A DNA stretch of 64,000 nucleotides. Origin: Streptomyces chrestomyceticus JCM 4735. GTDB taxonomy: Bacteria > Actinomycetota > Actinomycetes > Streptomycetales > Streptomycetaceae. The translations under genes and the position numbers were made by a program. Below the pieces are notes generated by a model that did not search any database, was not told the origin of the DNA, and saw only the letters and a program-made list of their open reading frames with translations. Of this stretch, positions 1-64,000 are shown piece by piece. Location of the stretch: the NCBI RefSeq assembly GCF_003865135.1, contig NZ_BHZC01000001.1, positions 4,650,001 through 4,714,000 of the forward strand. The letters are read 5' to 3'. Within the stretch, counting starts at the first letter, position 1. Each line of letters begins with the position of its first letter.

Positions 1-2
1 TC

Positions 3-116
3 GTCCGCAACGAAGCGGTCGTCCCCGTCACACCCGAGGCACGCGGCGCCCACCTGATGTCCCGCTTCACCCCACGCGCGCTACGCGCACTGGCCCGTAT
101 CGACCCGCCCGTGTGA
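3..116 (+). CDS. C-terminal fragment of an unidentified protein
   Basis: An open frame runs in from the left edge for 37 codons and stops at TGA 114-116. The visible tail is Ala/Arg rich and ends in DPPV, and codon use is GC3-rich as in the genes around it. Too little is present to name a family. It lies 185 bases upstream of the diiron-type hydrolase gene on the same strand, so it may be the preceding member of that unit. The gap 117-301 shows only GC-rich sequence with GAACGCACG-like repeats and no convincing signal. Confidence 0.5.
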   Translation, partial: VRNEAVVPVTPEARGAHLMSRFTPRALRALARIDPPV

Positions 117-301
117 GAGCGCGGGCCAAGACGCGGACAGACCGGAGCGAACGCACGCCCAGGCGAACGCACGCCGCAGCGAGCGCACCTCGAAACGCCC
201 GCGCGCCGGGGCGGTCGCACCACCGCCCCGGCCCCTCCCCCTCGCCCCCATCCACTCGTTCTCCCCCCTTCTCCCCTCACGTCTTACGTCAGGAGCACAG
301 C

Positions 302-1225
302 GTGAGTACGAACCCCACCGAACCGGAGGAGCACCACACGATCGCACCCCGCCGGGTCTCGTTCGACTGGCGCGAGACCCCGCTGCACTGGATACCGGAC
401 GAGCCGACCGCCACCCACGTCATCAACGTGCTGCACCTCCTGCTGCCCGCGGGAGAGCGCTGGTTCGTCAAGGTCTTCAAGGAGGCCCTGCCACTGGTCC
501 GTGACCCCGCGCTGCTCAAGGACGTCAAAGGCTTCATGGGCCAGGAGGCCACCCACAGCGTCCAGCACGCCTACGTCCTGGAACACCTCGCCCACCAGGG
601 CCTGGACACCGCCCGCTACACGAAGCACGTCGACTTCCTCTTCGCATACCTCCTCGGCGAACGGCCGCCCTTCGCCGCCCCCGTCCCCACCCAGGAGTGG
701 CTGCGCTTCCGGCTCTCCCTCATAGCCGCCATCGAGCAGTTCACCGCCGTCCTCGGCAACTGGGTGCTGCACGCCGAGGGCCTGGACCGGGCCGGCCCCG
801 ACCCTGTCATGCTCGACCTGCTCCGCTGGCACGGCGCGGAAGAGGTCGAGCACCGCGCCGTGGCCTTCGACATGTACGAGCACACCGGCGGCGAGGGCCT
901 GCCCCGGTACGCCCGCCGCGTCCTGGGCATGGCCGTCACCGCCCCCGTCCTCCTCTACCTGTGGGCCTGGGGCGCCGCCTACCTCATACGCCACGACCCG
1001 CAGTTGGCCGGCCGCCTGCGGTACTCCCTGCGCGCACACAACCGGGCCGTGCGCGCGCAGCTCCTGCCGAGCTGGCGTGAGCTGGGCGCCGCCGTACCGC
1101 GCTACCTGAAGCGGTCGTACCATCCCTCGCAGGAAGGGTCGCTGCGCAAGGCCGTCGACTACCTGGCGTCCTCCCCGGCCGCCCGCGCCGCGGCGGGAGC
1201 GGTGGGCCGCGCGGCCATCTCGTAA
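302..1225 (+). CDS. Metal-dependent hydrolase of the PF10118 type (ferritin-like diiron fold)
   Basis: 307 aa from GTG 302, chosen because AGGAGCA sits just upstream; the longer in-frame extension to position 113 is Arg/Pro rich and looks non-coding. Seen: an E-x-x-H motif (QEATH, residues 81-85) and a second EEVEH cluster at 180-184, spaced like the two halves of a carboxylate-bridged diiron four-helix protein, followed by a hydrophobic stretch near 215-235. Family knowledge: PF10118 proteins are annotated as predicted metal-dependent hydrolases without a defined substrate. The MerR gene starts 11 bases downstream, so the two are probably co-transcribed. The substrate is unknown. Confidence 0.75.
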   Translation: MSTNPTEPEEHHTIAPRRVSFDWRETPLHWIPDEPTATHVINVLHLLLPAGERWFVKVFKEALPLVRDPALLKDVKGFMGQEATHSVQHAYVLEHLAHQGLDTARYTKHVDFLFAYLLGERPPFAAPVPTQEWLRFRLSLIAAIEQFTAVLGNWVLHAEGLDRAGPDPVMLDLLRWHGAEEVEHRAVAFDMYEHTGGEGLPRYARRVLGMAVTAPVLLYLWAWGAAYLIRHDPQLAGRLRYSLRAHNRAVRAQLLPSWRELGAAVPRYLKRSYHPSQEGSLRKAVDYLASSPAARAAAGAVGRAAIS

Positions 1226-1236
1226 GGAGCACCGCA

Positions 1237-2346
1237 TTGACCGACCAGTCGCCGCCGCCGGCCGAGTACCGCATCGAGGACCTGGCCCACATCAGCGGCA
1301 CCTCGGTCCGCACCATCCGCGCCTACCAGGACCGCGGCCTCCTGCCCAAGCCGGAGCGCCGCGGCCGGGCCAACGTCTACGGCGACGAGCACCTGGAGCG
1401 GCTGCGCCGCACCGCCGACCTGCTCGACCGCGGCTACACCCTCGCCAGCATCAAGGAACTCCTGGAGGCGTGGGACACCGGCCGCGGTCTCGGCGGCGTC
1501 CTCGGCCTGGTCGCCGAGATAGACGGCCCGTGGAGCGACGAGGAGGCGGCCCGCATCACGCGCGAGGAGCTGGACGCCGCGTTCGGCGGCTCACCGGACG
1601 AGGAGGCCCTGGCGGACGCCGTCGAGCTGGGCGTCCTGGAACGCCTCCCCGGCAGCGGCGACGTCTTCCGTGTCCCCAGCCCCCGGGAACTGGCCGTCGC
1701 CGCCGAGCTGCACAGCGCCGGCGTCCCCCTCACGGCCATCTCCGGCCATCTGCGCGAACTCCGCGGCCAGGTCGAGCACATCGCGGCCCGCTTCCTCGAC
1801 TTCACCACCGAGTACGTCTTCCACCCCTACCTCGACCACCAGCCCACCGAAGCCGAGGCCACCGAGGCCGCCGGCCTCGTACGCCGCCTCCGCCCCCTCG
1901 CCCAACAGACCGTGGACGCCGAACTCGCCCGCGCCATGCGCACCCTGGCCACCCGCTACATCCATCACCACCTCGGCGACATCAGCAACGTCAGCAGCGG
2001 CGGTAGCGGTGACAGCAGCGGCAGCAGCGGCGGCAGCAGTGAATTGAGCGGTCCGCGGGCGGGGCAGGACGCGGCTCCCGAGCCAGCCCGTTCCCCCAAC
2101 CCTCACCCCACCAGCGCCGACACCGGCACCTCCGCACCCGAGGCCGATCCCGCCCCCGCTGCCGACGCCTACACCGATGCCGATGCCGATGCGACCATGA
2201 TCGCGCTCCCCGCCGATGCCGTCCGCGCCGTACGTGACCTGGTCGGCCAGGAGAACGTGGCCGCCTTCATCACCGCCGCCGCCCGACGCGAGGTCCATGC
2301 CCGCACCATGGACGAGCTGGCAGTCCGCCGCACTCCGCCCCACTGA
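1237..2346 (+). CDS. MerR family transcriptional regulator
   Basis: 369 aa from TTG 1237, with AAGGAG at 1225-1230. The N-terminus (about residues 11-80) has the MerR winged-helix pattern: an AHISGTSVRTIRAYQDRGLL helix-turn-helix followed by RRGRANVYGDEHLERLRR. The remainder is a long alpha-helical Ala/Leu-rich region, then a Ser/Gly-rich linker near 250-270 and an Ala/Asp-rich low-complexity segment. The protein is longer than the 120-280 aa usual for MerR proteins, and no ligand domain is recognisable. It follows the hydrolase gene by 11 bases, so it may regulate that unit (inference). Confidence 0.85.
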   Translation: MTDQSPPPAEYRIEDLAHISGTSVRTIRAYQDRGLLPKPERRGRANVYGDEHLERLRRTADLLDRGYTLASIKELLEAWDTGRGLGGVLGLVAEIDGPWSDEEAARITREELDAAFGGSPDEEALADAVELGVLERLPGSGDVFRVPSPRELAVAAELHSAGVPLTAISGHLRELRGQVEHIAARFLDFTTEYVFHPYLDHQPTEAEATEAAGLVRRLRPLAQQTVDAELARAMRTLATRYIHHHLGDISNVSSGGSGDSSGSSGGSSELSGPRAGQDAAPEPARSPNPHPTSADTGTSAPEADPAPAADAYTDADADATMIALPADAVRAVRDLVGQENVAAFITAAARREVHARTMDELAVRRTPPH

Positions 2347-2388
2347 CCACCCCGCCCCGCTGACCGCCGGGCCCTCGCCCGGACCGCT

Positions 2389-2694
2389 TCAGTCGAGTTT
2401 CATGTCTCCGAAGACGACCTTGCTGTTCCAGTTGTTCCCTCCCCAGTTGTGTGTGGCGACGGACGGTGCGTAGGTGTGCTTGCCGATGGTCACCGCGCCG
2501 GTGTTCCGGCCGTCACGGCCTGCGTCGCGGCCTGCGTCGCGCCCGATGTGGCCGGGCCGGCCGAGGTCGTCCACCGGCCCTGTCCGGCCGATCCAGCCGT
2601 CATGGCTGTCGGCCGTGGCCGTGCCGGTGGTGAGCACGGTGGCCGCGGCGGCCAGGGACAGTGCGCCGAGGGTGGTGGCGGTACGTACACGCAT
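2389..2694 (-). CDS. Small secreted protein with GRDAGRD repeat
   Basis: 101 aa. ATG 2694 was chosen over upstream starts because a classical signal peptide begins there (MRVRTATTLGALSLAAAATV, then ATADS as a likely signal peptidase I site near residue 29) and AGGAAAGAGG precedes it. The mature part is short and hydrophilic, with tandem GRD-A-GRD-A-GRDG units and a C-terminus rich in Asn/Trp/Gly ending in FGDMKLD. I do not recognise a family. The gene converges with the MerR gene (42 bases apart). The 222 bases upstream to the oxygenase stop hold nothing I can identify. Confidence 0.65.
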   Translation of the reverse strand: MRVRTATTLGALSLAAAATVLTTGTATADSHDGWIGRTGPVDDLGRPGHIGRDAGRDAGRDGRNTGAVTIGKHTYAPSVATHNWGGNNWNSKVVFGDMKLD

Positions 2695-2916
2695 GGGGCC
2701 TCTTTCCTGGCCTGGAGCCACCCGGAGGCTTCCGGGCCCGGTCCCGGCCGTCGTCGTGGACATCGCCCGGATGCGGCAGTCGGGCCTCGTCGGGATGTGG
2801 CACCCGAAGCCGTCCCGGCCGCGTCGACCGATGTGAACCCCCTCATCCGATACCGCCGCACCCCCGGCCGCCATTCAGGCGCAGCCACTCGGGGCCGGAC
2901 GCGGCCCGCCACCTCC

Positions 2917-4281
2917 CTACTGGACCGGGTCCGGGAGCCAGTTCCCGTGGAACCCGAAGGGCACCCGCTGGGGCAGGTGGACCGAGGCCACCGGCCCCTT
3001 GGTTATGTCCTCCGCGTCCAGGATCACAAGATCACTGGTGTCGCTCGCCGCGTCATGTACGTAGGTGAGCAACCACCCGGGGCCGCCGGGCCGGTCGTCC
3101 GCCGGGGCGAAGGCGGCCTCGGCGGCTGTCCGGCCGGGGCCGAAGTCGTACCGCGTACTGGTGCCGGTGTGCAGGTCGTAGCGGATCACCGCGCTCGGCG
3201 TCGGTCCGGCGCCGGGGCCCCCGCTCCGTGTGATGTGCCCGAACCTGGCGTCCAACCCCGCCAGCCGGTCGTCCATCCGTGGGAACTCGCCCGACTGGTC
3301 GTCCACCTGCTCCTCGACGACCTTGCCCGAGACGAGGTCGATGGTCCACCGCCACAGTGTGGGCAGCGACTTCAGCTCCGGCGCCGGGTAACGGCAGACG
3401 TAGAGGACGATGCGCCCCGGGCCGTCGTCGTACGCGTTCAGGGAGTGGAAGACGTAGCAGGGGTCGATGCTGAACCAGCGGACGTCACCGTGCGGATCGT
3501 CGCGGCGCAGCACTCCGAGCCGGGCGCCGTACTCCGCGTCCCACACGTACGGCATGCCGGGAGTCCCGTGGTCGTAGACGAGCGGGAGGTCCATGAAGAC
3601 GACGTGCCCGGCCGTCAGATGGAAGTCGTGCATCATCGTGGACGCCCCCACCTCGACGGGGCGGCTCACCACCAGTGCGCCGGAGGCGTCCGCACGGTGG
3701 TAGGTCAGAAATGGCGGCTCCGGAACGCCGTAGCCGAAGAAGTGCAGCTCTCCCGTGGTCGGGCAGGTCTTGGGGTGAGCGGTCATGGCGGTGGTCAGCC
3801 GGCCGTCGAAGTCGTACGGACCGATGGTCTCCAGCTCGTGCCCCGGCCGGCAGTCGAGTTCGTACGGGAAGGACGACTCGACCAGGGCTAGGGTGCGGCC
3901 CGCGTGGTGGACCACGTGGGTGTTGGCGACGCCGGCGGTCAGGTTGGGACGCCCCATCCGGTCCCGGACCGGTGCACCGTCGGTGAAGGTCGAGGTGCGG
4001 ACCCAGCGGTTGCGGTACGAGACGGCCTTGCCGCCTGCCAGGCGGACGCCGTGGACCATGCCGTCACCGAAGAACCAGTGCACTGACGCGGCGTCCCGCG
4101 GGTTGGGGCCGTTGCGCAGGTACCAGCCCGTCAGCTCGGGCGGTATGGCGCCGGTGACCGGCAGCTCGTGCGCGGTGAGTTCCTTGGTCACCGGGGCGAA
4201 GTTCCCCGCCAGGTGCGGGGCCGGTGTGTCTGCGGAGCCGGACGCCGGGACGGCGGATCCGGGGTCGTGTGTCGTCGTCAT
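2917..4281 (-). CDS. Carotenoid oxygenase family protein (RPE65/lignostilbene dioxygenase type)
   Basis: 454 aa, about the usual length for carotenoid-cleavage dioxygenases. These are seven-bladed propeller enzymes in which four His bind Fe(II) and which split an alkene bond with O2 to give aldehydes. Candidate metal ligands are visible in the family contexts: H169 (TAHPK), H218 (MHDFH), H279 (FHSLNAYDD) and H445 (GFHGNW). The N-terminal GWYLRNGPNP and the HWFFGDGMVHG block are also characteristic. Its ATG overlaps the stop of the upstream membrane-protein gene (ATGA, 4278-4281), so translation is probably coupled, and the pair is divergent from a PadR regulator. Carotenoid or stilbene substrate cannot be told from sequence. 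Confidence 0.9.
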   Translation of the reverse strand: MTTTHDPGSAVPASGSADTPAPHLAGNFAPVTKELTAHELPVTGAIPPELTGWYLRNGPNPRDAASVHWFFGDGMVHGVRLAGGKAVSYRNRWVRTSTFTDGAPVRDRMGRPNLTAGVANTHVVHHAGRTLALVESSFPYELDCRPGHELETIGPYDFDGRLTTAMTAHPKTCPTTGELHFFGYGVPEPPFLTYHRADASGALVVSRPVEVGASTMMHDFHLTAGHVVFMDLPLVYDHGTPGMPYVWDAEYGARLGVLRRDDPHGDVRWFSIDPCYVFHSLNAYDDGPGRIVLYVCRYPAPELKSLPTLWRWTIDLVSGKVVEEQVDDQSGEFPRMDDRLAGLDARFGHITRSGGPGAGPTPSAVIRYDLHTGTSTRYDFGPGRTAAEAAFAPADDRPGGPGWLLTYVHDAASDTSDLVILDAEDITKGPVASVHLPQRVPFGFHGNWLPDPVQ

Positions 4282-4868
4282 GCGGGCTGGGCCTCCTGTA
4301 CGTACGGGTGTCCGCCGGCCTTATCCAGGAAGCGCGCTCGCGCACGCTCCGGGTAGCTCGCGGTGAAACGCAACGGGATGACGAAGGCGCTGAGATGGAT
4401 GGAGATCATCGCGGTCAGGCCGAGCCCGTAGCCCGTGACCAGGGCCTGCCCTGCCGCGGCGAACGTGAACGATGCCGCCCAGGCCGCGCTGAGCACGTAA
4501 TTGATCCGCAGGAACAGGCGGGTACGCCACACCTCGGGCGGCGCCTTGCGGCGGGCTATCGCGAGCGTGAAGGGCCGGCGGGCGGCCATCGACCCCCAGG
4601 TGACCAGCGCCAGCCAGCCCGAGGACAGGGCTCCGTCGTAGGTCCGCAGACCGCTGTCCGGCCGGACGAAGGCCAGGACCGTGATGCCGGCGAAGAACAC
4701 CAGGCTGCCGTATTCCAGCACCCGGAACGACGGCGACAGCCCCTCGGCCCGGTCCGCGTAGAGCACCACGCAGCCGATCACCAGGGCCAGCAGCGCGGCC
4801 CACTGCCACGACGCCCAGGCCACAGCTCCGTAGGCGATCCATGGAAAGAACCCCCGCAAGAAGGTCAT
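4278..4868 (-). CDS. Conserved membrane protein coupled to the carotenoid oxygenase
   Basis: 196 aa from ATG 4868, with GGGGGAG about 9 bases upstream; the in-frame extension to 4928 would cross the regulator-binding region. Four to five hydrophobic segments are visible (about residues 8-40, 52-70, 82-100, 120-145, 150-170), so it is an integral membrane protein with no enzymatic motif I recognise. It is first in a two-gene unit with the oxygenase and may handle the hydrophobic substrate or product (inference). Its 111-base upstream region is shared with the divergent PadR gene and holds two palindromic operator candidates. Confidence 0.7.
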   Translation of the reverse strand: MTFLRGFFPWIAYGAVAWASWQWAALLALVIGCVVLYADRAEGLSPSFRVLEYGSLVFFAGITVLAFVRPDSGLRTYDGALSSGWLALVTWGSMAARRPFTLAIARRKAPPEVWRTRLFLRINYVLSAAWAASFTFAAAGQALVTGYGLGLTAMISIHLSAFVIPLRFTASYPERARARFLDKAGGHPYVQEAQPA

Positions 4869-4919
4869 GACTCTCGACTCCCCCGACCGGGCTGCCCCGG
4901 CCTTCCAGCGACATTCCAA

Positions 4920-4962
4920 CTTCGACATGTCGAAGCTAGAAGGTTCTGCATTGACGTGTCAA
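4920..4962. promoter_or_regulatory. Two palindromic operator candidates for the PadR regulator
   Basis: Between the divergent genes are a perfect 16-base palindrome CTTCGACATGTCGAAG (4920-4935) and a near-palindrome TTGACGTGTCAA (4951-4962). Their centres are 29 bases apart, and each is followed by a similar AAGNTNGAAGG string. PadR proteins typically bind such dyads containing ATGT/ACAT. The second dyad overlaps the ribosome-binding region of the PadR gene, which suggests autoregulation together with control of the oxygenase unit (inference). Confidence 0.6.
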
Positions 4963-4979
4963 GACTGGAAGGTAAAGTG

Positions 4980-5666
4980 ATGGACATGAGCCTCCGCCAC
5001 GCCGTTCTGGGCCTGCTGGCCGCATCACCCGCCAGCGGTTACGACTTGATGAAGACGTTCGACCTGTCGCTCGCGCACGTGTGGCCGGCCACCCAGAGCC
5101 AGGTCTACGGAGAGCTGAACAAACTCACCGCGGCCGACCTGATCGAGGTGGCCTCGCACGGTCCCCGGGGCCGCAAGGAGTACGCCATCACCAAGGCGGG
5201 CATGGCCGAACTGCACCACTGGCTCACGGAGGTGGAGCCCGTCGGACCGCAGCGGCACGACGGCCTGCTGCGCGTCTTCTTCCTCGGTGCCCTGACACCG
5301 CTGGAAGCCCGTACGTACCTTCTGCAACAGGCCGAACGGTCCGCCCGCGCACACGCCGACTACCGGGCCTTGGCCGACGCCGGCGACTGGGAGGGCGAAA
5401 CGCTCGCGGTCTACGGGCGCATCGCCCTGGAATTCGGACTGCGGCAGACCGCCATGGTGGAGGAGTGGGCCAACTGGGCGGCCGCCGAGATCACTTCGGA
5501 CCAGGCCCGCCGGAGCAGGGAAGCGGCCGGGGCAACGGCCGGGGAACAGGACCCGGCGCACGAGCCGGAGCAGAATTCGGAGCAGATAAAGGCTCGAATT
5601 CAGGAGTACGGCACCGAGGTGGAGCAGCCCCGGGTCCGGGAGCGGGCTCGGAAGCGACAGCGGTAG
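4980..5666 (+). CDS. PadR family transcriptional regulator
   Basis: 228 aa from ATG 4980, with GGAAGG at 4967-4972; an ATG at 4986 is an alternative. The N-terminal 85 residues are a typical PadR winged helix (SLRHAVLGLLAASPASGYDL, then SQVYGELNKLTAADLIEV and GPRGRKEYAIT). The following region, about 95-170, is the helical Vir_act_alpha_C-type dimerisation domain. The last about 50 residues are a charged Glu/Arg-rich tail that looks disordered. It is divergent from the membrane-protein/carotenoid-oxygenase unit, the expected arrangement for a local repressor responding to a small hydrophobic or phenolic ligand (inference). Confidence 0.85.
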   Translation: MDMSLRHAVLGLLAASPASGYDLMKTFDLSLAHVWPATQSQVYGELNKLTAADLIEVASHGPRGRKEYAITKAGMAELHHWLTEVEPVGPQRHDGLLRVFFLGALTPLEARTYLLQQAERSARAHADYRALADAGDWEGETLAVYGRIALEFGLRQTAMVEEWANWAAAEITSDQARRSREAAGATAGEQDPAHEPEQNSEQIKARIQEYGTEVEQPRVRERARKRQR

Positions 5667-5720
5667 ATCCAGTGGCAGGCGCCTGATCAGGGGCGCGAGC
5701 AGACCGCGTTCGTCCGCGGC

Positions 5721-6404
5721 CTAGCGTTCGTCCGCGAGCGCGCCGTGCAGGAAGAGGTCCACCAACTCCCGTGGGCTGAGCGCCCCCGGCATGCGCCCGT
5801 CGTCTCCCGCATCCGCCGCCGAGGCCCGGCTCAGCGTCAGGAAGACCCTGGCCAGGGCCTCCGGCGCCACCCGCAACCGGTCCCGCTCGGGCTCGAACAG
5901 GGCGGCCACCGCTGCCAGCGGCGCCGCCAGCGCCTCCTCACGGCTGCCGGGCACGATCGCGGCCGATCCCGAGGCCGGGTCCGAGCCCGCTCCACCCGCC
6001 CTTGGCGTTTCACGCCCCCGCAGATGCCCCGTCGCATGCAGCGCACCGATCACCGCACCGATACGGGACAGGTGCTCCCGCATCGCCTCCAGCGCCTCGA
6101 CCAGCCGCTCCGCGAGGGGCCGGTGCAGGGGGACGGCGGCCAGGGAGGCGAGCAGGGCGTCGGGGCGGAGGGCTTCGGCCACACAGGCCGCCAGCAGCGC
6201 TTCCTTGTCCTCGAAGACGCGGAAGATCGTCGCCTCGCCGATGCCCGCCGCGCGCGCCACCTTCGCCGTGGTCACGCCCGCACCGTACTCCGCCACCAAC
6301 GGCAACGCGGCCTTCACGATCATCGAACGGCGCTCGTCGGCGCTCATCCCGGGCGCACGGCGGCGCCTGCCCGGCACTCCCGCCGTCTCCACTGCCTCAG
6401 CCAT
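5721..6404 (-). CDS. TetR/AcrR family transcriptional regulator
   Basis: 227 aa. Residues about 22-70 form a TetR helix-turn-helix (IVKAALPLVAEYGAGVTTAK, then VARAAGIGEATIFRVFEDKE). The C-terminal ligand-binding region is helical and variable, with an Ala/Gly-rich insertion near 140-160. No transporter or enzyme gene is divergent from it; the upstream neighbour on the same strand is pspAB, 98 bases away. Its target is therefore unclear. It converges with the PadR gene, and the 54 bases between them contain two copies of GCGTTCGTCCGCG. Confidence 0.8.
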   Translation of the reverse strand: MAEAVETAGVPGRRRRAPGMSADERRSMIVKAALPLVAEYGAGVTTAKVARAAGIGEATIFRVFEDKEALLAACVAEALRPDALLASLAAVPLHRPLAERLVEALEAMREHLSRIGAVIGALHATGHLRGRETPRAGGAGSDPASGSAAIVPGSREEALAAPLAAVAALFEPERDRLRVAPEALARVFLTLSRASAADAGDDGRMPGALSPRELVDLFLHGALADER

Positions 6405-6502
6405 GACGCCAACGTACGCGAGCGACCGCCCGGTGCCGGAACCAGCCGCCGAAGAGACCGGCCAGGGACCAGCCCTACGCCGCGCGAGACACGGTCAACC
6501 GG

Positions 6503-7075
6503 TCACAACCCGGGCGCGCCCCAGACCGGGAACCACCGGCTCAGGTCCGGCTCGATCTCCAAGTCGTCGGCGAGCACGGCCCGGATCTCCAGCTCCAGGG
6601 CGTTGTCGCGCTTTTCGGCGGCCCCTTCCGGGCCTGTCAGCGGCGCGAACGGGTAGAACGTGCCCCGCTTGTAGAGGTAGACCAGCGCGAGCGACCTGTC
6701 CCGGTCGTCCCGGAAGCCCATCAGGGAACACAGCAGTTGCGGGCCGAAACCGGCGCTCTCCAGGGAACTGTTGACGGTGTGCAGATCGTTCACCAACCCC
6801 GCGCTGTCCTCCGGCTCGTGCCGCGCGAGCATCCACGAGTAGCCGTACTCGTCCTGGCTGAACTCGGCCGGCCTGCCCAGGAGGTTGCGCACCTCCTCCT
6901 CGATGCCGCGGAACGCGCCACCCTCGACGCTCGCGAAGCACACCGATCCCAGGCCGGTGGGACGGAATCCGGCCGCGGACTGGAGGGTGACGGCCGCGGA
7001 GGGAAGCGCGAACAGCCGGTCGAGGTCGGGACGTACCGGCTTGCTGCGTCCGAGGATGGCGTCCAGGAATCCCAT
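6503..7075 (-). CDS. pspAB: PspA-associated protein PspAB
   Basis: 190 aa beginning MGFLDAILGRSKPVRPDLD, the start typical of actinobacterial PspAB proteins. It is soluble, with no membrane segment or catalytic motif. Family knowledge: PspAB accompanies PspA/PspAA or HtpX in actinobacteria and is linked to the envelope-stress response. The htpX gene lies 124 bases upstream on the same strand, which supports the assignment. No PspA gene is present in the window. The molecular role is not established. Confidence 0.8.
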   Translation of the reverse strand: MGFLDAILGRSKPVRPDLDRLFALPSAAVTLQSAAGFRPTGLGSVCFASVEGGAFRGIEEEVRNLLGRPAEFSQDEYGYSWMLARHEPEDSAGLVNDLHTVNSSLESAGFGPQLLCSLMGFRDDRDRSLALVYLYKRGTFYPFAPLTGPEGAAEKRDNALELEIRAVLADDLEIEPDLSRWFPVWGAPGL

Positions 7076-7199
7076 GCGGTGGCTCTCCTTGATCCGACTG
7101 CGGCCCGTCTAACCGATCCTTCTGCGGCCCGTCTGCGGTCGTCTGCGATCGTCTTCCGGCGGGCGCCCGGAAGGCGGCGCTTTCCCCCTACGACCGCCT

Positions 7200-8099
7200 C
7201 TACGGCCGCCCCAACTGCGCCGAGATCCGTCCCAACTGCTCCAGCCGCTGCTCCAGCGTCGGGTGCGAGGACAGCAGCCGCCCGAAGCTCTCCTTCGAGA
7301 ACGCCGGCGCGAAGAAGAACGCGTTGAACGGTTCGGCCCTGCGCAGGTCCCGCGTCGGGATCTGCGCCATCTGACCGGTGACCTTGGTGAGCGCGGCGGC
7401 CAGCGCCGACGGGCGCCCGGTCAGGATGGCCGCGGCCCGGTCGGCGGACAGCTCCCGGTAGCGCGACAGCAGGCGGGTGAGCAGGAAGCTGACGGCGTAG
7501 ACCACGGCGCTGACCAGCGTGACGACCAGGACGGCGATCGCCGCGTTGTTGTCCCGGCTGTTGCGGCCGACGCCGCTCCACAGGGCCGCGCGCGTGATGA
7601 TCCCGGCCAGTACGCCCAGGAACGAGGCGATCGTCATGACCGCGACATCGCGGTGCGCGACGTGCGACAGTTCGTGCGCGAGGACCCCTTCCAGTTCCTC
7701 CGGCTCCAGCCGCCGCAGCAGACCGGTGGTGGCGCACACCATCGCGTTCTTCTGGTTGCGGCCGGTCGCGAAGGCGTTCGGTACGTCGGATTCCGCGACG
7801 GCCACGCGCGGTTTGGGCATGTCGGCGAGGGCGCACAGCCGGTCGACAGCGCCGTGCAGTTCCGGTGCCTGCTCCGGAGTGACCTCACGCGCCCCCATGC
7901 TGAAGGCGGCGATCCGGTCGCTGAACCAGAACTGTGCGACGAACATGGCGCCCGAGATCAGCAGCACCACGATCCACGCGCCCTTGAGGAGCACCACCAG
8001 CGCGCCCACCACGACCACGTAGAGCAGGCCGATGAAGAACATGGTGGTGACCATGCGTGACGTCAGGCCGCGGTCGGGGGCGAATCGGGTCCGTGCCAT
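7200..8099 (-). CDS. htpX: Zinc metalloprotease HtpX homologue
   Basis: 299 aa from ATG 8099, with GGAGGAC upstream. Two N-terminal hydrophobic segments (about 17-55) anchor the protein. The catalytic zinc motif HELSHVAHRD is followed by two more membrane segments and the downstream Glu region SRYRELSADR. HtpX is an M48 peptidase of the cytoplasmic membrane that degrades misfolded membrane proteins under stress. Its pairing with pspAB downstream fits an envelope quality-control unit. The length is normal for the family. Confidence 0.92.
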   Translation of the reverse strand: MARTRFAPDRGLTSRMVTTMFFIGLLYVVVVGALVVLLKGAWIVVLLISGAMFVAQFWFSDRIAAFSMGAREVTPEQAPELHGAVDRLCALADMPKPRVAVAESDVPNAFATGRNQKNAMVCATTGLLRRLEPEELEGVLAHELSHVAHRDVAVMTIASFLGVLAGIITRAALWSGVGRNSRDNNAAIAVLVVTLVSAVVYAVSFLLTRLLSRYRELSADRAAAILTGRPSALAAALTKVTGQMAQIPTRDLRRAEPFNAFFFAPAFSKESFGRLLSSHPTLEQRLEQLGRISAQLGRP

Positions 8100-8283
8100 G
8101 CCTCTCAGTCCTCCAAACCGCAGAGTCCGCAGAGTTCCGTCCGAGGAACCGTTCCGGCGCCTCTGACCCGATTCTCCCTCTTGTCCGCCCGTTACGGCGT
8201 AAAACGCAGGCCATGGATTCGCGCGAGCGCGGGATGCGGCCCCGACGCGCCTGCCTGCCCACCGCCCCTGCCTGACGACCGCC

Positions 8284-9177
8284 CTACCGTCCGAGCTGCG
8301 CAAGCCCCTCCCCGGCGATCCGCTCGAACACCGAAAGGTCCGCTTCGAAGACCGACCCGTCGATCGGCCAGTGCAGCACGATCTCGTCGATGCCCGCCTC
8401 GGCGTGTGCGCCGGCGAAGTCCACGAAGGCGTCCACGGAAGCGAGCGGACGGTCCGGCGTGAAGCCGGTGAGCATGATCCTCTCCAGCTCACCGGCGTCC
8501 CGGCCGGCCTCGGCGCACGCCTTGCCGAGGCGTTCGACCTGGCCGCGTACGGCTTCCAGGGACTCGGCCGCGGTGCCGGTCGCGGACGTCTTCGGGTCGC
8601 CGGTGGTCACCCACGCCTGCCCGTACCCGGCGGCCAGCCGCATGCCGCGCGGCCCGGTGGCCGCGATCGCGAACGGCAACCGGGGGCGCTGTACACAGCC
8701 GGGGATGTTGCGCACTTCGTGGGCGCGGTAGTGCTCGCCCTCGTACGAGACCACGTCCTGCGTCAGCAGCCGGTCCAGCAGCGGTACGAACTCGCCGAAG
8801 TGGTCGGCCCGTTCCCGGGGTGTCCACGGCTCCTGGCCGAGTGCCGTGGCGTCGAAACCGGAGCCGCCGGCGCCGATGCCGAGGGTGATCCGCCCGTCGC
8901 TGATGTCGTCCAGGGAGATCAGTTCCTTGGCGAGGGTCACCGGGTGCCGGAAGTTCGGGGAGGTGACGAGGGTGCCCAGCCGCATCCGGGACGTCGCGGC
9001 GGCGGCCGCGGTCAGTGTCGGCACCGCGCCGAACCACGGTCCGTCCCGGAAACTCCGCCAGGAGAGGTGGTCATAGGTGTACGCGGTGTGGAAGCCCAGC
9101 TCCTCGGCGCGCTGCCACACCTCCCGGCCACCCTCGGACCAGCGGCGGACGGGAAGGATCACGGTGCTCAGTCGCAT
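8284..9177 (-). CDS. LLM class flavin-dependent oxidoreductase
   Basis: 297 aa from ATG 9177; the open frame extends further upstream, but that part is Arg-rich and non-conserved in character. It has the luciferase-like TIM-barrel pattern: MRLSTVILPVRRW at the start, AEELGFHTAYTYDHLSW, the TLVTSPNFRHP segment and ITLGIGAGGSGFDATALG. Family members use F420 or FMN in hydride transfer; actinobacterial ones are often F420-dependent. The substrate cannot be assigned, and no obvious partner gene is adjacent. Confidence 0.85.
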   Translation of the reverse strand: MRLSTVILPVRRWSEGGREVWQRAEELGFHTAYTYDHLSWRSFRDGPWFGAVPTLTAAAAATSRMRLGTLVTSPNFRHPVTLAKELISLDDISDGRITLGIGAGGSGFDATALGQEPWTPRERADHFGEFVPLLDRLLTQDVVSYEGEHYRAHEVRNIPGCVQRPRLPFAIAATGPRGMRLAAGYGQAWVTTGDPKTSATGTAAESLEAVRGQVERLGKACAEAGRDAGELERIMLTGFTPDRPLASVDAFVDFAGAHAEAGIDEIVLHWPIDGSVFEADLSVFERIAGEGLAQLGR

Positions 9178-9545
9178 GGGTACGAGCGTACGGCGGCGCG
9201 GCACCGGGCCCGCGAGCCGTGGTGAGCACCCGCACACGGGCGCCACGCGCCGTGTACGCGGGGTGCACATGCCGTACGGGCGCACACGTAGCCGTCCGTA
9301 CGCCCGTCTCCGCATCCGTACGCCTCTCCGCCCGAACCTGCGCGGGTAAGGCTCGGCCTTTGGGCGGGTGCGTACGGCACCCGCTCCGGTACGACCCGCC
9401 GCTCGTCTTCCTACGGCCCGGTACCCGTTCCCGTACGGCCGTCCGGCACCCTCCGGCGTACGCCCCCGTACTCCCGACACGAACCCGCCTCCGTCAAGCT
9501 CATGCGCGCGACCCGCCGCACGCCTGTGCGCGCATATGCGCGAAG
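9178..9545. other. Intergenic region dense in CGTACG motifs
   Basis: A 368-base gap between divergent genes. It contains no convincing coding frame but many CGTACG/GTACGGGC hexamer-like repeats (for example around 9188, 9250, 9298, 9319, 9369, 9430 and 9460). Promoters for both flanking genes must lie here, but I could not pick -35/-10 boxes with confidence. Confidence 0.4.
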
Positions 9546-10439
9546 ATGGACGGCGTGACCGATGCCTCCGCAGAGCCTCCCCTGGCGCCAGGGTCCGACG
9601 GGAAAACGATCCGGCTGATCGCCACCGACCTCGACGGCACGTTGCTGCGCGACGACAAGACGGTCTCCGGCCGGACGATCGCCGCGCTGGCCGCCGCCGA
9701 GCGGGCGGGCATCGAGGTCTTCTTCGTGACCGGCCGGCCGGCCCGCTGGATGGATGTGGTCAGTGACCATGTGCACGGGCACGGGCTGGCGATCTGCGCG
9801 AACGGCGCGGCCGTCGTCGACCTTCATCACGGCCGCCGGATCGTCGAGATCAGCCCGCTGGAACGGCCGGAGGCGCTCTCCGTCGTGCAAACGCTGCGCG
9901 CTGCCGCTCCCGGTACGACGTTCGCGGTCGAGCGGACCGGCGGCATCAACTACGAGCCGGCCTACCCGCCCTTCCACCTCGACCCGGCCGCCGTCATCGC
10001 GCCCGCGGAGAAGCTCCTGGCCGAACCGAGCCCGGAGGAGCGGCAGTCCCCGCTGAGCCCCGACCAGCCCGTACTCAAGCTCCTCGCGCACCACCCCGAC
10101 CTGGACCCGGACGCCTTCCTCGACCTGGCCCGCGCGCGGGCGGGCCGGTACGCCTCCTTCACCCGGTCCAGCCCCACCGCGCTCCTGGAGATCAGCGGCC
10201 TGGGCGTCAGCAAGGCCGGCACCCTGGCCCGCTGCTGCGCGGAGCGCGGCATCAGCCCCGACCAGGTCGTCGCCTTCGGGGACATGCCCAACGACATCGA
10301 GATGCTGGCGTGGGCCGGCACCGCGTACGCGATGGCGAACGCGCATCCCGCCGTACTGGCCGCGACGGACCTCCACACGGCCGGCAACAACGAGGACGGC
10401 GTGGCGGCCGTGATCGAACGCATACTTGAGCGCCGCTGA
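9546..10439 (+). CDS. HAD superfamily hydrolase, Cof/IIB type
   Basis: 297 aa from ATG 9546; GTG 9555 is an alternative and neither has a strong ribosome-binding site. HAD motif I is present as IATDLDGTLLRDD near residue 25, motif II as FFVTGRPARW, motif III as the Lys of GVSKAGTL, and motif IV as VAFGDMPNDIEML near the end. The large insert between motifs II and III is a C2B/IIB cap. Members dephosphorylate sugar phosphates, PLP or similar small molecules in the cytoplasm. The specific substrate is not evident. Confidence 0.88.
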   Translation: MDGVTDASAEPPLAPGSDGKTIRLIATDLDGTLLRDDKTVSGRTIAALAAAERAGIEVFFVTGRPARWMDVVSDHVHGHGLAICANGAAVVDLHHGRRIVEISPLERPEALSVVQTLRAAAPGTTFAVERTGGINYEPAYPPFHLDPAAVIAPAEKLLAEPSPEERQSPLSPDQPVLKLLAHHPDLDPDAFLDLARARAGRYASFTRSSPTALLEISGLGVSKAGTLARCCAERGISPDQVVAFGDMPNDIEMLAWAGTAYAMANAHPAVLAATDLHTAGNNEDGVAAVIERILERR

Positions 10440-10482
10440 CCGCCCCTCGCCGCCCCACCCCCCGTCTGGTCACCGCACCTCC

Positions 10483-11829
10483 TCACCGCAATCGCACCCC
10501 CCGGCTCGCCAACCATGGCACCGGATCGATCCCCGATCCCATGCGCGGCGTGCGGCGTACCTCGAAGTGCAGGTGCGGTCCGGTGGAGTTGCCGGTCGTA
10601 CCCGACAGCGCGATCTGCTGTCCCGGCCGTACCCGCTGTCCGGGGCGGGCCAGCGCCGCCGACAGGTGCGCGTACTGCGAGAACGCACCGGCGCCGTGCT
10701 GCACGACCATGCTGATCCCGAAGCTGTCACCGCAGGTCAGGCTGTCGACACGGCCCCAGCCCACGGACCGTACGGGGGTGCCGACCGGCACCGCGAAGTC
10801 CTGGCCCGTGTGGCCGTGTGCCCAGCGGCGGCCCGAGCCGCCGAAGCCTGCGGACAGGACGTAGTGCTCCACCGGCCGGGTCCACCCGGTGCCCGGCGCC
10901 GTCACCGGCGGTGCCGCGGGCTCGGAACGCTTCGCCGCCGCGGTCACCGTGCCGGGCAGCCCGCAGCGCCCCTCGCGGGACGCCTTCCGGGACAGCTCCC
11001 GGAGCTGTCCGCGGACGACACCCAGGCGGCGGCTGATGCGCAGGCGCTCGGTGTCGAGGCGGGAGCGGTGGGCGACCAGCGCCGCGGAGCGGGCCAGTAC
11101 GGCCGCGCGGTCCGCCTCCAGGGCCCGGCTCAGGCGCAGCGCCTCGCGCGCACGGGAGGCCAGCAGGTGTTGCCGGTGATCGGCGTTCCGGTAGGCGTCC
11201 AGTACCGCCTCGGGGCTCGGACGCGCCTGGCGCCCGTGATGGGCCTGGGGGCCGCGACGGGCCTGGGAGCCGTGCCGTGCCCGGGTACTCAGGGCGAACG
11301 GCAGCCGGTTGTTGCTGCGGTACTGCGCACCGGCGATCCGTCCGGCCGCCCGGCGCAGTTCACCGGCCCTGCGGCGTTCCCGGAGGAGGGCCGCCCGCAG
11401 TTGCGCGGCGCGGGTCCGGCCCGCTCTCATCTCGCGCAGGATCTTCGCGTACGACCGCCCGGTCCGGTGCGCGGCCCTGCCGAGCCGGAGCGCCTCCAGG
11501 CTCGCGGCGGCCAGCCGGTCGGCACCGTGGGCGCGTACCGGGGAGGGGCGGCGGGGAGCGGGCAGCGACGCTAAGGGGGCGATGTCACTCGGTTCCGCCG
11601 GGGCCGAGGCGGCGGGCGGGACCCCGGCCCGGGCCGTCCCGCCGGCGGCAGGCTCTGTACCTGCCGCCGCCGTCAGCGCCACGACCAGCGACAACGTCAC
11701 CCGCACCGCTCGTGACGGCGCGCCGCACCGCCGGCGGACACAGCGCCCTGCCCGCCCGTACGTACGCTGGGCAGGACGCCACCGTCCTCGGACCGTCTTA
11801 CGCAGCCAATCCAGCAGACCTGGACACAT
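10483..11829 (-). CDS. Secreted M23 family metallopeptidase (peptidoglycan hydrolase)
   Basis: About 448 aa from ATG 11829; TTG 11880 and an internal GTG near 11706 are alternatives, and the internal GTG would put the signal segment (VTLSLVVALTAAAG) at the very N-terminus. After the signal region come an Arg/Ala-rich coiled-coil-like stretch and a C-terminal LytM/M23 domain. Its zinc-binding motifs are visible as GHTGQDFAVPVGTPV (His and Asp ligands) and GPHLHFEV (HxH). These enzymes cut peptide cross-links in peptidoglycan outside the membrane. The 287 bases upstream hold an imperfect GGGCA/TGCCC inverted repeat but no regulator site I can assign. Confidence 0.8.
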   Translation of the reverse strand: MCPGLLDWLRKTVRGRWRPAQRTYGRAGRCVRRRCGAPSRAVRVTLSLVVALTAAAGTEPAAGGTARAGVPPAASAPAEPSDIAPLASLPAPRRPSPVRAHGADRLAAASLEALRLGRAAHRTGRSYAKILREMRAGRTRAAQLRAALLRERRRAGELRRAAGRIAGAQYRSNNRLPFALSTRARHGSQARRGPQAHHGRQARPSPEAVLDAYRNADHRQHLLASRAREALRLSRALEADRAAVLARSAALVAHRSRLDTERLRISRRLGVVRGQLRELSRKASREGRCGLPGTVTAAAKRSEPAAPPVTAPGTGWTRPVEHYVLSAGFGGSGRRWAHGHTGQDFAVPVGTPVRSVGWGRVDSLTCGDSFGISMVVQHGAGAFSQYAHLSAALARPGQRVRPGQQIALSGTTGNSTGPHLHFEVRRTPRMGSGIDPVPWLASRGVRLR

Positions 11830-12116
11830 GGGCAGATAGTTGCCCAAACACGAACAAAACCAACTAAAACGTTTCGCCAACCTCGCTCACGGAGCCCCGA
11901 AAGGAGCAACCCGCCCCCCACGGAATGGCCGGAATCAGCCGCTCCGGCAACGCGACAGATCACTCGAATACCGGTTGAACCAGACGGAGGTACACCGGCT
12001 GGTCCGTATGGAGGCACCCGGGCCTCGTCACACCGCACGGCCCCCTCCCGGCCGCGACCACCGCCCCTGGCCCCTGGCCTACGGTCCCCTGCTCCGGCTC
12101 CCGACCTCCGGCCCCC

Positions 12117-13916
12117 TCAGAGCGGCGCTTCCCAGGTCACCATCGTCCCCGCCCCGCCCTCCCCCAGGCCCGGCCCGTACGTACTGGACCCGCCCAGCGA
12201 CTCGGCCCGCTTCGCGAGGTTGCGCAGGCCGCTGCGCCGGCCGCCGTCCGGGATGCCCACGCCGTCGTCGGCGACCGTCAGCCGTACGCCGTCCCGGCCG
12301 TCCGGCAGCTTGATCGTCGAGTCCACGACGACCTCGATGCGCGAGGCGTCCGCGTGCCGGAACGCGTTGGACAGCGCCTCGCGCAGCGCGGCGATCAGGT
12401 TCTTGCCGGTCAGCTCGCCGACGCGGGCGTCCACCGGGCCGACGAAGTTCGCCGACGGCTGGAAGCCGAGCGGCACGGCGGCGGTCCCGATCTCCCGCAG
12501 CACCCGGGTCCGCAGCCCGGACGGCGCCTCGGCCGGGCCCTGTTGCAGCGCGAAGATCGCGGTACGGATCTCCTGGATGGTGACGTCGAGCTCGTCGACG
12601 GCCTTGCCGATGCCCTCCTGCACCTCCGGCACGACCGCCCTGCGCTGCGCGCTCTCCAGCATCATCCCGGTCGCGAAGAGCCGCTGGATGACCAGGTCGT
12701 GCAGATCACGGGCGATCCGGTCGCGGTCCTCGTAGACGGCCAGCCGCTCGCGGTCGCGCTGCGCGTCGGCCAGCACGAGCGCCAGCGCGGCCTGGGCGGC
12801 GAACTGGGTGGCCAGCGTGCGTTCGGCGGTGGTGAAGGGGCGGTCGCCGCGCTCCCGCGGTGTCGCCAGTGTGCCCAGCACCCGGCCGCCGCTCCTGAGG
12901 GGCAGCAGCATGCTGGGGCCGAACCGCGACGCGACGTCCGTGACCATCCGCGGGTCGGTGGCCGAGTCCTCCACGAACACCGGCTCGCCGGCCAGCAGTT
13001 GCGCGGCCACCGGGCTCTCGGCCGGCATGTGGGTGCCGATGAGGCCGGCGGGATCGTCCGCCGACGCCGCGACGATCTCCAGTCCGCCGTCCGCCGCGGG
13101 CAGCAGCACGATGCCGGCCGCGGAGTCGGCCAGCTTGCGGGCCTGTTCGGCGACGACCGCGAGCGCGTCGTCCACGTCGCTGCCGGCCAGCAGCGCGGTG
13201 GTCACGGCGGCCGCGCCGTCGATCCACCGCTCCCGCTGCCGCGTCGCCGCGTACATCCGCGCGTTGCCGATGGCGATGCCCGCCTCGGTGGCGAGCACCC
13301 GCACCATGTGCAGATCGCCCTCGCTGAACTCGCCGCCCCCACGCTTCTCGGTCAGATAGAGGTTGCCGAAAATCTCCCCCTGGACGCGGATCGGCACCCC
13401 GAGGAAGGTCCGCATCGGCGGGTGTCCCGGCGGAAAGCCCGCCGACCGCACGTCCTGGGTGAGGTCCGCCAGCCGTAGCGCCTTCGGGTCATGGATGAGG
13501 GCGCCGAGCAGCCCCTTGTGCCCGTCCGGCAGCGCGCCGATCCGGGCGTGCTCCTCGGCACTGACGCCGTACGTCACGAAGTCCGACAGGCCCTCCCGCG
13601 CCTCGTCGATGATCCCGATCGCGGCGTAGCGGGCGTCGGCCAGCTCGGCGGCGGTCTCCACGATCCGGTCCAGGGTGATGTGCAGATCCAGGCCCGCGCC
13701 GACGGTACGCATCGCCTCCAGGAGCTGCGGTACCCGTGCGGTCAGCTCGGTCGACAGGCCCTGGAGGCTGCGGGTCGCCTCGGTGGCCGCTTCCATGGGG
13801 TCGGAGGCGGAGCCGGACGCGGACGCGCCGTCGGCGCCCGTGGGTGCCGTCCCGGAGCCCGTGCCGTCGGGTGCCCCGGTGCCCATGGGGTCTGAGGGTC
13901 CTGTCGTGACTGCCAT
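12117..13916 (-). CDS. DevS/DosS-like GAF sensor histidine kinase
   Basis: 599 aa. Order: disordered Gly/Ser/Asp-rich N-terminus (1-45), GAF domain 1 (about 65-220), GAF domain 2 (about 235-385), HisKA_3 dimerisation domain with phospho-acceptor H406 in ARDLHDLVIQ, and an HATPase domain (about 500-599) with EALSNAFRHA and DDGVGIP. The segment GFPPGHPPMRTFLGVP (160-175) matches the part of GAF-A that carries the haem-ligating His in mycobacterial DevS/DosT, making H165 a candidate ligand (inference). It lies downstream of cydABDC on the same strand, which fits oxygen or redox sensing. No response regulator gene is adjacent. Confidence 0.9.
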   Translation of the reverse strand: MAVTTGPSDPMGTGAPDGTGSGTAPTGADGASASGSASDPMEAATEATRSLQGLSTELTARVPQLLEAMRTVGAGLDLHITLDRIVETAAELADARYAAIGIIDEAREGLSDFVTYGVSAEEHARIGALPDGHKGLLGALIHDPKALRLADLTQDVRSAGFPPGHPPMRTFLGVPIRVQGEIFGNLYLTEKRGGGEFSEGDLHMVRVLATEAGIAIGNARMYAATRQRERWIDGAAAVTTALLAGSDVDDALAVVAEQARKLADSAAGIVLLPAADGGLEIVAASADDPAGLIGTHMPAESPVAAQLLAGEPVFVEDSATDPRMVTDVASRFGPSMLLPLRSGGRVLGTLATPRERGDRPFTTAERTLATQFAAQAALALVLADAQRDRERLAVYEDRDRIARDLHDLVIQRLFATGMMLESAQRRAVVPEVQEGIGKAVDELDVTIQEIRTAIFALQQGPAEAPSGLRTRVLREIGTAAVPLGFQPSANFVGPVDARVGELTGKNLIAALREALSNAFRHADASRIEVVVDSTIKLPDGRDGVRLTVADDGVGIPDGGRRSGLRNLAKRAESLGGSSTYGPGLGEGGAGTMVTWEAPL

Positions 13917-14071
13917 GGGACGAGCCTAATAGTCGCTTTCCCGATGAAAGCCTTCTATACGGCAATTCGGACGCCGGACCGGACCACCCCGGACCGCCCC
14001 GGGCTGCCACGTCACCCCGGTCCGGACGTCCGCCGCCACCGTACGCAGCGGACGCCGGCACCCGTCGTTCT

Positions 14072-17000
14072 TCAGCCGTTCACCGTGTCGGCCGGACGCG
14101 TGTCCGCGATTCCTCGGACTCCGGCGCGCGCGTCCACCGCCAGCTCCCGCTCCCGCATCCGGCGGAACGGGCCGTCGGCCACCGCCAGCTCCGCGTACGT
14201 GCCGTGCTGGACGGGCCGCCCCTCGTCGAGGACCAGCACCTCGTCGACGGCCTCCAGGCCCTCCAGCCGGTGCGTGATCAGCACGGTCGTACGGCCCTCG
14301 GTCGCGGCCAGCAGGTCGGCGGTCAGGGCGTCGGCGGTGGCCAGGTCGAGGTGTTCGGCGGGCTCGTCCAGCACCAGGACGGGGAAGTCGGCGAGCAGCG
14401 CGCGGGCCAGCGCGAGACGCTGCCGCTGGCCGCCGGAGAGCCGGGCACCGTGCTCGCCGACCATCGTGTCCAGCCCGTTGGGCAGCGACCGGACCCAGTC
14501 GGCCAGGCGGGCCCGCGTGAGCGCGTCCCACAGGTCGCCCTCGCCCGCTCCGGGCCGCGCGAGCCGCAGGTTCTCCCGTACGGAGCTGTCGAAGAGGTGC
14601 GCGTCCTGCGCGCACAGGCCGACCTGCCGCCGTACGGCGTCACCGTCCGCTGCCGCCGCGTCCACTCCGCTCAGCGTGTACGAGCCCGCCTCCCGGTCCA
14701 GGAAGCGCAGCAGCACCTGGGCGAGCGTCGTCTTGCCCGAACCGGACGGGCCGACGACCACCAGCCGCCGCCCGGCGGGGAGGACGAAGCCGACACCGTC
14801 CAGCGCGGGCACCGACTGACCGGGGTACCGGGCCGTGAGCCCCTCGACGACCATCGGGAACGGGGAGTCCGGCAGCGGTACGGCCACCGGGCCGGCCGGT
14901 TCGGTGACCGGCTCGGGCGCGTCCAGCACCTCGAAGACCCGCTCGGCCGCCCGGCGCGTGCGCTGCCGGTACTGCACGGCGAGCGGCAGCCCCGCCACGG
15001 CCTCGAACGCGGCGAGCGGAACGAGCACCACGACCGCCAGGCACACGCCCGTCAGCCGCCCCTCATGAACGGCCTGGACGCCCACGACGGCCGCCGCGGC
15101 CACCGTCAGCCCGCACAGCAGCGCGGACAGCCCGGCCCCGGCACCGGCCGCGGCCGCCGAACGGGACGCGATCCGGGTCAGGTCGCGGTCGGCGCGGCGC
15201 GTCCGGTCGACACGGGAGGCGAGCGCGCCGGACACCGTCAGCTCGGCCGTGCCGGTCAGCAGGTCGAGGACGTGGGCGGAGAGCACACCGCGGGCGGGGG
15301 AGAGCTGCCGCTCGGCACGGCGTGCGAGCACGGCGGACAGCGCCGGCACCCCCACACCCGCCAGGAGCAGCCCGGCGGCGAGGAGGGCGCCCGCCTCGGG
15401 CAGCAGCCAGGCGGTGAACCCGACGGAGCCCGCGCCGACCACCACGGCCGCCCCGACCGGCAGCAGCCACCGCAGGAAGTAGTCCTGCACGGCGTCGACA
15501 TCGGCCACCAGGCGCGACAGCAGGTCGCCGCTGCTGCGCGCCCGCAGCCCGGCGGGCGCCAGGCGCTCCAGGCGCCGGAAGACGGCCACCCGTACGTCCG
15601 CGAGCATCCGGAAGACGGCGTCGTGCGCCACCAGCCGCTCCGCGTACCGGAACACGGCCCGGCCGATGCCGAAGGCCCGCGTCGCGGTGACCGCCACCAT
15701 CAGGTACAGGACGGGCGGGTGCTGCGCCGCCCGGGAGATGAGCCATCCGGACGTGGCCATCAGGCCCACGGCGCTGCCCAGCGCCAGGCTGCCCAGCAGC
15801 AGCGCCAGTCCGAGCCGGCCCCAGCGGGCCCGCGCCAGGCCCCGCAGCCGCGCCAACGCCGGACGCCGGGCCCCGGGTACGACGTCCGGGCCGTCCGCGG
15901 GCTCCGAGGCCGCAAGATCGTCGCGTGCGGCTTCGTCGGGGCTCTCCCGTGCGGGCTCCACGGGCGTGGCAAGCTCCTGCGCCTGCGGCGCCGCCGCCTC
16001 CACCACCGGACCCGCCAGCCGCACCGTACGGTCCGCCACCGTCAGTAGCGCGGGCCGGTGGACGACCAGCAGCACCGTGCGGCCGGCCGCCAGGCGGCGT
16101 ACCGCGTCGACGATGCCCGCCTCCGTCTCGCCGTCCAGGTTCGCGGTCGGCTCGTCGAGCAGCAGGACCGGGCGGTCGGCCAGGAACGCGCGGGCCAGGG
16201 CCAGGCGTTGCCGCTGCCCCGCCGACAGGCCGGAACCGCCCTCGCCGAGTACGGTCTCCGCGCCGTCGGGCAGCGCGGAGACGAAGTCCAGGGCCCCGGC
16301 GTCGCGGAGCGCGGCCCGTAGCGCCGAGTCGTCCGCATCGGGGCGGGCCAGCCGCACGTTGTCGGCGATGGTGCCCGCGAAGAGGTACGGGCGCTGCGCC
16401 ACCCAGGCGATCTGCCGCCGCCAGGCCTCCGGGTCGACGGTGGCGAGGTCCCGGCCGCCGGCCCGTACCCGTCCCGCCGCGGGCGCGGCGAAGCCGAGGA
16501 GGACGTTCAGCAAGGTCGACTTGCCCGCACCGGAGGGGCCGACGAGTGCCACCGTCTCACCGGGCCTGACCTCGAACGACGTCTCGGCGAGCGAGGGTTG
16601 GGAGCGGCCGGGGTGGCGCACGACGAGTCCCTCGACGGACAGCGCGGTGCTGTCGGGAACGGGCTCGTCGCCCGTCGTACGCGGCGGCGTCTCCAGCACC
16701 GCGAAGATCTCCTCCGCCGCCGCCAGACCCTCGGCCGCCGCGTGGTACTGCGCTCCGACCTGCCGCAACGGCAGATACGCCTCGGGCGCCAGGATCAGCA
16801 CCAGCAGGCCCGTGTACAGGTCCAGATCGCCGTGCACCAGCCGCATCCCGATGCCGACCGCGACCAGCGCGACCGAGAGCGTGGCGAGCAGTTCCAGCGC
16901 GAAGGAGGACAGGAAGGCGATCCGCAGGGTGCGCAGCGTGGCGCGGCGGTACTCGCCGGTGATGGCACGGATGGACGCGGCCTGCGCCTTGGCCCGGCCG

Positions 17001-17641
17001 AAGACCTTCAGTGTGGGCAGCCCGGCGACCACGTCCAGGAAGTGGCCCGACAGCCGCGACAGCAGCCGCCACTGGCGGTCCATGCGGTTCTGCGTGGCCC
17101 AGCCGATGAGGATCATGAACAGCGGGATCAGCGGCAGCGTCACGACGATGATCGCGGCCGAGATCCAGTCGCCTGCGACGATCCGCGCCAGTACCGCGAC
17201 GGGCACCACGACCGCCAGGCCCAGTTGCGGCAGGTAACGCGCGAAGTAGTCGTCGAGGGCGTCGATACCGCGGGTGGCGAGGGTGGTGAGTTCCCCGGAC
17301 CGCTGGGTGCTCAGCCAGCCCGGCCCCAGACCGGCCGCCGCCTGCGTCAGCAGCCGCGTACGCAGCTCGGACTTGACCGCCGCGCTCGCCCGGTGCGCGG
17401 CCAGTTCCGTCAGCCAGGCCACCAGACCACGGCCGACGGAGACCAGTACGAGCAGCATCACCGGTGTGCTCAGGCCCGCGAGATCGAGGTCGCGCTGGAA
17501 GGCGCCGACGACGACTTCGGCGATGAGCATGGCCTGGCCGATGACCAGTCCCGAGCCGGCCAGCCCGAGGACCACCACCGCCGCGAGGAAGAAACGGGTG
17601 GCGCGGGCGTACCGCAGCAGGCGCGGGTCGACGGGTTTCAC
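14072..17641 (-). CDS. cydDC: Fused CydDC-type thiol reductant ABC exporter
   Basis: 1189 aa from GTG 17641. A TTG at 17650 would extend it by three codons, but the AGAGG at 17651-17655 spaces properly only for the GTG. Two half-transporters are fused. The first has six membrane segments then an ATPase with GPSGAGKST and LSAGQRQRLALARAF. The second repeats the layout from about residue 600 with GPSGSGKTT and LSGGQRQRLALARAL. CydDC exports cysteine/glutathione to the periplasmic side and is needed for cytochrome bd assembly. Fusion of CydD and CydC is usual in Streptomyces. It follows cydB by 83 bases, with a strong hairpin between them. Confidence 0.95.
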   Translation of the reverse strand: MKPVDPRLLRYARATRFFLAAVVVLGLAGSGLVIGQAMLIAEVVVGAFQRDLDLAGLSTPVMLLVLVSVGRGLVAWLTELAAHRASAAVKSELRTRLLTQAAAGLGPGWLSTQRSGELTTLATRGIDALDDYFARYLPQLGLAVVVPVAVLARIVAGDWISAAIIVVTLPLIPLFMILIGWATQNRMDRQWRLLSRLSGHFLDVVAGLPTLKVFGRAKAQAASIRAITGEYRRATLRTLRIAFLSSFALELLATLSVALVAVGIGMRLVHGDLDLYTGLLVLILAPEAYLPLRQVGAQYHAAAEGLAAAEEIFAVLETPPRTTGDEPVPDSTALSVEGLVVRHPGRSQPSLAETSFEVRPGETVALVGPSGAGKSTLLNVLLGFAAPAAGRVRAGGRDLATVDPEAWRRQIAWVAQRPYLFAGTIADNVRLARPDADDSALRAALRDAGALDFVSALPDGAETVLGEGGSGLSAGQRQRLALARAFLADRPVLLLDEPTANLDGETEAGIVDAVRRLAAGRTVLLVVHRPALLTVADRTVRLAGPVVEAAAPQAQELATPVEPARESPDEAARDDLAASEPADGPDVVPGARRPALARLRGLARARWGRLGLALLLGSLALGSAVGLMATSGWLISRAAQHPPVLYLMVAVTATRAFGIGRAVFRYAERLVAHDAVFRMLADVRVAVFRRLERLAPAGLRARSSGDLLSRLVADVDAVQDYFLRWLLPVGAAVVVGAGSVGFTAWLLPEAGALLAAGLLLAGVGVPALSAVLARRAERQLSPARGVLSAHVLDLLTGTAELTVSGALASRVDRTRRADRDLTRIASRSAAAAGAGAGLSALLCGLTVAAAAVVGVQAVHEGRLTGVCLAVVVLVPLAAFEAVAGLPLAVQYRQRTRRAAERVFEVLDAPEPVTEPAGPVAVPLPDSPFPMVVEGLTARYPGQSVPALDGVGFVLPAGRRLVVVGPSGSGKTTLAQVLLRFLDREAGSYTLSGVDAAAADGDAVRRQVGLCAQDAHLFDSSVRENLRLARPGAGEGDLWDALTRARLADWVRSLPNGLDTMVGEHGARLSGGQRQRLALARALLADFPVLVLDEPAEHLDLATADALTADLLAATEGRTTVLITHRLEGLEAVDEVLVLDEGRPVQHGTYAELAVADGPFRRMRERELAVDARAGVRGIADTRPADTVNG

Positions 17642-17649
17642 GTGAAACA
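17634..17649. other. parS site overlapping the cydDC start
   Basis: GGTTTCACGTGAAACA matches the Streptomyces parS 16-mer at 15 of 16 positions, with the 14-base core GTTTCACGTGAAAC at 17635-17648 perfect. The GTG at the centre of the palindrome on the minus strand is the likely cydDC start codon. Confidence 0.9.
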
Positions 17650-17685
17650 ACCTCTCCCGGGCGGAAGTTGATCAGTCGGTGACGG

Positions 17686-17714
17686 CCGGTGGGGTCCCGC
17701 CGGGACCCCACCGG
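17686..17714 (-). terminator. Hairpin between cydB and cydDC
   Basis: A near-perfect 14-base-pair stem (CCGGTGGGGTCCCG / CGGGACCCCACCGG) with a one-base centre, immediately after the cydB stop and 45 bases before the cydDC start. There is no T-run, so it may attenuate rather than fully stop transcription, or stabilise the cydAB message. Confidence 0.65.
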
Positions 17715-17724
17715 GGGGAGCTTC

Positions 17725-18726
17725 CTAGTGGGCGTCGGCGATGTGCTGCGTACCGATCCGCTTGCGGAAGACCCAGTAGGTCCAGCCCTGGTAGAGCATG
17801 ACGATCGGGGTGGCGATGCCCGCGCACCACGTCATGATCTTCAACGTGTACGCACTGGACGAGGCGTTGGAGACCGTGAGGTTCCAGCTCTCGTTCAGCG
17901 AGGACGGCATCACGTTCGGGAAGAGCGTCAGGAACAGCATCGCGACCGCGGCGACGATCGTGACGCCGGAGAACGCGAACGACCAGCCCTCCCGCCCGCG
18001 GTGGTTCATCACCAGCCCGGCGACCAGCGCCACCACCGCGACGGCCATCGCGACCAGGGACGCGGTGTCACCCTTGTCGAGCTGGGTCCAGCCCAGGAAG
18101 ACGACCGCCAGCACGGCGGTGACCAGGCCCAGGACGGTGGCCGTCCGGCGGGCTCGCTCGCGGATGCCGCCCAGCGTCTTCAGCGAGGCGAAGACCGCGC
18201 CGTGGAAGGTGAACAGGGTCAGCGTGACCAGGCCGCCGAGCAGGGCGTACGGGTTCAGCAGGTCCAGGACGCTGCCGACGTACTCCTTGTGCGCGTCGAT
18301 CTGCACGCCCCGCACGATGTTGCCGAAGGCCACACCCCACAGGAACGCGGGGAGCAGCGAGCACCAGAAGATGGCGTGCTCCCAGTTGCGCTGCCAGCGC
18401 TCCTCGGGCCGCTTGACGCGGTACTCGAAGGCGACACCGCGCACGATCAGGCAGATCAGGATGAGCAGCAGCGGCAGGTAGAAGCCGGAGAACAGGGTGG
18501 CGTACCACTCCGGGAAGGCGGCGAAGGTCGCGCCGCCCGCGCTGAGCAGCCACACCTCGTTGCCGTCCCAGACCGGGCCGATGGTGTTGATCAGGACCCG
18601 CCGCTCGCTCCGGTCCCGGGCGAGCAGCTTGGTCAGGACGCCGATGCCGAAGTCGAATCCTTCGAGGAAGAAGTACCCGGTCCACAGCACGGCGATGAGT
18701 ACGAACCAGACGTCATGGAGTTCCAC
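17725..18726 (-). CDS. cydB: Cytochrome bd oxidase subunit II
   Basis: 333 aa from GTG 18726. It begins with MELHDVWFVLIAVLWTGYFF and contains EGFDFGIGVLTKLL, the standard CydB N-terminus, followed by about eight hydrophobic segments. It forms the membrane quinol oxidase with CydA, reducing O2 to water at high affinity without proton pumping. The start is 9 bases after the cydA stop, so the two are one operon. Length is normal for actinobacteria. Confidence 0.96.
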   Translation of the reverse strand: MELHDVWFVLIAVLWTGYFFLEGFDFGIGVLTKLLARDRSERRVLINTIGPVWDGNEVWLLSAGGATFAAFPEWYATLFSGFYLPLLLILICLIVRGVAFEYRVKRPEERWQRNWEHAIFWCSLLPAFLWGVAFGNIVRGVQIDAHKEYVGSVLDLLNPYALLGGLVTLTLFTFHGAVFASLKTLGGIRERARRTATVLGLVTAVLAVVFLGWTQLDKGDTASLVAMAVAVVALVAGLVMNHRGREGWSFAFSGVTIVAAVAMLFLTLFPNVMPSSLNESWNLTVSNASSSAYTLKIMTWCAGIATPIVMLYQGWTYWVFRKRIGTQHIADAH

Positions 18727-18735
18727 GGTCGCCCC

Positions 18736-20244
18736 CTAGTACGAGAAGGCCATCGGCCGGTCGGCGTCCGCGTGGTCGCCGCCGATCTTGGTGGGCGGGT
18801 TGAGGTCGTCGTCCGTCAGCTCCGGCGGTCCGGCCTTGACGTACTTGACCAGCAGCCTGACCTCGATGACCGCGAGGATCGCGTACAGCAGCGTGAAGAC
18901 GGTCATCGACGTGAGCACCTCGCCCTGCGAGACGCCCGGGGAGACCGCCGAGGAGGTCTTCAGCACGCCGTACACCGCCCAGGGCTGGCGGCCCATCTCG
19001 GTGAAGATCCAGCCCCAGGAGTTGGCGATGAGCGGGAAGCCGAGGGTGACGAACGCCAGCGACCAGTAGAGCTTGCTCAGCCGGGCGCCGAGCACCTTGT
19101 TCTTGGTGAGCGCCAGGTGGGGTGGCTCCTCGTCCCCCGTCCGCAGTCCCGGCGCGAGCCAGAACTTCTTACGGGTGAGCCAGAGCCCGGCCAGGCCGAC
19201 GGCGAACGAGGCCATGCCGAAGCCGATCATCCAGCGGAAGCCCCAGTAGGCCACCGGGATGTTGGGCCGGTAGTCGCCGGGCCCGTACTTCTGCTGTTCG
19301 GCCTTGTTGACGTCGTTGATGCCGGGGACCGGCGTGGAGAAGTCGTTGTGCGCGAGGAAGGAGAGCAGCCCGGGTATCTCGATGGCGACCTTGTTGTGGC
19401 CCTTGTCGACGTCTCCGTACGCGAAGACGGAGAACGGCGCGGGCCCCTCCTTGTCCCACAGCGCCTCGGCGGCGGCCATCTTCATCGGCTGCTGCCGGAA
19501 CATGACCTTGCCGAGCTGGTCGCCGCTGATCGCGGTGAGCGCGCCGGCGATGACCAGGGTGACCAGGCCGAGCCGCAGCGACGTACGCATCACCTTGACG
19601 TGCTTCTTGCGCATCAGGTGGTACGCGGCGATGCCGACCATGAACGCGGCGCCGGTCAGGAAGGCGGCGGTCAGCGTGTGGAAGACGACGACGAGCGTGG
19701 TGTCCTGGGTCAGCACCTTCCAGAAGTCGGTCAGCTCGGCGCGGCCGTTGGCGGCGTTGTACTTGTAGCCGACCGGGTGCTGCATCCAGGAGTTGGCGGC
19801 GAGGATGAAGTACGCCGACAGGATGGTGCCGATCGAGACCATCCACATGCAGAAGCAGTGGATCTTCTTGGGCAGCTTGTCCCAGCCGAAGATCCACAGG
19901 CCGATGAAGGTGGACTCGAAGAAGAAGGCGATGAGGGCCTCGAACGCGAGCGGGGCGCCGAAGACGTCACCGACGAACCGCGAGTAGTCGGACCAGTTCA
20001 TCCCGAACTGGAACTCCTGGACGATGCCGGTGACGACACCCATCGCGATATTGATCAGGAAGAGCTTGCCCCAGAACTTGGTGGCCTTGAGGTACTGCTG
20101 CTTGCCCGTCCGCACCCATGCGGTCTCCAGCCCGGCCACCAGGGCGGCGAGGGAGATCGTGAGGGGGACGAAGAGGAAGTGGTAGACGGTCGTGATGCCG
20201 AATTGCCATCGCGCCAGGGTCTCTGGCGCCAACGCCAGGTCCAC
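18736..20244 (-). CDS. cydA: Cytochrome bd oxidase subunit I
   Basis: 502 aa from GTG 20244, with AAGGAG upstream. H22 in TTVYHFLFVPLTI corresponds to the haem b595 ligand (H19 in E. coli). The NSWMQHPVGY region carries a b558 His, and the PWAVYGVLKTS region lies near the second b558 ligand. The Q-loop is of the short type. It catalyses quinol oxidation in the membrane. The operon cydA-cydB with cydDC downstream is preceded by a perfect Rex operator, so expression should rise when NADH accumulates at low oxygen. Confidence 0.96.
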   Translation of the reverse strand: MDLALAPETLARWQFGITTVYHFLFVPLTISLAALVAGLETAWVRTGKQQYLKATKFWGKLFLINIAMGVVTGIVQEFQFGMNWSDYSRFVGDVFGAPLAFEALIAFFFESTFIGLWIFGWDKLPKKIHCFCMWMVSIGTILSAYFILAANSWMQHPVGYKYNAANGRAELTDFWKVLTQDTTLVVVFHTLTAAFLTGAAFMVGIAAYHLMRKKHVKVMRTSLRLGLVTLVIAGALTAISGDQLGKVMFRQQPMKMAAAEALWDKEGPAPFSVFAYGDVDKGHNKVAIEIPGLLSFLAHNDFSTPVPGINDVNKAEQQKYGPGDYRPNIPVAYWGFRWMIGFGMASFAVGLAGLWLTRKKFWLAPGLRTGDEEPPHLALTKNKVLGARLSKLYWSLAFVTLGFPLIANSWGWIFTEMGRQPWAVYGVLKTSSAVSPGVSQGEVLTSMTVFTLLYAILAVIEVRLLVKYVKAGPPELTDDDLNPPTKIGGDHADADRPMAFSY

Positions 20245-20329
20245 GTCGGGTCTCTCCTTACGTCGCCGTGTGCTGTCTACGGCTGCTTCGCCCCGTTTTG
20301 TCCCGATGGAAGCGGTACATAAGGGGCGC

Positions 20330-20355
20330 GCTTGTGAACGCGTTCACATTCACAA
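20330..20355. promoter_or_regulatory. Rex (ROP) operator upstream of cydA
   Basis: TGTGAACGCGTTCACA at 20332-20347 is a perfect 16-base palindrome identical to the consensus ROP bound by the NADH-sensing repressor Rex in Streptomyces. It is nested in a wider inverted repeat, CTTGTGAA (20330-20337) and TTCACAAG (20348-20355), so two offset Rex-like dyads overlap. It lies about 90 bases upstream of the cydA start. Confidence 0.9.
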
Positions 20356-20461
20356 GCAATTATCACCCATGGCTGGTTTCTGACCCTGACGGGGGGTGCG
20401 TGACTACCGTCACTCCCAGGAAAGGCGCCGCGTGGCCCTTTCTCGCACCTCGGCGGACAGC

Positions 20462-20499
20462 AGAGCGGGGGCGCGCGCCCCTAGGCACACGCCCCCGCT
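20462..20499 (-). terminator. Hairpin downstream of hisC-like gene
   Basis: An 11-base-pair GC stem (GAGCGGGGGCG at 20462-20472 with CGCCCCCGCTC at 20489-20499) with a 16-base loop, starting 24 bases past the stop codon at 20523. It would insulate the aminotransferase gene from the cyd operon promoter. No T-run is seen. Confidence 0.55.
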
Positions 20500-20522
20500 C
20501 GGTGGTATCAGCTACCCGCCGC

Positions 20523-21602
20523 TCACAGCTCCTTGCGGAACTGCTCGGCCGCCTGCAGGAACAGGTCCATCGCCGCCGTCTCGCCGATCGTCACCCGCAC
20601 CCCCTCACCGGGGAACGGGCGCACCACCACGCCCGCCTTCTCGCACGCCGCCGCGAAGTCGAGCGTGCGGTCGCCCAACCGCAGCCAGACGAAGTTGGCG
20701 TGCGTCTCGGGGACCGTCCAGCCCTGCGCGGCCAGCGCCTCGCAGACCCGCGCCCGCTCCGTGACCAGCGCGTCCACCCGCTCCATCAGCGCGCCCTCGC
20801 TGCGCAGCGACGCCACCGCCGCCTCCTGCGCGAGCTGGCTCACGCCGAACGGCACGGCCGTCTTGCGCAGCGCGGCCGCCACCGGCTCGTGGGCCACCGC
20901 GAAGCCGATCCGCAGGCCGGCGAGCCCGTACGCCTTGGAGAAGGTCCGCAGCACACAGACGTTGGGGCGGTCCCGGTACAGGTCCAGGCCGTTCGGCACG
21001 TCCGCGTCGCGGTTGAACTCCTGGTACGCCTCGTCCAGCACGATCAGGATGTCGCTCGGCACCCGGTCCAGGAACGCCTCCAGCTCCGCCCGGCGGACGA
21101 CGGTGCCGGTGGGGTTGTTGGGGTTGCAGACGAAGATCAGCCGGGTCCGGTCGGTTATCGCCTCGTACATCGCGTCCAGGTCGTGCACCTCACCGGAGGT
21201 CAGCGGTACCTGTACGGACGTGGCACCGGCGACCTGGGTGACGATCGGGTACGCCTCGAAGGAGCGCCATGCGTAGATCACTTCGTCGCCCGGACCGGCC
21301 GTCGACTGCACCAGTTGCTGGGCCACCCCCACCGAACCGGTGCCCGTCGCCAGGTGCTCGACCGGCACCGAGAAGTGCTCCGACAGCTCGGTCATCAGGC
21401 CTGTACAGGCCATGTCCGGGTAACGGTTGAAGGCCCCGGCCGCGGCCACGGCGCTCTCCAGGACACCCGGCAGCGGCGGGTACGGGTTCTCGTTGGAGGA
21501 CAGCTTGTACGTGACGGGACCGCCCGTCGCAGCCGGCTTGCCGGGCTTGTAGGTGGGGATGCCGTCCAGCGCAGCGCGCAGCTTCGGGCTCTTCTCGCTC
21601 AC
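20523..21602 (-). CDS. hisC: Histidinol-phosphate aminotransferase-like enzyme
   Basis: 359 aa from GTG 21602, with GAGGAGG about 8 bases upstream; the longer frame to 21761 lacks such a site. It has the fold-type I PLP signatures: [15 protein letters not shown] near the N-terminus, the NPNNPTG loop, DEAYQEF, and the PLP lysine in [17 protein letters not shown]. The family converts histidinol phosphate to imidazole acetol phosphate, and many paralogues act on aromatic amino acids. The gene is not in a his operon here, so an aromatic aminotransferase (pat) role is equally possible. Confidence 0.88.
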
Positions 21603-22183
21603 CGCAGGTTCCTCCTCGACCGTGCCGTCCGTCGCCAATACTGCACACCTTATGAGGATTGCTCCGTCAGGCGTAGGCCCCGGCGGGATCGGATGCCGCG
21701 TCGGGGGCCTCGTCCGGCGTCCCCGGGCCTCGTCCGGCGTCCCGTCGGCGGCGTGGGCCACCCCCAGGAGGCATCCCGTCCCGGTGGCCGCCTTGCCGAA
21801 GGATCATGCTCCGGGAAAGATCGTGCACACCGGCCGCCGCCCCGTACGGAAAGATCGTCCGGGCGGAGTTCCGCCCGCCGCAAGATCGCCCCCACACCCC
21901 GCCGCCACCGCGCACAGCCCTTGGGGAGCGCTACGCCCTCCGTTACGCGCCGGTGGCTCGCGCCGTGGCGCGCATCCCTCGTGAAGGTGACTTGAGACCG
22001 CTCCGAGACCTGGACCAATCGACCGGCGACTCCCAACGTTCCTCAAACAGTCGCTGGTGAAGGCCCCCAACTCCCTCTGTTTCACAGGTCATACGGGTCA
22101 TTCGACCGTGCAGAAACGTGCCTTTCCACTCCTGCACACAGCGCCCCGCGAAAGGACCGCCCGAGCCCTACTATCGGCTCGCC
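21603..22183. other. Intergenic region with short direct repeats
   Basis: 581 bases between divergent genes, with no coding frame I trust. It contains a 20-base tandem duplication (GGGCCTCGTCCGGCGTCCCC, 21705-21724 and 21725-21744, one difference), two GGAAAGATCGT copies 35 bases apart (21813 and 21848), and a hairpin CGGGCGGA-GT-TCCGCCCG (21860-21877). Promoters of both neighbours must lie here. Confidence 0.4.
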
Positions 22184-23284
22184 ATGACAGCAGCAGGGAA
22201 GCACCAGGTGAGCCGGTCTACCGGTCGCCGGCTGGGGCGGGCAGGCATCCGGGACGTGGCCGCCGCAGCCGGGGTATCCATCACGACTGTCTCCGACGCG
22301 CTCAACGGCAAGGGCCGGCTTCCGGATGCCACCCGTCGCCACGTCCGCGAGGTGGCCGACCGGTTGGGTTACCGCCCTTCCGCCGCCGCCCGCACGCTCC
22401 GTACCGGCAAGTCAGGGCTCATCGGCCTGACCGTCACCACGTACGGGGATGAACCTTTCACCTTCACCGAATTCGCGTACTTCGCGGAAATGGCCAGAGC
22501 CGCCACCTCGGCGGCGCTCGCCCGCGGGTACGCCCTCGTCATCCTGCCCGCGACCTCCCGCCACGACGTCTGGTCGAACGTCGCCCTCGACGGCACCGTC
22601 GTCATCGATCCGGCCGACGGCGATCCCGTCGTCACCGAGCTCGTACGGCACGGCATCCCCGTCGTCTCCGACGGCCGGCCCGGCGGCACCCTCCCCGTGA
22701 TGGGCTGGGTCGACAACGACCACGAGGCGGCCGTGCTCGGCCTCCTCGACCACCTCGCCGAGGCCGGCGCCCGCCGCATCGGCCTGCTCACCGGCACCAC
22801 CACCGACACCTACACCCGGCTCTCCACCACCGCGTACCTGCGCTGGTGCGAGCGCGTCGGACAGGACCCGGTGTACGAGTCCTACCCCGCGCACGACCCG
22901 TGCGCGGGCGCGGTGGCCGCCGACCGCCTGCTGGCCCGTCCGGACCGCCCGGACGCGGTGTACGGCCTGTTCGACCCGAACGGCACCGACCTGCTGGCGG
23001 CGGCCAGACGCTACGGCCTGCGCGTCCCCGAGGATCTGCTGCTGGTCTGCTGCAGCGAGTCCACGGTCTACGCCACGACCGAACCGCCGATCACCACCCT
23101 CTCCCTCAAACCCCGCCGGATCGGCACCGCCGTCGTCCAGCTCCTCATCGACGCCATCGAAGGGCTGGACAGCGGACGACCGGTCGAGCAGGTGATACCG
23201 ACGGACCTGATCGTGCGGACCTCCTCCCAGCGCAGGTCCACACGGACGACCGTCAGCCCGCCGCGGGGGCCGTCCGGGGCCTGA
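22184..23284 (+). CDS. LacI family transcriptional regulator
   Basis: 366 aa from ATG 22184. Residues about 22-75 are the LacI headpiece (IRDVAAAAGVSITTVSDALN, then RHVREVADRLGYRPSAAART), followed by a periplasmic-binding-protein-like effector domain in which DLIVRTSS closes the fold. The N-terminus is about 20 residues longer than usual. No sugar-utilisation genes are adjacent, so neither ligand nor target is apparent. The 415 bases downstream contain no gene. Confidence 0.87.
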   Translation: MTAAGKHQVSRSTGRRLGRAGIRDVAAAAGVSITTVSDALNGKGRLPDATRRHVREVADRLGYRPSAAARTLRTGKSGLIGLTVTTYGDEPFTFTEFAYFAEMARAATSAALARGYALVILPATSRHDVWSNVALDGTVVIDPADGDPVVTELVRHGIPVVSDGRPGGTLPVMGWVDNDHEAAVLGLLDHLAEAGARRIGLLTGTTTDTYTRLSTTAYLRWCERVGQDPVYESYPAHDPCAGAVAADRLLARPDRPDAVYGLFDPNGTDLLAAARRYGLRVPEDLLLVCCSESTVYATTEPPITTLSLKPRRIGTAVVQLLIDAIEGLDSGRPVEQVIPTDLIVRTSSQRRSTRTTVSPPRGPSGA

Positions 23285-23515
23285 CCCCGCCGGTCACCAC
23301 GGCGGCCCCTCCGGATCCGACCGTCACACGTTCGAGCGGCCGTGTGGACGCGCCTTCCGCGTCCGCACGGCCGGAGGTGTGTCCGGAGCGAGGCATGCGG
23401 GCGCCCCGTCCGCCCCCACCCGTACGCCCATCTGCCGGAACACCCCTCCGGGCGACTTCGGCACGTCGTACCGTCCTCCCGCCGTCGCCGCGCCGCCCGT
23501 CCGGCCCCCGGACGC

Positions 23516-23541
23516 CCGGGATAAAATCGGGTGTATCCCGG
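23516..23541. promoter_or_regulatory. Inverted repeat upstream of the metallophosphoesterase gene
   Basis: CCGGGATA (23516-23523) and TATCCCGG (23534-23541) form an 8-base inverted repeat around a 10-base spacer; the first arm overlaps TAAAAT, a possible -10 box. It lies in the otherwise featureless 23285-23699 gap. It could be an operator, but no regulator can be assigned. Confidence 0.35.
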
Positions 23542-23699
23542 AGAAAACGGCAGCGAACACCGGGCGCCGAGCGATTGAGCACCCCCGGGTGCGTCACAAC
23601 CCGCGAGCGGCATTCCTATGATGGGCGCACGACACCACGGACCGCCGTCGACCAGGCAAGGTCCGCGAGGTGCACGGCGGCGCGACGGTGGAGGGGTCG

Positions 23700-24875
23700 A
23701 TGACTCAGGGGGCCAGTGTGGGACCCATGGTGCGGACCATGCCGGCACAACCTCCGGCTCCGGGGCAGCCGCCTGCCCCACCGGTGCCCCCGGCACCCGG
23801 GGTCCCCCCGCAGCCGACGGCTCCGCCGGCCTCCGCGGGCGCGCCTCCGCACGGCATGCCGCCCGAGTACACGCCCACCGAGCGCTCCCTCCCGGTCATC
23901 GGCCCCGTCGCCACGGCCGGTGGCCCCGGCCGCACCGACGGCCGTACGGACCTCCCGCCCGTCACCCGTACGGACACCCTCATCGACCGCCCGACCGTCG
24001 ACCTGACGGCCGTGCCCGAATCGGCCGTACCGGCCGACGGGCAGCAGGAGGGCGGCGGCCCGCTGTACGTCGTCGGCGACGTGCACGGCTACTACGACGA
24101 GCTGCGCGAGGCGCTCGCCGCCGAGGGCCTCATCGACGCCGACGGTCAGTGGGCCGCCGGCAACGCCCGCCTGTGGTTCCTCGGCGACTTCACCGACCGC
24201 GGCCCGGACGGCATCGGCGTCATCGACCTCGTCATGCAGTTGTCCGCCGAGGCCGCGGCGGCCGGCGGCTACTGCAAGGCCCTGATGGGCAACCACGAAC
24301 TGCTGCTCCTCGGCGCCAAGCGGTTCGGTGACACCCCGGTCCAGTCCGGCGCCGGCACCGCGTCCTTCCAGGCCGCCTGGCTCCTCAACGGCGGCCAGAA
24401 GACCGACATGGACCGCCTCCAGGACCACCACCTGCAGTGGATGGCCCGCCTCGACGCCGTCTCGGAGGAGGACGGGCACCTGCTCGTGCACTCCGACACC
24501 ACGGCCTACCTGGAGTACGGCGACTCCATCGAGGACGTCAACGACACCGTCCACGACGTCCTCACGCGCAGCGACGCGGACGAGGTCTGGGACCTGTTCC
24601 GCAAGTTCACCAAGCGGTTCGCCTTCCGCGACGAGGAAGCCGGCCCCGTGGCCGTACGCGAACTCCTCGACACCTACGGCGGCCGGCGCGTCGTGCACGG
24701 CCACAGCCCGATCCCGTACCTCCTCGGCGAGGTCGGCGGCGAGGACGACGACGAAGGCGAGGGCGTCGCCGTCGACGGTCCGCACGTCTACGCCGACGGG
24801 CTGGCCATCGCCATGGACGGCGGGATCACCATGGCCGGAAAACTACTGGTCGTACAACTTCCCCTGACTGCCTGA
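23700..24875 (+). CDS. Calcineurin-like metallophosphoesterase with Pro-rich N-terminus
   Basis: 391 aa from ATG 23700, with GGAGG at 23690-23694. Residues about 15-70 are Pro/Ala-rich and probably disordered. The catalytic domain starts near 120 with LYVVGDVHGYYDELREAL (metal motif GDVHG), then FLGDFTDRGPDG (GDxxDRG), MGNHELLL (GNHE) and VVHGHSPIPYL (HGH). This is the serine/threonine-phosphatase-like set of dimetal ligands, so it hydrolyses a phosphoester, possibly protein or bis(nucleosyl) substrates. The C-terminus has an acidic stretch (about 345-355). It is cytoplasmic, with no operon partner. Confidence 0.88.
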   Translation: MTQGASVGPMVRTMPAQPPAPGQPPAPPVPPAPGVPPQPTAPPASAGAPPHGMPPEYTPTERSLPVIGPVATAGGPGRTDGRTDLPPVTRTDTLIDRPTVDLTAVPESAVPADGQQEGGGPLYVVGDVHGYYDELREALAAEGLIDADGQWAAGNARLWFLGDFTDRGPDGIGVIDLVMQLSAEAAAAGGYCKALMGNHELLLLGAKRFGDTPVQSGAGTASFQAAWLLNGGQKTDMDRLQDHHLQWMARLDAVSEEDGHLLVHSDTTAYLEYGDSIEDVNDTVHDVLTRSDADEVWDLFRKFTKRFAFRDEEAGPVAVRELLDTYGGRRVVHGHSPIPYLLGEVGGEDDDEGEGVAVDGPHVYADGLAIAMDGGITMAGKLLVVQLPLTA

Positions 24876-25079
24876 CCGTTATCCGGGCAGGGGTAGCGGC
24901 AGGTAGGGAAGTGGCGCAGCGGGGTCCGAGCCCGGCAGGAGCGGTCCTTATTTCCGCAAACACCCTGTCACCCCGTGCCGGAGGCGCTCTACCATCGGTC
25001 TATCCGTAGCAGGCTCTCCTCCGTTTCCGCCCACTGCCCGGCCCACGCCGGCCTGTACGGCCCTACGGAGCATCGGGGG

Positions 25080-25985
25080 ATGCACATGAACAGCGCTCCG
25101 CACCTGCTGAGCGAGGATCGCGCGGAATTCGCGCGGCTCCTCGACGAGGCGCTGCGCACCGCGGAATACCGACCGGACATGACCTCCGCGGCGGGTAAGC
25201 ACCTCAACACCGAGCAGTTGCGCACCATGGCGCTCAGCGCCACATCGGCCATCGCCGCATGCGCGACGGCCGAATACCGACACTACGTACGGCTCCGCGA
25301 CGAGCTGCGCGCTCCGGCACCCGCACCGGACGCCGGCCCCGTGGAAGGCCGCGAGGAGAAAGGCGCTTCCGCGGGCGGCGCGGGGATCGACCTCGCCACG
25401 ACCGTGGGCGAGGCCGCCGAACCGGCCGGTGCCGGGCTGGCCGCGATGCTCGCGGTGCTGGCCCCGGTACTGGCGGGGATCGCCGCCGTCCTGTTCCTGG
25501 TCATCGGGTACGTACTGCGGACGGTCGGCACCGACCCGTCCGCCGCCCAGCCGATGATCAGTGTGGGCTGGGTCTTCGCGGCGATCACCGCCGCGGGGGC
25601 GCTCATCGCCATGGCGAGCCTGGTCCTCGCGGCCTGGCGCAACGGCTCGACCTCGCTCCGCGCACCACGCGCGGGCGACGTCCGGAGCGGCCGGGCCCGG
25701 GAGGTGGACCTCGCCCGGGACGCCTGGCGGCAGGCGCTCCTGGAGCGCGGCATCCTGCCGTTCCTGCGCGAGGCCCTGTCCGACCCGGCCGGCGTCAACG
25801 GCCACGGTACGGCCCGGTACGTGCCGCGCCGCGGCGTCGAAGGCGGCCGTATCCCGACCCTGGGCTACTCACGGCCCGACTTCACCAGCCCGGACGGCGG
25901 CCCGCCCGCCGCTCCCCGACCCCGCTTCACCAGCCCGGACTTCACCAGCCCCGACTACGGCGGCCCGGACCACCATCCCGAGTAG
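25080..25985 (+). CDS. Membrane protein with FTSPD repeats at the C-terminus
   Basis: 301 aa from ATG 25080 (GGAG 9 bases upstream); ATG 25086 is nearly as good. The N-terminal 80 residues are helical and soluble. Two hydrophobic segments follow (about 120-145 and 160-180), and a second soluble region. The last about 40 residues contain repeated (R)PDFTSPD-like units, with FTSPD four times. No family is recognised. A strong bidirectional-looking hairpin follows the stop. Confidence 0.6.
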   Translation: MHMNSAPHLLSEDRAEFARLLDEALRTAEYRPDMTSAAGKHLNTEQLRTMALSATSAIAACATAEYRHYVRLRDELRAPAPAPDAGPVEGREEKGASAGGAGIDLATTVGEAAEPAGAGLAAMLAVLAPVLAGIAAVLFLVIGYVLRTVGTDPSAAQPMISVGWVFAAITAAGALIAMASLVLAAWRNGSTSLRAPRAGDVRSGRAREVDLARDAWRQALLERGILPFLREALSDPAGVNGHGTARYVPRRGVEGGRIPTLGYSRPDFTSPDGGPPAAPRPRFTSPDFTSPDYGGPDHHPE

Positions 25986-26000
25986 CGCCCGCGAACCACA

Positions 26001-26032
26001 CCCGAGGGGGCCCGGTGCCGGGCCCCCTCGGG
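26001..26032 (+). terminator. Intrinsic-type hairpin
   Basis: A 15-base-pair GC stem (26001-26015 pairing with 26018-26032) and a TG loop, 16 bases after the stop of the membrane-protein gene. There is no T-run, as is common in Streptomyces. Confidence 0.8.
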
Positions 26033-26129
26033 GCGTGCGGCAGACCCGCCCCGATGGAGTGAAATCAGGTTTATCGGGCGGGGGTTGGGGTGGTGGGGGA
26101 CTTACGTTCGGCGGTGGAGGTGATTCGTG

Positions 26130-27026
26130 ATGAGCGAATACAAGAAGCCACCGGGAAAGCCGGTCAGGCGAGACGCATTGGACATCAACGACTTCGTCTA
26201 CGCGGCAACCGCGGCCCGACTGCGCAGGCTGACGATGCCGGACGGCGAACACTGGTTCCCGGCCATCGACCTGTGCCGCGAACTGGGCCATACCAACGCG
26301 CGTAAGGCGCTCGCCGACCATGTGCACCCTGGCGGCAAGTCCACGCTCGAGAACGTAACCTCACGTTACGGTCTCAGCATTCCCGCAGGTCGGGAGTGGC
26401 GCCGAGACTTGCACGTAGTCAATCTCCAGGGCCTGATCCAACTGGTGAACGCCTGCAACAAACCGGATGCCGCCCTCTTCAAGAAGTGGGTGTCAGAGGT
26501 CATCTTCACCGTGCAACGGGACGGCTCGTACTCCTTGAAGGCTTCGGAGATCAGCTGCCGCCGGACGACGGTCCCCGAATCGGTCGTCGCGCCGCGCGAG
26601 ATGGTCGAAGCCCTGACCCGTCTGGAAGTGCGCAACGAGCGCTTCCAGACGGAGATCTTGGAGACGCTGCGGCGGGCCGAGCGGGCTTGGACTCGTATGG
26701 CCGAAACGCTGCAGCCCGAGGCGGATGCCGACCCGGTCGTGGACAAACGCGCATTGCGGCTCACGACCGAGGACCTCTTCGCTCAGTGGAAGACCCGGCT
26801 GCGCCTCACCGAGGACGTATGGGCTGTCGCCGTGTACATCCTGCCCACACTGGCCGAAGCCGGACGGGTCAGTTGTTCGACGGAGACGCTGGCCGCGAAG
26901 ACCGGGCTTTCCCAGCAGCGCGTCCACGCGTGCCTGCGCTTCCTCCAGAAGCACCGCTGCATCCGCCAACAGGGGCTGAGCAACGACGGTCACCCCGTTT
27001 ACGTCGCAGAGCTGCCGCCCAAGTAG
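26130..27026 (+). CDS. Bro-N domain DNA-binding protein (phage antirepressor type)
   Basis: 298 aa from ATG 26130 (GGAGG at 26116-26120; GTG 26127 also possible). Residues about 15-130 match a Bro-N domain: HWFPAIDLCRELGHTNARKAL, then VNLQGLIQLVNACNKPDA, then FKKWVSEVIFTVQRDGSYSL. A coiled linker follows, and residues about 205-298 look like a winged helix (CSTETLAAKTGLSQQRVHAC). Bro-N domains are common in phage and viral antirepressors. The gene stands alone between hairpins, with no integrase or structural phage gene, so it is either a domesticated remnant or a stand-alone regulator. Its codon bias is slightly less extreme than the neighbours. Confidence 0.85.
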   Translation: MSEYKKPPGKPVRRDALDINDFVYAATAARLRRLTMPDGEHWFPAIDLCRELGHTNARKALADHVHPGGKSTLENVTSRYGLSIPAGREWRRDLHVVNLQGLIQLVNACNKPDAALFKKWVSEVIFTVQRDGSYSLKASEISCRRTTVPESVVAPREMVEALTRLEVRNERFQTEILETLRRAERAWTRMAETLQPEADADPVVDKRALRLTTEDLFAQWKTRLRLTEDVWAVAVYILPTLAEAGRVSCSTETLAAKTGLSQQRVHACLRFLQKHRCIRQQGLSNDGHPVYVAELPPK

Positions 27027-27037
27027 GAGATGAGCGA

Positions 27038-27072
27038 GCCCGAAGCCGCAACCGTTACTTGCGGCTTCGGGC
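27038..27072 (+). terminator. Hairpin after the Bro-N gene
   Basis: A perfect 14-base-pair stem (GCCCGAAGCCGCAA / TTGCGGCTTCGGGC) with a 7-base loop, 11 bases past the stop codon. Confidence 0.85.
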
Positions 27073-27118
27073 CCGTTCGTCGTCGCACGATAGCCTTGCT
27101 CCGGTGCTCACACCAGCC

Positions 27119-27127
27119 TGTGGACAA
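27119..27127 (-). other. Single DnaA-box match
   Basis: TGTGGACAA, i.e. TTGTCCACA on the minus strand, is an exact match to the Streptomyces DnaA box. It is alone in the gap between the Bro-N gene and thiC, so it may be chance. Confidence 0.35.
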
Positions 27128-27228
27128 CCCGGAGGGATCCTGCCAGATGTATCGGCGGAACCCTCATTTCCCGTGAGCGTTCACGCGAGTACGCAGGTCA
27201 GCCCCTGTGGGTAACTGGCCGGAAGTTT

Positions 27229-27259
27229 CTGAGACTGTGACTGGAGGTCACAGTCTCAG
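27229..27259 (-). terminator. thiC terminator hairpin
   Basis: A perfect 13-base-pair stem (CTGAGACTGTGAC at 27229-27241, GTCACAGTCTCAG at 27247-27259) with a TGGAG loop, starting 5 bases beyond the thiC stop. It could work in both directions. Confidence 0.85.
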
Positions 27260-27264
27260 CACCG

Positions 27265-29187
<1,923 letters not shown>

Positions 29188-29266
29188 TTGCAAAGGTGCC
29201 ACCACGGTAGCGGCCGGTGTGGCGCGGTGAACAGGGGGCCCTGCCAGTTCTTGCGATGATCGGGCG

Positions 29267-30862
29267 GTGACCAGCAACGAGCCTTCGCACTCCGCGCACG
29301 ACCACGTTTCCGGTCCGTCGCACGGGTCCGGGCCCATGTCCGCCTCAGGGGTGGGGTCCGGGGCCGGTCCCGGACACGAGCACGGCCTCGCAGCCGGAGC
29401 CGGACAGGAGCACGGCTCCGGCCGCGGACACCGCCGCGATCATGGGCACGGCCATGGCCACGGGCACGGGCACGGGCACAGTCATGGGCACGGCCCCGCG
29501 GCCCCCGTCTCGCGCCATCTCCGCAAGGTCATCGCCGCGGTGCTCGTCCCGTTCACCGCCGCGGTCCTGGTCGGGCTGGTCGTGCTGTGGCCGGGCGGCG
29601 CGCCCGGTCACCAGCCGACCGGTGTCGGCTTCGACCGGCCCACCGAGAAGGCGAAGGTGGTGAAGGTCGAGGAAGTGAAGTGCGAGGACGTCCACGCCCA
29701 GCAGCCACAACAGCCTTCGCAGCAGCAACCGTCGTCCCCCGCCGGGCCCCAACCGGCCAAGCACTGCGAGCGGGCGGTCATCGAGGTGACCACGGGGAAG
29801 GACACGGGCCGGCGCTTCGAGTCGGTCGTGACGCCCGACGCCACACGGCACTACCGGGCCGGTCAAGGTGTAGTGGTCGCGTACTCACCCAAAGCGCCCA
29901 AAGACTTGCAGTATTCGGTCACCGATGTGGACCGAACCTTTCCGATGTGGATACTTGCCGCCCTCTTCGCCGCGGCGGTCGTCGTGGTCGGACGGCTGCG
30001 CGGCGCCCTCGCGCTGGTCGCGCTCGTCGTGAGCTTCCTGGTCCTGACGCTGTTCATCCTCCCCGCCATCCTCCAGGGATCAGACCCCTTGGTGGTCGCC
30101 ATCGTCGGGGGCAGCGCGATCATGCTGGTCGCCCTCTACCTGTGCCACGGCCTGACGGCACGTACGTCCGTCGCCGTACTGGGCACGCTGGTCTCGCTGC
30201 TGCTGATCGGCCTGCTCGGCTCCGTCTTCATCGGGTGGGCCCTGCTGACCGGCAACACCGACGACCAAACGGGGCTGGTGCACGGCCTCTACCCCGACAT
30301 CGAAGTCCGCGGCCTGCTGCTGGCGGGCATCATCATCGGGTCGCTGGGCGTGCTCGACGATGTGACGGTCACCCAGACCGCCGCGGTCTGGGAACTGAAG
30401 GAGGCCGACCCGTCGGCAGGCTGGCGCAAGCTCTACACGTCGGCGATGCGCATCGGCCGCGATCACATCGCGTCCGTGGTCAACACGCTCGTACTCGCCT
30501 ACGCGGGCGCGGCACTGCCGCTCCTGTTGCTGTTCACGATCGCACAGAGCAGCGTCGGTACGGTCGCCACGAGCGAGGTGGTGGCCGAGGAGGTCGTCCG
30601 CACGCTGGTGGGCAGCATCGGTCTGGTCGCGTCCGTACCGCTGACCACGCTGCTGGCGGCGCTGGTCGTCTCCGCGGACCGGGATACGGGCCTGGAGGCG
30701 GGCCAGGCCATGGGCCGGAGCACAGGCGAGGGCACGGGCCAGGAGGGGGGCCGGGGCGCCCGCCGAGGTCCAGGGCCGGGTACGAGGCCGGGCACGGGGC
30801 GGAGCGCAGGACGGCGCGCGAGTCGGGGCGCCGGCAGCGGCAGGCGGCGACGCAAGCACTGA
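29267..30862 (+). CDS. YibE/F family membrane protein with His-Gly-rich N-terminus
   Basis: 531 aa from GTG 29267. The first 75 residues are cytoplasmic and Ser/Gly/His-rich, ending in a run of alternating His-Gly (about residues 58-74) that could bind metal ions. One membrane segment (about 88-108) leads to an extracytoplasmic region, then six or seven further hydrophobic segments. These contain the YibE/F hallmarks GRLRGALALVALVVSF and LLLAGIIIGSLGVLDDVTVTQ. The tail is Gly/Arg-rich. Family function is unknown; a transport role is often suggested. It is divergent from thiC. Confidence 0.88.
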   Translation: MTSNEPSHSAHDHVSGPSHGSGPMSASGVGSGAGPGHEHGLAAGAGQEHGSGRGHRRDHGHGHGHGHGHGHSHGHGPAAPVSRHLRKVIAAVLVPFTAAVLVGLVVLWPGGAPGHQPTGVGFDRPTEKAKVVKVEEVKCEDVHAQQPQQPSQQQPSSPAGPQPAKHCERAVIEVTTGKDTGRRFESVVTPDATRHYRAGQGVVVAYSPKAPKDLQYSVTDVDRTFPMWILAALFAAAVVVVGRLRGALALVALVVSFLVLTLFILPAILQGSDPLVVAIVGGSAIMLVALYLCHGLTARTSVAVLGTLVSLLLIGLLGSVFIGWALLTGNTDDQTGLVHGLYPDIEVRGLLLAGIIIGSLGVLDDVTVTQTAAVWELKEADPSAGWRKLYTSAMRIGRDHIASVVNTLVLAYAGAALPLLLLFTIAQSSVGTVATSEVVAEEVVRTLVGSIGLVASVPLTTLLAALVVSADRDTGLEAGQAMGRSTGEGTGQEGGRGARRGPGPGTRPGTGRSAGRRASRGAGSGRRRRKH

Positions 30863-30940
30863 ACCCGGCAACCGGACGCGAGCTCTGCCCTGAACCGGCC
30901 GGGCACACGACCCGGGTCGGCCGGTCCGGCCGCTGCCCGC

Positions 30941-31366
30941 TCACCCCGCCTTCTGCGCCTCCGAAAGAATCCGGTCCAATGTCGAGTCGAGCGTGTCGCA
31001 CACCTCTTCCTCCCCGATCGGTACGAGTCGGTCCGTACGGTCGAGGAAGGCCACCAGTGGCGGAGCGCCGGCCCGGAACAGCGCCCGTTCATCGGCCACC
31101 TGGAGGCTGATGAAGACATCGCTGAGGTGCTCGGAGGAGGACGGCTCGATGCGTACGTCGCCCTCACCGGACGGCTTGCTCAGCCCGTCCAGCAGCAGCT
31201 CCCGGCTGAACGCCCAGGTCACGGGCACATCGCCGGGAAGGTCGAAGGTGAAGCTGACCGCATAGGGGTCCGCGCGGTCGAAGTACAGCTCCACCGGGAT
31301 ACGGAAGGCGAGTTCCTCGGACACGAGGAAGCTCATGATCACTTCTGCCTGAACTGTGTCGGTCAT
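30941..31366 (-). CDS. ssgA: Sporulation and cell-division protein SsgA
   Basis: 141 aa from ATG 31366, with AGAGG upstream; the longer frame to 31432 has no support. It has the SsgA-like-protein core: IPVELYFDRADPYAVSFTF, DVPVTWAFSRELLLDGL and GEGDVRIEPS. SALPs are unique to morphologically complex actinobacteria. SsgA stimulates septum formation and marks sites of growth and branching. The IclR-type gene immediately upstream on the same strand, as at SCO3925-3926 in S. coelicolor, identifies this copy as ssgA rather than another SALP. Confidence 0.93.
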   Translation of the reverse strand: MTDTVQAEVIMSFLVSEELAFRIPVELYFDRADPYAVSFTFDLPGDVPVTWAFSRELLLDGLSKPSGEGDVRIEPSSSEHLSDVFISLQVADERALFRAGAPPLVAFLDRTDRLVPIGEEEVCDTLDSTLDRILSEAQKAG

Positions 31367-31470
31367 CAACCTCTGCCCCGTACTTGGTCGGAGATGGCCA
31401 GGAATCGTCCCTCTTGGCCCCATTGACGCCATCGTCTGTCACGTGCAAACGGATCACAAGGAGTGATTTT

Positions 31471-32253
31471 TCAGATACTGATAGAGAAAGCGAGTGTTGT
31501 TAACGTCGCCTCCGCCATTCTGCGTAGTCGTTCGGTAACGCAGTGTAGGCGCTGAGCGTCGCTCGCGGGAAGAGAAATCGCCACGGTCGCGGCCGCCGAA
31601 CCCACCTGGATCGGAATCGCCGAGCATACTGTGCCCAAGGCATATTCCTGTTGCTCATAGGCGACTTGGGCGCGGCGCACCGCGTCCAGCCGGTGCAGCA
31701 GGTCGTCCTCGCACCGCACCGAATAGGGCGTGAGCGACTGCACCGGGTACCTGGCCAGGTGATCCTTCCTGGCCTGTTCGTCGAGTTGTGCGAGCAGACA
31801 CTGCCCGATCGCATGTGCGTGCGCGGTGGTACGGAAGTCCACCCACTCCTCCACCGGCGGCCGTTGCGGGTCCTCGGTGGCGGCCACCACCTCCACCTCG
31901 CCCTCCCGGTAGACCGCGAAGTAGGCCGCGGCGCCGATCCGTCTGCCCACGACGGCCAGCGCGTCCCCCAGCTCGGCACGGCGGCACCGCTCGGCGCCCG
32001 CTCTCCCGATGGTGCCGGCGGCCTCTCCGTAGACGAACACCCCGTTCTCGCGCCGCAGGTAGCCCTCGTGCGTCAGGGTCCGCAGCAGGTGGTACGTCGT
32101 CGGAAGCGGCAGGCCCGCCTCTCTGGCCAGTTGTTTGGCGGGCGCACCGGCGGAGTGCGCGCCCACCGCCTCCAGCAGGCGCAGCGCCCGCTGCACCGAG
32201 CCGATCAACGTGGGGTGCGAAACGGATTCACCGTTCACCGTTGCCAACGCCAA
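31471..32253 (-). CDS. ssgR: IclR family activator of ssgA
   Basis: 260 aa if the start is TTG 32253; GTG 32238 is another candidate. The N-terminal winged helix (LIGSVQRALRLLEAVGAHSA, then AKQLAREAGLPLPTTYHLLR) and C-terminal IclR effector domain are clear. In Streptomyces, SsgR activates ssgA directly. One TTA leucine codon lies at 31501-31503 on the minus strand (11th codon from the stop), so full-length SsgR should need the bldA tRNA. The stop is 104 bases from ssgA, leaving room for an ssgA promoter. Confidence 0.92.
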   Translation of the reverse strand: MALATVNGESVSHPTLIGSVQRALRLLEAVGAHSAGAPAKQLAREAGLPLPTTYHLLRTLTHEGYLRRENGVFVYGEAAGTIGRAGAERCRRAELGDALAVVGRRIGAAAYFAVYREGEVEVVAATEDPQRPPVEEWVDFRTTAHAHAIGQCLLAQLDEQARKDHLARYPVQSLTPYSVRCEDDLLHRLDAVRRAQVAYEQQEYALGTVCSAIPIQVGSAAATVAISLPASDAQRLHCVTERLRRMAEATLTTLAFSISI

Positions 32254-32714
32254 CCCCCTGGTCGGGTCGCCGGGGCGGCACAGCCCCGGTGGCGGGAGCC
32301 GCTCCCGCTCCGCCCGCGTCTCCCAGGGGCCCTCGTCGACGCCCGGCCGGGCCCTGCCTCGCTCGTTATTTTCCGGAACGTCACCATCCGGAAGACGCCT
32401 GCGAACCGCACTCTAACTTGGCCGCTCCGGGCGGCAGAGGGATTTGGCGCGGAGATCGGAGAGGAGATCGGCGTGCAGGCCGGTGCGGGGACAGGCCCGG
32501 GATCAGCCAGGAGATCGGTCAGGGAGCGGTCACGGAGCCGCGAGCGAGTCGGCCGGGCCCGGCCCTCCCGTACCGCCGGCGCACAAGGCAAAGCCCCGCT
32601 CCCATTCGGGGCGGGGCAGGCGGGACGGAGGGCCGGAAGAGCCGGGCGCGCGGTCAGGAGGGAGGAACGGGCGCGGTCAGCAGGACCGGGCCCGGCTCCC
32701 CACGGACCGATCGG
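32254..32714. promoter_or_regulatory. Upstream region of ssgR with repeated CCGGAA dyads
   Basis: 461 bases without a trusted gene. TTCCGGAA (32371-32378) and ATCCGGAA (32386-32393) are 15 bases apart about 120 bases upstream of ssgR, a spacing of one to two helical turns that suits a regulator. Three GGAGATCGG copies occur near 32454-32512. A weak hairpin, GCCCCGC / GCGGGGC (32593-32617), may end the DUF5326 transcript. I cannot name the bound protein. Confidence 0.4.
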
Positions 32715-32939
32715 TCACCAGTCGCTCCGCGACGAGGAGGACGAGGAGCCCTTGAGCCTGCGCGCCAGGTAGACGACACCGGCGATCAGCGCCACCGCTA
32801 TCAGCACCTTGAAGAGCAGGCCGATCAGGAAGCCGACCGCGCTGGCGATCAGGCTGCCGAACACCACCAGGAGGACGACGGGCACCGCGACCCACGTCAC
32901 CCACCACGGAAGACCTGCGAACGTCCCCTTGCCGGCCAT
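32715..32939 (-). CDS. DUF5326 small membrane protein
   Basis: 74 aa, starting MAGKGTFAGLPWWVTWVAVP, with two hydrophobic segments (about 12-32 and 36-60) and a basic Ser-rich tail (KGSSSSSSRSDW). This pattern is the actinobacterial DUF5326 family; function unknown. It sits between ssgR and a cupin gene as in other Streptomyces. No operon partner is close. Confidence 0.85.
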   Translation of the reverse strand: MAGKGTFAGLPWWVTWVAVPVVLLVVFGSLIASAVGFLIGLLFKVLIAVALIAGVVYLARRLKGSSSSSSRSDW

Positions 32940-33255
32940 TGCTCTGCCCTGCTTTCTGCGTCTTCTTCGCGTTTGCTGTCGTCTGTCTGTGGTGCGCCTT
33001 GCTCACGCGGGCCCCGGTCCGCGATCCGCGATCCCTGGTCCCGGTCCGCGATCCCGGTCCCCGGACCGTGCCCGGTCCGAGGTCCTGTTCAACGTCTCGC
33101 GTCCGTGTCACGTGCCCGGCCGGTGCCCCGGCCCGGGGGCCCGATGCCTTGTTCCCCCCTGCACCACCGATGCTAGGGCGGCGCGGGACGGAACGGGGGC
33201 CGCGCGGCCCCGGCCCTCCCCTGAACCGTCCCCTACGGGTCCAGGGGTGCGCGCC
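32940..33255. repeat. GC-rich gap with GGTCCGCGATCC repeats
   Basis: A 316-base gap with no gene. From about 33012 to 33085 it is built of imperfect copies of GGTCCGCGATCC and CCCGGTCC in tandem. It may form alternative hairpins but shows no defined terminator or promoter. Confidence 0.5.
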
Positions 33256-33573
33256 TCAGCTTTCGGGCGGAGAGAAGACCACCATGACCCGCAGGTCCTC
33301 GCTGATGTGGTGGAACTTGTGCGGCACCCCGGCGGGGACGTACACCACGCTGCCGCGCGCCACCGAGGTCGTCTCCATGCCGACGGTGATCGCCGCCCGC
33401 CCGCTGACGACCAGGTACACCTCGTCCTGGTTGTGCGGGAGCTGCGGGTCGGTGCTGCCCGCGTCGAGGGCGTAGAGCCCTACCGACATGTTCCGCTCCC
33501 GCAGGAACTGCAGATACGCGCCGTCGTTGGCGGCCCGCTCCGCCTCCAGTTCGTCGAGCCTGAAAGCCTTCAT
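33256..33573 (-). CDS. Cupin domain-containing protein
   Basis: 105 aa from ATG 33573. A single small cupin barrel: motif 1 is represented by the LPHNQDEVYLVVSGRAAITV stretch and motif 2 by VPAGVPHKFHHISEDLRVMV. The His/Glu ligands for a metal are present. Enzyme or sensor function cannot be assigned. It is divergent from the small holin-like membrane gene, 48 bases apart. Confidence 0.85.
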   Translation of the reverse strand: MKAFRLDELEAERAANDGAYLQFLRERNMSVGLYALDAGSTDPQLPHNQDEVYLVVSGRAAITVGMETTSVARGSVVYVPAGVPHKFHHISEDLRVMVVFSPPES

Positions 33574-33621
33574 GCCGTTGGTACCCCTCGGAGTGTCCGT
33601 ATCGTCTGCGACGATCTCACC

Positions 33622-34002
33622 ATGAAGAATTTCGTGGTCAAGACGATCGCCAATGCCGCGGCGCTTGCCGTGGCCATCTGGCTGCTGAAGGACATCACAC
33701 TGACCGGTGAGAGCACCGGGCGCAAGACGCTGACGCTGCTGCTGGTCGCGCTGCTCTTCGGTGTGGTGAACTTCGTCGTCAAACCCGTGGTCAAGCTGCT
33801 GTCCTTGCCGCTCTTCATCCTCACGCTCGGCCTCTTCACGCTGGTGATCAACGCGTTGATGCTGCTGCTCACCTCCTGGCTGGCGAAGGAGCTCGACCTC
33901 GCCTTCCACGTCCAGGGCTTCTGGACCGCCGTCCTGGGCGGCGTGATCATCTCGATCGTCTCCTGGGCCCTGCACATGGTGCTGCCCGACGACAGGGACT
34001 GA
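33622..34002 (+). CDS. Phage-holin-family (superfamily IV) small membrane protein
   Basis: 126 aa with four hydrophobic segments (about 5-22, 34-52, 58-84, 98-118), matching the mycobacterial four-TM holin family (PF04020). Despite the name, chromosomal members are widespread and not phage genes. It is followed after 3 bases by the tyrosine phosphatase gene, so the two are probably co-translated. Confidence 0.85.
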   Translation: MKNFVVKTIANAAALAVAIWLLKDITLTGESTGRKTLTLLLVALLFGVVNFVVKPVVKLLSLPLFILTLGLFTLVINALMLLLTSWLAKELDLAFHVQGFWTAVLGGVIISIVSWALHMVLPDDRD

Positions 34003-34005
34003 ACC

Positions 34006-34770
34006 GTGCGCACTCCGACACCGCGTCCGGCACACCCGCGGGCTGCCGCCCCGTACCGCGTCTGTTTCGTCTGCACCGGCAACATATGCCGCTCGCCGAT
34101 GGCCGAGGCCGTCTTCCGGGCCCGCGTCGAGGAGGACGGCCTCGACGGGCTGGTCGTCGTCGACAGCGCCGGTACGGGCGGCTGGCACGAGGGCGACGGG
34201 GCCGACCCCCGCACCGTCGCCGTCCTCCGTGCCGCCGGCTACGAGGAGGGCCACACGGCCCGGCAGTTCCGAGCCGAGTGGTTCGGGACGCTCGACCTGG
34301 TGATCGCGCTGGACGAAGGTCATCTGCGCGCGCTGCGGCGGCTGGCGCCCAGCGCGCGGGACGCGGACAAGGTGCGGCTGCTGCGCTCGTACGACGCCGC
34401 GGTGGCGCCCGGAGGGGCCGTGCGTCTGGGCGGAACGGTGTCCTCCGGTGAGGCTCCTACGGGGGCGCGCTCCCACGATCTGGACGTTCCCGACCCGTAT
34501 TACGGCGGTATGGCAGGGTTCGAGGAGTGCCTGGAGATGATCGAGACCGCCAGTGACGGACTGCTGGCGGCGGTACGGGCCGCCCTCGAAGGGGAGGGGG
34601 CTCCGGCCGGAGGGCAGCCGACCGACGAGATCCGGTCGTCCGAGGGCAAGGTTCGGTCGTCTGCAGGACGGGATCGGCCGTCTAAAGATCATGGCCGGTC
34701 GTCTGCGGATCATGGCCGGGCGTCTACCGAGCAGGGCCGGTCGCCCGCTGGGGAACCGTCTGTCGCCTGA
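34006..34770 (+). CDS. ptpA: Low-molecular-weight protein tyrosine phosphatase with heptad-repeat tail
   Basis: 254 aa from GTG 34006, against 155-165 aa for typical family members. The P-loop CTGNICRS (Cx5RS) near residue 23 and the DPYYGG acid loop near residue 165 are intact, so it should dephosphorylate phosphotyrosine. Two additions stand out: an insertion near 130-155 and a hydrophilic C-terminal tail of six tandem heptapeptides of the form (D/G/E)xxR(S/P)(S/P)x, residues 207-248. The gene follows the holin-like gene by 3 bases. PtpA has been linked to secondary metabolism in S. coelicolor. Confidence 0.9.
   Translation: MRTPTPRPAHPRAAAPYRVCFVCTGNICRSPMAEAVFRARVEEDGLDGLVVVDSAGTGGWHEGDGADPRTVAVLRAAGYEEGHTARQFRAEWFGTLDLVIALDEGHLRALRRLAPSARDADKVRLLRSYDAAVAPGGAVRLGGTVSSGEAPTGARSHDLDVPDPYYGGMAGFEECLEMIETASDGLLAAVRAALEGEGAPAGGQPTDEIRSSEGKVRSSAGRDRPSKDHGRSSADHGRASTEQGRSPAGEPSVA
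34624..34749 (+). repeat. Six tandem 21-base repeats in ptpA
   Basis: Six in-frame 21-base units (126 bases exactly) encode DEIRSSE, GKVRSSA, GRDRPSK, DHGRSSA, DHGRAST and EQGRSPA. The fourth and fifth units share GATCATGGCCGG and are the most alike, pointing to recent duplication. Confidence 0.85.
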
Positions 34771-34895
34771 CGACTCCGGTCCGGCCTCACCGCCAGGCAC
34801 ACGTCCAGGGCCACGCCCCGATCCGCGGCGCGCAGGCCCAAGTCCGGGCCCAGGCACAGCCGCTCCCCTCCCCACCTCCACCGAGAGGAACCCGC

Positions 34896-36029
34896 ATGAC
34901 AGGTGACAGCACACGGGCCGTACGGGCCGGGCTCCCGGCGGCCGAGGCGTACGAACCCTCCCTGCCCGGCCCGGCCTTCGCCGCGCACTACCACCTCCCC
35001 GGCGACGCCACCGGCCCGTATACGTACGGCCGCGAGTCCAATCCCACCTGGACCCGGCTGGAATCGGCCATCGGCGACCTGGAGTCCCCGGACGAGCCCG
35101 CGCAGACCGTGACCTTCGCCTCCGGGATGGCCGCCATCTCGGCCGTCCTCTTCTCCTGCCTGCGCAGCGGCGACACCGTCGTCCTCCCGAGTGACGGCTA
35201 CCAGTTGCTGCCCGCCGTCCGCGAGCGCCTGGAGAGCTACGGCATCGAGGTGCGTACGGCCCCCACCCCCGGTGACGCGCAACTCGACGCGCTCGACGGC
35301 GCCCGGCTGCTGTGGATCGAGACGCCGTCCAACCCCGGCCTGGACGTCTGCGACATCCGGCGGCTGGCGACGGCAGCGCACGCGCGCGGCGCCCTGGTCG
35401 CCGTCGACAACACCCTGGCCACACCGCTCGGCCAGCGCCCCCTGGACCTCGGCGCCGACTTCTCCGTCGCCAGCGGCACCAAGGCGCTGACCGGCCACGG
35501 CGACGTACTCCTCGGTTACGTCACGACCCGTGACGCGGCCCTCGCCGACTCCGTACGGATGTGGCGCAAAACCGTCGGCGCGATTCCCGGCCCGATGGAG
35601 GCGTGGCTGGCCCACCGGTCACTCGCCACGCTCGCCCTACGGGTGCGCCAGCAGTCCGCCGGGGCGCTCGCGCTCGCGGCGGCGCTCCAGGAACGGCCCG
35701 AGGTGACGGGCCTGCGCCATCCCGGGCTGCCGTCCGACCCCGCCCACGAGATCGCCGTACGGCAGATGCGCGAGGGCCGCTTCGGCAACGTGGTCTCCTT
35801 CACGCTGCCCGACCGCGCCCACGCGGAACGCTTCCTGGCGGCGCTGACGCTGGTGGACGACGCGACCAGCTTCGGCAGTGTGCGGTCGACCGCCGAGCGG
35901 CGCGGACGGTGGGGCGGCGACGCGGTGCCGGAAGGTTTCATCCGCTTCTCGGTCGGGGTCGAGGAACCGGCGGACCTGATCGCGGATGTGACGGCGGCGC
36001 TGGACACGGCGTTCGAGCGGCCGTCGTAG
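34896..36029 (+). CDS. Cystathionine gamma-lyase/synthase type PLP enzyme
   Basis: 377 aa from ATG 34896, with GAGAGGAA upstream. Cys/Met-metabolism PLP family: YTYGRESNPTWTRLE near the N-terminus, TFASGMAAISA, IETPSNPGLDVCD, DNTLATPLGQRPL and the PLP lysine in VASGTKALTGHGD. The usual reaction is C-S bond cleavage or formation in transsulfuration; gamma-lyase activity is the common annotation for this Streptomyces group. A strong hairpin follows. The next gene is a LysR regulator on the same strand. Confidence 0.88.
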   Translation: MTGDSTRAVRAGLPAAEAYEPSLPGPAFAAHYHLPGDATGPYTYGRESNPTWTRLESAIGDLESPDEPAQTVTFASGMAAISAVLFSCLRSGDTVVLPSDGYQLLPAVRERLESYGIEVRTAPTPGDAQLDALDGARLLWIETPSNPGLDVCDIRRLATAAHARGALVAVDNTLATPLGQRPLDLGADFSVASGTKALTGHGDVLLGYVTTRDAALADSVRMWRKTVGAIPGPMEAWLAHRSLATLALRVRQQSAGALALAAALQERPEVTGLRHPGLPSDPAHEIAVRQMREGRFGNVVSFTLPDRAHAERFLAALTLVDDATSFGSVRSTAERRGRWGGDAVPEGFIRFSVGVEEPADLIADVTAALDTAFERPS

Positions 36030-36105
36030 CGGGAGACGGCAGCCGACGGGGCAGCCGCCGCAGCGGCCGGTGTCACCGGCCCGTACCCGTGCCGCTACGC
36101 AGAGC

Positions 36106-36144
36106 GGGCTGGCAGGGTATCCCCCCTCGGCACCCTGCCAGCCC
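36106..36144 (+). terminator. Terminator of the cystathionine lyase gene
   Basis: A 13-base-pair stem (GGGCTGGCAGGGT / ACCCTGCCAGCCC, 36106-36118 and 36132-36144) with a C-rich loop, 76 bases after the stop. It separates the gene from the LysR gene. Confidence 0.8.
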
Positions 36145-36186
36145 CGGTTCGCATCATTTCGAACCGCGCAGACAAGGCTAGTTGAC

Positions 36187-36240
36187 TCAGCGTCAGTGTC
36201 CAATCACGCTGACGACACAGCCCTATCGACAAATTTATAG
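36187..36240. promoter_or_regulatory. LysR gene control region: inverted repeat and AT-rich patch
   Basis: TCAGCGT (36187-36193) and ACGCTGA (36206-36212) form an inverted repeat with a 12-base spacer, close to the T-N11-A layout of LysR-type sites. About 20 bases further is ATCGACAAATTTATAG, the most AT-rich stretch nearby and a plausible promoter or activation site. The LysR gene starts at 36281, so autoregulation is likely. Confidence 0.5.
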
Positions 36241-36280
36241 TTGGCGGTCGCCGACTCGACGGGAGTGGAGGGAGGTACGG

Positions 36281-37177
36281 ATGGACCTCGCTTTATTACG
36301 CACGTTCGTCACGGTGCACCGAGCGGGTTCCTTCACCCGCGCCGCCGCTCTGCTGGGCCTCTCCCAGCCCGCCGTGACCAGCCAGATACGCAGCCTGGAG
36401 CGGCAGTTGGGCCGGCCGCTCTTCCTCCGCAAGGCCCGCGGCGTGACCCCCACCACCGTCGGCGACGAACTCGCCCACAAGGTCGCGCCCCACCTGGACG
36501 CGCTCACCGAGATCACCGAAGCCGGACTCGACGAGGAGTCCGCCATCCGCACCCTGCACCTCGCCGGCCCCCCGGAGTTCACCTCCCAGCGCGCGTTACC
36601 GGCCCTGGCGCCGCTCATAGACCAGGGGCTCTGCGTACGGGCCGCCTTCGGTCCCGCGGACGAGCTGCTGTCCGGCCTGGCGGACGGCCACCACGACCTC
36701 GCGATCACGACCACCCGGCCGCGTGGCGCCCTGCTCACCGCCACCCCGCTGTGCGACGAGGAGCACGTCCTGATAGCCGCCCCACGGTGGGCGGACCGCC
36801 TCGGCGGCCCCGCGGTCGTCCAAGCGAAGGGGGTGCACGCGCTCGCCCCCGTACCGCTCGTCGAGGTCCACGAAAGCCTCCCGCTGATCTCCCGTTACTG
36901 GTCGGCGGTCTTCGAGACGCCGCCCGCGGCCTCGGCGGCCGTCATCGCCTCCGACTTACGGGCCGTACTGGCGTGCGTCATGGCGGGCGCCGGCCTCGCG
37001 GTACTGCCGCGCTACCTGTGCACGGAGGCGCTGGACAGCGGAGAGGCCGTCGCCCTGCTCGACCCTCCGGTACCGCCGCTGCGTACGTACTTCCTGGTCA
37101 CCCGGGCCGGGACGCTGGCGCTGCCGCACATCGCCCGTACTCATGAGTGGCTGCTGCGGGCGGCTGCGGAGTGGTGA
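36281..37177 (+). CDS. LysR family regulator with four TTA codons
   Basis: 298 aa from ATG 36281, preceded by GGAGGGAGG. Residues 1-60 are the LysR winged helix (AAALLGLSQPAVTSQIRSLE, then RPLFLRKARGVTPT), followed by a periplasmic-binding-protein-like effector domain. TTA leucine codons occur at codons 5 and 6 in tandem (36293-36298), at codon 106 (36596) and at codon 226 (36956). TTA is very rare in Streptomyces and depends on the bldA tRNA, so production should be restricted to late development. The target is unknown; the upstream lyase or downstream NUDIX gene are candidates. Confidence 0.9.
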   Translation: MDLALLRTFVTVHRAGSFTRAAALLGLSQPAVTSQIRSLERQLGRPLFLRKARGVTPTTVGDELAHKVAPHLDALTEITEAGLDEESAIRTLHLAGPPEFTSQRALPALAPLIDQGLCVRAAFGPADELLSGLADGHHDLAITTTRPRGALLTATPLCDEEHVLIAAPRWADRLGGPAVVQAKGVHALAPVPLVEVHESLPLISRYWSAVFETPPAASAAVIASDLRAVLACVMAGAGLAVLPRYLCTEALDSGEAVALLDPPVPPLRTYFLVTRAGTLALPHIARTHEWLLRAAAEW

Positions 37178-37376
37178 GGCGCTCCTGGGGCGGCGGGGAG
37201 GCGGCGCTTCGCCCAGGAAGGGGCGTGGGGAGGGGGCGGATCGCCCGGGCAGGCCCGTGGGGAGGCGGTCGGTGGTCCGTGACCCTCCGGAAGGTCCGCC
37301 TCACGGCTCGGGGCGCGTCTCGGCGGACTGGTGGGACGGTGGTTTCACGGAGTCCCGGCTGCGGCATCTGTCCCGT

Positions 37377-37856
37377 ATGACCGTACGGCCAGTCGTCAAA
37401 CGCACCGCCCGCGCAATCCTGCTCGACGGTGCCGACATCATTCTGATCAAGCGCACCAAGCCCGGCCGGGCCCCGTACTGGATCACTCCCGGCGGTGGGG
37501 TCGAGCCGGAGGACGCCACGGTCGTGGACGCCCTGCACCGCGAAGTCCACGAGGAGCTGGGAGCCAAGATCACCGACGTCGTCCCGGTCTTCGTCGACAC
37601 CGTCGAGCACATCAGTGACGGCGGGGTGGACGGAGTGAAGGTGCAGCACTTCTTCGTCTGCCGGCTGGAGTCGATGGACCTCTCGCTGCGGCACGGTCCG
37701 GAGGTGGACGAACCCTGCGGCGAGTACGAGGTCGTGCGGGTGCCGTTCACCCGGGTGGGTATCGCCTCGGCCGAGGTCGTGCCGCTGTCCCTGCGCCACT
37801 ACCTCGACGGCAACATCGAGGGCGTACGGGCGATGCACGCGCCAGACCTCGGATGA
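37377..37856 (+). CDS. NUDIX hydrolase
   Basis: 159 aa from ATG 37377; no good ribosome-binding site is visible and the open frame extends upstream through a Gly/Arg-rich stretch, so the start is uncertain. The Nudix box is complete: GGGVEPEDATVVDALHREVH followed by EELGA, matching Gx5Ex7REUxEExGU. It hydrolyses a nucleoside diphosphate linked to some moiety. The 199 bases before it contain no clear signal. Confidence 0.85.
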   Translation: MTVRPVVKRTARAILLDGADIILIKRTKPGRAPYWITPGGGVEPEDATVVDALHREVHEELGAKITDVVPVFVDTVEHISDGGVDGVKVQHFFVCRLESMDLSLRHGPEVDEPCGEYEVVRVPFTRVGIASAEVVPLSLRHYLDGNIEGVRAMHAPDLG

Positions 37857-37962
37857 CGTGAGGCAGCCGGCGGCGGCGTACGGCAGCGCCCCCGGCCGCT
37901 CCACGGGCCCGCTGCCGATCGCTCACGCCCCTCGCCCGCGTCCTCCGGCGCCCTCCCGCGTG

Positions 37963-39249
37963 CTACCCGAACCAGCCCCGGAAACCGTCTCCCTCGGCCA
38001 CCGCTGGGGCCCGCAGCCGGGCGCGGGTGAGCACCTGCTCGACTTCGCGCTCGACTTGTTCCCGGACTTGGCGTACTTCTCGGGGCTCTCGGGGCGGGTT
38101 CGGGGTGGGGACAGGTGCTGCGCTGAGGACAGCCTCCGGGTGAGGGGCAGGTCCCAGGCTGGGGGCAGGTTGTGGGCCGGAGGCAGATCCCAAACTGGGG
38201 ACTGGCTCCGGGCCGGGGGCCGGCACCGGACTGGGGACAGCCCCAGGCCCGACCCCCGGCTCCCGCTGAGAGACCCCCTGTCGAACCGCAGGCTCCAGTT
38301 CCCGCCAGACATCGGCCTCCGGGCGAGAGGCGACGTCCGGTCGCATGACGGCGCCCTGCGGGGAGCTCGCTGCCGATCGCGGCTCAGCCACCGCTCGGCG
38401 ACCTCCCCCGCCCTCGCAACACGCCCCATCTTCCTGACGCGTCCCTTTCTCCCGACACGCCTTCTCCTGGCCCGCCCTCTCCTCCCGGCGGGCAGCAGCC
38501 TCCGCCGCCGCGCCGAAGAAGTCCCCGCCCTTGCGCCTGGCGTCGTCCGTGCCCCAGGCGCGCGATCCACTGGCCTGCCGGGGCACCTTCTGTAGGTGCG
38601 GGATGTGCTTGGCGCAGTGGATATACGTTTCCTCAACCGCGACCTCCACCCACAACTGCGCCCGTCGGCCGGGCACCGGGTCGGTGGGCAGGTCCGGATG
38701 CCGCGCCCGCATCTCGTCGTCCATGACCACCCGGGCCCGTCCGTTGACGTGCAGCCCGATGCGGTCACCCGTGAAGTCGATCATCAGAATGCCGAGGTGC
38801 GGGTTCTCGGACAGGTTCCCGACGGATGCCATGACGCCGTTCCCGCGGTATTCCGGGTAGGCGAGCGTCCGCTCGTCCAGGACCTGGAGGAACCCGGGCG
38901 GGCCGGCCCGGAACGTGGAGTCGCACTCCCCGTGCCGGTCGGCTGTGGCCAGGAAGAACATTTCCTGACGGCCCACGAACTCCCGCATCCGGTCGTTCAG
39001 ATGGTCGAGCACCTGGTCGTCGTAGAACCGGTCGGCGCGTTCGGTCGTACCCAGCCGCTGCTGCACCAGATGCTCGCCGTCGCTGCCCGGACGCGCTTCC
39101 CGCACGTCCGTCCCGGGTCGGCCGCCGGGGCTCCCACCCGGCCCCGCCAGCCCGTACGCGTCAGGAGCCCCGGTCGCGCCGAGGTCGCCGTATGCCGTCA
39201 AACCGCTCCCGCCCTGTGCTGCGAAGCCCTGATCACTATGTGTCGTCAC
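37963..39249 (-). CDS. Pyridoxamine 5'-phosphate oxidase family protein with long Pro-rich tail
   Basis: 428 aa from GTG 39249. Residues about 75-225 are a flavin/F420-binding split barrel: FVGRQEMFFLATADRHGECD, ENPHLGILMIDFTGDRIGLH and LWVEVAVEETYIHCAKHIPH. The N-terminal 60 residues and the last about 200 are low complexity; the tail has repeated P-x-P-S-L-G-x units and a charged helix at the very end (REPREVRQVREQVEREVEQV). It starts 4 bases after the flavohemoglobin stop, so the two should be translationally coupled, suggesting a joint redox role. Confidence 0.85.
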   Translation of the reverse strand: MTTHSDQGFAAQGGSGLTAYGDLGATGAPDAYGLAGPGGSPGGRPGTDVREARPGSDGEHLVQQRLGTTERADRFYDDQVLDHLNDRMREFVGRQEMFFLATADRHGECDSTFRAGPPGFLQVLDERTLAYPEYRGNGVMASVGNLSENPHLGILMIDFTGDRIGLHVNGRARVVMDDEMRARHPDLPTDPVPGRRAQLWVEVAVEETYIHCAKHIPHLQKVPRQASGSRAWGTDDARRKGGDFFGAAAEAAARREERAGQEKACREKGTRQEDGACCEGGGGRRAVAEPRSAASSPQGAVMRPDVASRPEADVWRELEPAVRQGVSQREPGVGPGAVPSPVPAPGPEPVPSLGSASGPQPAPSLGPAPHPEAVLSAAPVPTPNPPREPREVRQVREQVEREVEQVLTRARLRAPAVAEGDGFRGWFG

Positions 39250-39252
39250 TGC

Positions 39253-40443
39253 TCAATCTCCCGCCGCGACCAGCTCATCCACGGAGTCGTGCCGTATGCG
39301 GTCGGAGGGAATGCCGACCCCCACCAATGCGTCCACGCCGTTACGTATCATTCCGGGCGGCCCGGACAAGTAGGCGTCATATTCCCGCCACGGCCCGTAC
39401 TGACGCACCGCGTCGGGGAGTTGGCCGCTGAGGCTGTTGGCCGGACCGTCGGGGCGTCCGGTGGCGACGACCGGGCGTACGGACAGCCAGGGGTGGCTCT
39501 GTTCCAGCCGCAGCATGGTGTCGAGGTCGTACAGGTCGTGGCCGCTGCGAGCGCCGTAGAAGACCTCCATCGGACGCCGGTGGCCACGCTCGGCGACGTC
39601 CTCGACCAGGGCCTTGATCGGTGCGATGCCCGTACCGCCGCCCAGGCACAGCAGCCCGTTGTCAGTGGTGTGGTCTACGGTCATGGAACCGGATGGGGGG
39701 CCGAGCCGGACGACATCGCCGGGGCGGGCGCGATGGACCATGGCGTTGGACACCCAGCCGGCCGGGACAGCCTTCACATGGAAGGAGAGCAGGCCGTCGG
39801 AGCGGGGCGCCGCGGCGAAGGAGTAGTGCCGCCATATGCGCGGCCACCAGGGAGTTTCCACACTGGCGTACTGACCGGCCAGAAAAGGGTAGGGCTGGTC
39901 GGGACGGACGGTGACGACAGCGATGTCGGGCGTACGCAGCTCGTGCGAGACGACCTCGGCCTGCCACCAGGCGGGGGCCACCGCCTCGTCCTCGGCGGCA
40001 GCGTCGATCATGATCTGCGAAATGGTGGTGTACGCCCGCACCCAAGCGGCTTCGGTCTCCGGATTCCAGGTGCCGGAGGCGTACCGGGCGAGCGCGCTCA
40101 GCAGGCACTCGCCGACAGCGGGGTAGTGCTCGGGCAGCGTGCCGTACTTACGGTGCCCGCGCCCGAGGTGGGAGAGGTACTCGGTGAGGTAGTCCGTGTC
40201 GTCGACGTTCTTGACGGAGGTGAGCAACGCCTTGAACAGCCGGTCACGTTGGACGTCCATCGCGGCTGGAAACAGCGCACGCAGATCGGGGTGGTTCACG
40301 AAGAGCAGCGCGTAGAAGTACGAGGTGACCTTGTCCGCCACGGGCTCGATCTCGTCCAGGGTCCGCCGGATGAGCACCGCGTCGGGGGAGACGGCAACGG
40401 ACGGACGAACGCCGGTGTCCGCGGCACCGGCTGAGCCCGCCAC
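39253..40443 (-). CDS. Flavohemoglobin core (globin plus FAD/NAD reductase)
   Basis: 396 aa from GTG 40443 as the first start in this frame, but the frame is open to 40620 without another start, and the expected N-terminal extension lies in a different frame upstream (see 40296-41357). The globin domain (about 15-150) has proximal His H97 in GRGHRKYG. The reductase has RHYSFAAAP for FAD, GGGTGIAPI for NAD(P)H and a C-terminal GPPGMIRNGVDAL. Flavohemoglobins convert nitric oxide to nitrate with O2. The gene is coupled to the PNPOx-like gene downstream. Confidence 0.88.
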   Translation of the reverse strand: MAGSAGAADTGVRPSVAVSPDAVLIRRTLDEIEPVADKVTSYFYALLFVNHPDLRALFPAAMDVQRDRLFKALLTSVKNVDDTDYLTEYLSHLGRGHRKYGTLPEHYPAVGECLLSALARYASGTWNPETEAAWVRAYTTISQIMIDAAAEDEAVAPAWWQAEVVSHELRTPDIAVVTVRPDQPYPFLAGQYASVETPWWPRIWRHYSFAAAPRSDGLLSFHVKAVPAGWVSNAMVHRARPGDVVRLGPPSGSMTVDHTTDNGLLCLGGGTGIAPIKALVEDVAERGHRRPMEVFYGARSGHDLYDLDTMLRLEQSHPWLSVRPVVATGRPDGPANSLSGQLPDAVRQYGPWREYDAYLSGPPGMIRNGVDALVGVGIPSDRIRHDSVDELVAAGD

Positions 40444-41357
40444 CGAGTCAGCCCCACGCGCGGGGACGGACGCCCCACCCGCACGCCCGCCGGCCCCGGT
40501 CGTGGAGCCAGGAGTGTGGGCGAAGTCGGAGGTCGAGGCTGGGGTTGAGGCTGAGATGGTGGTGGAGGCGGGTGGGTGGGCAGGGGGAAGGGGGACGGGG
40601 AGGGAGAACCGTCCCCAACCTCAAGCCCGGCCCCATACCCGGCCGAGCCCCCAGCCCGTGCGCCCCGGGGCGAAAACCCAGCCCGTAGCCCCTCGTGCGA
40701 AGCCGCATCCCGTACGCCTTCGTGCGCCACGTCCTCATGCGCCACGCCCCCGGCGCCCCACTCTTCGGGCGCCCGCTCGCGCTCCGCTGCCGTACCCACC
40801 GGCCTTATCGAACTGACCGGTCGGCTGGGTATCTGCCCTTGGCCGTAACCGACATCCGGTACGCCATGCCTGCCCTGGGCACGGCTGTCGGGTACGTGAC
40901 TGCCCTGGACGCGGCTGTCGGGTACGTGACCGCCCTGGGCGGGTCCACCTTGCGCGTGCCTGCCCTGGACGTATTTGCCTTGGGTGTCGGCGCTTTGGGT
41001 GCCGCCGCCTTGCTCATGACTGGCCTGAGCGTGGTCTACCTGGGCATGGCCGGCCTGCGCACGGCTGTTCTGAGCGTGCCGCCCCGATGCGCGGCCTTCC
41101 CGTACCAGGCGCTCCTCCACCCGGCCTTCCTGCGCACGGCCTTCCGCCGTTCGCCCTACCTGCACACGGTCTTCCGGGTTCTCTCCCGCGTACTCGCCGA
41201 CGTACGCACCGTCATGCTCGCTCCGACCGTCCGTCGATCCCTGATGATCTTCAGGGTGATCTTCGGTGGACTTCTTCGACGGAGTGAACCATCCCCAATC
41301 GCCACTACTGCCGCCAGAAGAGCCGTTATCGGCTGTCGTGGTGGTCGGAGCGTCCAT
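40296..41357 (-). pseudogene. N-terminal extension of the flavohemoglobin, out of frame with the globin
   Basis: ATG 41357 is preceded by GAGGCGAGG and encodes MDAPTTTTADNGSSGGSSGD, then WGWFTPSKK, the kind of start seen on Streptomyces flavohemoproteins. The frame runs through a pentapeptide-repeat region (residues 92-166) and a Pro-rich linker, and then overlaps the globin frame until it stops at 40296. A shift of one base (one base missing, or a -1 frameshift) somewhere in 40444-40620 would join the two. G runs at 40583-40587 and 40590-40594 are the likeliest places. It is either a sequence error, a decayed gene, or slippage control. Confidence 0.65.
40860..41084 (-). repeat. Fifteen 15-base units encoding a pentapeptide repeat
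   Basis: On the minus strand, residues 92-166 of the extension fall into 15 consecutive pentapeptides with Gln in the fifth place in most units (GRHAQ, NSRAQ, AGHAQ, VDHAQ, ASHEQ, GGGTQ, and so on; two have Pro). At DNA level the units are imperfect, with CACGCCCAGG-like cores. It is probably disordered, with His and Arg in the third position. Confidence 0.8.
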
Positions 41358-41823
41358 GGTCTGCCTCGCCTCGAACGTCTTTCGATCGTCTTCGCACTTC
41401 CGCAGTCCGGAATGTGCCCGCAATTCCCCCGCACCGCTTCGGAATACCTAATCGATCAGAGCTGTCCCGGCAACACCCTCCATAGCGGACACACTTCGCG
41501 TTCGTCCGGCACCGCGTGCGGACTCCTTCTCCGCAGCGTGCCACCTGCCCCGGCGCACCGGACAAACACCTGGAAGTCCGGGCGCGGCGGACCCCTCTGC
41601 CACTAAGCTGGCGGGCTTCACATACCGCCCCGCCGCACAGTCGCAGGCTGCCGGAAGCAGCCGTACCGCTCAACCGGACTAGACCATACCCGCAGTACTT
41701 GAATACACAACCCCTGTACTGGGGACACTTACTCCGGGCCCGCCGATTTCCGTGATCCGTCCCATAGAACACGATTCATCGGGCAGGCGAGAAGTACCGA
41801 ACGACCGTGAGGGCAGCCGGGAA
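41358..41823. other. Intergenic region upstream of the flavohemoglobin
   Basis: 466 bases with lower GC than the surroundings and no convincing gene. It must contain the promoter of the flavohemoglobin (minus strand). I see no clear NsrR- or Rex-type palindrome in it. Confidence 0.35.
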
Positions 41824-42455
41824 TTACCCGTCGGCCCGGACGAGTTCGTACGCCTCGCGCAGGTCACGGCCGTCGTATGCGTATGAGGCCAGAGCGCTGA
41901 CATGGTGGTCCGCATTCACCGCCACGGAAGCGGGAACGGCCGCGAACAGGGCGGTGTCGGACAGGGAATCGCCGTACGCCACACAGTCGGACCGGCTCAG
42001 ACCGAACTCGGCGCACAGTTCATCCATAATCCGCACCTTTGCAGACGCGGAAAGTATCCCGTCCGGTTCCACCGGTTCACGAAAAGGCAGTGCGGGCCAG
42101 CGGGAGCCGTGCGCGGCGTCCGCTCCCCAGAGCGTCAGCCGCTCGACGAAGAACGCCGGTGACAGGGAGATCACCGCGCACCGCTCCCCCGCGCCCGGAT
42201 GTCGGCCCACACCTCCCGGATGCCGGCCAGCCACGGAGCGCCCTCGAAGGCCGTCGCCACCACGTCCTCGGTCAGCTCGGCCCACAGCTCGCACGCCAGC
42301 TCCGCGAAGCGCACCGGCGTCAGCTCGCCGGCAATGAAGGCCCGCTCCAGCTCGGCGATCTCCTGGTCCAGCCCGAGTTGCCGGGATATCTCGACGGCGG
42401 CCGCCGAGCCGTAGAGCAGCGTGCCGTCCATGTCGAACAGATGCAGTCTCCCCAT
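41824..42455 (-). pseudogene. HAD-family phosphatase (phosphoserine phosphatase-like), frameshifted
   Basis: The first frame starts at ATG 42455 with GRLHLFDMDGTLLYGSAAAV (HAD motif I) and stops early at 42171. The matching C-terminal half continues in the next frame from about 42180 to 41824: CAVISLSPAFFVERL (motif II region), SASAKVRIM (motif III Lys) and VAYGDSLSDTALF (motif IV). Adding one C to the run CCCCC at 42186-42190 (five present, six needed) restores a continuous protein of about 210 aa. It is therefore either a homopolymer sequencing error or a fresh pseudogene. The surrounding codons show normal bias, so any inactivation would be recent. Confidence 0.75.
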
Positions 42456-42577
42456 ACCTGGGAGCGTAAAGGGGGGCGCCGACGGGGAGAGCGGATGCCC
42501 GCTGCTCAACCGCGCGTACGGCCGGATACTCCCGCCGTCGGATGCCGCGCTGTCCGCCGGGCGCGACCGTGGATCTC

Positions 42578-43126
42578 ATGAAGCAGCTCAGCCGGCCCGT
42601 TCGCCGCACCGTCCTCGTCGTCCATGTCGCGGTCTCCGTCGGCTGGCTCGGGCTCACGCTCGGGCTGCTCACGCTCAGCGTCACCGGGTACGCCTCGGGG
42701 TCGCTGGAGACCACCGTGGCCGCCTACCGCGCCATGAAGATCTTCAGCGACTGGCTGATCCTCCCCGTGGCGCTGATTGCGCTGGTCAGCGGACTGGTGC
42801 TGTCCTTCGGTACGCCCTGGGGGCTGGCCCGTCACCGCTGGATCGTCGTCAAATTCTGGTTGACGTCGGTGACCATACTGCTGACGGCCTTCTCCTTGCG
42901 CCCGGGCATCGACCGGCTCGCGGCCGATGCCGTGGCGGGCTCTCCGGACACCGGCCTGAGCATGGTGTCCGCGCCGTCCGTGGCGACGGCCACGTACCTC
43001 TTCGTCACCGCCATCTCCGTACTCAAGCCCTGGGGCCTCACCCGACGCGGCGGCCGACTGCGCACTGCACAGTCGGCCGGGGTCCGCGGACGGGCACGTA
43101 AGCGCCCGAGTGGAGTCGTCAGTTGA
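42578..43126 (+). CDS. DUF2269-like membrane protein
   Basis: 182 aa from ATG 42578 (GTG 42569 possible). Four hydrophobic segments are visible (about 12-35, 55-78, 92-110, 135-155), starting VRRTVLVVHVAVSVGWLGLT, which resembles DUF2269/CopD-like integral membrane proteins. There is no catalytic motif. Its last 8 bases overlap the convergent HbpS-like gene. Confidence 0.7.
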   Translation: MKQLSRPVRRTVLVVHVAVSVGWLGLTLGLLTLSVTGYASGSLETTVAAYRAMKIFSDWLILPVALIALVSGLVLSFGTPWGLARHRWIVVKFWLTSVTILLTAFSLRPGIDRLAADAVAGSPDTGLSMVSAPSVATATYLFVTAISVLKPWGLTRRGGRLRTAQSAGVRGRARKRPSGVVS

Positions 43127-43547
43127 GGCCCGCCGCCCCGATGGCGGTACGGGCGATGCGGTCGTCCTGCTCCGGTGCACCGCCGCCGACGCCGATCGCG
43201 CCGATCAGACGGCCGTCCCGGTGGACCGGTACGCCACCGGCGATGAACAGCAGCGGGCGGTCGAGCGCGGTGGGCAGCGTGTGGAAGAGGCCGTCGGGCC
43301 GTACGGCGTCGACAAGAGCGGCGGTCGGCGCGTCCAACTGGAGCGCGGTGTACGCCTTACGGGTGCTGGTCTCGCCCGAGATCAGCACGGCGGTGTCGTC
43401 GCGCCGGAAGCCGAGCAGGTGACCGCCCGCGTCCAGGACGGTGACACTGCCCTGGACCCCGAGGTCAGCGGCGGCAGCGCGAGCGGCCTCTATCAGGGCG
43501 TCCGCGTCGTGGGTGGTGAGGGGGCGGACGGTGGGGGTGGTGCTCAT
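43119..43547 (-). CDS. GlcG/HbpS family haem-binding-type protein
   Basis: 142 aa from ATG 43547. It has the GlcG/HbpS (PF03928) pattern: LIEAARAAAADLGVQGSVTV, SGETSTRKAYTALQL, and IAGGVPVHRDGRLIGAIGVG near the C-terminus. No signal peptide is seen, so it is a cytoplasmic member, unlike secreted HbpS. Members bind haem or cobalamin-related ligands, or have unknown roles. No two-component genes are next to it. Confidence 0.88.
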   Translation of the reverse strand: MSTTPTVRPLTTHDADALIEAARAAAADLGVQGSVTVLDAGGHLLGFRRDDTAVLISGETSTRKAYTALQLDAPTAALVDAVRPDGLFHTLPTALDRPLLFIAGGVPVHRDGRLIGAIGVGGGAPEQDDRIARTAIGAAGLN

Positions 43548-43729
43548 GAGGGGTGCTCCTGTGTGTGCGGGTGTGTGCAAGTACGTAGGGGTATGTGGAC
43601 TATGTGCGCTGGTGCCAGCCGTGGGGGATGCCCGAACGGATGGGCGGGGCGCGCTGGCCTGTGTACGGGTGATCGCCGTACGGGTGAGGGGCGGACGAAC
43701 CTGGGTGCCAGTCAGAGGCGCTTCGGCCC

Positions 43730-45013
43730 CTAACCGCGTACGGCCGCCGCAGCCTCCTCCGCAGCACTGTCGGCCACCGCTCCGCTCCCGTCCCCGGGCC
43801 CGGCCCCGGCTCCCGAGGCGGCGACAACCCGGCCGCCGCGCTCATCCGCGCCACTCCGGTCATCCCGGCCGCCCCGGCGCTCCAGTGCCCCCGCGAGGAT
43901 CGCGACGCCCAGAGCCAGGACGGTCATCCCCACGCCGACCCAATTCGGCGCGGTCAGCCCGAGCCCCGCCGCGATGACGATCCCGCCGAGCCAGGCGGCG
44001 AGCGCGTTGCCGAAGTTGAAGGCCGCGATGTTGCCCACCGAGGCGAGCGTGGGGGCGGCTGCCGCCTGATCCATGATCCGCTTCTGCAGCGGTGGCACGG
44101 TCGCGAAGCCGAAGGCGCCGATGAGGGCAACGGTGACGGTCGCGGCGGCCTTGTTGTGGGCCGCGAAGCTGAACGCGGCCAGCGAGAGCGCGAGCCCGAT
44201 CAATGACACGTACAGCATCGGCATCATGTGGCGGTCGGTGAACCGTCCCGAGACGAGGTTGCCGCCGACCATGCCCAGGCCGAAGACGGCCGTGAGCCAG
44301 ACGACGGACGACGGCGCGAAGCCGGCCACCTCGGTCATCATCGAGGCGAGGTAGGTGACGGCCGCGAAGACGCCGCCGAATCCGAGGACCGTCATCAGCA
44401 TCGCCAGTCCGACCTGCGGGTTCCGGAAGACGGCGATCTCTTGGCCCATGGGCGCGGCCGCCTTTACGGGCTGCGCCGGGACCAGCCGGGCGACGCCGAG
44501 GAAGCCGAGCACGCCCAGGACCGCGATGGCGACGAAGGTGGCGCGCCAGTTGATCTGCTGGGCGAGCAAGGTGCCGAACGGTACGCCCACGACGTTGGCG
44601 ACGGTCAGTCCGGCGAACATCATCGAGATGGCGCCGGCCCGCTTGTGCGGCGCGACGAGATCGGCGGCCACCAGTGATCCGATGCCGAAGAACGCGCCGT
44701 GCGCAAAGGACGAAACGATCCGCCCGGCCAGCATGACCGCGAACACCGGCGCCACGGCAGTGAGCAGGTTGCCCACCACGAACAGCCCCATCAGCAGCAT
44801 CAGCATCTGCTTACGGGTCATGCGGGTGCCGAGGACGGTCGTCAGCGGGGCGCCGACGACGACGCCGAGGGCGTAGAGGGTGGTCGCGTATCCGGCCATG
44901 GGGATGGAGACACCGAAGCCCGCGGCCACGTCGGGCAGCAGCCCCATCACCGCGAACTCGGTCATCCCGATCCCGAAGGCGCCGATGGTCAGCGCCAGGA
45001 GAGCGAGCGGCAT
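43730..45013 (-). CDS. MFS transporter, DHA1 family
   Basis: 427 aa from ATG 45013, with AAGGGA upstream. Twelve hydrophobic segments are evident. The start is MPLALLALTIGAFGIGMTEF, and the loop 2-3 motif follows as GTRMTRKQMLMLLMG. This is the AraJ/Ydhp-like drug and sugar efflux group. The last about 45 residues are an Asp/Arg/Gly-rich tail. The gene is divergent from a MarR regulator; TTGCA repeats fill the space between them, the standard layout of a MarR-controlled efflux pump. Confidence 0.9.
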   Translation of the reverse strand: MPLALLALTIGAFGIGMTEFAVMGLLPDVAAGFGVSIPMAGYATTLYALGVVVGAPLTTVLGTRMTRKQMLMLLMGLFVVGNLLTAVAPVFAVMLAGRIVSSFAHGAFFGIGSLVAADLVAPHKRAGAISMMFAGLTVANVVGVPFGTLLAQQINWRATFVAIAVLGVLGFLGVARLVPAQPVKAAAPMGQEIAVFRNPQVGLAMLMTVLGFGGVFAAVTYLASMMTEVAGFAPSSVVWLTAVFGLGMVGGNLVSGRFTDRHMMPMLYVSLIGLALSLAAFSFAAHNKAAATVTVALIGAFGFATVPPLQKRIMDQAAAAPTLASVGNIAAFNFGNALAAWLGGIVIAAGLGLTAPNWVGVGMTVLALGVAILAGALERRGGRDDRSGADERGGRVVAASGAGAGPGDGSGAVADSAAEEAAAAVRG

Positions 45014-45032
45014 GACGGATCCCTTCGAACGA

Positions 45033-45087
45033 TTGCATGCAGGTTTAACAAGCGTTGACAATAATTGCAGACGCTGGTTATTTGCAA
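45033..45087. promoter_or_regulatory. TTGCA repeats between the MFS and MarR genes
   Basis: Three TTGCA elements lie in an unusually AT-rich patch: TTGCATGCA (45033-45041, containing the palindrome TGCATGCA), TTGCAG (45065-45070) and TTGCAA (45082-45087, a palindrome). This is where the MFS promoter must sit on the minus strand. They are good candidates for MarR binding. Confidence 0.55.
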
Positions 45088-45147
45088 GCGCGGGCTATTT
45101 CGCCGGTGTCCTATCCTGGGTCGTACGACCTGTAAGGAGGTCCCTCG

Positions 45148-45699
45148 ATGACGCAGCAGACCCGGCGGGCGCCGCAGGACCCGCGGCGGACGGGACAGGA
45201 CGAGGACGCGCAGCACGGCCACCAGGCGCCCGGGCAGGGCTGCCCCGCCGGCTCCAGTTCCGCCCCGGCCCTCGCCCAGGGCTGGTGCGCCCTCTCCGCC
45301 CTGCACGGCCGTATCGAGTCGCACATCGAGCGCGCGTTGCAGGCCCGGCACGACCTGAGCGTCCGGGAGTTCTCCGTACTGAACGTGCTCAACGAGCAGC
45401 ACGACGGCCCGGGCGGCCACCTGCGGATGCACCAGGTCGCGGACTCGGTCGTCCTCAGCCAGAGCGCCACCACCCGCCTGGTCACCCGCCTCGAAGAGCG
45501 CCGCCTGCTCTCCCGGTACCTCTGCCCCGACGACCGGCGCGGCATCTACACCAACGTCACCGACGAAGGCCGTCAGCTCCTCGAAGAGGCCCGTCCGACG
45601 CACGACGCGGCGCTGCGCGAAGCACTCCAGGACGCCGCAAAACGCCCCGAGCTGGCCCCTCTGGTGACCGCGGTGGAAACCCTCGCAGCGCCTGCCTGA
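45148..45699 (+). CDS. MarR family transcriptional regulator
   Basis: 183 aa from ATG 45148, with AAGGAGG at 45134-45140. About 45 residues of a Gln/Arg-rich N-terminal extension precede the MarR winged helix (REFSVLNVLNEQHDGPGGHL, then ADSVVLSQSATTRLVTRLEE and DDRRGIYTNVTDEGRQLL). It probably represses the divergent MFS exporter in response to a toxic ligand. The GNAT gene follows 24 bases downstream and may be co-transcribed. Confidence 0.9.
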   Translation: MTQQTRRAPQDPRRTGQDEDAQHGHQAPGQGCPAGSSSAPALAQGWCALSALHGRIESHIERALQARHDLSVREFSVLNVLNEQHDGPGGHLRMHQVADSVVLSQSATTRLVTRLEERRLLSRYLCPDDRRGIYTNVTDEGRQLLEEARPTHDAALREALQDAAKRPELAPLVTAVETLAAPA

Positions 45700-45723
45700 G
45701 CAGGGGTGCGTAGGGTCCCGCTC

Positions 45724-46176
45724 ATGAGCGACATCGAGATCCGCCCAGCGACCGAGGACGACCTTCCCGCCATCGTCGCCATGCTGGCCGACGACGCGCT
45801 GGGCGCCACCCGCGAGAGCCCGGACGACCTGACCCCGTACCGCGCGGCGTACGAGCTGCTGGCCGCCGACCCCAACCAGCATCTGGTCGTCGCCGTACGC
45901 GGCGACCGCCCGGTGGGGACGCTCCAGCTCACGGTGATACCGGGGCTTTCACGACGCGGCAGCAGCCGTTCTCTCATCGAGGCGGTGCGTGTCCACGCGG
46001 ACGAGCGGGGCAGCGGCCTGGGTACCCGGCTGATCGAGTGGGCAGTCTCCGAATCGCGCGCCCTCGGCTGCCGGCTGGTCCAGCTCACCTCCGACGCGAC
46101 GCGCGTCGACGCCCACCGCTTCTACGAGCACCTCGGCTTCGAGGCGTCCCACCTGGGCTTCAAACTCCACCTCTGA
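45724..46176 (+). CDS. GNAT family N-acetyltransferase
   Basis: 150 aa from ATG 45724. The acetyl-CoA-binding motif A is present as VRVHADERGSGLGTRLIEWA (RGSGLG is the Q/RxxGxG/A loop), and motif B as DAHRFYEHLGFE. The substrate is unknown. It lies downstream of the MarR gene on the same strand, so it could acetylate the same toxic compound that the pump exports (inference). Confidence 0.87.
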   Translation: MSDIEIRPATEDDLPAIVAMLADDALGATRESPDDLTPYRAAYELLAADPNQHLVVAVRGDRPVGTLQLTVIPGLSRRGSSRSLIEAVRVHADERGSGLGTRLIEWAVSESRALGCRLVQLTSDATRVDAHRFYEHLGFEASHLGFKLHL

Positions 46177-46276
46177 CCTCGCACCGCCCTGCCCCGACGC
46201 GTTCTTCCCCCGCCTCCTCCCGCCGCGTTTCCGCTTGCTCAGCCCGTCCCGGGGCGCCCGCGCGACCGCCGCACCG

Positions 46277-46310
46277 GGTGACCCGGGACGTCCTACGCGC
46301 CCGGGTCACC
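46277..46310. terminator. Bidirectional hairpin between GNAT and TetR genes
   Basis: An 11-base-pair stem (GGTGACCCGGG at 46277-46287, CCCGGGTCACC at 46300-46310) with a 12-base loop, placed between convergent genes. Confidence 0.75.
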
Positions 46311-46328
46311 TCTTCGCCCCGCGCCTTC

Positions 46329-47102
46329 TCAGTCGCGGCTCCCGCCCTCTCCGCGGGTAGGCGCGGTACGCACCGCTCGCGCCCTGGCCCGATGCGCCTT
46401 CTGTCGGCAGGCTCCGCCGCAGAACCGAGCCGGCCGCCCCGTCCGCGCGGAAGAAACAGGGTCACCGCACACCTCGCACAGAGTTTCGTTACGGCCCTGC
46501 GCTTGTCGGGGAAGTTTCGTCACACCTCTGCCGACCCGCAACCCGTCGCACATCAACGTCGTCATCCGCCCCTGCGACGCCCCTGACGAAACCCGCCGCT
46601 GCTCCATCGAGAGACACCCGACCAGGAGGGCCAGGACATCGTCGAGGCTGACGTCCTTCCTTACGCCGCCCGCCTCTTGGGCCCGTACGAGCAAGACGCC
46701 CAGGGCCTCGGTGAAGTCCCGTTCGGCCTGCGGCGAGGGCTGGTAACCACCCTCGCCGGCCGCTTCCAGCGCGTCGCACAGCGCCTTGTTACGGGACGCC
46801 AGCCGGATCACCGACGCGAGGAACCGGAAGAAGACGGCAACGGGGTCCGCGGCATCCGCCAAGTCCCTTGCCGTGTCGGTGAAAAGCCGCACCCGGTCGG
46901 CGACTGCTGCTCTGAACAGCGCGTCTTTGGAGGGGAAATGACGATAGACGGTGCCAGCACCGACTCCGGCGCGCCGCGCGATCTCGCCCAGCGGTACACC
47001 CAACCCCTGCTCTTCGAAAGCGGTTCGGGCCGCTTGCAGCACCAGCTCCCTGTTGCGCCGCGCGTCCGCCCGCGCAGGGGCGGACGCCCCACTCGTCACC
47101 AT
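46329..47102 (-). CDS. TetR regulator with a C-terminal Cys-rich (zinc-ribbon-like) tail
   Basis: 257 aa. Residues about 15-65 are the TetR helix-turn-helix (VLQAARTAFEEQGLGVPLGE, then ARRAGVGAGTVYRHFPSKDA). The C-terminal domain follows to about 195. Residues about 213-245 add CEVCGDPV...RFCGGACRQKAHRARAR, a CxxC plus CxxxC pattern resembling small treble-clef or zinc-ribbon modules. Such a tail is not part of the TetR family and could bind zinc and contact nucleic acid. Its start overlaps the end of the small gene upstream. Confidence 0.85.
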   Translation of the reverse strand: MVTSGASAPARADARRNRELVLQAARTAFEEQGLGVPLGEIARRAGVGAGTVYRHFPSKDALFRAAVADRVRLFTDTARDLADAADPVAVFFRFLASVIRLASRNKALCDALEAAGEGGYQPSPQAERDFTEALGVLLVRAQEAGGVRKDVSLDDVLALLVGCLSMEQRRVSSGASQGRMTTLMCDGLRVGRGVTKLPRQAQGRNETLCEVCGDPVSSARTGRPARFCGGACRQKAHRARARAVRTAPTRGEGGSRD

Positions 47103-47518
47103 CTCGCCCTCCTCAGAACCGTCGACTTCCGGTACGAGCGGTCTTCGCGCTCAACCGGGTCATTCGTTCCGATTCTAGAGGGGCCTGAGATCAAGATCAC
47201 CAACAGCCGCGCCGCTGCGGTGACGGGAGCAACAGACCCGCAGGGGTACGCGGCGACCTCGGCCATGTAGGTGCCGCCGTCGTAGCGAGCGGGTGCGGGA
47301 CCGGGAGCGCACGAGCCTTCAGCGTCCAGCCTCACTCCGGCTCTCCCGCCCCGCCACCGGAGTACGACCGAACGGCGGAGCCCCACCACGGCCGCGCCGT
47401 CACGGCCACGGCGCACGAAGCCAAGACACGGCCACTCGCCTTCGCTGTCACGCCACAGCGCCCAACTGAGCGCATTCACAAGTTCGTTGGCCGCCACAGG
47501 GTCGCTCTCGCCCAGCAC
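47096..47518 (-). CDS. Small protein of unknown function next to a parS site
   Basis: 140 aa from GTG 47518; an in-frame GTG a few codons on is an alternative. The first about 100 codons show strong GC3 bias and the sequence (NELVNALSWALWRDSEGEWP, later YMAEVAAYPCGSVAPVTAAA) looks like real coding. The last 30 residues are less typical. I recognise no family. It overlaps the TetR start by 7 bases. A parS core ends 5 bases upstream of the start codon. Confidence 0.55.
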   Translation of the reverse strand: MLGESDPVAANELVNALSWALWRDSEGEWPCLGFVRRGRDGAAVVGLRRSVVLRWRGGRAGVRLDAEGSCAPGPAPARYDGGTYMAEVAAYPCGSVAPVTAAARLLVILISGPSRIGTNDPVEREDRSYRKSTVLRRARW

Positions 47519-47521
47519 CCC

Positions 47522-47537
47522 GGTTTCACGTGAAACA
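47522..47537. other. parS site
   Basis: GGTTTCACGTGAAACA, with the 14-base core GTTTCACGTGAAAC at 47523-47536 perfect. It is the first of two sites 44 bases apart and lies just upstream of the small gene ending at 47518. Confidence 0.93.
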
Positions 47538-47550
47538 GCTACCGACCGAC

Positions 47551-47589
47551 AAAAAAATGGGGTGTCGTTTCACGTGAAACGACACCCCA
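47551..47589 (-). terminator. Intrinsic terminator whose stem is a parS site
   Basis: A perfect 32-base palindrome (47558-47589) has the parS core GTTTCACGTGAAAC (47567-47580) at its centre and GGGGTGTC/GACACCCC arms. On the minus strand it is followed directly by seven T (47557-47551), as in a rho-independent terminator. It lies 43 bases past the stop of the aminotransferase gene (47633). Confidence 0.9.
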
Positions 47590-47632
47590 GGTACCGCGCG
47601 CCGAAGGCGCTGCGCGGCGAGCGCTCAGAGCC

Positions 47633-48787
47633 TCAGCCCGCGATGACCTCATCCCAAGCCGCGCCCGCCGCCGCGGCCGCCCCGTCACCGTCCACCGTGA
47701 CACCGAGCGCCCGCAGTCCCGCCGCCAACGCCGCGAGGGACGCCAGCACCACACCCCGCTCTGCCGCCTGACCGTAGTGGTTCAACCGGATCATCTCCTT
47801 GGCCAGCGCCCCGGCCGCAGCCTGGACGGGCACCACGACCGTTCCGTCCGCCGCGTCCAGCGCAGCGGAGACGATGTCGCGGGCGTCCATGTCGGCAGGC
47901 ACGCGCAGCGTCGTGGCCGCGGGGGCCGCGTCCTCGTCCCGCAGTACGTACGGGGACAGGGCACCGAGCGCACGCACACCTGCCCGTACCGCCGCCGCGG
48001 CCGCCCGGTGACGGGTGATGACCGCGTCCAGGCCCTCCGCCTCGACCCGGTCCACGGCCTGCTCCAGAGCGAGCATCTCCAGTTGTGCCGGAGCGTGCGG
48101 CAGCGCGGTACGTCCGCCGTCGATCCACCGCTCCTTCCAGTCCAGCAGCGAGAGGTAGGAGCGACGGGGAGCCTGCTCGTTGGCCGCGATGCGCTCCCAG
48201 GCCCGGGCGCTCACCGAGACGGCCGAGACGCCGGCCGGCCCGCCCAGCGCCTTCTGCCCGCCGATCACGCACAGGTCGACGCCCCAGTCGTCGGTGAGCA
48301 GCGGTTCCGCTCCCACCGAGGCCACGGCGTCGAGCATGAACAGCGCGCCGTGCTCTCGCACGACGGCACCGATCTCGGCGACCGGGTTGGTGTTACCGGT
48401 CGCCGCCTCGGCGTGCACCAGGCTCACGAAGTCGATGGCGGGGTGCTCACGCAACGCCTCCGCCACCTGCTCCGGGCGCACGGCCCCCGTGAACGGTGCG
48501 CTGATCGTGACGAACTCGGCGCCGCAGGACCGCAGCCAGCCGCCGAAGGTCTCGCCGTACGGTCCGGTCACGATGTTGAGCGCCGTGTTGCCGGGGCCCA
48601 CGGCAGAACGGATGCACGCCTCCAGCGGCAGCAACGCCTCACCCTGCATGGCCACGACGTCGGCCTGGGTGCGCATCAGCGCCGCGACCTTGTCCTCGAT
48701 CCGCGCGAAGTGTCCGGCGGTGAGCGGCGGCAGATCGAGCAGATCCGGGGCGTCGGAGGTCGTGTTCACGGCGGTCACGTCAGTCAC
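47633..48787 (-). CDS. Class V aminotransferase (alanine-glyoxylate aminotransferase family)
   Basis: 384 aa from GTG 48787 with GGAAGG upstream; the frame extends to 48895 but without support. Fold-type I PLP enzyme: GPGNTALNIVTGPYGETFGG, HAEAATGNTNPVAEIG, FMLDAVASVGAEPLLTDDWG and the PLP lysine in CVIGGQKALGGPAG. The family moves amino groups to glyoxylate or pyruvate, or cleaves phosphonates; the exact substrate is not clear. It ends in a parS-containing terminator. Confidence 0.88.
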   Translation of the reverse strand: MTDVTAVNTTSDAPDLLDLPPLTAGHFARIEDKVAALMRTQADVVAMQGEALLPLEACIRSAVGPGNTALNIVTGPYGETFGGWLRSCGAEFVTISAPFTGAVRPEQVAEALREHPAIDFVSLVHAEAATGNTNPVAEIGAVVREHGALFMLDAVASVGAEPLLTDDWGVDLCVIGGQKALGGPAGVSAVSVSARAWERIAANEQAPRRSYLSLLDWKERWIDGGRTALPHAPAQLEMLALEQAVDRVEAEGLDAVITRHRAAAAAVRAGVRALGALSPYVLRDEDAAPAATTLRVPADMDARDIVSAALDAADGTVVVPVQAAAGALAKEMIRLNHYGQAAERGVVLASLAALAAGLRALGVTVDGDGAAAAAGAAWDEVIAG

Positions 48788-48897
48788 GGTGGCCTTCCAG
48801 CGGTAGCGGGCCGCGGTGCGGCGGCTCCTGATATGTGGCACGACTGTACGTCCGGGGCAGTCACCCCTGCCGTACGGGCTCGCGTCCCCCGCCACCG

Positions 48898-50358
48898 TCA
48901 GCGACCGCGCCAGCCCTCCGCATCGACTCCACCCGGCACCGACTCTGCGGGCTCGTACGGGCCCCGGGTGAAGACGAAGGTGCCCACGTCCAGGTGGCTG
49001 ACCGAGCCGTCCTCACCACGGACGACACGCAGCCTCTCACCGGCGAAGTAGCCGTCCAGCCCGGTCCAGGTGCCATCGGCCTCCGCACGGAACCGCGAAG
49101 CCCGGCCCCCCGGGCCCGAGAGGAGCGAGATCTCCAGCGCCCGTGCCGCACCCAACTGCAGGACGTACGGGTGCGCGCCCCAGTACCACGGCCCGGTGAG
49201 GGCCAGCAGGTCCTCGTCCAGCGGTCCGGCCAACGGGCTCCACGGCTCGGGAATGCGCGGCTCCCGCTCTGCGACGATCCCGGCCAGATCGGCGGCGACG
49301 GCGCTGACGGCCGGACCCGACGTGCAGTTCGCCAGCACGACACCGGCGACGTCTTCGGCAACGTCGACCCACAGGGACGCCAGGAAGCCGGGCATGGATC
49401 CGGTGTGGCCGAACAGCAGGCGCCCGTTCCACCGTACGAGCTGAAGCCCGAGCCCGAAGCCGCCGTCCCACGCCGCATCCTCGGGCGGTACCGACGGCGT
49501 ACGCATCTCGGCCAGGGTGGCGGCGCTGAGCACCCGGTCGTCACCACGGACCAGGAACGCCGCCCAGCGCCCCAGGTCCTCGACCGTGGACCAGAGCTGT
49601 CCGGCCGGGCTCATCAGGCCGGTGTCCTGGGCGGGCTCCGGCAACATCACGTCCGCCCAGGGATGCACCGCCCACCCGTCGGCATACGGCGCCTGCGGCT
49701 GGAGCGTCGTACGGCCCATGCCCAGCGGTTCCAGCACCTCCCGGCGCAGCACCTCACCCCAGGGCTGCCCACCGCGCAGGCGCTCGACCAGGGAGCCCAG
49801 CAGGGCGTAACCCGGATTGGAGTAGTGGAACCGCCGCCCGGCGGACATACGGCGCGGATCTCCCTCGAAAAGATCGCCGGGCTCCGGCCTCAGGGTCCCG
49901 GGTGTCCGCTCCCACCAGGGACCACGAGCTTCGGCCGCCAGCCCCGAGCTGTGCGAGAGGAGCTGGGCGACGGTCACGTCCGGAGCCGCGCTGCCCGGCA
50001 CATGCTTGCCGAGCGGATCGTCCAGGGTGAGCAGCCCTTCGTCACGCAGCCGCAGCACCAGTACCGCGACAAACGTCTTGGTGATCGAACCGATCCGGTA
50101 CTGAACACCCACACCGCCGCCGGCGCCGTCGTCGCTGCCGCTACGAGACGCAGCCCAGGCCACCTTCCCGTCCCGGATCACCGCGCCCGTCAGCGACGGC
50201 GCGCGTCCCTCGGCCTGGCCGACCGCCAGCCGCCGCAACAGTGCCCGCCTCGTCTCCGGCAGCAAGGCCCCGAACGGCTCCGCCTCGTGCTCTCCCGTAC
50301 CGACCAGCTCCCCGTCTGATCCCCGTTCCTGGCGCACGTCGGACGGCTCCCCACTCAT
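48898..50358 (-). CDS. Serine hydrolase of the class C beta-lactamase/PBP4-like family
   Basis: 486 aa from ATG 50358, preceded by GAGGAG. Active-site motifs: SITK (in RIGSITKTFVAVLVLRLRDE) near residue 90, YSN (in FHYSNPGYALLG), and HTG in LLFGHTGSMPGF in place of KTG. There is no signal peptide, so it is probably cytoplasmic, as are many esterase-like members. The C-terminal about 100 residues form a lipocalin-like extra domain (GPWYWGAHPYVLQLG onwards). The start is divergent from a MerR gene. Confidence 0.88.
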   Translation of the reverse strand: MSGEPSDVRQERGSDGELVGTGEHEAEPFGALLPETRRALLRRLAVGQAEGRAPSLTGAVIRDGKVAWAASRSGSDDGAGGGVGVQYRIGSITKTFVAVLVLRLRDEGLLTLDDPLGKHVPGSAAPDVTVAQLLSHSSGLAAEARGPWWERTPGTLRPEPGDLFEGDPRRMSAGRRFHYSNPGYALLGSLVERLRGGQPWGEVLRREVLEPLGMGRTTLQPQAPYADGWAVHPWADVMLPEPAQDTGLMSPAGQLWSTVEDLGRWAAFLVRGDDRVLSAATLAEMRTPSVPPEDAAWDGGFGLGLQLVRWNGRLLFGHTGSMPGFLASLWVDVAEDVAGVVLANCTSGPAVSAVAADLAGIVAEREPRIPEPWSPLAGPLDEDLLALTGPWYWGAHPYVLQLGAARALEISLLSGPGGRASRFRAEADGTWTGLDGYFAGERLRVVRGEDGSVSHLDVGTFVFTRGPYEPAESVPGGVDAEGWRGR

Positions 50359-50526
50359 GGCACTCCTCGACAGGTCAACAACCACGGTCCGGACAAGGAT
50401 GGAGCACCCGGCCCACCGCCCGCACCGTCAAATCCGTCCGAGCCCCTGGACATGACGCCGACGTCAACGGCTACGGTCGTCACGGCGCCCGGAACAGCAC
50501 CGTGCCGGGCCCGGACGGGGGCGGAC

Positions 50527-50961
50527 ATGCGGATCGGAGAACTCGCCGAGCGAGCGGGTACCACCACTCGCACCTTGCGGTACTACGAAGCGCGCGGGCT
50601 GCTCCACGCCGAGCGCACGGCCAACGGTCACCGCACCTACGACGATGCCGACCTCAGGCTGCTGCGGCAGATCCAGGTGCTGCAACGCTTCGGCTTCGAA
50701 CTGGAAGAGACCCGGCCCTTCGTGGAATGCCTGCGCGCCGGCCACCCAGCAGGCGACGCCTGCCCCGCCTCGGTCCAGGTCTACCGGCGCAAGCTGGCCG
50801 AACTGGACGCCTGCATCGCGCAACTCCAGGAGGTACGGGAGCAGGTGGGCGATCAACTGGCCCGCGCCGAAGAGGCCATGAACGAGCTGGCCGGCCCGGT
50901 CACACAACCCGGAGGGCCCCAGCCTCACCCACTGTGCGAGCTCACCCGCGCCGAGAGCTGA
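50527..50961 (+). CDS. MerR family transcriptional regulator
   Basis: 144 aa from ATG 50527, with GGGGGCGG upstream. The N-terminal MRIGELAERAGTTTRTLRYY headpiece is standard, followed by a dimerisation helix. Two Cys (CLRAGHPAGDAC, about residues 71-82) occur at the start of the helix where thiol- or metal-sensing MerR proteins place ligands; whether they bind metal is not known. It is divergent from the serine hydrolase, its most likely target. The last 20 bases overlap the convergent gene. Confidence 0.88.
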   Translation: MRIGELAERAGTTTRTLRYYEARGLLHAERTANGHRTYDDADLRLLRQIQVLQRFGFELEETRPFVECLRAGHPAGDACPASVQVYRRKLAELDACIAQLQEVREQVGDQLARAEEAMNELAGPVTQPGGPQPHPLCELTRAES

Positions 50962-51658
50962 CTCCACCCGCCACCGATGCACCGGCCCCTTCGCCCAACG
51001 ACACGATGGCCTCCCCGAGGATCTGCTGTTCCTCCGCCATGAGCCACCGCGCCGCATGGACCATGTGCAGCACCGACCGGAGCCGGTCACGATCCTGCTC
51101 GGAACCGAGATCACTCAGGTACGCCGGCAGGATCATCCCCAGCGCCCTGAGGTCCTGCTGCTCGCAGAGCCTGGCCAGCAGCCCCGCCAGCAACGCGCCC
51201 TCAGCCTGCCGACCTCCCGCCGCTTCCGTCACCTCCTGTCCCACTGCTGTCCCCCGCAACCCTTCCGCGATGGCGAGACGGTTCCACATCCCGTAGTCCC
51301 CGCCCGGAGCGTCCTCCACCCGCTCGGCAGCGCGCTGAAAGTACTCGTGCGCCACAGCGGTCTCACCCAGCTCCCGGTGGGCACGCGCCATGTTCGCGTA
51401 CAGGGACGCGTAGAACCCGCTGACGCGTTCGTCGCTCACCCGGTCCGCCCGGTCCAAGCACTCCTGATTCCACCGGAGCGTCTCCTCCGGCGTGTCCTGG
51501 TGCCGTGCCACGTAATGAGCGGCGACACATGCCTCGTAATCGTCACTCGCTTCTTCCCACGCCTCCAGGAAAAGACGGAGCGCGATGCCGTCCTCGCCCC
51601 GCGCCTCGGCCTCCATGCCGTGCACGCACAGCCGCACCACATGATTGTTCGCGTCCAT
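50942..51658 (-). CDS. Helical repeat (TPR-like) protein
   Basis: 238 aa from ATG 51658, with AAGGGGAG upstream. Almost entirely alpha-helical, with tandem helix pairs resembling tetratricopeptide repeats: MEAEARGEDGIALRLFLEAW, EETLRWNQECLDRADR, SLYANMARAHRELGETAVAH. No enzymatic motif. It follows the MerR-clamp fusion by 14 bases on the same strand, so the pair forms an operon. A protein-interaction role is likely (inference). Confidence 0.75.
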   Translation of the reverse strand: MDANNHVVRLCVHGMEAEARGEDGIALRLFLEAWEEASDDYEACVAAHYVARHQDTPEETLRWNQECLDRADRVSDERVSGFYASLYANMARAHRELGETAVAHEYFQRAAERVEDAPGGDYGMWNRLAIAEGLRGTAVGQEVTEAAGGRQAEGALLAGLLARLCEQQDLRALGMILPAYLSDLGSEQDRDRLRSVLHMVHAARWLMAEEQQILGEAIVSLGEGAGASVAGGVSSRRG

Positions 51659-51672
51659 CGTTCGGCTCCCCT

Positions 51673-52797
51673 TCAGCCTGTTTCACGTGAAACAAGCACC
51701 CGCACCGGCATGACCAAGGTGGTGAAACTGCCTTGGTCAGCGGAGCGCACGACGACCGGCTCGCTCTCGGAAGCGACCTCCAGCAGCACATCGGGCCCCA
51801 CCCCCGCGTCCAGAGCGGGAACGAGCACCGCCGGATCGAAGGCGATACGCAACGGCGGACCCGAGCAGACCGCACCCACCTCGACCGCCGATCGCCCTCC
51901 GCCTCCGCTCTCGTCCCCGCCTCCACCTCCGCTGACAACCACCTCCTGTGCTCCAACCCGCACTGTGATCACAGCGCCCTTCTCCCGCTCGGCGAAAGCC
52001 TCACGGAGCGCCGTCCGGTCCGCAATGATCCGATGCCGGACGGTCCCCATTCCGTCCAGCACCACCCGGTAATCGGGAAACTCCCCCGCACGCCCCACGA
52101 ACGGGCGGCACTCCCCGCTGTCCCCGATCAGGCGTCCTTCGTCACCGTTCACCTCGATGTCGACGTGCTGGTGTCGCAGTGCCCACACCGCCATGTCGGC
52201 CAGTTCTGCCGCATCGATCAGTAGCCGGGTCGGAGCGCCACCCGCCGTCATCGCCCGCAGGGTCCGGACCGCCAACCGGTACCGGTCGGTGGCCACCACC
52301 CGCACCTCGCTGTCGTCGAGTTCGAGCAACACGCAGCCGAGCGCCGGATACTTCGCACGGGTCCCGGCGTCCGCGACCGCGGGCCCCACCTGCCGTACCG
52401 CGCTGGCCAGCTCCGCACCACCGACACCGGCCCGCCCCCGCGGCTGCTGCGGAGTCTCCGCCGGGCTCCCTCGCAGCATCTCCTCGATCAACGCCCGGGC
52501 GGCGTCCGCCGCCTGTCGCGTCCGATCCACGTGCGAGTACAGGACCGTACGGGCTTCCACCTCGCCCCCGTCCAGTACGGCCCTTGCATCCAGCAACGGC
52601 AGTCCTGCCTCCCGCAACCTGCGGAGCAACACAGCACGGCCCTCCTGCTCGGCCCCGTAGAACCGGTAGCCGCTCGCCGGGTCGACCTTGACGGGACGCA
52701 GGACTCCGCAGTCGTCATAGAAGCGCAGCGCGCTCGGAGCCAGGCCTACCCGCCGCCCGAACGCTCCGATGCCCAGCAGCTCATCGCTCTCGTCCAT
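51673..52797 (-). CDS. MerR regulator fused to DNA polymerase sliding-clamp (DnaN) domains
   Basis: 374 aa. Residues 7-75 form a MerR-type winged helix (GIGAFGRRVGLAPSALRFYD, then ASGYRFYGAEQEGRAVLLRR); 75-112 a dimerisation helix. From about 128 the protein looks like domains 2 and 3 of the bacterial beta clamp: LASAVRQVGPA, the hallmark VATDRYRLAVR (168-178), GEFPDYR (238-244), a Gly-rich loop (290-301), IAFDPAVLVPALDAG (318-332) and a C-terminal TTLVMPVRV (359-367). The clamp's first domain is missing. No replication genes adjoin it. The last codons (VSRET) are encoded by a parS site. Ligand and role are unknown. Confidence 0.85.
   Translation of the reverse strand: MDESDELLGIGAFGRRVGLAPSALRFYDDCGVLRPVKVDPASGYRFYGAEQEGRAVLLRRLREAGLPLLDARAVLDGGEVEARTVLYSHVDRTRQAADAARALIEEMLRGSPAETPQQPRGRAGVGGAELASAVRQVGPAVADAGTRAKYPALGCVLLELDDSEVRVVATDRYRLAVRTLRAMTAGGAPTRLLIDAAELADMAVWALRHQHVDIEVNGDEGRLIGDSGECRPFVGRAGEFPDYRVVLDGMGTVRHRIIADRTALREAFAEREKGAVITVRVGAQEVVVSGGGGGDESGGGGRSAVEVGAVCSGPPLRIAFDPAVLVPALDAGVGPDVLLEVASESEPVVVRSADQGSFTTLVMPVRVLVSRETG
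51679..51694. other. parS site in the last codons of the MerR-clamp gene
   Basis: TGTTTCACGTGAAACA, a full 16-of-16 match to the Streptomyces parS consensus. It lies inside the coding sequence, 6 bases before the end of the stop codon, and 21 bases upstream of the next gene. Confidence 0.95.
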
Positions 52798-52866
52798 GAC
52801 CGCGATTGTGGGACTTCAAGCAACCTGAAGGTCAAAGCCGAGCCGGTGGCGCCGCGCTCCCGTCAC

Positions 52867-53265
52867 CTACGCGGGCGTTCGGCCGAGTGCCTGCCAGACC
52901 CGGCCGCGCAACAGCTCGTACTCGTCGGCACGGCGCGGCAGTCGCCCCACAGGCCGCTCGACAACCCGCCTGCCGGACACCACCTGCCCACGCCTGAACT
53001 GCTCGTGCGTGAGGTCGACCTCGATGCCGCTGGGAAGCCGGTTCCACATGTGGTGCCCCTGCTGCTCCCCGTCGAGGTGCACCTCCCCGGCCAACAACTC
53101 GCCACCGAAGAAGTCGTGCACGACGAGAGCGGTGATGTCGCAGTGGCCCCAGGCCGGGTTGTCGGCGGTCCAGGGACTACGGAGGAGATCGTCGGGCGAA
53201 CACGTATCGGCGGCCCAGCCCGCGCGGATCGCTTGAGTGATGTCAGTGAGCGTCAGAGGAATCAT
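52867..53265 (-). CDS. YunG-like family protein
   Basis: 132 aa from ATG 53265; upstream in-frame starts reach 53331 but add a hydrophobic stretch without support. The core CSPDDLLRSPWTADNPAWGH, then CDITALVVHDFFGGELL and HMWNRLPSGIEVDLTHEQF, resembles the YunG family, with conserved Cys and His that suggest a papain/transglutaminase-like fold (inference). Function unknown. It is convergent with nothing; the MerR-clamp gene lies 69 bases downstream. Confidence 0.75.
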   Translation of the reverse strand: MIPLTLTDITQAIRAGWAADTCSPDDLLRSPWTADNPAWGHCDITALVVHDFFGGELLAGEVHLDGEQQGHHMWNRLPSGIEVDLTHEQFRRGQVVSGRRVVERPVGRLPRRADEYELLRGRVWQALGRTPA

Positions 53266-53353
53266 GGGGTGCAGCATCACAGCAGCCACTGACAACGCAG
53301 CCGTGATGCCAGACACCCCGCGCAAGCCCAACAGCCGTCGTCGTCATGGGCGA

Positions 53354-53965
53354 TCAGCTCAGTGGGACGAGTATCTCGCCACCGTGACCGGACGTCTGAG
53401 CCTCGTCCAGCATGAGGGCGGCGACCGTGGCACGCGAGATTCTGGGCGGCAGCAGCGGACGCGGCAGGTCGGCGAGCGGCACGAGACGGCGTCCGGGGCT
53501 CAAGGGCCCGTCCTTGAGGTCCGGGGCGTGGAACACCGTGGCGCCGGCGTCGAGGGCGATCTGGTCGGCCTCGGCCTTCTCGGCCAGTTCCGCGCCGACG
53601 AACGTCCGCATCACCGCCCGGTAGATCATTCCGCCCGCGCGTTCCGACGGGCCCGACCCCAGTGCACCGAGCCACACGGTGGGGCGTTGTGCGGCGGCGA
53701 GCAGCCTGGCGCCGGCGACGAGCGCCCCCGGGCCGTCGCCCTTGCCGATGCCGATGGCCGAGACGACCACGTCGGCATCATCCAGGCCGGGAAAGTTGCG
53801 GGGGCAGAAGACGTCCGCCCGCCGGACGTCGACCTGCCGCGAGGTGGCCACGGCGGCCCGATCCGGGGCGCGGACGAGAGCCACGACCTGGTGTCCCCGC
53901 TCAAGTGCCTGGTCGACGAGCAGGCGGCCGACCCGCCCGGACGCGCCGAGTACTGCGATGCGCAT
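53354..53965 (-). CDS. NAD(P)-binding oxidoreductase (atypical SDR)
   Basis: 203 aa. A Rossmann start MRIAVLGASGRVGRLLVDQA with the GxxGxxG dinucleotide motif, then DVRRADVF and VVVSAIGIGKG. It lacks the YxxxK pair, as NmrA-like/NAD(P)H-binding proteins do. The last 30 residues include LDEAQTSGHGGEILVPLS. It lies 109 bases from the SDR gene on the same strand and could be co-transcribed with it. Confidence 0.85.
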   Translation of the reverse strand: MRIAVLGASGRVGRLLVDQALERGHQVVALVRAPDRAAVATSRQVDVRRADVFCPRNFPGLDDADVVVSAIGIGKGDGPGALVAGARLLAAAQRPTVWLGALGSGPSERAGGMIYRAVMRTFVGAELAEKAEADQIALDAGATVFHAPDLKDGPLSPGRRLVPLADLPRPLLPPRISRATVAALMLDEAQTSGHGGEILVPLS

Positions 53966-54074
53966 GATGGTCCGTTCTCTGACTCGACTGACTCAACTGA
54001 CAGAACTGACGGGACGGCACGGCGCGGGCACACGCCCGCAGTCCCCGCTGCCTCCCTCTCGACCGCGACGCCCC

Positions 54075-54821
54075 TCAAGCCCGCCGCCCGCCGTCGACCG
54101 ACATCGCGATCCCGGTGACGTACGAAGCAGCGTCCGAGCAGAGCCAGACCGCCGCCGCGGCGGCCTCCTCCGGCACGGCCAGCCGGCCGAGGGGCGTGAT
54201 CGCCTCCTGCATCGCGATCATGTCCGTGCCGGCCGCCACCGTCTCGAACCCCGGGGTGCGGGTCGGGCCGGGGCAGACGGCGTTGACCCTGATGCCGTCC
54301 GGCGCGTAGTCGACCGCTGCGGCTTTGGTGAGGCCGACGATGCCGTGCTTGGCGGCCACATAAGCGGGGGCGTGCGGGATCGCGTACAGGCCGCCGTTGG
54401 AGGCGATGTTGACGATCGCGCCCCCGCTTTCGAGCAGGGGCAGCTCGTACTTCATGCACAGGAAGGTCCCCGTCAGGTTGACGCGGGTCACGCGCTCGAA
54501 CTCGTCCTGGGTCATCCGGTCGAGCCGCCGGTGGTGCGAGGCCATGCCGGCGTTGTTCACGGCGAAGTCGAGGCCGCCGTACTCCGTGACCGTGCGCTCG
54601 ACGGCCGCCCGCACGGAACGCTCGTCGGCGATGTCGACGGTGACGGCCAGTGCTTCCCCACCGTCCGTCCTGATCAGCTCCGCGGTCTCGGCCGCCGTGC
54701 TGCCGTCGATGTCGAGTACGGCGACGGCGGCACCGCTCTCAGCGAACTTCAGGGCCGCCGCACGGCCGATCCCGCTGCCTGCGCCGGTGACCAGCCCTAT
54801 CTTCCGAGAAGCGTCGCTCAT
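54075..54821 (-). CDS. Short-chain dehydrogenase/reductase
   Basis: 248 aa. Classical SDR: TGAGSGIG (residues 13-20) for NAD(P), DIDGS after beta-2 favouring NAD(H), NNAG, catalytic Ser in IVNIASNGG and the YVAAKHG motif (YxxxK). The substrate is unknown. Its ATG overlaps the stop of the upstream small gene (ATGA), implying coupled translation. A divergent LysR gene probably controls this unit. Confidence 0.92.
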   Translation of the reverse strand: MSDASRKIGLVTGAGSGIGRAAALKFAESGAAVAVLDIDGSTAAETAELIRTDGGEALAVTVDIADERSVRAAVERTVTEYGGLDFAVNNAGMASHHRRLDRMTQDEFERVTRVNLTGTFLCMKYELPLLESGGAIVNIASNGGLYAIPHAPAYVAAKHGIVGLTKAAAVDYAPDGIRVNAVCPGPTRTPGFETVAAGTDMIAMQEAITPLGRLAVPEEAAAAAVWLCSDAASYVTGIAMSVDGGRRA

Positions 54822-55135
54822 GCCAGCGGCTCGTGATTCGCCCAGGCGACCTTGTACGGGTGCCGTGCTTGCCAGTATTCGATGACCTCGTGCACTCCAG
54901 GTGCAGTGAACGCTTTCGCCAGCGCGTCGGTGTCGGGCAGGACCATCTGCACGATCGCGGTCGCTACCAACGCCGCGACGGCCTCCTCGCCCGGGACGGG
55001 AAGGTGACGCCGGGCCACGACCGACTGTACGAGTCCGGTGTCCAGCATGACCCGTTCGATGTCCGCGAGATATCGGTCCAGCTCGGTGTCGGGCAGCGGC
55101 CGGTCAAAGGAAACGATCATTGTGTGGTTGACCAT
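54818..55135 (-). CDS. Small conserved protein coupled to the SDR
   Basis: 105 aa from ATG 55135; an ATG at 55162 is an alternative, and neither has a strong ribosome-binding site. The sequence MVNHTMIVSFDRPLPDTELD has a ferredoxin-like alpha/beta feel and ends with EYWQARHPYKVAWANHEPLA. I do not recognise the family. It may be a small-molecule-binding or cyclase-like partner of the SDR (inference). It is divergent from the LysR gene. Confidence 0.65.
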   Translation of the reverse strand: MVNHTMIVSFDRPLPDTELDRYLADIERVMLDTGLVQSVVARRHLPVPGEEAVAALVATAIVQMVLPDTDALAKAFTAPGVHEVIEYWQARHPYKVAWANHEPLA

Positions 55136-55205
55136 GCGACCAGTCTTGGGGTCGTCCGCCATCGGCGTCCAAGACCCGTTCGACATGCGGCGATAACCTA
55201 CAGGC

Positions 55206-56051
55206 ATGGCCGAACTGGAGACCCGCGAGCTGGAGTACTTCCTCGGCGTCGCCGACGAGCTGCACTTCGGCCGGGCCGCCGACCGGCTCGCCATCGCTCA
55301 GCCCGCGCTGTCGAAAGCGATTCGGCGGATCGAGGCCCGGCTCGGCGTACCGCTGTTCATCCGCTCCAGCCGGAGCGTCGAACTAACACCGGCCGGGCGG
55401 GCGTTGCAGGAGCACGGTCGCCATGCGCTCAACGCGGTCAGCGCGGCCGTCCAGAGCGCCCGTCGCGCCGGCGACACCCGGCGCCACCTGCGGCTCGTGC
55501 TCAAGCCCGGTGGCGACGCCGGGCTGCTGTCCGCGATCCTGGCCGAGTATGCCCGTCGGCACGACTCCCGCCAGGTGGACATCCTGTTCAGCGGCCCCGC
55601 CGACCGTGTCGACATGCTCCGCGACGGCCGGGCCGACATCGGCCTGCTCTACGTACCGTTCGACGATCTCGACGGCCTGGCCCACGAGACGCTGCACGCC
55701 GAGGAGCGCGTGGTCATCGTCCCGTCCGCGCACCGGTTGGCCGGGCAGGCTTCGGTGCGCATGGCGGATCTGGAGGGTGAGACGCTGCCGCGCTGGAGAG
55801 GGGTGCCCGGGGGCGACGGCACCGGTCCGGAGGTCGCCGACGTCACCCAGCTACTCCACATGATCACGGCGGGCCGGATGATCGGGGTGCTGCCCCGCTC
55901 ACTGGCCGAACCGGTTCCGGCCGGCCTGATCTGCGTCCCGGTGACCGACGCGCCGCCCAGCCGCCTCGTACTCGCCTGGAACGCACAGGACCGCCGGCCG
56001 ATGGTCGCGTCATTCGTGGCTGCCGCGATCGGGTCCCGCCAGGCGGACTGA
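55206..56051 (+). CDS. LysR family transcriptional regulator
   Basis: 281 aa from ATG 55206. Residues 5-65 are the LysR headpiece (RELEYFLGVADELHFGRAAD, then AQPALSKAIRRIEARLGVPL). The effector domain begins near 90 and includes LVLKPGGDAGLLSAILAEYA. No TTA codons occur here, unlike the LysR gene at 36281. Divergence from the small protein/SDR unit (70 bases) indicates that unit as its target. Confidence 0.9.
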   Translation: MAELETRELEYFLGVADELHFGRAADRLAIAQPALSKAIRRIEARLGVPLFIRSSRSVELTPAGRALQEHGRHALNAVSAAVQSARRAGDTRRHLRLVLKPGGDAGLLSAILAEYARRHDSRQVDILFSGPADRVDMLRDGRADIGLLYVPFDDLDGLAHETLHAEERVVIVPSAHRLAGQASVRMADLEGETLPRWRGVPGGDGTGPEVADVTQLLHMITAGRMIGVLPRSLAEPVPAGLICVPVTDAPPSRLVLAWNAQDRRPMVASFVAAAIGSRQAD

Positions 56052-56111
56052 CGTTCCCCGCCTCCGACCACCCCTGACCCGCGCGGCGGGAGGAACGGTT
56101 CCGTACGCCGG

Positions 56112-56690
56112 TCACGCAGAGCGGGCGACCTCCCAGGCCGCCTCGATCATCCGGAAGATCTCGTCCACCGCGGCCTGCGGTTCGGCCTCCTCACGGGCCA
56201 GCGAATAGGCGTCGATCACGAACCGCGCGATCGTCCGGCCGGCCGTCATGGTCAGCGGCAGGCCGGGCTCGGCGGTGATGGCCGCCGCCAGCGACTCCGC
56301 ATGGCGCAGCCGCATCGACTCCTCGTACTTCCGCAGGGCGGGTGAACCGTCGATCATGCGCCAGATGGGGGCGGCTTCCGCCGCGGTGCAGTGCCGCACC
56401 AGGGCCTGGATCTCGCGGCGCAGCGCGGGGATGAGCGGCTCGTGCGGCCCCCGGTCGGTGACCGCCCGGATGAGGCGTTGCTCGAAGTCTTCGTCCTGCT
56501 CGAACACCAGGGCCTCTTTCGAGGCGAAGTGGGAGAAGAGCGTGGTGACGGCCACGTCCGCCTCGGCGGCGACGTCACGGATGCCCACCGCGTCGTACCC
56601 GCGTTCCAGGAAGAGCCGCAGAGCGGCGTCGGCGATCTTCTGGCGCGTCGCGGCTTTCTTGCGTTCACGGCGTCCGGGCGGCTCCGTCAT
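56112..56690 (-). CDS. TetR family regulator of the neighbouring oxidoreductase
   Basis: 192 aa. The TetR helix-turn-helix spans about residues 13-60 (IADAALRLFLERGYDAVGIR, then AAEADVAVTTLFSHFASKEA), with an all-helical ligand domain after it. It is divergent from the NADP-dependent oxidoreductase gene and the 70-base gap holds a perfect palindrome, the expected repressor-operator arrangement. Confidence 0.9.
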   Translation of the reverse strand: MTEPPGRRERKKAATRQKIADAALRLFLERGYDAVGIRDVAAEADVAVTTLFSHFASKEALVFEQDEDFEQRLIRAVTDRGPHEPLIPALRREIQALVRHCTAAEAAPIWRMIDGSPALRKYEESMRLRHAESLAAAITAEPGLPLTMTAGRTIARFVIDAYSLAREEAEPQAAVDEIFRMIEAAWEVARSA

Positions 56691-56731
56691 GCGTTGATGC
56701 TATCAGGTACGAAGCCGCAACAGTTCCAAAA

Positions 56732-56746
56732 CACTAACCGTTAGTG
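56732..56746. promoter_or_regulatory. Palindromic operator of the TetR regulator
   Basis: CACTAACCGTTAGTG, a perfect 7-1-7 inverted repeat, lies 42 bases from the TetR start and 15 bases from the oxidoreductase start. It overlaps the ribosome-binding and promoter region of the latter. Confidence 0.8.
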
Positions 56747-56760
56747 CTACGGTCCCCGGC

Positions 56761-57654
56761 ATGAAGAAAGTGAGCTTCTCCGAGTTCGGCGGTCCCGACG
56801 TGCTGCGCCTCATCGACGCCGAGGAGCCCCACGCGGGCCCCGGGCAGATACGTATCGCCGTACGGGCGGCGGGCGTGAACCCCGTCGACTGGCGGATCCG
56901 CGAGGGCCAGTTCCAGAAGGCCCACCCGATCGAGCTGCCCGCAGGAGTCGGGCAGGACGCCTCCGGAGTGGTGGACGAGGTCGGTGCGGGCGTCGAAGGG
57001 ATCCGGGCCGGCGACCGCGTGTTCGGCGAGGGCGCGAGCACTTACGCCGAGTTCGCCGTGCTGTCGGCCTGGGCCCGGATGCCCGAGCACCTGACGTTCG
57101 AAGAGGCGGCCGGCTACCCCTCCGTGGTGGAGACCGCGCTGCGCATCATCCACCAGGTCGGCGTGCGTCCCGGGCAGACGCTGCTGGTCAGCGGCGCGTC
57201 CGGGGGAGTCGGTTCGGCGGTGCTGCAGATCGCCCGCGACCGCGGCATCACGGTGATCGGTACGGCCGGGGCCGCAAACCAGGACTACCTGCGCAGCCTG
57301 GGCGCCATCGCCACGACGTACGGCGAGGGCTGGACCGAGCGGGTACGGCAGCTCGGCCACATCGACGCGGCCCTCGACCTGGCCGGCTCGGGCGTGATCC
57401 GCGAACTCGTCGACCTGACCGGCGACCCGCAGAAGGTGATCTCCATCGCCGACCTCGGCGCACCGGAGTTCGGTGTCCGCTTCTCCGGCGTGGCCGGAAG
57501 CGTGCCGGACGCGCTCATCGAGGCCGCCGCCCTGGTCGAGCGGGGCAAGCTCCACATCCCGGTCGAGAAGACGTACACGCTCGCCGAGGCCGCGACGGCG
57601 CACATCGACAGCCACGCCGGTCACACCCGAGGGCGGCGGGTCATCGTCGTCTGA
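56761..57654 (+). CDS. NADP-dependent oxidoreductase, quinone reductase type MDR
   Basis: 297 aa. Medium-chain dehydrogenase fold without the structural zinc: MKKVSFSEFGGPDVLRLIDA at the start, AAGVNPVDWRIREGQF, and the nucleotide loop LLVSGASGGVGSAVLQIARD. It reduces quinones or enones with NADPH. Control by the divergent TetR protein through the palindrome is likely. The next gene, a flavin monooxygenase, starts 89 bases downstream and may be co-transcribed. Confidence 0.9.
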   Translation: MKKVSFSEFGGPDVLRLIDAEEPHAGPGQIRIAVRAAGVNPVDWRIREGQFQKAHPIELPAGVGQDASGVVDEVGAGVEGIRAGDRVFGEGASTYAEFAVLSAWARMPEHLTFEEAAGYPSVVETALRIIHQVGVRPGQTLLVSGASGGVGSAVLQIARDRGITVIGTAGAANQDYLRSLGAIATTYGEGWTERVRQLGHIDAALDLAGSGVIRELVDLTGDPQKVISIADLGAPEFGVRFSGVAGSVPDALIEAAALVERGKLHIPVEKTYTLAEAATAHIDSHAGHTRGRRVIVV

Positions 57655-57743
57655 GCCGCTTCCCGCGCGGTCGCGCTGCCCGGCGGGCCGTACTCCCGGA
57701 GCACCTGCCGGGCCCGGCAGGTGTACGACACGCAAGGAGTCCC

Positions 57744-58856
57744 ATGCACACTCCTGTCACGATCATCGGCGCCGGCCTCGGCGGCCTGGTGCTGGCCCGC
57801 GTCCTGCACGTACACGGCATCCCGGCCGTGATCTACGAGGCGGACCCTTCGCCGACGGCGCGCTCGCAGGGCGGGATGCTCGACATCCACGCCCACAGTG
57901 GCCAATTCGCGCTCGGAGCGGCGGCTTTGACGGAAGAGTTCCGCGGCATCGTCCTGGAGGGCCGCCAAGCCATACGGCTCCTCGACCGGAACGGGACCGT
58001 CCTCTTCGACAAGGCCGACGACGGCACCGGTACGAGCCCCGAGGTACAGCGCGGCGACTTGCGGCAGATCCTGCTCGACGCGCTCCCCGACGGCACCGTC
58101 CGATGGGGCCACAAGGCCACCGGCGTCCGCACCGTCGGCGAGGCCCGCCACGAGGTGATCTTCGCCGACGGCTCCACCGTCGCCACGAACCTCCTGGTCG
58201 GCGCGGACGGCGCCTGGTCACGCGTCCGCCCGCTGCTCTCCGACGCCACCCCCGCATACATCGGCCGGTCCTTCGTCGAGACCTGCCTGTACGACGCGGA
58301 CACCCACCATCCGGCCACCGCGAAAGCGGTCGGCGGCGGGACGCTCGCGGCGTTCGACCCGGACGAGCGCGGGAAGTGGCTCGTGGCCCACCGGGAGAAG
58401 GACGGTGCCCTCCGCGCCTACGTCACGCTGGCCAAGCCGCAGGACTGGTTCGCCGGCATCGACTTCACCGATGCCGCCGCGGCCGCCACGCGGATCGCCC
58501 AGGAGTACGACGGCTGGGCACCGGAACTCGCCACCCTGATCACCGGCATCGACACGGCACCGGTCCTGCGCCCCCTCCATGCCCTGCCGGTCGGGCACCG
58601 CTGGGACCGGGTGCCGGGAGTGACCCTGCTCGGCGACGCCGCCCACCTCTCGCCCCCTGACGGCGAGGGCGCCAACCTCGCCATGCAGGACGCCGCCGAA
58701 CTCGGCACGGCCCTCGCCGCGCACCCCGACGACATCGAGACCGCCCTCACCGCGTACGAGCAGGCCCTGTTCCCCCGCAGCGCCACAGCCGCCGCGACCG
58801 CCGAGGTCACCCACAACCCCACGCCCCAAGAGCTCATCGGCTTCTTCGCCCGGTAG
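57744..58856 (+). CDS. FAD-dependent monooxygenase related to TetX
   Basis: 370 aa from ATG 57744, with AAGGAG upstream. Class A flavoprotein monooxygenase: GAGLGGLVLARVL (GxGxxG), EADPSP, and the second FAD motif GDAAHLSPPDGEGAN near residue 300. GGMLDIHAHSGQ and RGDLRQILLDALPDGTVRW resemble the matching segments of TetX-type enzymes. That suggests an aromatic or polyketide substrate; actual tetracycline activity is not implied. It could detoxify a compound sensed by the TetR protein upstream (inference). Confidence 0.88.
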   Translation: MHTPVTIIGAGLGGLVLARVLHVHGIPAVIYEADPSPTARSQGGMLDIHAHSGQFALGAAALTEEFRGIVLEGRQAIRLLDRNGTVLFDKADDGTGTSPEVQRGDLRQILLDALPDGTVRWGHKATGVRTVGEARHEVIFADGSTVATNLLVGADGAWSRVRPLLSDATPAYIGRSFVETCLYDADTHHPATAKAVGGGTLAAFDPDERGKWLVAHREKDGALRAYVTLAKPQDWFAGIDFTDAAAAATRIAQEYDGWAPELATLITGIDTAPVLRPLHALPVGHRWDRVPGVTLLGDAAHLSPPDGEGANLAMQDAAELGTALAAHPDDIETALTAYEQALFPRSATAAATAEVTHNPTPQELIGFFAR

Positions 58857-58868
58857 GCACGGGAAAGC

Positions 58869-58902
58869 TGAAGGGTGCCACCCGAACGGGTGGCACCCTT
58901 CA
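58869..58902. terminator. Bidirectional hairpin between the monooxygenase and dnaB
   Basis: A perfect 16-base-pair stem (58869-58884 with 58887-58902) and an AA loop between convergent genes. On the monooxygenase strand it starts 13 bases past the stop. Confidence 0.85.
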
Positions 58903-58940
58903 CCTGTGGTTGTCCGACGCCTGGCCGCTACGCCCCCAGG

Positions 58941-60422
58941 TCAGGTCTGCGCCATGTCCACAAAGCGGGAGTAGTGGCCCTGGAAGGCCACCGTGATGGT
59001 CGCCGTCGGGCCGTTACGGTGCTTGGCCACGATCAGGTCGGCCTCGCCGGCGCGGGGCGACTCCTTCTCGTAGGCGTCCTCGCGGTGCAGCAGGATGACC
59101 ATGTCAGCGTCCTGCTCGATCGAACCGGATTCACGAAGGTCCGAAACCATCGGCTTCTTGTCCGTACGCTGCTCGGGGCCACGGTTAAGCTGCGAGAGCG
59201 CGATGACCGGCAGCTCCAGTTCCTTGGCCAGCAGCTTGAGGTTACGGGACATGTCCGACACCTCCTGCTGGCGGCTCTCGGCGCGCTTGGAGCCGCCGGA
59301 CTGCATGAGCTGGAGGTAGTCGATGACCACCAGCTTCAGCTCGTTGCGCTGCTTGAGGCGGCGGCACTTCGCGCGGATCTCCATCATCGACAGGTTCGGC
59401 GAGTCGTCGATGTAGAGCGGCGCGGCCGACACGTCCGGCATCCGCCGGGCCAGCCGGGTCCAGTCCTCGTCCGTCATCGAGCCGGACCGCATGTGGTGCA
59501 GGGCCACCCGCGCCTCGGCGGACAGCAGACGCATCGCGATCTCGTTGCGGCCCATTTCGAGCGAGAAGATCACGCTCGGCAGGTTGCTCTTGATGGAACA
59601 GGCCCGGGCGAAGTCCAGCGCGAGGGTGGACTTACCCATCGCGGGACGGGCCGCGATGACGATCATCTGGCCGGGGTGCAGGCCGTTGGTGAGGGAGTCC
59701 AGGTCGGTGAAGCCGGTGGGTACGCCGGTCATCTGGCCCTGGCGGGAGCCGATCGCCTCGATCTCGTCGAGGGCCCCCTCCATGATGTCGCCGAGCGGCA
59801 GGTAGTCCTCGCTGGTGCGCTGCTCGGTGACGGCGTAGATCTCCGCCTGGGCGCTGTTGACGATCTCGTCGACGTCGCCGTCGGCCGCGTATCCCATCTG
59901 GGTGATGCGGGTACCGGCCTCGACGAGCCGGCGCAGGACCGCCCGTTCGTGGACGATCTCGGCGTAGTACTCGGCGTTGGCCGCCGTCGGCACGGACTGG
60001 ACCAGGGTGTGCAGATACGACGCGCCGCCCACCCGGGCGATCTCGCCGCGCTTGGTCAGCTCGGCCGCGATGGTGATCGGGTCGGCCGGCTCGCCCTTGG
60101 CGTACAGGTCGAGGATCGCCTGGTAGATCAGCTCGTGGGCCGGCCGGTAGAAGTCGTGGCCCTTGAGCACCTCGACGACGTCCGCGATGGCGTCCTTGGA
60201 CAGCAGCATGCCGCCGAGCACGGACTGCTCGGCGTCCAGGTCCTGGGGCGGTACCCGCTCGAAACCGCCGGAGGACCAGCCGCCCTCCTCGTCGCCGCCT
60301 CGGTCGCGGCGGTCGTCGCGGCCCCGGCCCTTGCCCTCACCCCGACGGGAGCGCGCGGCAGGCAGCCGGTCACTGGGGCCGGCGTCCGCCCAGGGGTCTT
60401 CCACGGGCTCGGGCATACTCAC
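58941..60422 (-). CDS. dnaB: Replicative DNA helicase DnaB
   Basis: 493 aa from GTG 60422 (ATG 60416 possible). The first 50 residues are a charged Gly/Arg/Asp extension typical of Streptomyces. The DnaB N-terminal domain begins at VPPQDLDAEQSVLGGMLLS. The RecA-like C-terminal domain has Walker A ARPAMGKST, LVVIDYLQLM (Walker B) and ALSQLNRGPEQR. No intein is present. It is the ring helicase at the replication fork. The 458 bases upstream have several DnaA-box-like sites. Confidence 0.97.
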   Translation of the reverse strand: MSMPEPVEDPWADAGPSDRLPAARSRRGEGKGRGRDDRRDRGGDEEGGWSSGGFERVPPQDLDAEQSVLGGMLLSKDAIADVVEVLKGHDFYRPAHELIYQAILDLYAKGEPADPITIAAELTKRGEIARVGGASYLHTLVQSVPTAANAEYYAEIVHERAVLRRLVEAGTRITQMGYAADGDVDEIVNSAQAEIYAVTEQRTSEDYLPLGDIMEGALDEIEAIGSRQGQMTGVPTGFTDLDSLTNGLHPGQMIVIAARPAMGKSTLALDFARACSIKSNLPSVIFSLEMGRNEIAMRLLSAEARVALHHMRSGSMTDEDWTRLARRMPDVSAAPLYIDDSPNLSMMEIRAKCRRLKQRNELKLVVIDYLQLMQSGGSKRAESRQQEVSDMSRNLKLLAKELELPVIALSQLNRGPEQRTDKKPMVSDLRESGSIEQDADMVILLHREDAYEKESPRAGEADLIVAKHRNGPTATITVAFQGHYSRFVDMAQT

Positions 60423-60604
60423 CCCGGCACCTCCTCCCGTCCGCGGCGCGGACCTTGCTGTGCCCTTCTTTCTTACGGCACGGCTCTGACAAACGAGACG
60501 CCCGACTCCGGTTACGGCGCGTCGAGTTCGGACGGGTTCTCAGACCGGAACAGGGGCCAGGCGCCGGACTACGGTAGGCCCGTCGGCACCGTCCGCCAAT
60601 CTGG

Positions 60605-60867
60605 TTATCCACAGGCCATGTGGACGAGGGACCCGTTCCTGTGGAGAAGTGCGCCGATCCTGTGCACGGCACGGGGGACACTGCTGTGGACAAACACACA
60701 ATCAGTCGACTCCCACCCATCTGACCTGCAACTTTGTCGTCCATAGGCTGTGGGGGAGAAAAACTTCGGCAACCTGTTCATGATCGGACCGAACGGCGTG
60801 GAGGAGAACGCTCCACCCGCCGCGAAGTAATGATTGCTCAGCAGTTGTGCCACTTACCTGTGGAAGA
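60605..60867. promoter_or_regulatory. DnaA-box-like cluster upstream of dnaB
   Basis: In the 458-base gap between dnaB and the MATE gene are TTATCCACA (60605-60613), TGTGGACGA (60619-60627), TGTGGAGAA (60640-60648), TGTGGACAA (60685-60693, exact TTGTCCACA on the other strand) and TGTGGAAGA (60859-60867). Two are exact DnaA boxes and three differ at one or two bases. The dnaB promoter lies in the same interval. Confidence 0.55.
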
Positions 60868-60880
60868 TTAGATTGACGGC

Positions 60881-62218
60881 ATGACACAGGCCCCCGCGAC
60901 GCCGCGGCGCACCGACCGCCGCCACGACCGCGAGATCATCTCGCTCGCCCTGCCCGCCTTCGGCGCGCTCGTCGCGGAACCGCTCTTCGTCATGGTCGAC
61001 AGCGCCGTCATCGGCCACCTCGGCACCCGGCAGCTCGCCGGACTCGGCGTCGCCGCCCCGCTGCTGACGACCGCGGTCTCGGTCTTCGTCTTCCTCGCGT
61101 ACGCCACCACCGCCGCCGTCGCCCGGCGGGTCGGTGCCGGTGACCGCTCGGCCGCCATCCGGCAGGGCATGGACGGTATCTGGCTCGCCCTGCTGCTGGG
61201 CGCCGCCGTACTGGCCGCCGTCCTGCCCACCGCGCCCTGGCTCGTCGACATCTTCGGCGCCTCGTCCACCGCCGCCCCGTACGCCATCACCTACCTGCGC
61301 ATCAGCGCCCTCGGCATCCCGGCGATGCTCGTGGTGCTGGCGGCCACCGGTGTACTGCGCGGCCTCCAGGACACCCGGACACCGCTGTACGTCGCCATCG
61401 GCGGCTTCTCCGTCAACGCGGCCCTGAACATCGGGCTGGTCTACGGTGCCGGACTCGGCATCGCCGGATCGGCCTGGGGAACGGTCGTCGCCCAGTGCGG
61501 TATGGCCACCGTCTACCTGGTCGTCGTGGTGCGGGGCGCCCGCCGGCACGGTGCCTCGCTGCGGCCGGACGCGGCCGGTATCCGCGCCTGTGCCCAGGCC
61601 GGGGTGCCGCTGCTGGTCCGTACGCTCTCGCTGCGCGCCGTCCTCATGATCGCGACTGCCGTGGCCGCCCGCCTCGGTGACGCCGAGGTGGCCGCCCACC
61701 AGATCGTCATCACCCTGTGGTCCCTGCTGGCCTTCGCCCTGGACGCCATCGCCATCGCCGGTCAGGCGATCATCGGCCGCTACCTGGGAGCCGACGACGT
61801 GGCGGGCGCCAAGGCGGCCTGCCGCCGCATGGTGCAGTGGGGCGTCGCCTCCGGTGTGGTGCTCGGGCTGCTCGTCGTCCTCACCCGGCCGCTGTTCATG
61901 CCGCTGTTCACCGACGACCAGGCCGTGAAGGACGCCCTGCTGCCCGCGCTGCTGGTCGTCGCCCTCACCCAGCCGGTCGCCGGCATCGTCTTCGTCCTCG
62001 ACGGCGTGCTGATGGGCGCCGGCGACGGCCCCTACCTGGCCTGGGCGATGCTGGTGACGCTGGCGCTCTTCGCGCCCGCCGCGCTGCTGGTGCCGGTCGT
62101 CGGCGGCGGCCTGACCGCGCTGTGGTGGGCCATGACCCTGATGATGACCGTGCGGATGCTGACATTGTGGGCACGCACCCGGTCGGGCCGCTGGATTGTG
62201 ACCGGAGCCTCGCGTTGA
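60881..62218 (+). CDS. MATE family efflux transporter (DinF-like)
   Basis: 445 aa from ATG 60881. Twelve hydrophobic segments in the multidrug and toxic compound extrusion pattern: PAFGALVAEPLFVMVDSAVI at the first helix and GLGVAAPLLTTAVSVFVFLA. Such pumps export cationic compounds using Na+ or H+. It is divergent from dnaB. The serine protease gene starts 39 bases downstream on the same strand. Confidence 0.93.
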   Translation: MTQAPATPRRTDRRHDREIISLALPAFGALVAEPLFVMVDSAVIGHLGTRQLAGLGVAAPLLTTAVSVFVFLAYATTAAVARRVGAGDRSAAIRQGMDGIWLALLLGAAVLAAVLPTAPWLVDIFGASSTAAPYAITYLRISALGIPAMLVVLAATGVLRGLQDTRTPLYVAIGGFSVNAALNIGLVYGAGLGIAGSAWGTVVAQCGMATVYLVVVVRGARRHGASLRPDAAGIRACAQAGVPLLVRTLSLRAVLMIATAVAARLGDAEVAAHQIVITLWSLLAFALDAIAIAGQAIIGRYLGADDVAGAKAACRRMVQWGVASGVVLGLLVVLTRPLFMPLFTDDQAVKDALLPALLVVALTQPVAGIVFVLDGVLMGAGDGPYLAWAMLVTLALFAPAALLVPVVGGGLTALWWAMTLMMTVRMLTLWARTRSGRWIVTGASR

Positions 62219-62257
62219 AGCCACCCGAAACAACGGCCCCGTGCTGATAATGACCCT

Positions 62258-63136
62258 GTGCGCCCGCTTGCCAGGAAGATCGTCCTGCCCCTGACGCTGA
62301 CCGTCGTCGGGGCAGGCGCCATAGTGGGCTACGCCTCCCAGGAAGCCGACACCAGCAGCCGTGGCAACGGCACGCTCAGAAGCGGTCACGGCAAGTCGGG
62401 CGAGTCCCGCCAGGACCCCCAGGACCAGGACCCGTCCGCCACCGCACCCGCCGACGACGGCAGCGCGTACACCCCGCGCAGTACCGAGCAGAACGCCCGT
62501 GTCGGGGCCATCTTCGAGAAGGACGACTCCGGCGACCACTTCTGCACCGCGAGCGTCGTGCAGAGCCCCGGCCGGAACATGCTGATCACCGCGGCGCACT
62601 GCGCTTTCGACGCCGAGACCGGCCAGCCCGTCAACGACCTCGTCTTCGCACCCGACTACCGCGACGGCAAGGAGCCGACCGGCCTGTGGAAGGTCGAGAA
62701 GGTCGTCGTCGACGACCGCTGGGCCAAGTCCCAGGACGAGGACATGGACGTCGCCTTCCTCGTCCTCGGCAGCAAGGACGGCAAGCAGATCCAGGACGTG
62801 CTGGGCGGCAACACCCTCGGCATCGATCCCGGCTTCGACAATGACGTCAAGATCACCGGTTACCCCACCAGCAGTGAGACGCCGATCTCCTGCCACAACC
62901 GCGCCACGAAGTTCAGCGACACCCAGATGCGCGTCCGGTGCACCGACTTCGCGGGCGGCACGAGCGGCAGCCCCTGGCTCGCCGACTACGACCCCAAGAG
63001 CCACACCGGCACGGTCATCGGCGTGCTGGGCGGACACCAGGGCGGCGGTGACGAGGACGACGTCTCCTACGCCGCGTACTTCGGTGAGGCGGTCGCCGAT
63101 CTCTACGAGCGGGCCCAGGAAGCGGACGAAGGCTGA
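62258..63136 (+). CDS. Secreted trypsin-like serine protease
   Basis: 292 aa from GTG 62258. A basic start and hydrophobic stretch (RPLARKIVLPLTLTVVGAGA) form a signal peptide or anchor. A Ser/Asp/Gln-rich linker follows, then a chymotrypsin-fold domain with catalytic His in MLITAAHCAF, Asp in DEDMDVAFLVLG and Ser in GGTSGSPWLADY. Two Cys pairs near the active-site His and before the Ser could be disulfides. The target is unknown. Confidence 0.9.
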   Translation: MRPLARKIVLPLTLTVVGAGAIVGYASQEADTSSRGNGTLRSGHGKSGESRQDPQDQDPSATAPADDGSAYTPRSTEQNARVGAIFEKDDSGDHFCTASVVQSPGRNMLITAAHCAFDAETGQPVNDLVFAPDYRDGKEPTGLWKVEKVVVDDRWAKSQDEDMDVAFLVLGSKDGKQIQDVLGGNTLGIDPGFDNDVKITGYPTSSETPISCHNRATKFSDTQMRVRCTDFAGGTSGSPWLADYDPKSHTGTVIGVLGGHQGGGDEDDVSYAAYFGEAVADLYERAQEADEG

Positions 63137-63151
63137 GAGCAGTCCGCGCAT

Positions 63152-63193
63152 GCGAAAGGGCCGCACCCCGTTTCCGGAGTGCGGCCCTTTCGC
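63152..63193. terminator. Bidirectional terminator between protease and rplI
   Basis: A 15-base-pair stem (63152-63166 with 63179-63193) containing AAAGGGCCGCAC/GTGCGGCCCTTT; the flanking A/T runs make it rho-independent-like in both directions between convergent genes. Confidence 0.85.
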
Positions 63194-63213
63194 GTGCTGC
63201 GGTGTCGCTGCTA

Positions 63214-63660
63214 TCAGGCGGCGACGACCTCGACGCCCAGCTTCGCGACAACGTCGCTGTGCAGGCGTACGGACACCTGGTGCGCGCCCAGGGTCTTGAT
63301 CGGCGAGCCGAGCTCGACGCGGCGCTTGTCCACGTCGGGGCCGCCCGCGGCCTTGATCGCCGAGGCGACGTCGGCCGGCGTGACGGAGCCGAACAGGCGG
63401 CCGGCGTCGCCGGCACGCACGGCCAGCTTCACCTTGACGCCCTCGAGCTGGCCCTTGACCTCGTTGGCCTGCTCGACCGAGGCGATCTCGCGGATCTTGC
63501 GACCGCGGCGGATCTGCTCGACGTCCTTCTCGCCACCCTTGGTCCAGCGGATCGCGAAACCGCGCGGGACCAGGTAGTTACGGGCGTAACCGTCACGGAC
63601 GTCGACGACGTCGCCGGCGGTGCCGAGGCCGGAGACCTCGTGGGTGAGGATGATCTTCAT
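63214..63660 (-). CDS. rplI: 50S ribosomal protein bL9
   Basis: 148 aa, beginning [20 protein letters not shown], with the bL9 signature [14 protein letters not shown], the long connecting helix and a C-terminal rRNA-binding domain. It lies 18 bases downstream of rpsR in the usual ssb-rpsR-rplI-dnaB arrangement (here dnaB is separated by MATE and protease genes in the opposite orientation). Confidence 0.98.
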
Positions 63661-63678
63661 GAGTCGGTCACCCTTCCC

Positions 63679-63915
63679 TTATCGCGCAGTGGAGGTGTAG
63701 GGCAGCAGCGCCATCTCACGGCTGTTCTTCACGGCCGTGGCGACGTCACGCTGGTGCTGGGTGCAGTTGCCGGTCACCCGGCGGGCACGGATCTTGCCGC
63801 GGTCGGAGATGAACTTCCGCAGCAGGTTCGTGTCCTTGTAGTCGACGTAGGAGATCTTCTCCTTGCAGAACACGCAAACCTTCTTCTTAGGCTTGCGAGC
63901 AGGCGGCTTCGCCAT
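63679..63915 (-). CDS. rpsR: 30S ribosomal protein bS18, Cys-containing form
   Basis: 78 aa, with [20 protein letters not shown] at the core. Cys pairs CVFC near the start and the later CTQH provide a C-x2-C plus C-x2-H set, marking the zinc-binding (C+) form of S18. Streptomyces commonly also have a zinc-free paralogue elsewhere under Zur control. Its upstream partner, presumably ssb, lies beyond the right edge. Confidence 0.97.
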
Positions 63916-63974
63916 TGTCTCTCTCCAGTGAGTTCAAGAAGTTTGTGCTGACGCCCTCAGGCCCTCGGCCGCCT

Positions 63975-64000
63975 CGCGCTGTTTCACGTGAAACAGCGCG
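63975..64000. other. parS site in a 26-base palindrome at the window edge
   Basis: The core GTTTCACGTGAAAC (63981-63994) is flanked by CGCGCT and AGCGCG to give a perfect 26-base palindrome that ends exactly at the window edge; it may extend further. It lies in the intergenic region upstream of rpsR. Confidence 0.95.

Follow-up and report, generated by a model that had tools for sequence, protein, structure and literature searches.

A MerR-type regulator carrying half of a replication clamp in actinomycetes, a likely sensor of clamp ligands

The 64,000-nucleotide stretch of Streptomyces chrestomyceticus JCM 4735 DNA analyzed here (the window) encodes a protein that joins a MerR headpiece to domains 2 and 3 of the sliding clamp DnaN, with a predicted promoter of its own in front and a gene for a TPR-like protein behind (Table 1). 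Just upstream of the promoter lies a YunG-family gene (52867-53331, minus strand, E 4e-38), and at the other end an ordinary MerR gene (50452-50961, plus strand) converges on the TPR gene, the ends of the two open reading frames overlapping by 20 bp. Sites of the parS type are expected near oriC and dnaN; a separate dnaN lies in the same genome about 46 kb from the fusion gene, and the window holds five perfect parS in 64 kb (17635, 47523, 47567, 51680, and 63981), two of them 44 bp apart. One falls in the last codons of the fusion gene, as the sequence-only reading had pointed out. The palindrome is present, but a parS at that place (-14 from the match end) recurs in only 3 of 80 other loci, any parS at all being found in 20 of the 80, so that this one looks incidental and was rejected as part of the system.

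Table 1. Coordinates of the fusion gene, its domains, and associated features within the window
Feature	Position	Strand	Basis
MerR-clamp fusion gene, 374 aa	51673..52797	(-)	
MerR winged-helix headpiece, residues 1-76	52570..52797	(-)	Pfam MerR_1 (10-76), MerR (10-47); helices in model
Long helix, residues 79-109, expected dimerisation	52471..52563	(-)	Predicted structure
Beta-clamp domain 2, ~residues 118-252, cleft TDRYRL + FPDYR	52042..52446	(-)	
Beta-clamp domain 3, ~residues 255-368, cleft LVMPVR	51694..52035	(-)	Pfam below cut-off
Predicted MerR-type promoter: TTGACC, 19-bp spacer, CACAAT, 7 bp to ATG	52805..52835	(-)	
Dyad CTTCAGGTTGCTTGAAG inside promoter spacer	52814-52830	(-)	
TPR-like protein, 238 aa, second gene of predicted operon	50942..51658	(-)	
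Perfect parS palindrome over fusion codons 369-373	51680..51693	(+)	

The MerR head scores 39.3 bits with PF13411 (cut-off 21.6) and 31 bits with PF00376 (cut-off 28.2), and it is followed by a predicted long helix of the kind that serves dimerisation in MerR proteins. The clamp fold occupies residues 118-368 and clamp domain 1 is missing, which bears out the architecture originally proposed from the sequence, a MerR head on DnaN domains 2 and 3 without domain 1. The comparison of predicted structure with DnaN that had been suggested as a check recovers this same fold, and a parallel Pfam check held for the MerR part, above cut-offs, but not fully for the clamp part, where two of three matches lie below theirs. 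Because domain 1 is missing and the score with the DnaN model TIGR00663 (44.1 bits) misses the cut-off of 137.65, the protein falls outside DnaN; because it carries no TipAS domain (neither this nor a GyrI-like domain gives a Pfam match at E<=1), it also falls outside the TipA class. It is a MerR protein and a member of neither group. E. coli I272 and L273, which belong to the domain 3 half of the ring contact, correspond to L/V and A in one alignment and to gaps in another, and we make no claim that this contact has been lost. An internal start yielding a short drug-binding form was considered and, judged by methionine positions, rejected: just 16 of 120 homologues have a methionine between residues 100 and 135.

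The attachment of a clamp to a regulator, first singled out as unusual, is a real observation but is not unique, being widespread among homologues. A protein search returned 838 relatives at E<=1e-3 among 8000 candidates scored, and the names given by NCBI to the best 120 of the 838 include "MerR family transcriptional regulator" and "DNA polymerase III subunit beta family protein". The genome collection yielded 84 loci, of which 80 were kept, all titled as actinomycetes. Carriage within Streptomyces is patchy: the fusion occurs in 42 of 199 genomes (E<=1e-40), 20 with the window's own subfamily MC1 (at least 51% identity) and 22 with MC2 (36-42% identity). Across 296 genomes of the class, 32 match (E<=1e-30), and 26 of these, spread over six families, include the MerR head; the remaining six comprise one match from model position 36, two partial matches, and three DnaN-like matches to the clamp part only. 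Across 198 genomes from the phylum there are 44 matches, six with the MerR part and all six from the same class, and the other 38 begin no earlier than model position 63, which is the pattern expected of DnaN. Beyond Actinomycetota, coverage consisted of protein, plasmid, and phage collections. In the phage collection, matches are confined to the MerR part (residues 6-89, about 20% of the query).

In a midpoint-rooted tree built on the clamp part from 28 rows of fusions and 33 of clamps, the fusions lie on one side of a branch with support 95/98, and the subfamilies MC1 (82/92), MC2 (100/99), and MC3 (100/99) are recovered within it; this topology is compatible with, without proving, a single origin of the fusions. 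A full-length DnaN paralogue in one genome (G013, L153:3739-4875), which ends in MSVKQLV rather than MPVRL and has a changed FPxYR motif, groups within Streptomyces DnaN, and because of this placement it is, on sequence grounds, a separate and recent copy; it may be a resistance-type clamp. The fusion also occurs on plasmids, with 6 hits among 72,556 plasmid records. Among the five inspected, the fusion and TPR pair is flanked by a transposase and an IS630 gene in Streptomyces sp. NBC_00354, and by istB and an IS5 gene, plus one other open reading frame, in S. coeruleorubidus; the Kitasatospora cathayae plasmid has no annotated transposase beside the pair, and two records carry no annotation at the fusion site. 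Membership in a defense system was considered as well and set aside, PADLOC giving no match.

Subsite I of the clamp cleft takes the hydrophobic end of clamp motifs. The partner site as a whole is the groove between domains 2 and 3, according to the accessible part of one source (PMC3335792), and in the E. coli clamp, as far as the accessible text of another describes it, griselimycin-class drugs fill both subsites, M362 acts as a gate, and R365 hydrogen-bonds mycoplanecin (PMC10817943). In the fusion proteins the 10 columns of subsite I average 0.28 bits of entropy, whereas the mean for all 227 clamp columns is 1.44 bits (permutation p 1e-5), and identity to Streptomyces DnaN is 79% at subsite I positions versus 28% overall. 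The 11 columns of subsite II show no such difference from the rest (p 0.30). Conservation of a pocket can also reflect the needs of folding, so 41 fusion proteins from all three subfamilies were compared at the 30 near-invariant columns of 31 actinobacterial DnaNs, a column counting as kept when 90% or more of the fusion proteins retain it. Seven of the eight such columns in subsite I are kept, against 6 of 22 elsewhere (p 0.005), and subsite I is kept in all three subfamilies, although parts of the cleft could still be kept for folding alone.

Other positions have changed. Of three residues near-invariant in DnaN, N320 is kept in 10% of fusion rows, Y359 in 0%, and R365 in 30% of 33 rows (by another count, the position is arginine in 58 of 114 homologues), and Y323 of DnaN is altered; the gate residue M362 is kept in 40 of 40. 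The early suggestion that the ligand cleft is retained therefore stands for subsite I and fails for N320, Y323, Y359, R365, and part of subsite II. New residues have become invariant within the family, such as R135 and an R-S-A-D-Q-G stretch at 351-356. The basic residue at E. coli position 198 is K or R in 28 of 31 DnaNs; among 58 fusion proteins the share is only 7%. The idea that the clamp part has lost its basic residues more generally was entertained and dropped, given arginine at position 235 in 21 of 22 MC2 rows and at positions 205 and 282 in 3 of 3 MC3 rows.

A dyad within an over-long spacer of 19-20 bp is the mark of a MerR-type promoter, and such an element precedes the fusion gene. 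Its -10 box stands so close to the ATG that a leaderless transcript is probable. Of the 81 sequences analyzed (the window plus 80 loci), 80 carry the MC1 promoter site, the sole exception, L046, being a copy with unrelated sequence attached at its 5' end. TTGACC served as the search anchor, which fixes those six columns by construction, and other columns prove equally strict (T8 80/80, C9 78/80, G19 79/80, A20 80/80, A27 80/80, and T31 79/80). MC2 loci carry TTGACCTTC in 20 of 20 cases and the full pattern in 18. The operator pattern TTGACCTTCRNGYNGSNYGAA occurs exactly once in each of 39 of the 199 Streptomyces genomes, against none for a reversed-pattern control; 37 of these operators lie 18-212 bp before a fusion-gene match on the same strand, and the other two (G092 and G138) stand before broken fusion copies. 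In these relics (L151 in G092, L150 in G138) the operator is kept, and the G138 copy reads from the MerR head straight into the TPR part without a change of frame. Five carriers (G052, G064, G082, G090, and G176) lack an exact copy of the pattern.

No wider regulon emerged from the window's own genome, in which the 22-base site gives one match even with up to three mismatches and the looser operator pattern gives one match at 0-1 mismatch; with two mismatches the looser pattern finds 18 matches, the true site included, versus 27 for the reversed control. Two of the two-mismatch matches (G000 1804109 and 6417206) resemble palindromes of other MerR or SoxR-type regulators. Because the operator occurs once per genome, at the fusion gene or its relics, the predicted target of the regulator is its own operon alone. 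The MC3 operator, TTGACCCTCGACNNNGTSNAGGGNNC, is different and occurs once in each of 29 of the 199 Streptomyces genomes; all 12 of the 12 inspected precede an MC3 gene, that in G013 with a shifted frame. MC3-operator genomes are absent from the 42 MC1 and MC2 carriers, where 6.1 were expected (one-sided Fisher p 6e-4, uncorrected for kinship), as though one subfamily takes the place of another.

The operon with a helical repeat protein that had been read from the window is supported across loci. With a profile built from 24 of the positive loci, 62 of 81 loci have the TPR-like gene directly downstream of the fusion and in the same orientation, and 17 of 20 MC2 loci have it as well. The TPR gene is found in 26 of the 199 Streptomyces genomes (E<=1e-10), in 21 of them adjoining a fusion gene. 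Because 19 of the 81 loci do without it, the gene is common but dispensable; none was found in the MC3 loci with at least 3.5 kb of downstream sequence (L152, L156, and L157). No other neighbor holds a fixed place among the 53 loci, of the 81, whose main gene passed the gene filter (28 were dropped by it). The first half of the TPR protein has relatives that make up the N-terminal portion of long rifampin ADP-ribosyltransferases, an annotation borne by 7 of the 32 plasmid records that the TPR partner matches; in two inspected proteins the TPR-like region runs to about residue 118 and Arr-ms starts at about 125. Long-form Arr proteins with a related N-terminal half stand at L144:3989-4738 and L146:2995-3738. 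These relationships are a hint, from sequence kinship, that the TPR partner may be linked with drug resistance.

Taken together, self-only control, patchiness, mobility, interchangeable subfamilies, and a kept pocket look like the TipA class, and the fusion is likely a sensor of clamp ligands. Our leading reading, which we hold tentatively as quite possible, is that of an autoregulated MerR-type one-component sensor whose effector is a repurposed half-clamp and whose ligand is likely a clamp-binding natural product. The protein is predicted to form a dimer by way of the MerR helix and, as such, to occupy the dyad in the 19-bp promoter spacer of its own gene. Once a ligand had entered the cleft that lies between clamp domains 2 and 3, the dimer would switch to an activating, DNA-distorting state, raising the levels of the fusion protein itself and of the TPR protein, which may have a role in the response. 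By analogy with what is described for TipA and AlbA, one protein could both sense and soak up the ligand. Computation establishes the domain makeup, the clade, the retention of subsite I, the operator with its single occurrence per genome, and the TPR neighbor. The ligand itself would most likely be an exogenous clamp-binding natural product of the peptide antibiotic class, with an endogenous clamp-binding protein as second choice. A more specific version, which we consider doubtful, has the clamp reduced to its drug pocket and mounted on a switch as a target-mimic sensor and sponge, so that natural products directed at DnaN induce a decoy together with the TPR protein.

Considering that subsite I is kept in all three subfamilies, the half-clamp might instead bind an endogenous carrier of a QLxLF-like motif, such as a polymerase or ImuB, and report its free amount as a gauge of replication state. 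We regard this as unlikely, given that carriage in 42 of 199 genomes and on plasmids is unsuited to a core monitor, N320, Y323, and Y359 have changed, predicted control reaches only its own operon rather than repair genes, and no clamp motif was noticed by eye in the TPR partner. Between the two kinds of ligand a drug is somewhat more likely, since patchy carriage is not what a core replication monitor should show and the altered residues would be expected to weaken binding of ordinary clamp motifs. Counting against a drug sensor are the average conservation of subsite II and the changes at N320, Y359, and R365, and the drift of subsite II and R365, along with the new family-specific invariants such as R135 and the 351-356 stretch, would suit a pocket re-specialized for some small molecule that has nothing to do with clamp ligands, with the clamp fold as starting material only. 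That outcome seems to us rather unlikely, as subsite I is retained more strongly than other clamp-invariant positions.

Domains 2 and 3 of DnaN belong to a DNA-encircling ring, and it is conceivable that in the fusion they are structural, oligomerizing or holding DNA without any ligand. This is quite improbable: with domain 1 missing, the head-to-tail ring contact is impossible, the basic residue at position 198 is nearly always gone, and a surface role leaves the retained cleft unexplained. Chance resemblance, a gene fusion artefact, or a frameshift might be argued from the two Pfam matches below cut-off in the clamp part, but the homologues contradict it and its probability is negligible.

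The clamp-ligand sensor reading suggests that a piece of the replication machinery has been turned into a sensor. If the cleft is the sensing site, the fusion is a transcription factor with an input domain taken from an essential replication protein, and it offers a first handle on the clamp ligands that actinomycetes meet in nature. The operator is specific enough for a reporter of clamp-binding compounds that needs just a single promoter and a single gene, and comparing the three subfamilies, whose subsite II is altered, would reveal differing ligands. Should the ligand be an endogenous protein, the system would provide a direct transcriptional readout of the replisome; should the target-mimic version be true, carrier genomes would mark natural exposure of actinomycetes to clamp-targeting antibiotics, known or still unknown.

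In the accessible text of the openly licensed literature, no functional account of the fusion, or of a clamp and MerR together, was found. The automatic NCBI names, MerR family transcriptional regulator or DNA polymerase III subunit beta family protein, cover these same proteins and are no more than names, and since the architecture is visible in those names, what is new is the analysis and not their existence. Like BmrR, TipA/SkgA, AlbA, and EcmrR, the fusion has an N-terminal MerR head, a long helix, and a C-terminal ligand-type domain, and it shares with MerR regulators bearing large effector domains a dyad in a 19-bp spacer. Its effector is derived from the replication clamp instead of a TipAS or GyrI-like fold. 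According to the accessible parts of the sources, the TipA class comprises minimal autoregulated multidrug-resistance systems (PMC7762955) and AlbA traps albicidin (PMC6078987); the autoregulated promoter of TipA has a predicted counterpart here, judged from the single operator per genome at the regulator's own gene. With DnaN the fusion shares the fold of domains 2 and 3 and subsite I of the partner and drug cleft, and it differs in lacking domain 1, in bearing a DNA-binding head, and in having lost several clamp-invariant residues. As a second clamp-derived protein in actinomycetes it resembles GriR and MypR, clamp copies that confer self-resistance to griselimycin and mycoplanecin; yet these, as the accessible text describes them, are extra DnaN genes within a biosynthetic cluster (PMC10817943), whereas the fusion is a half-clamp mounted on a regulator.
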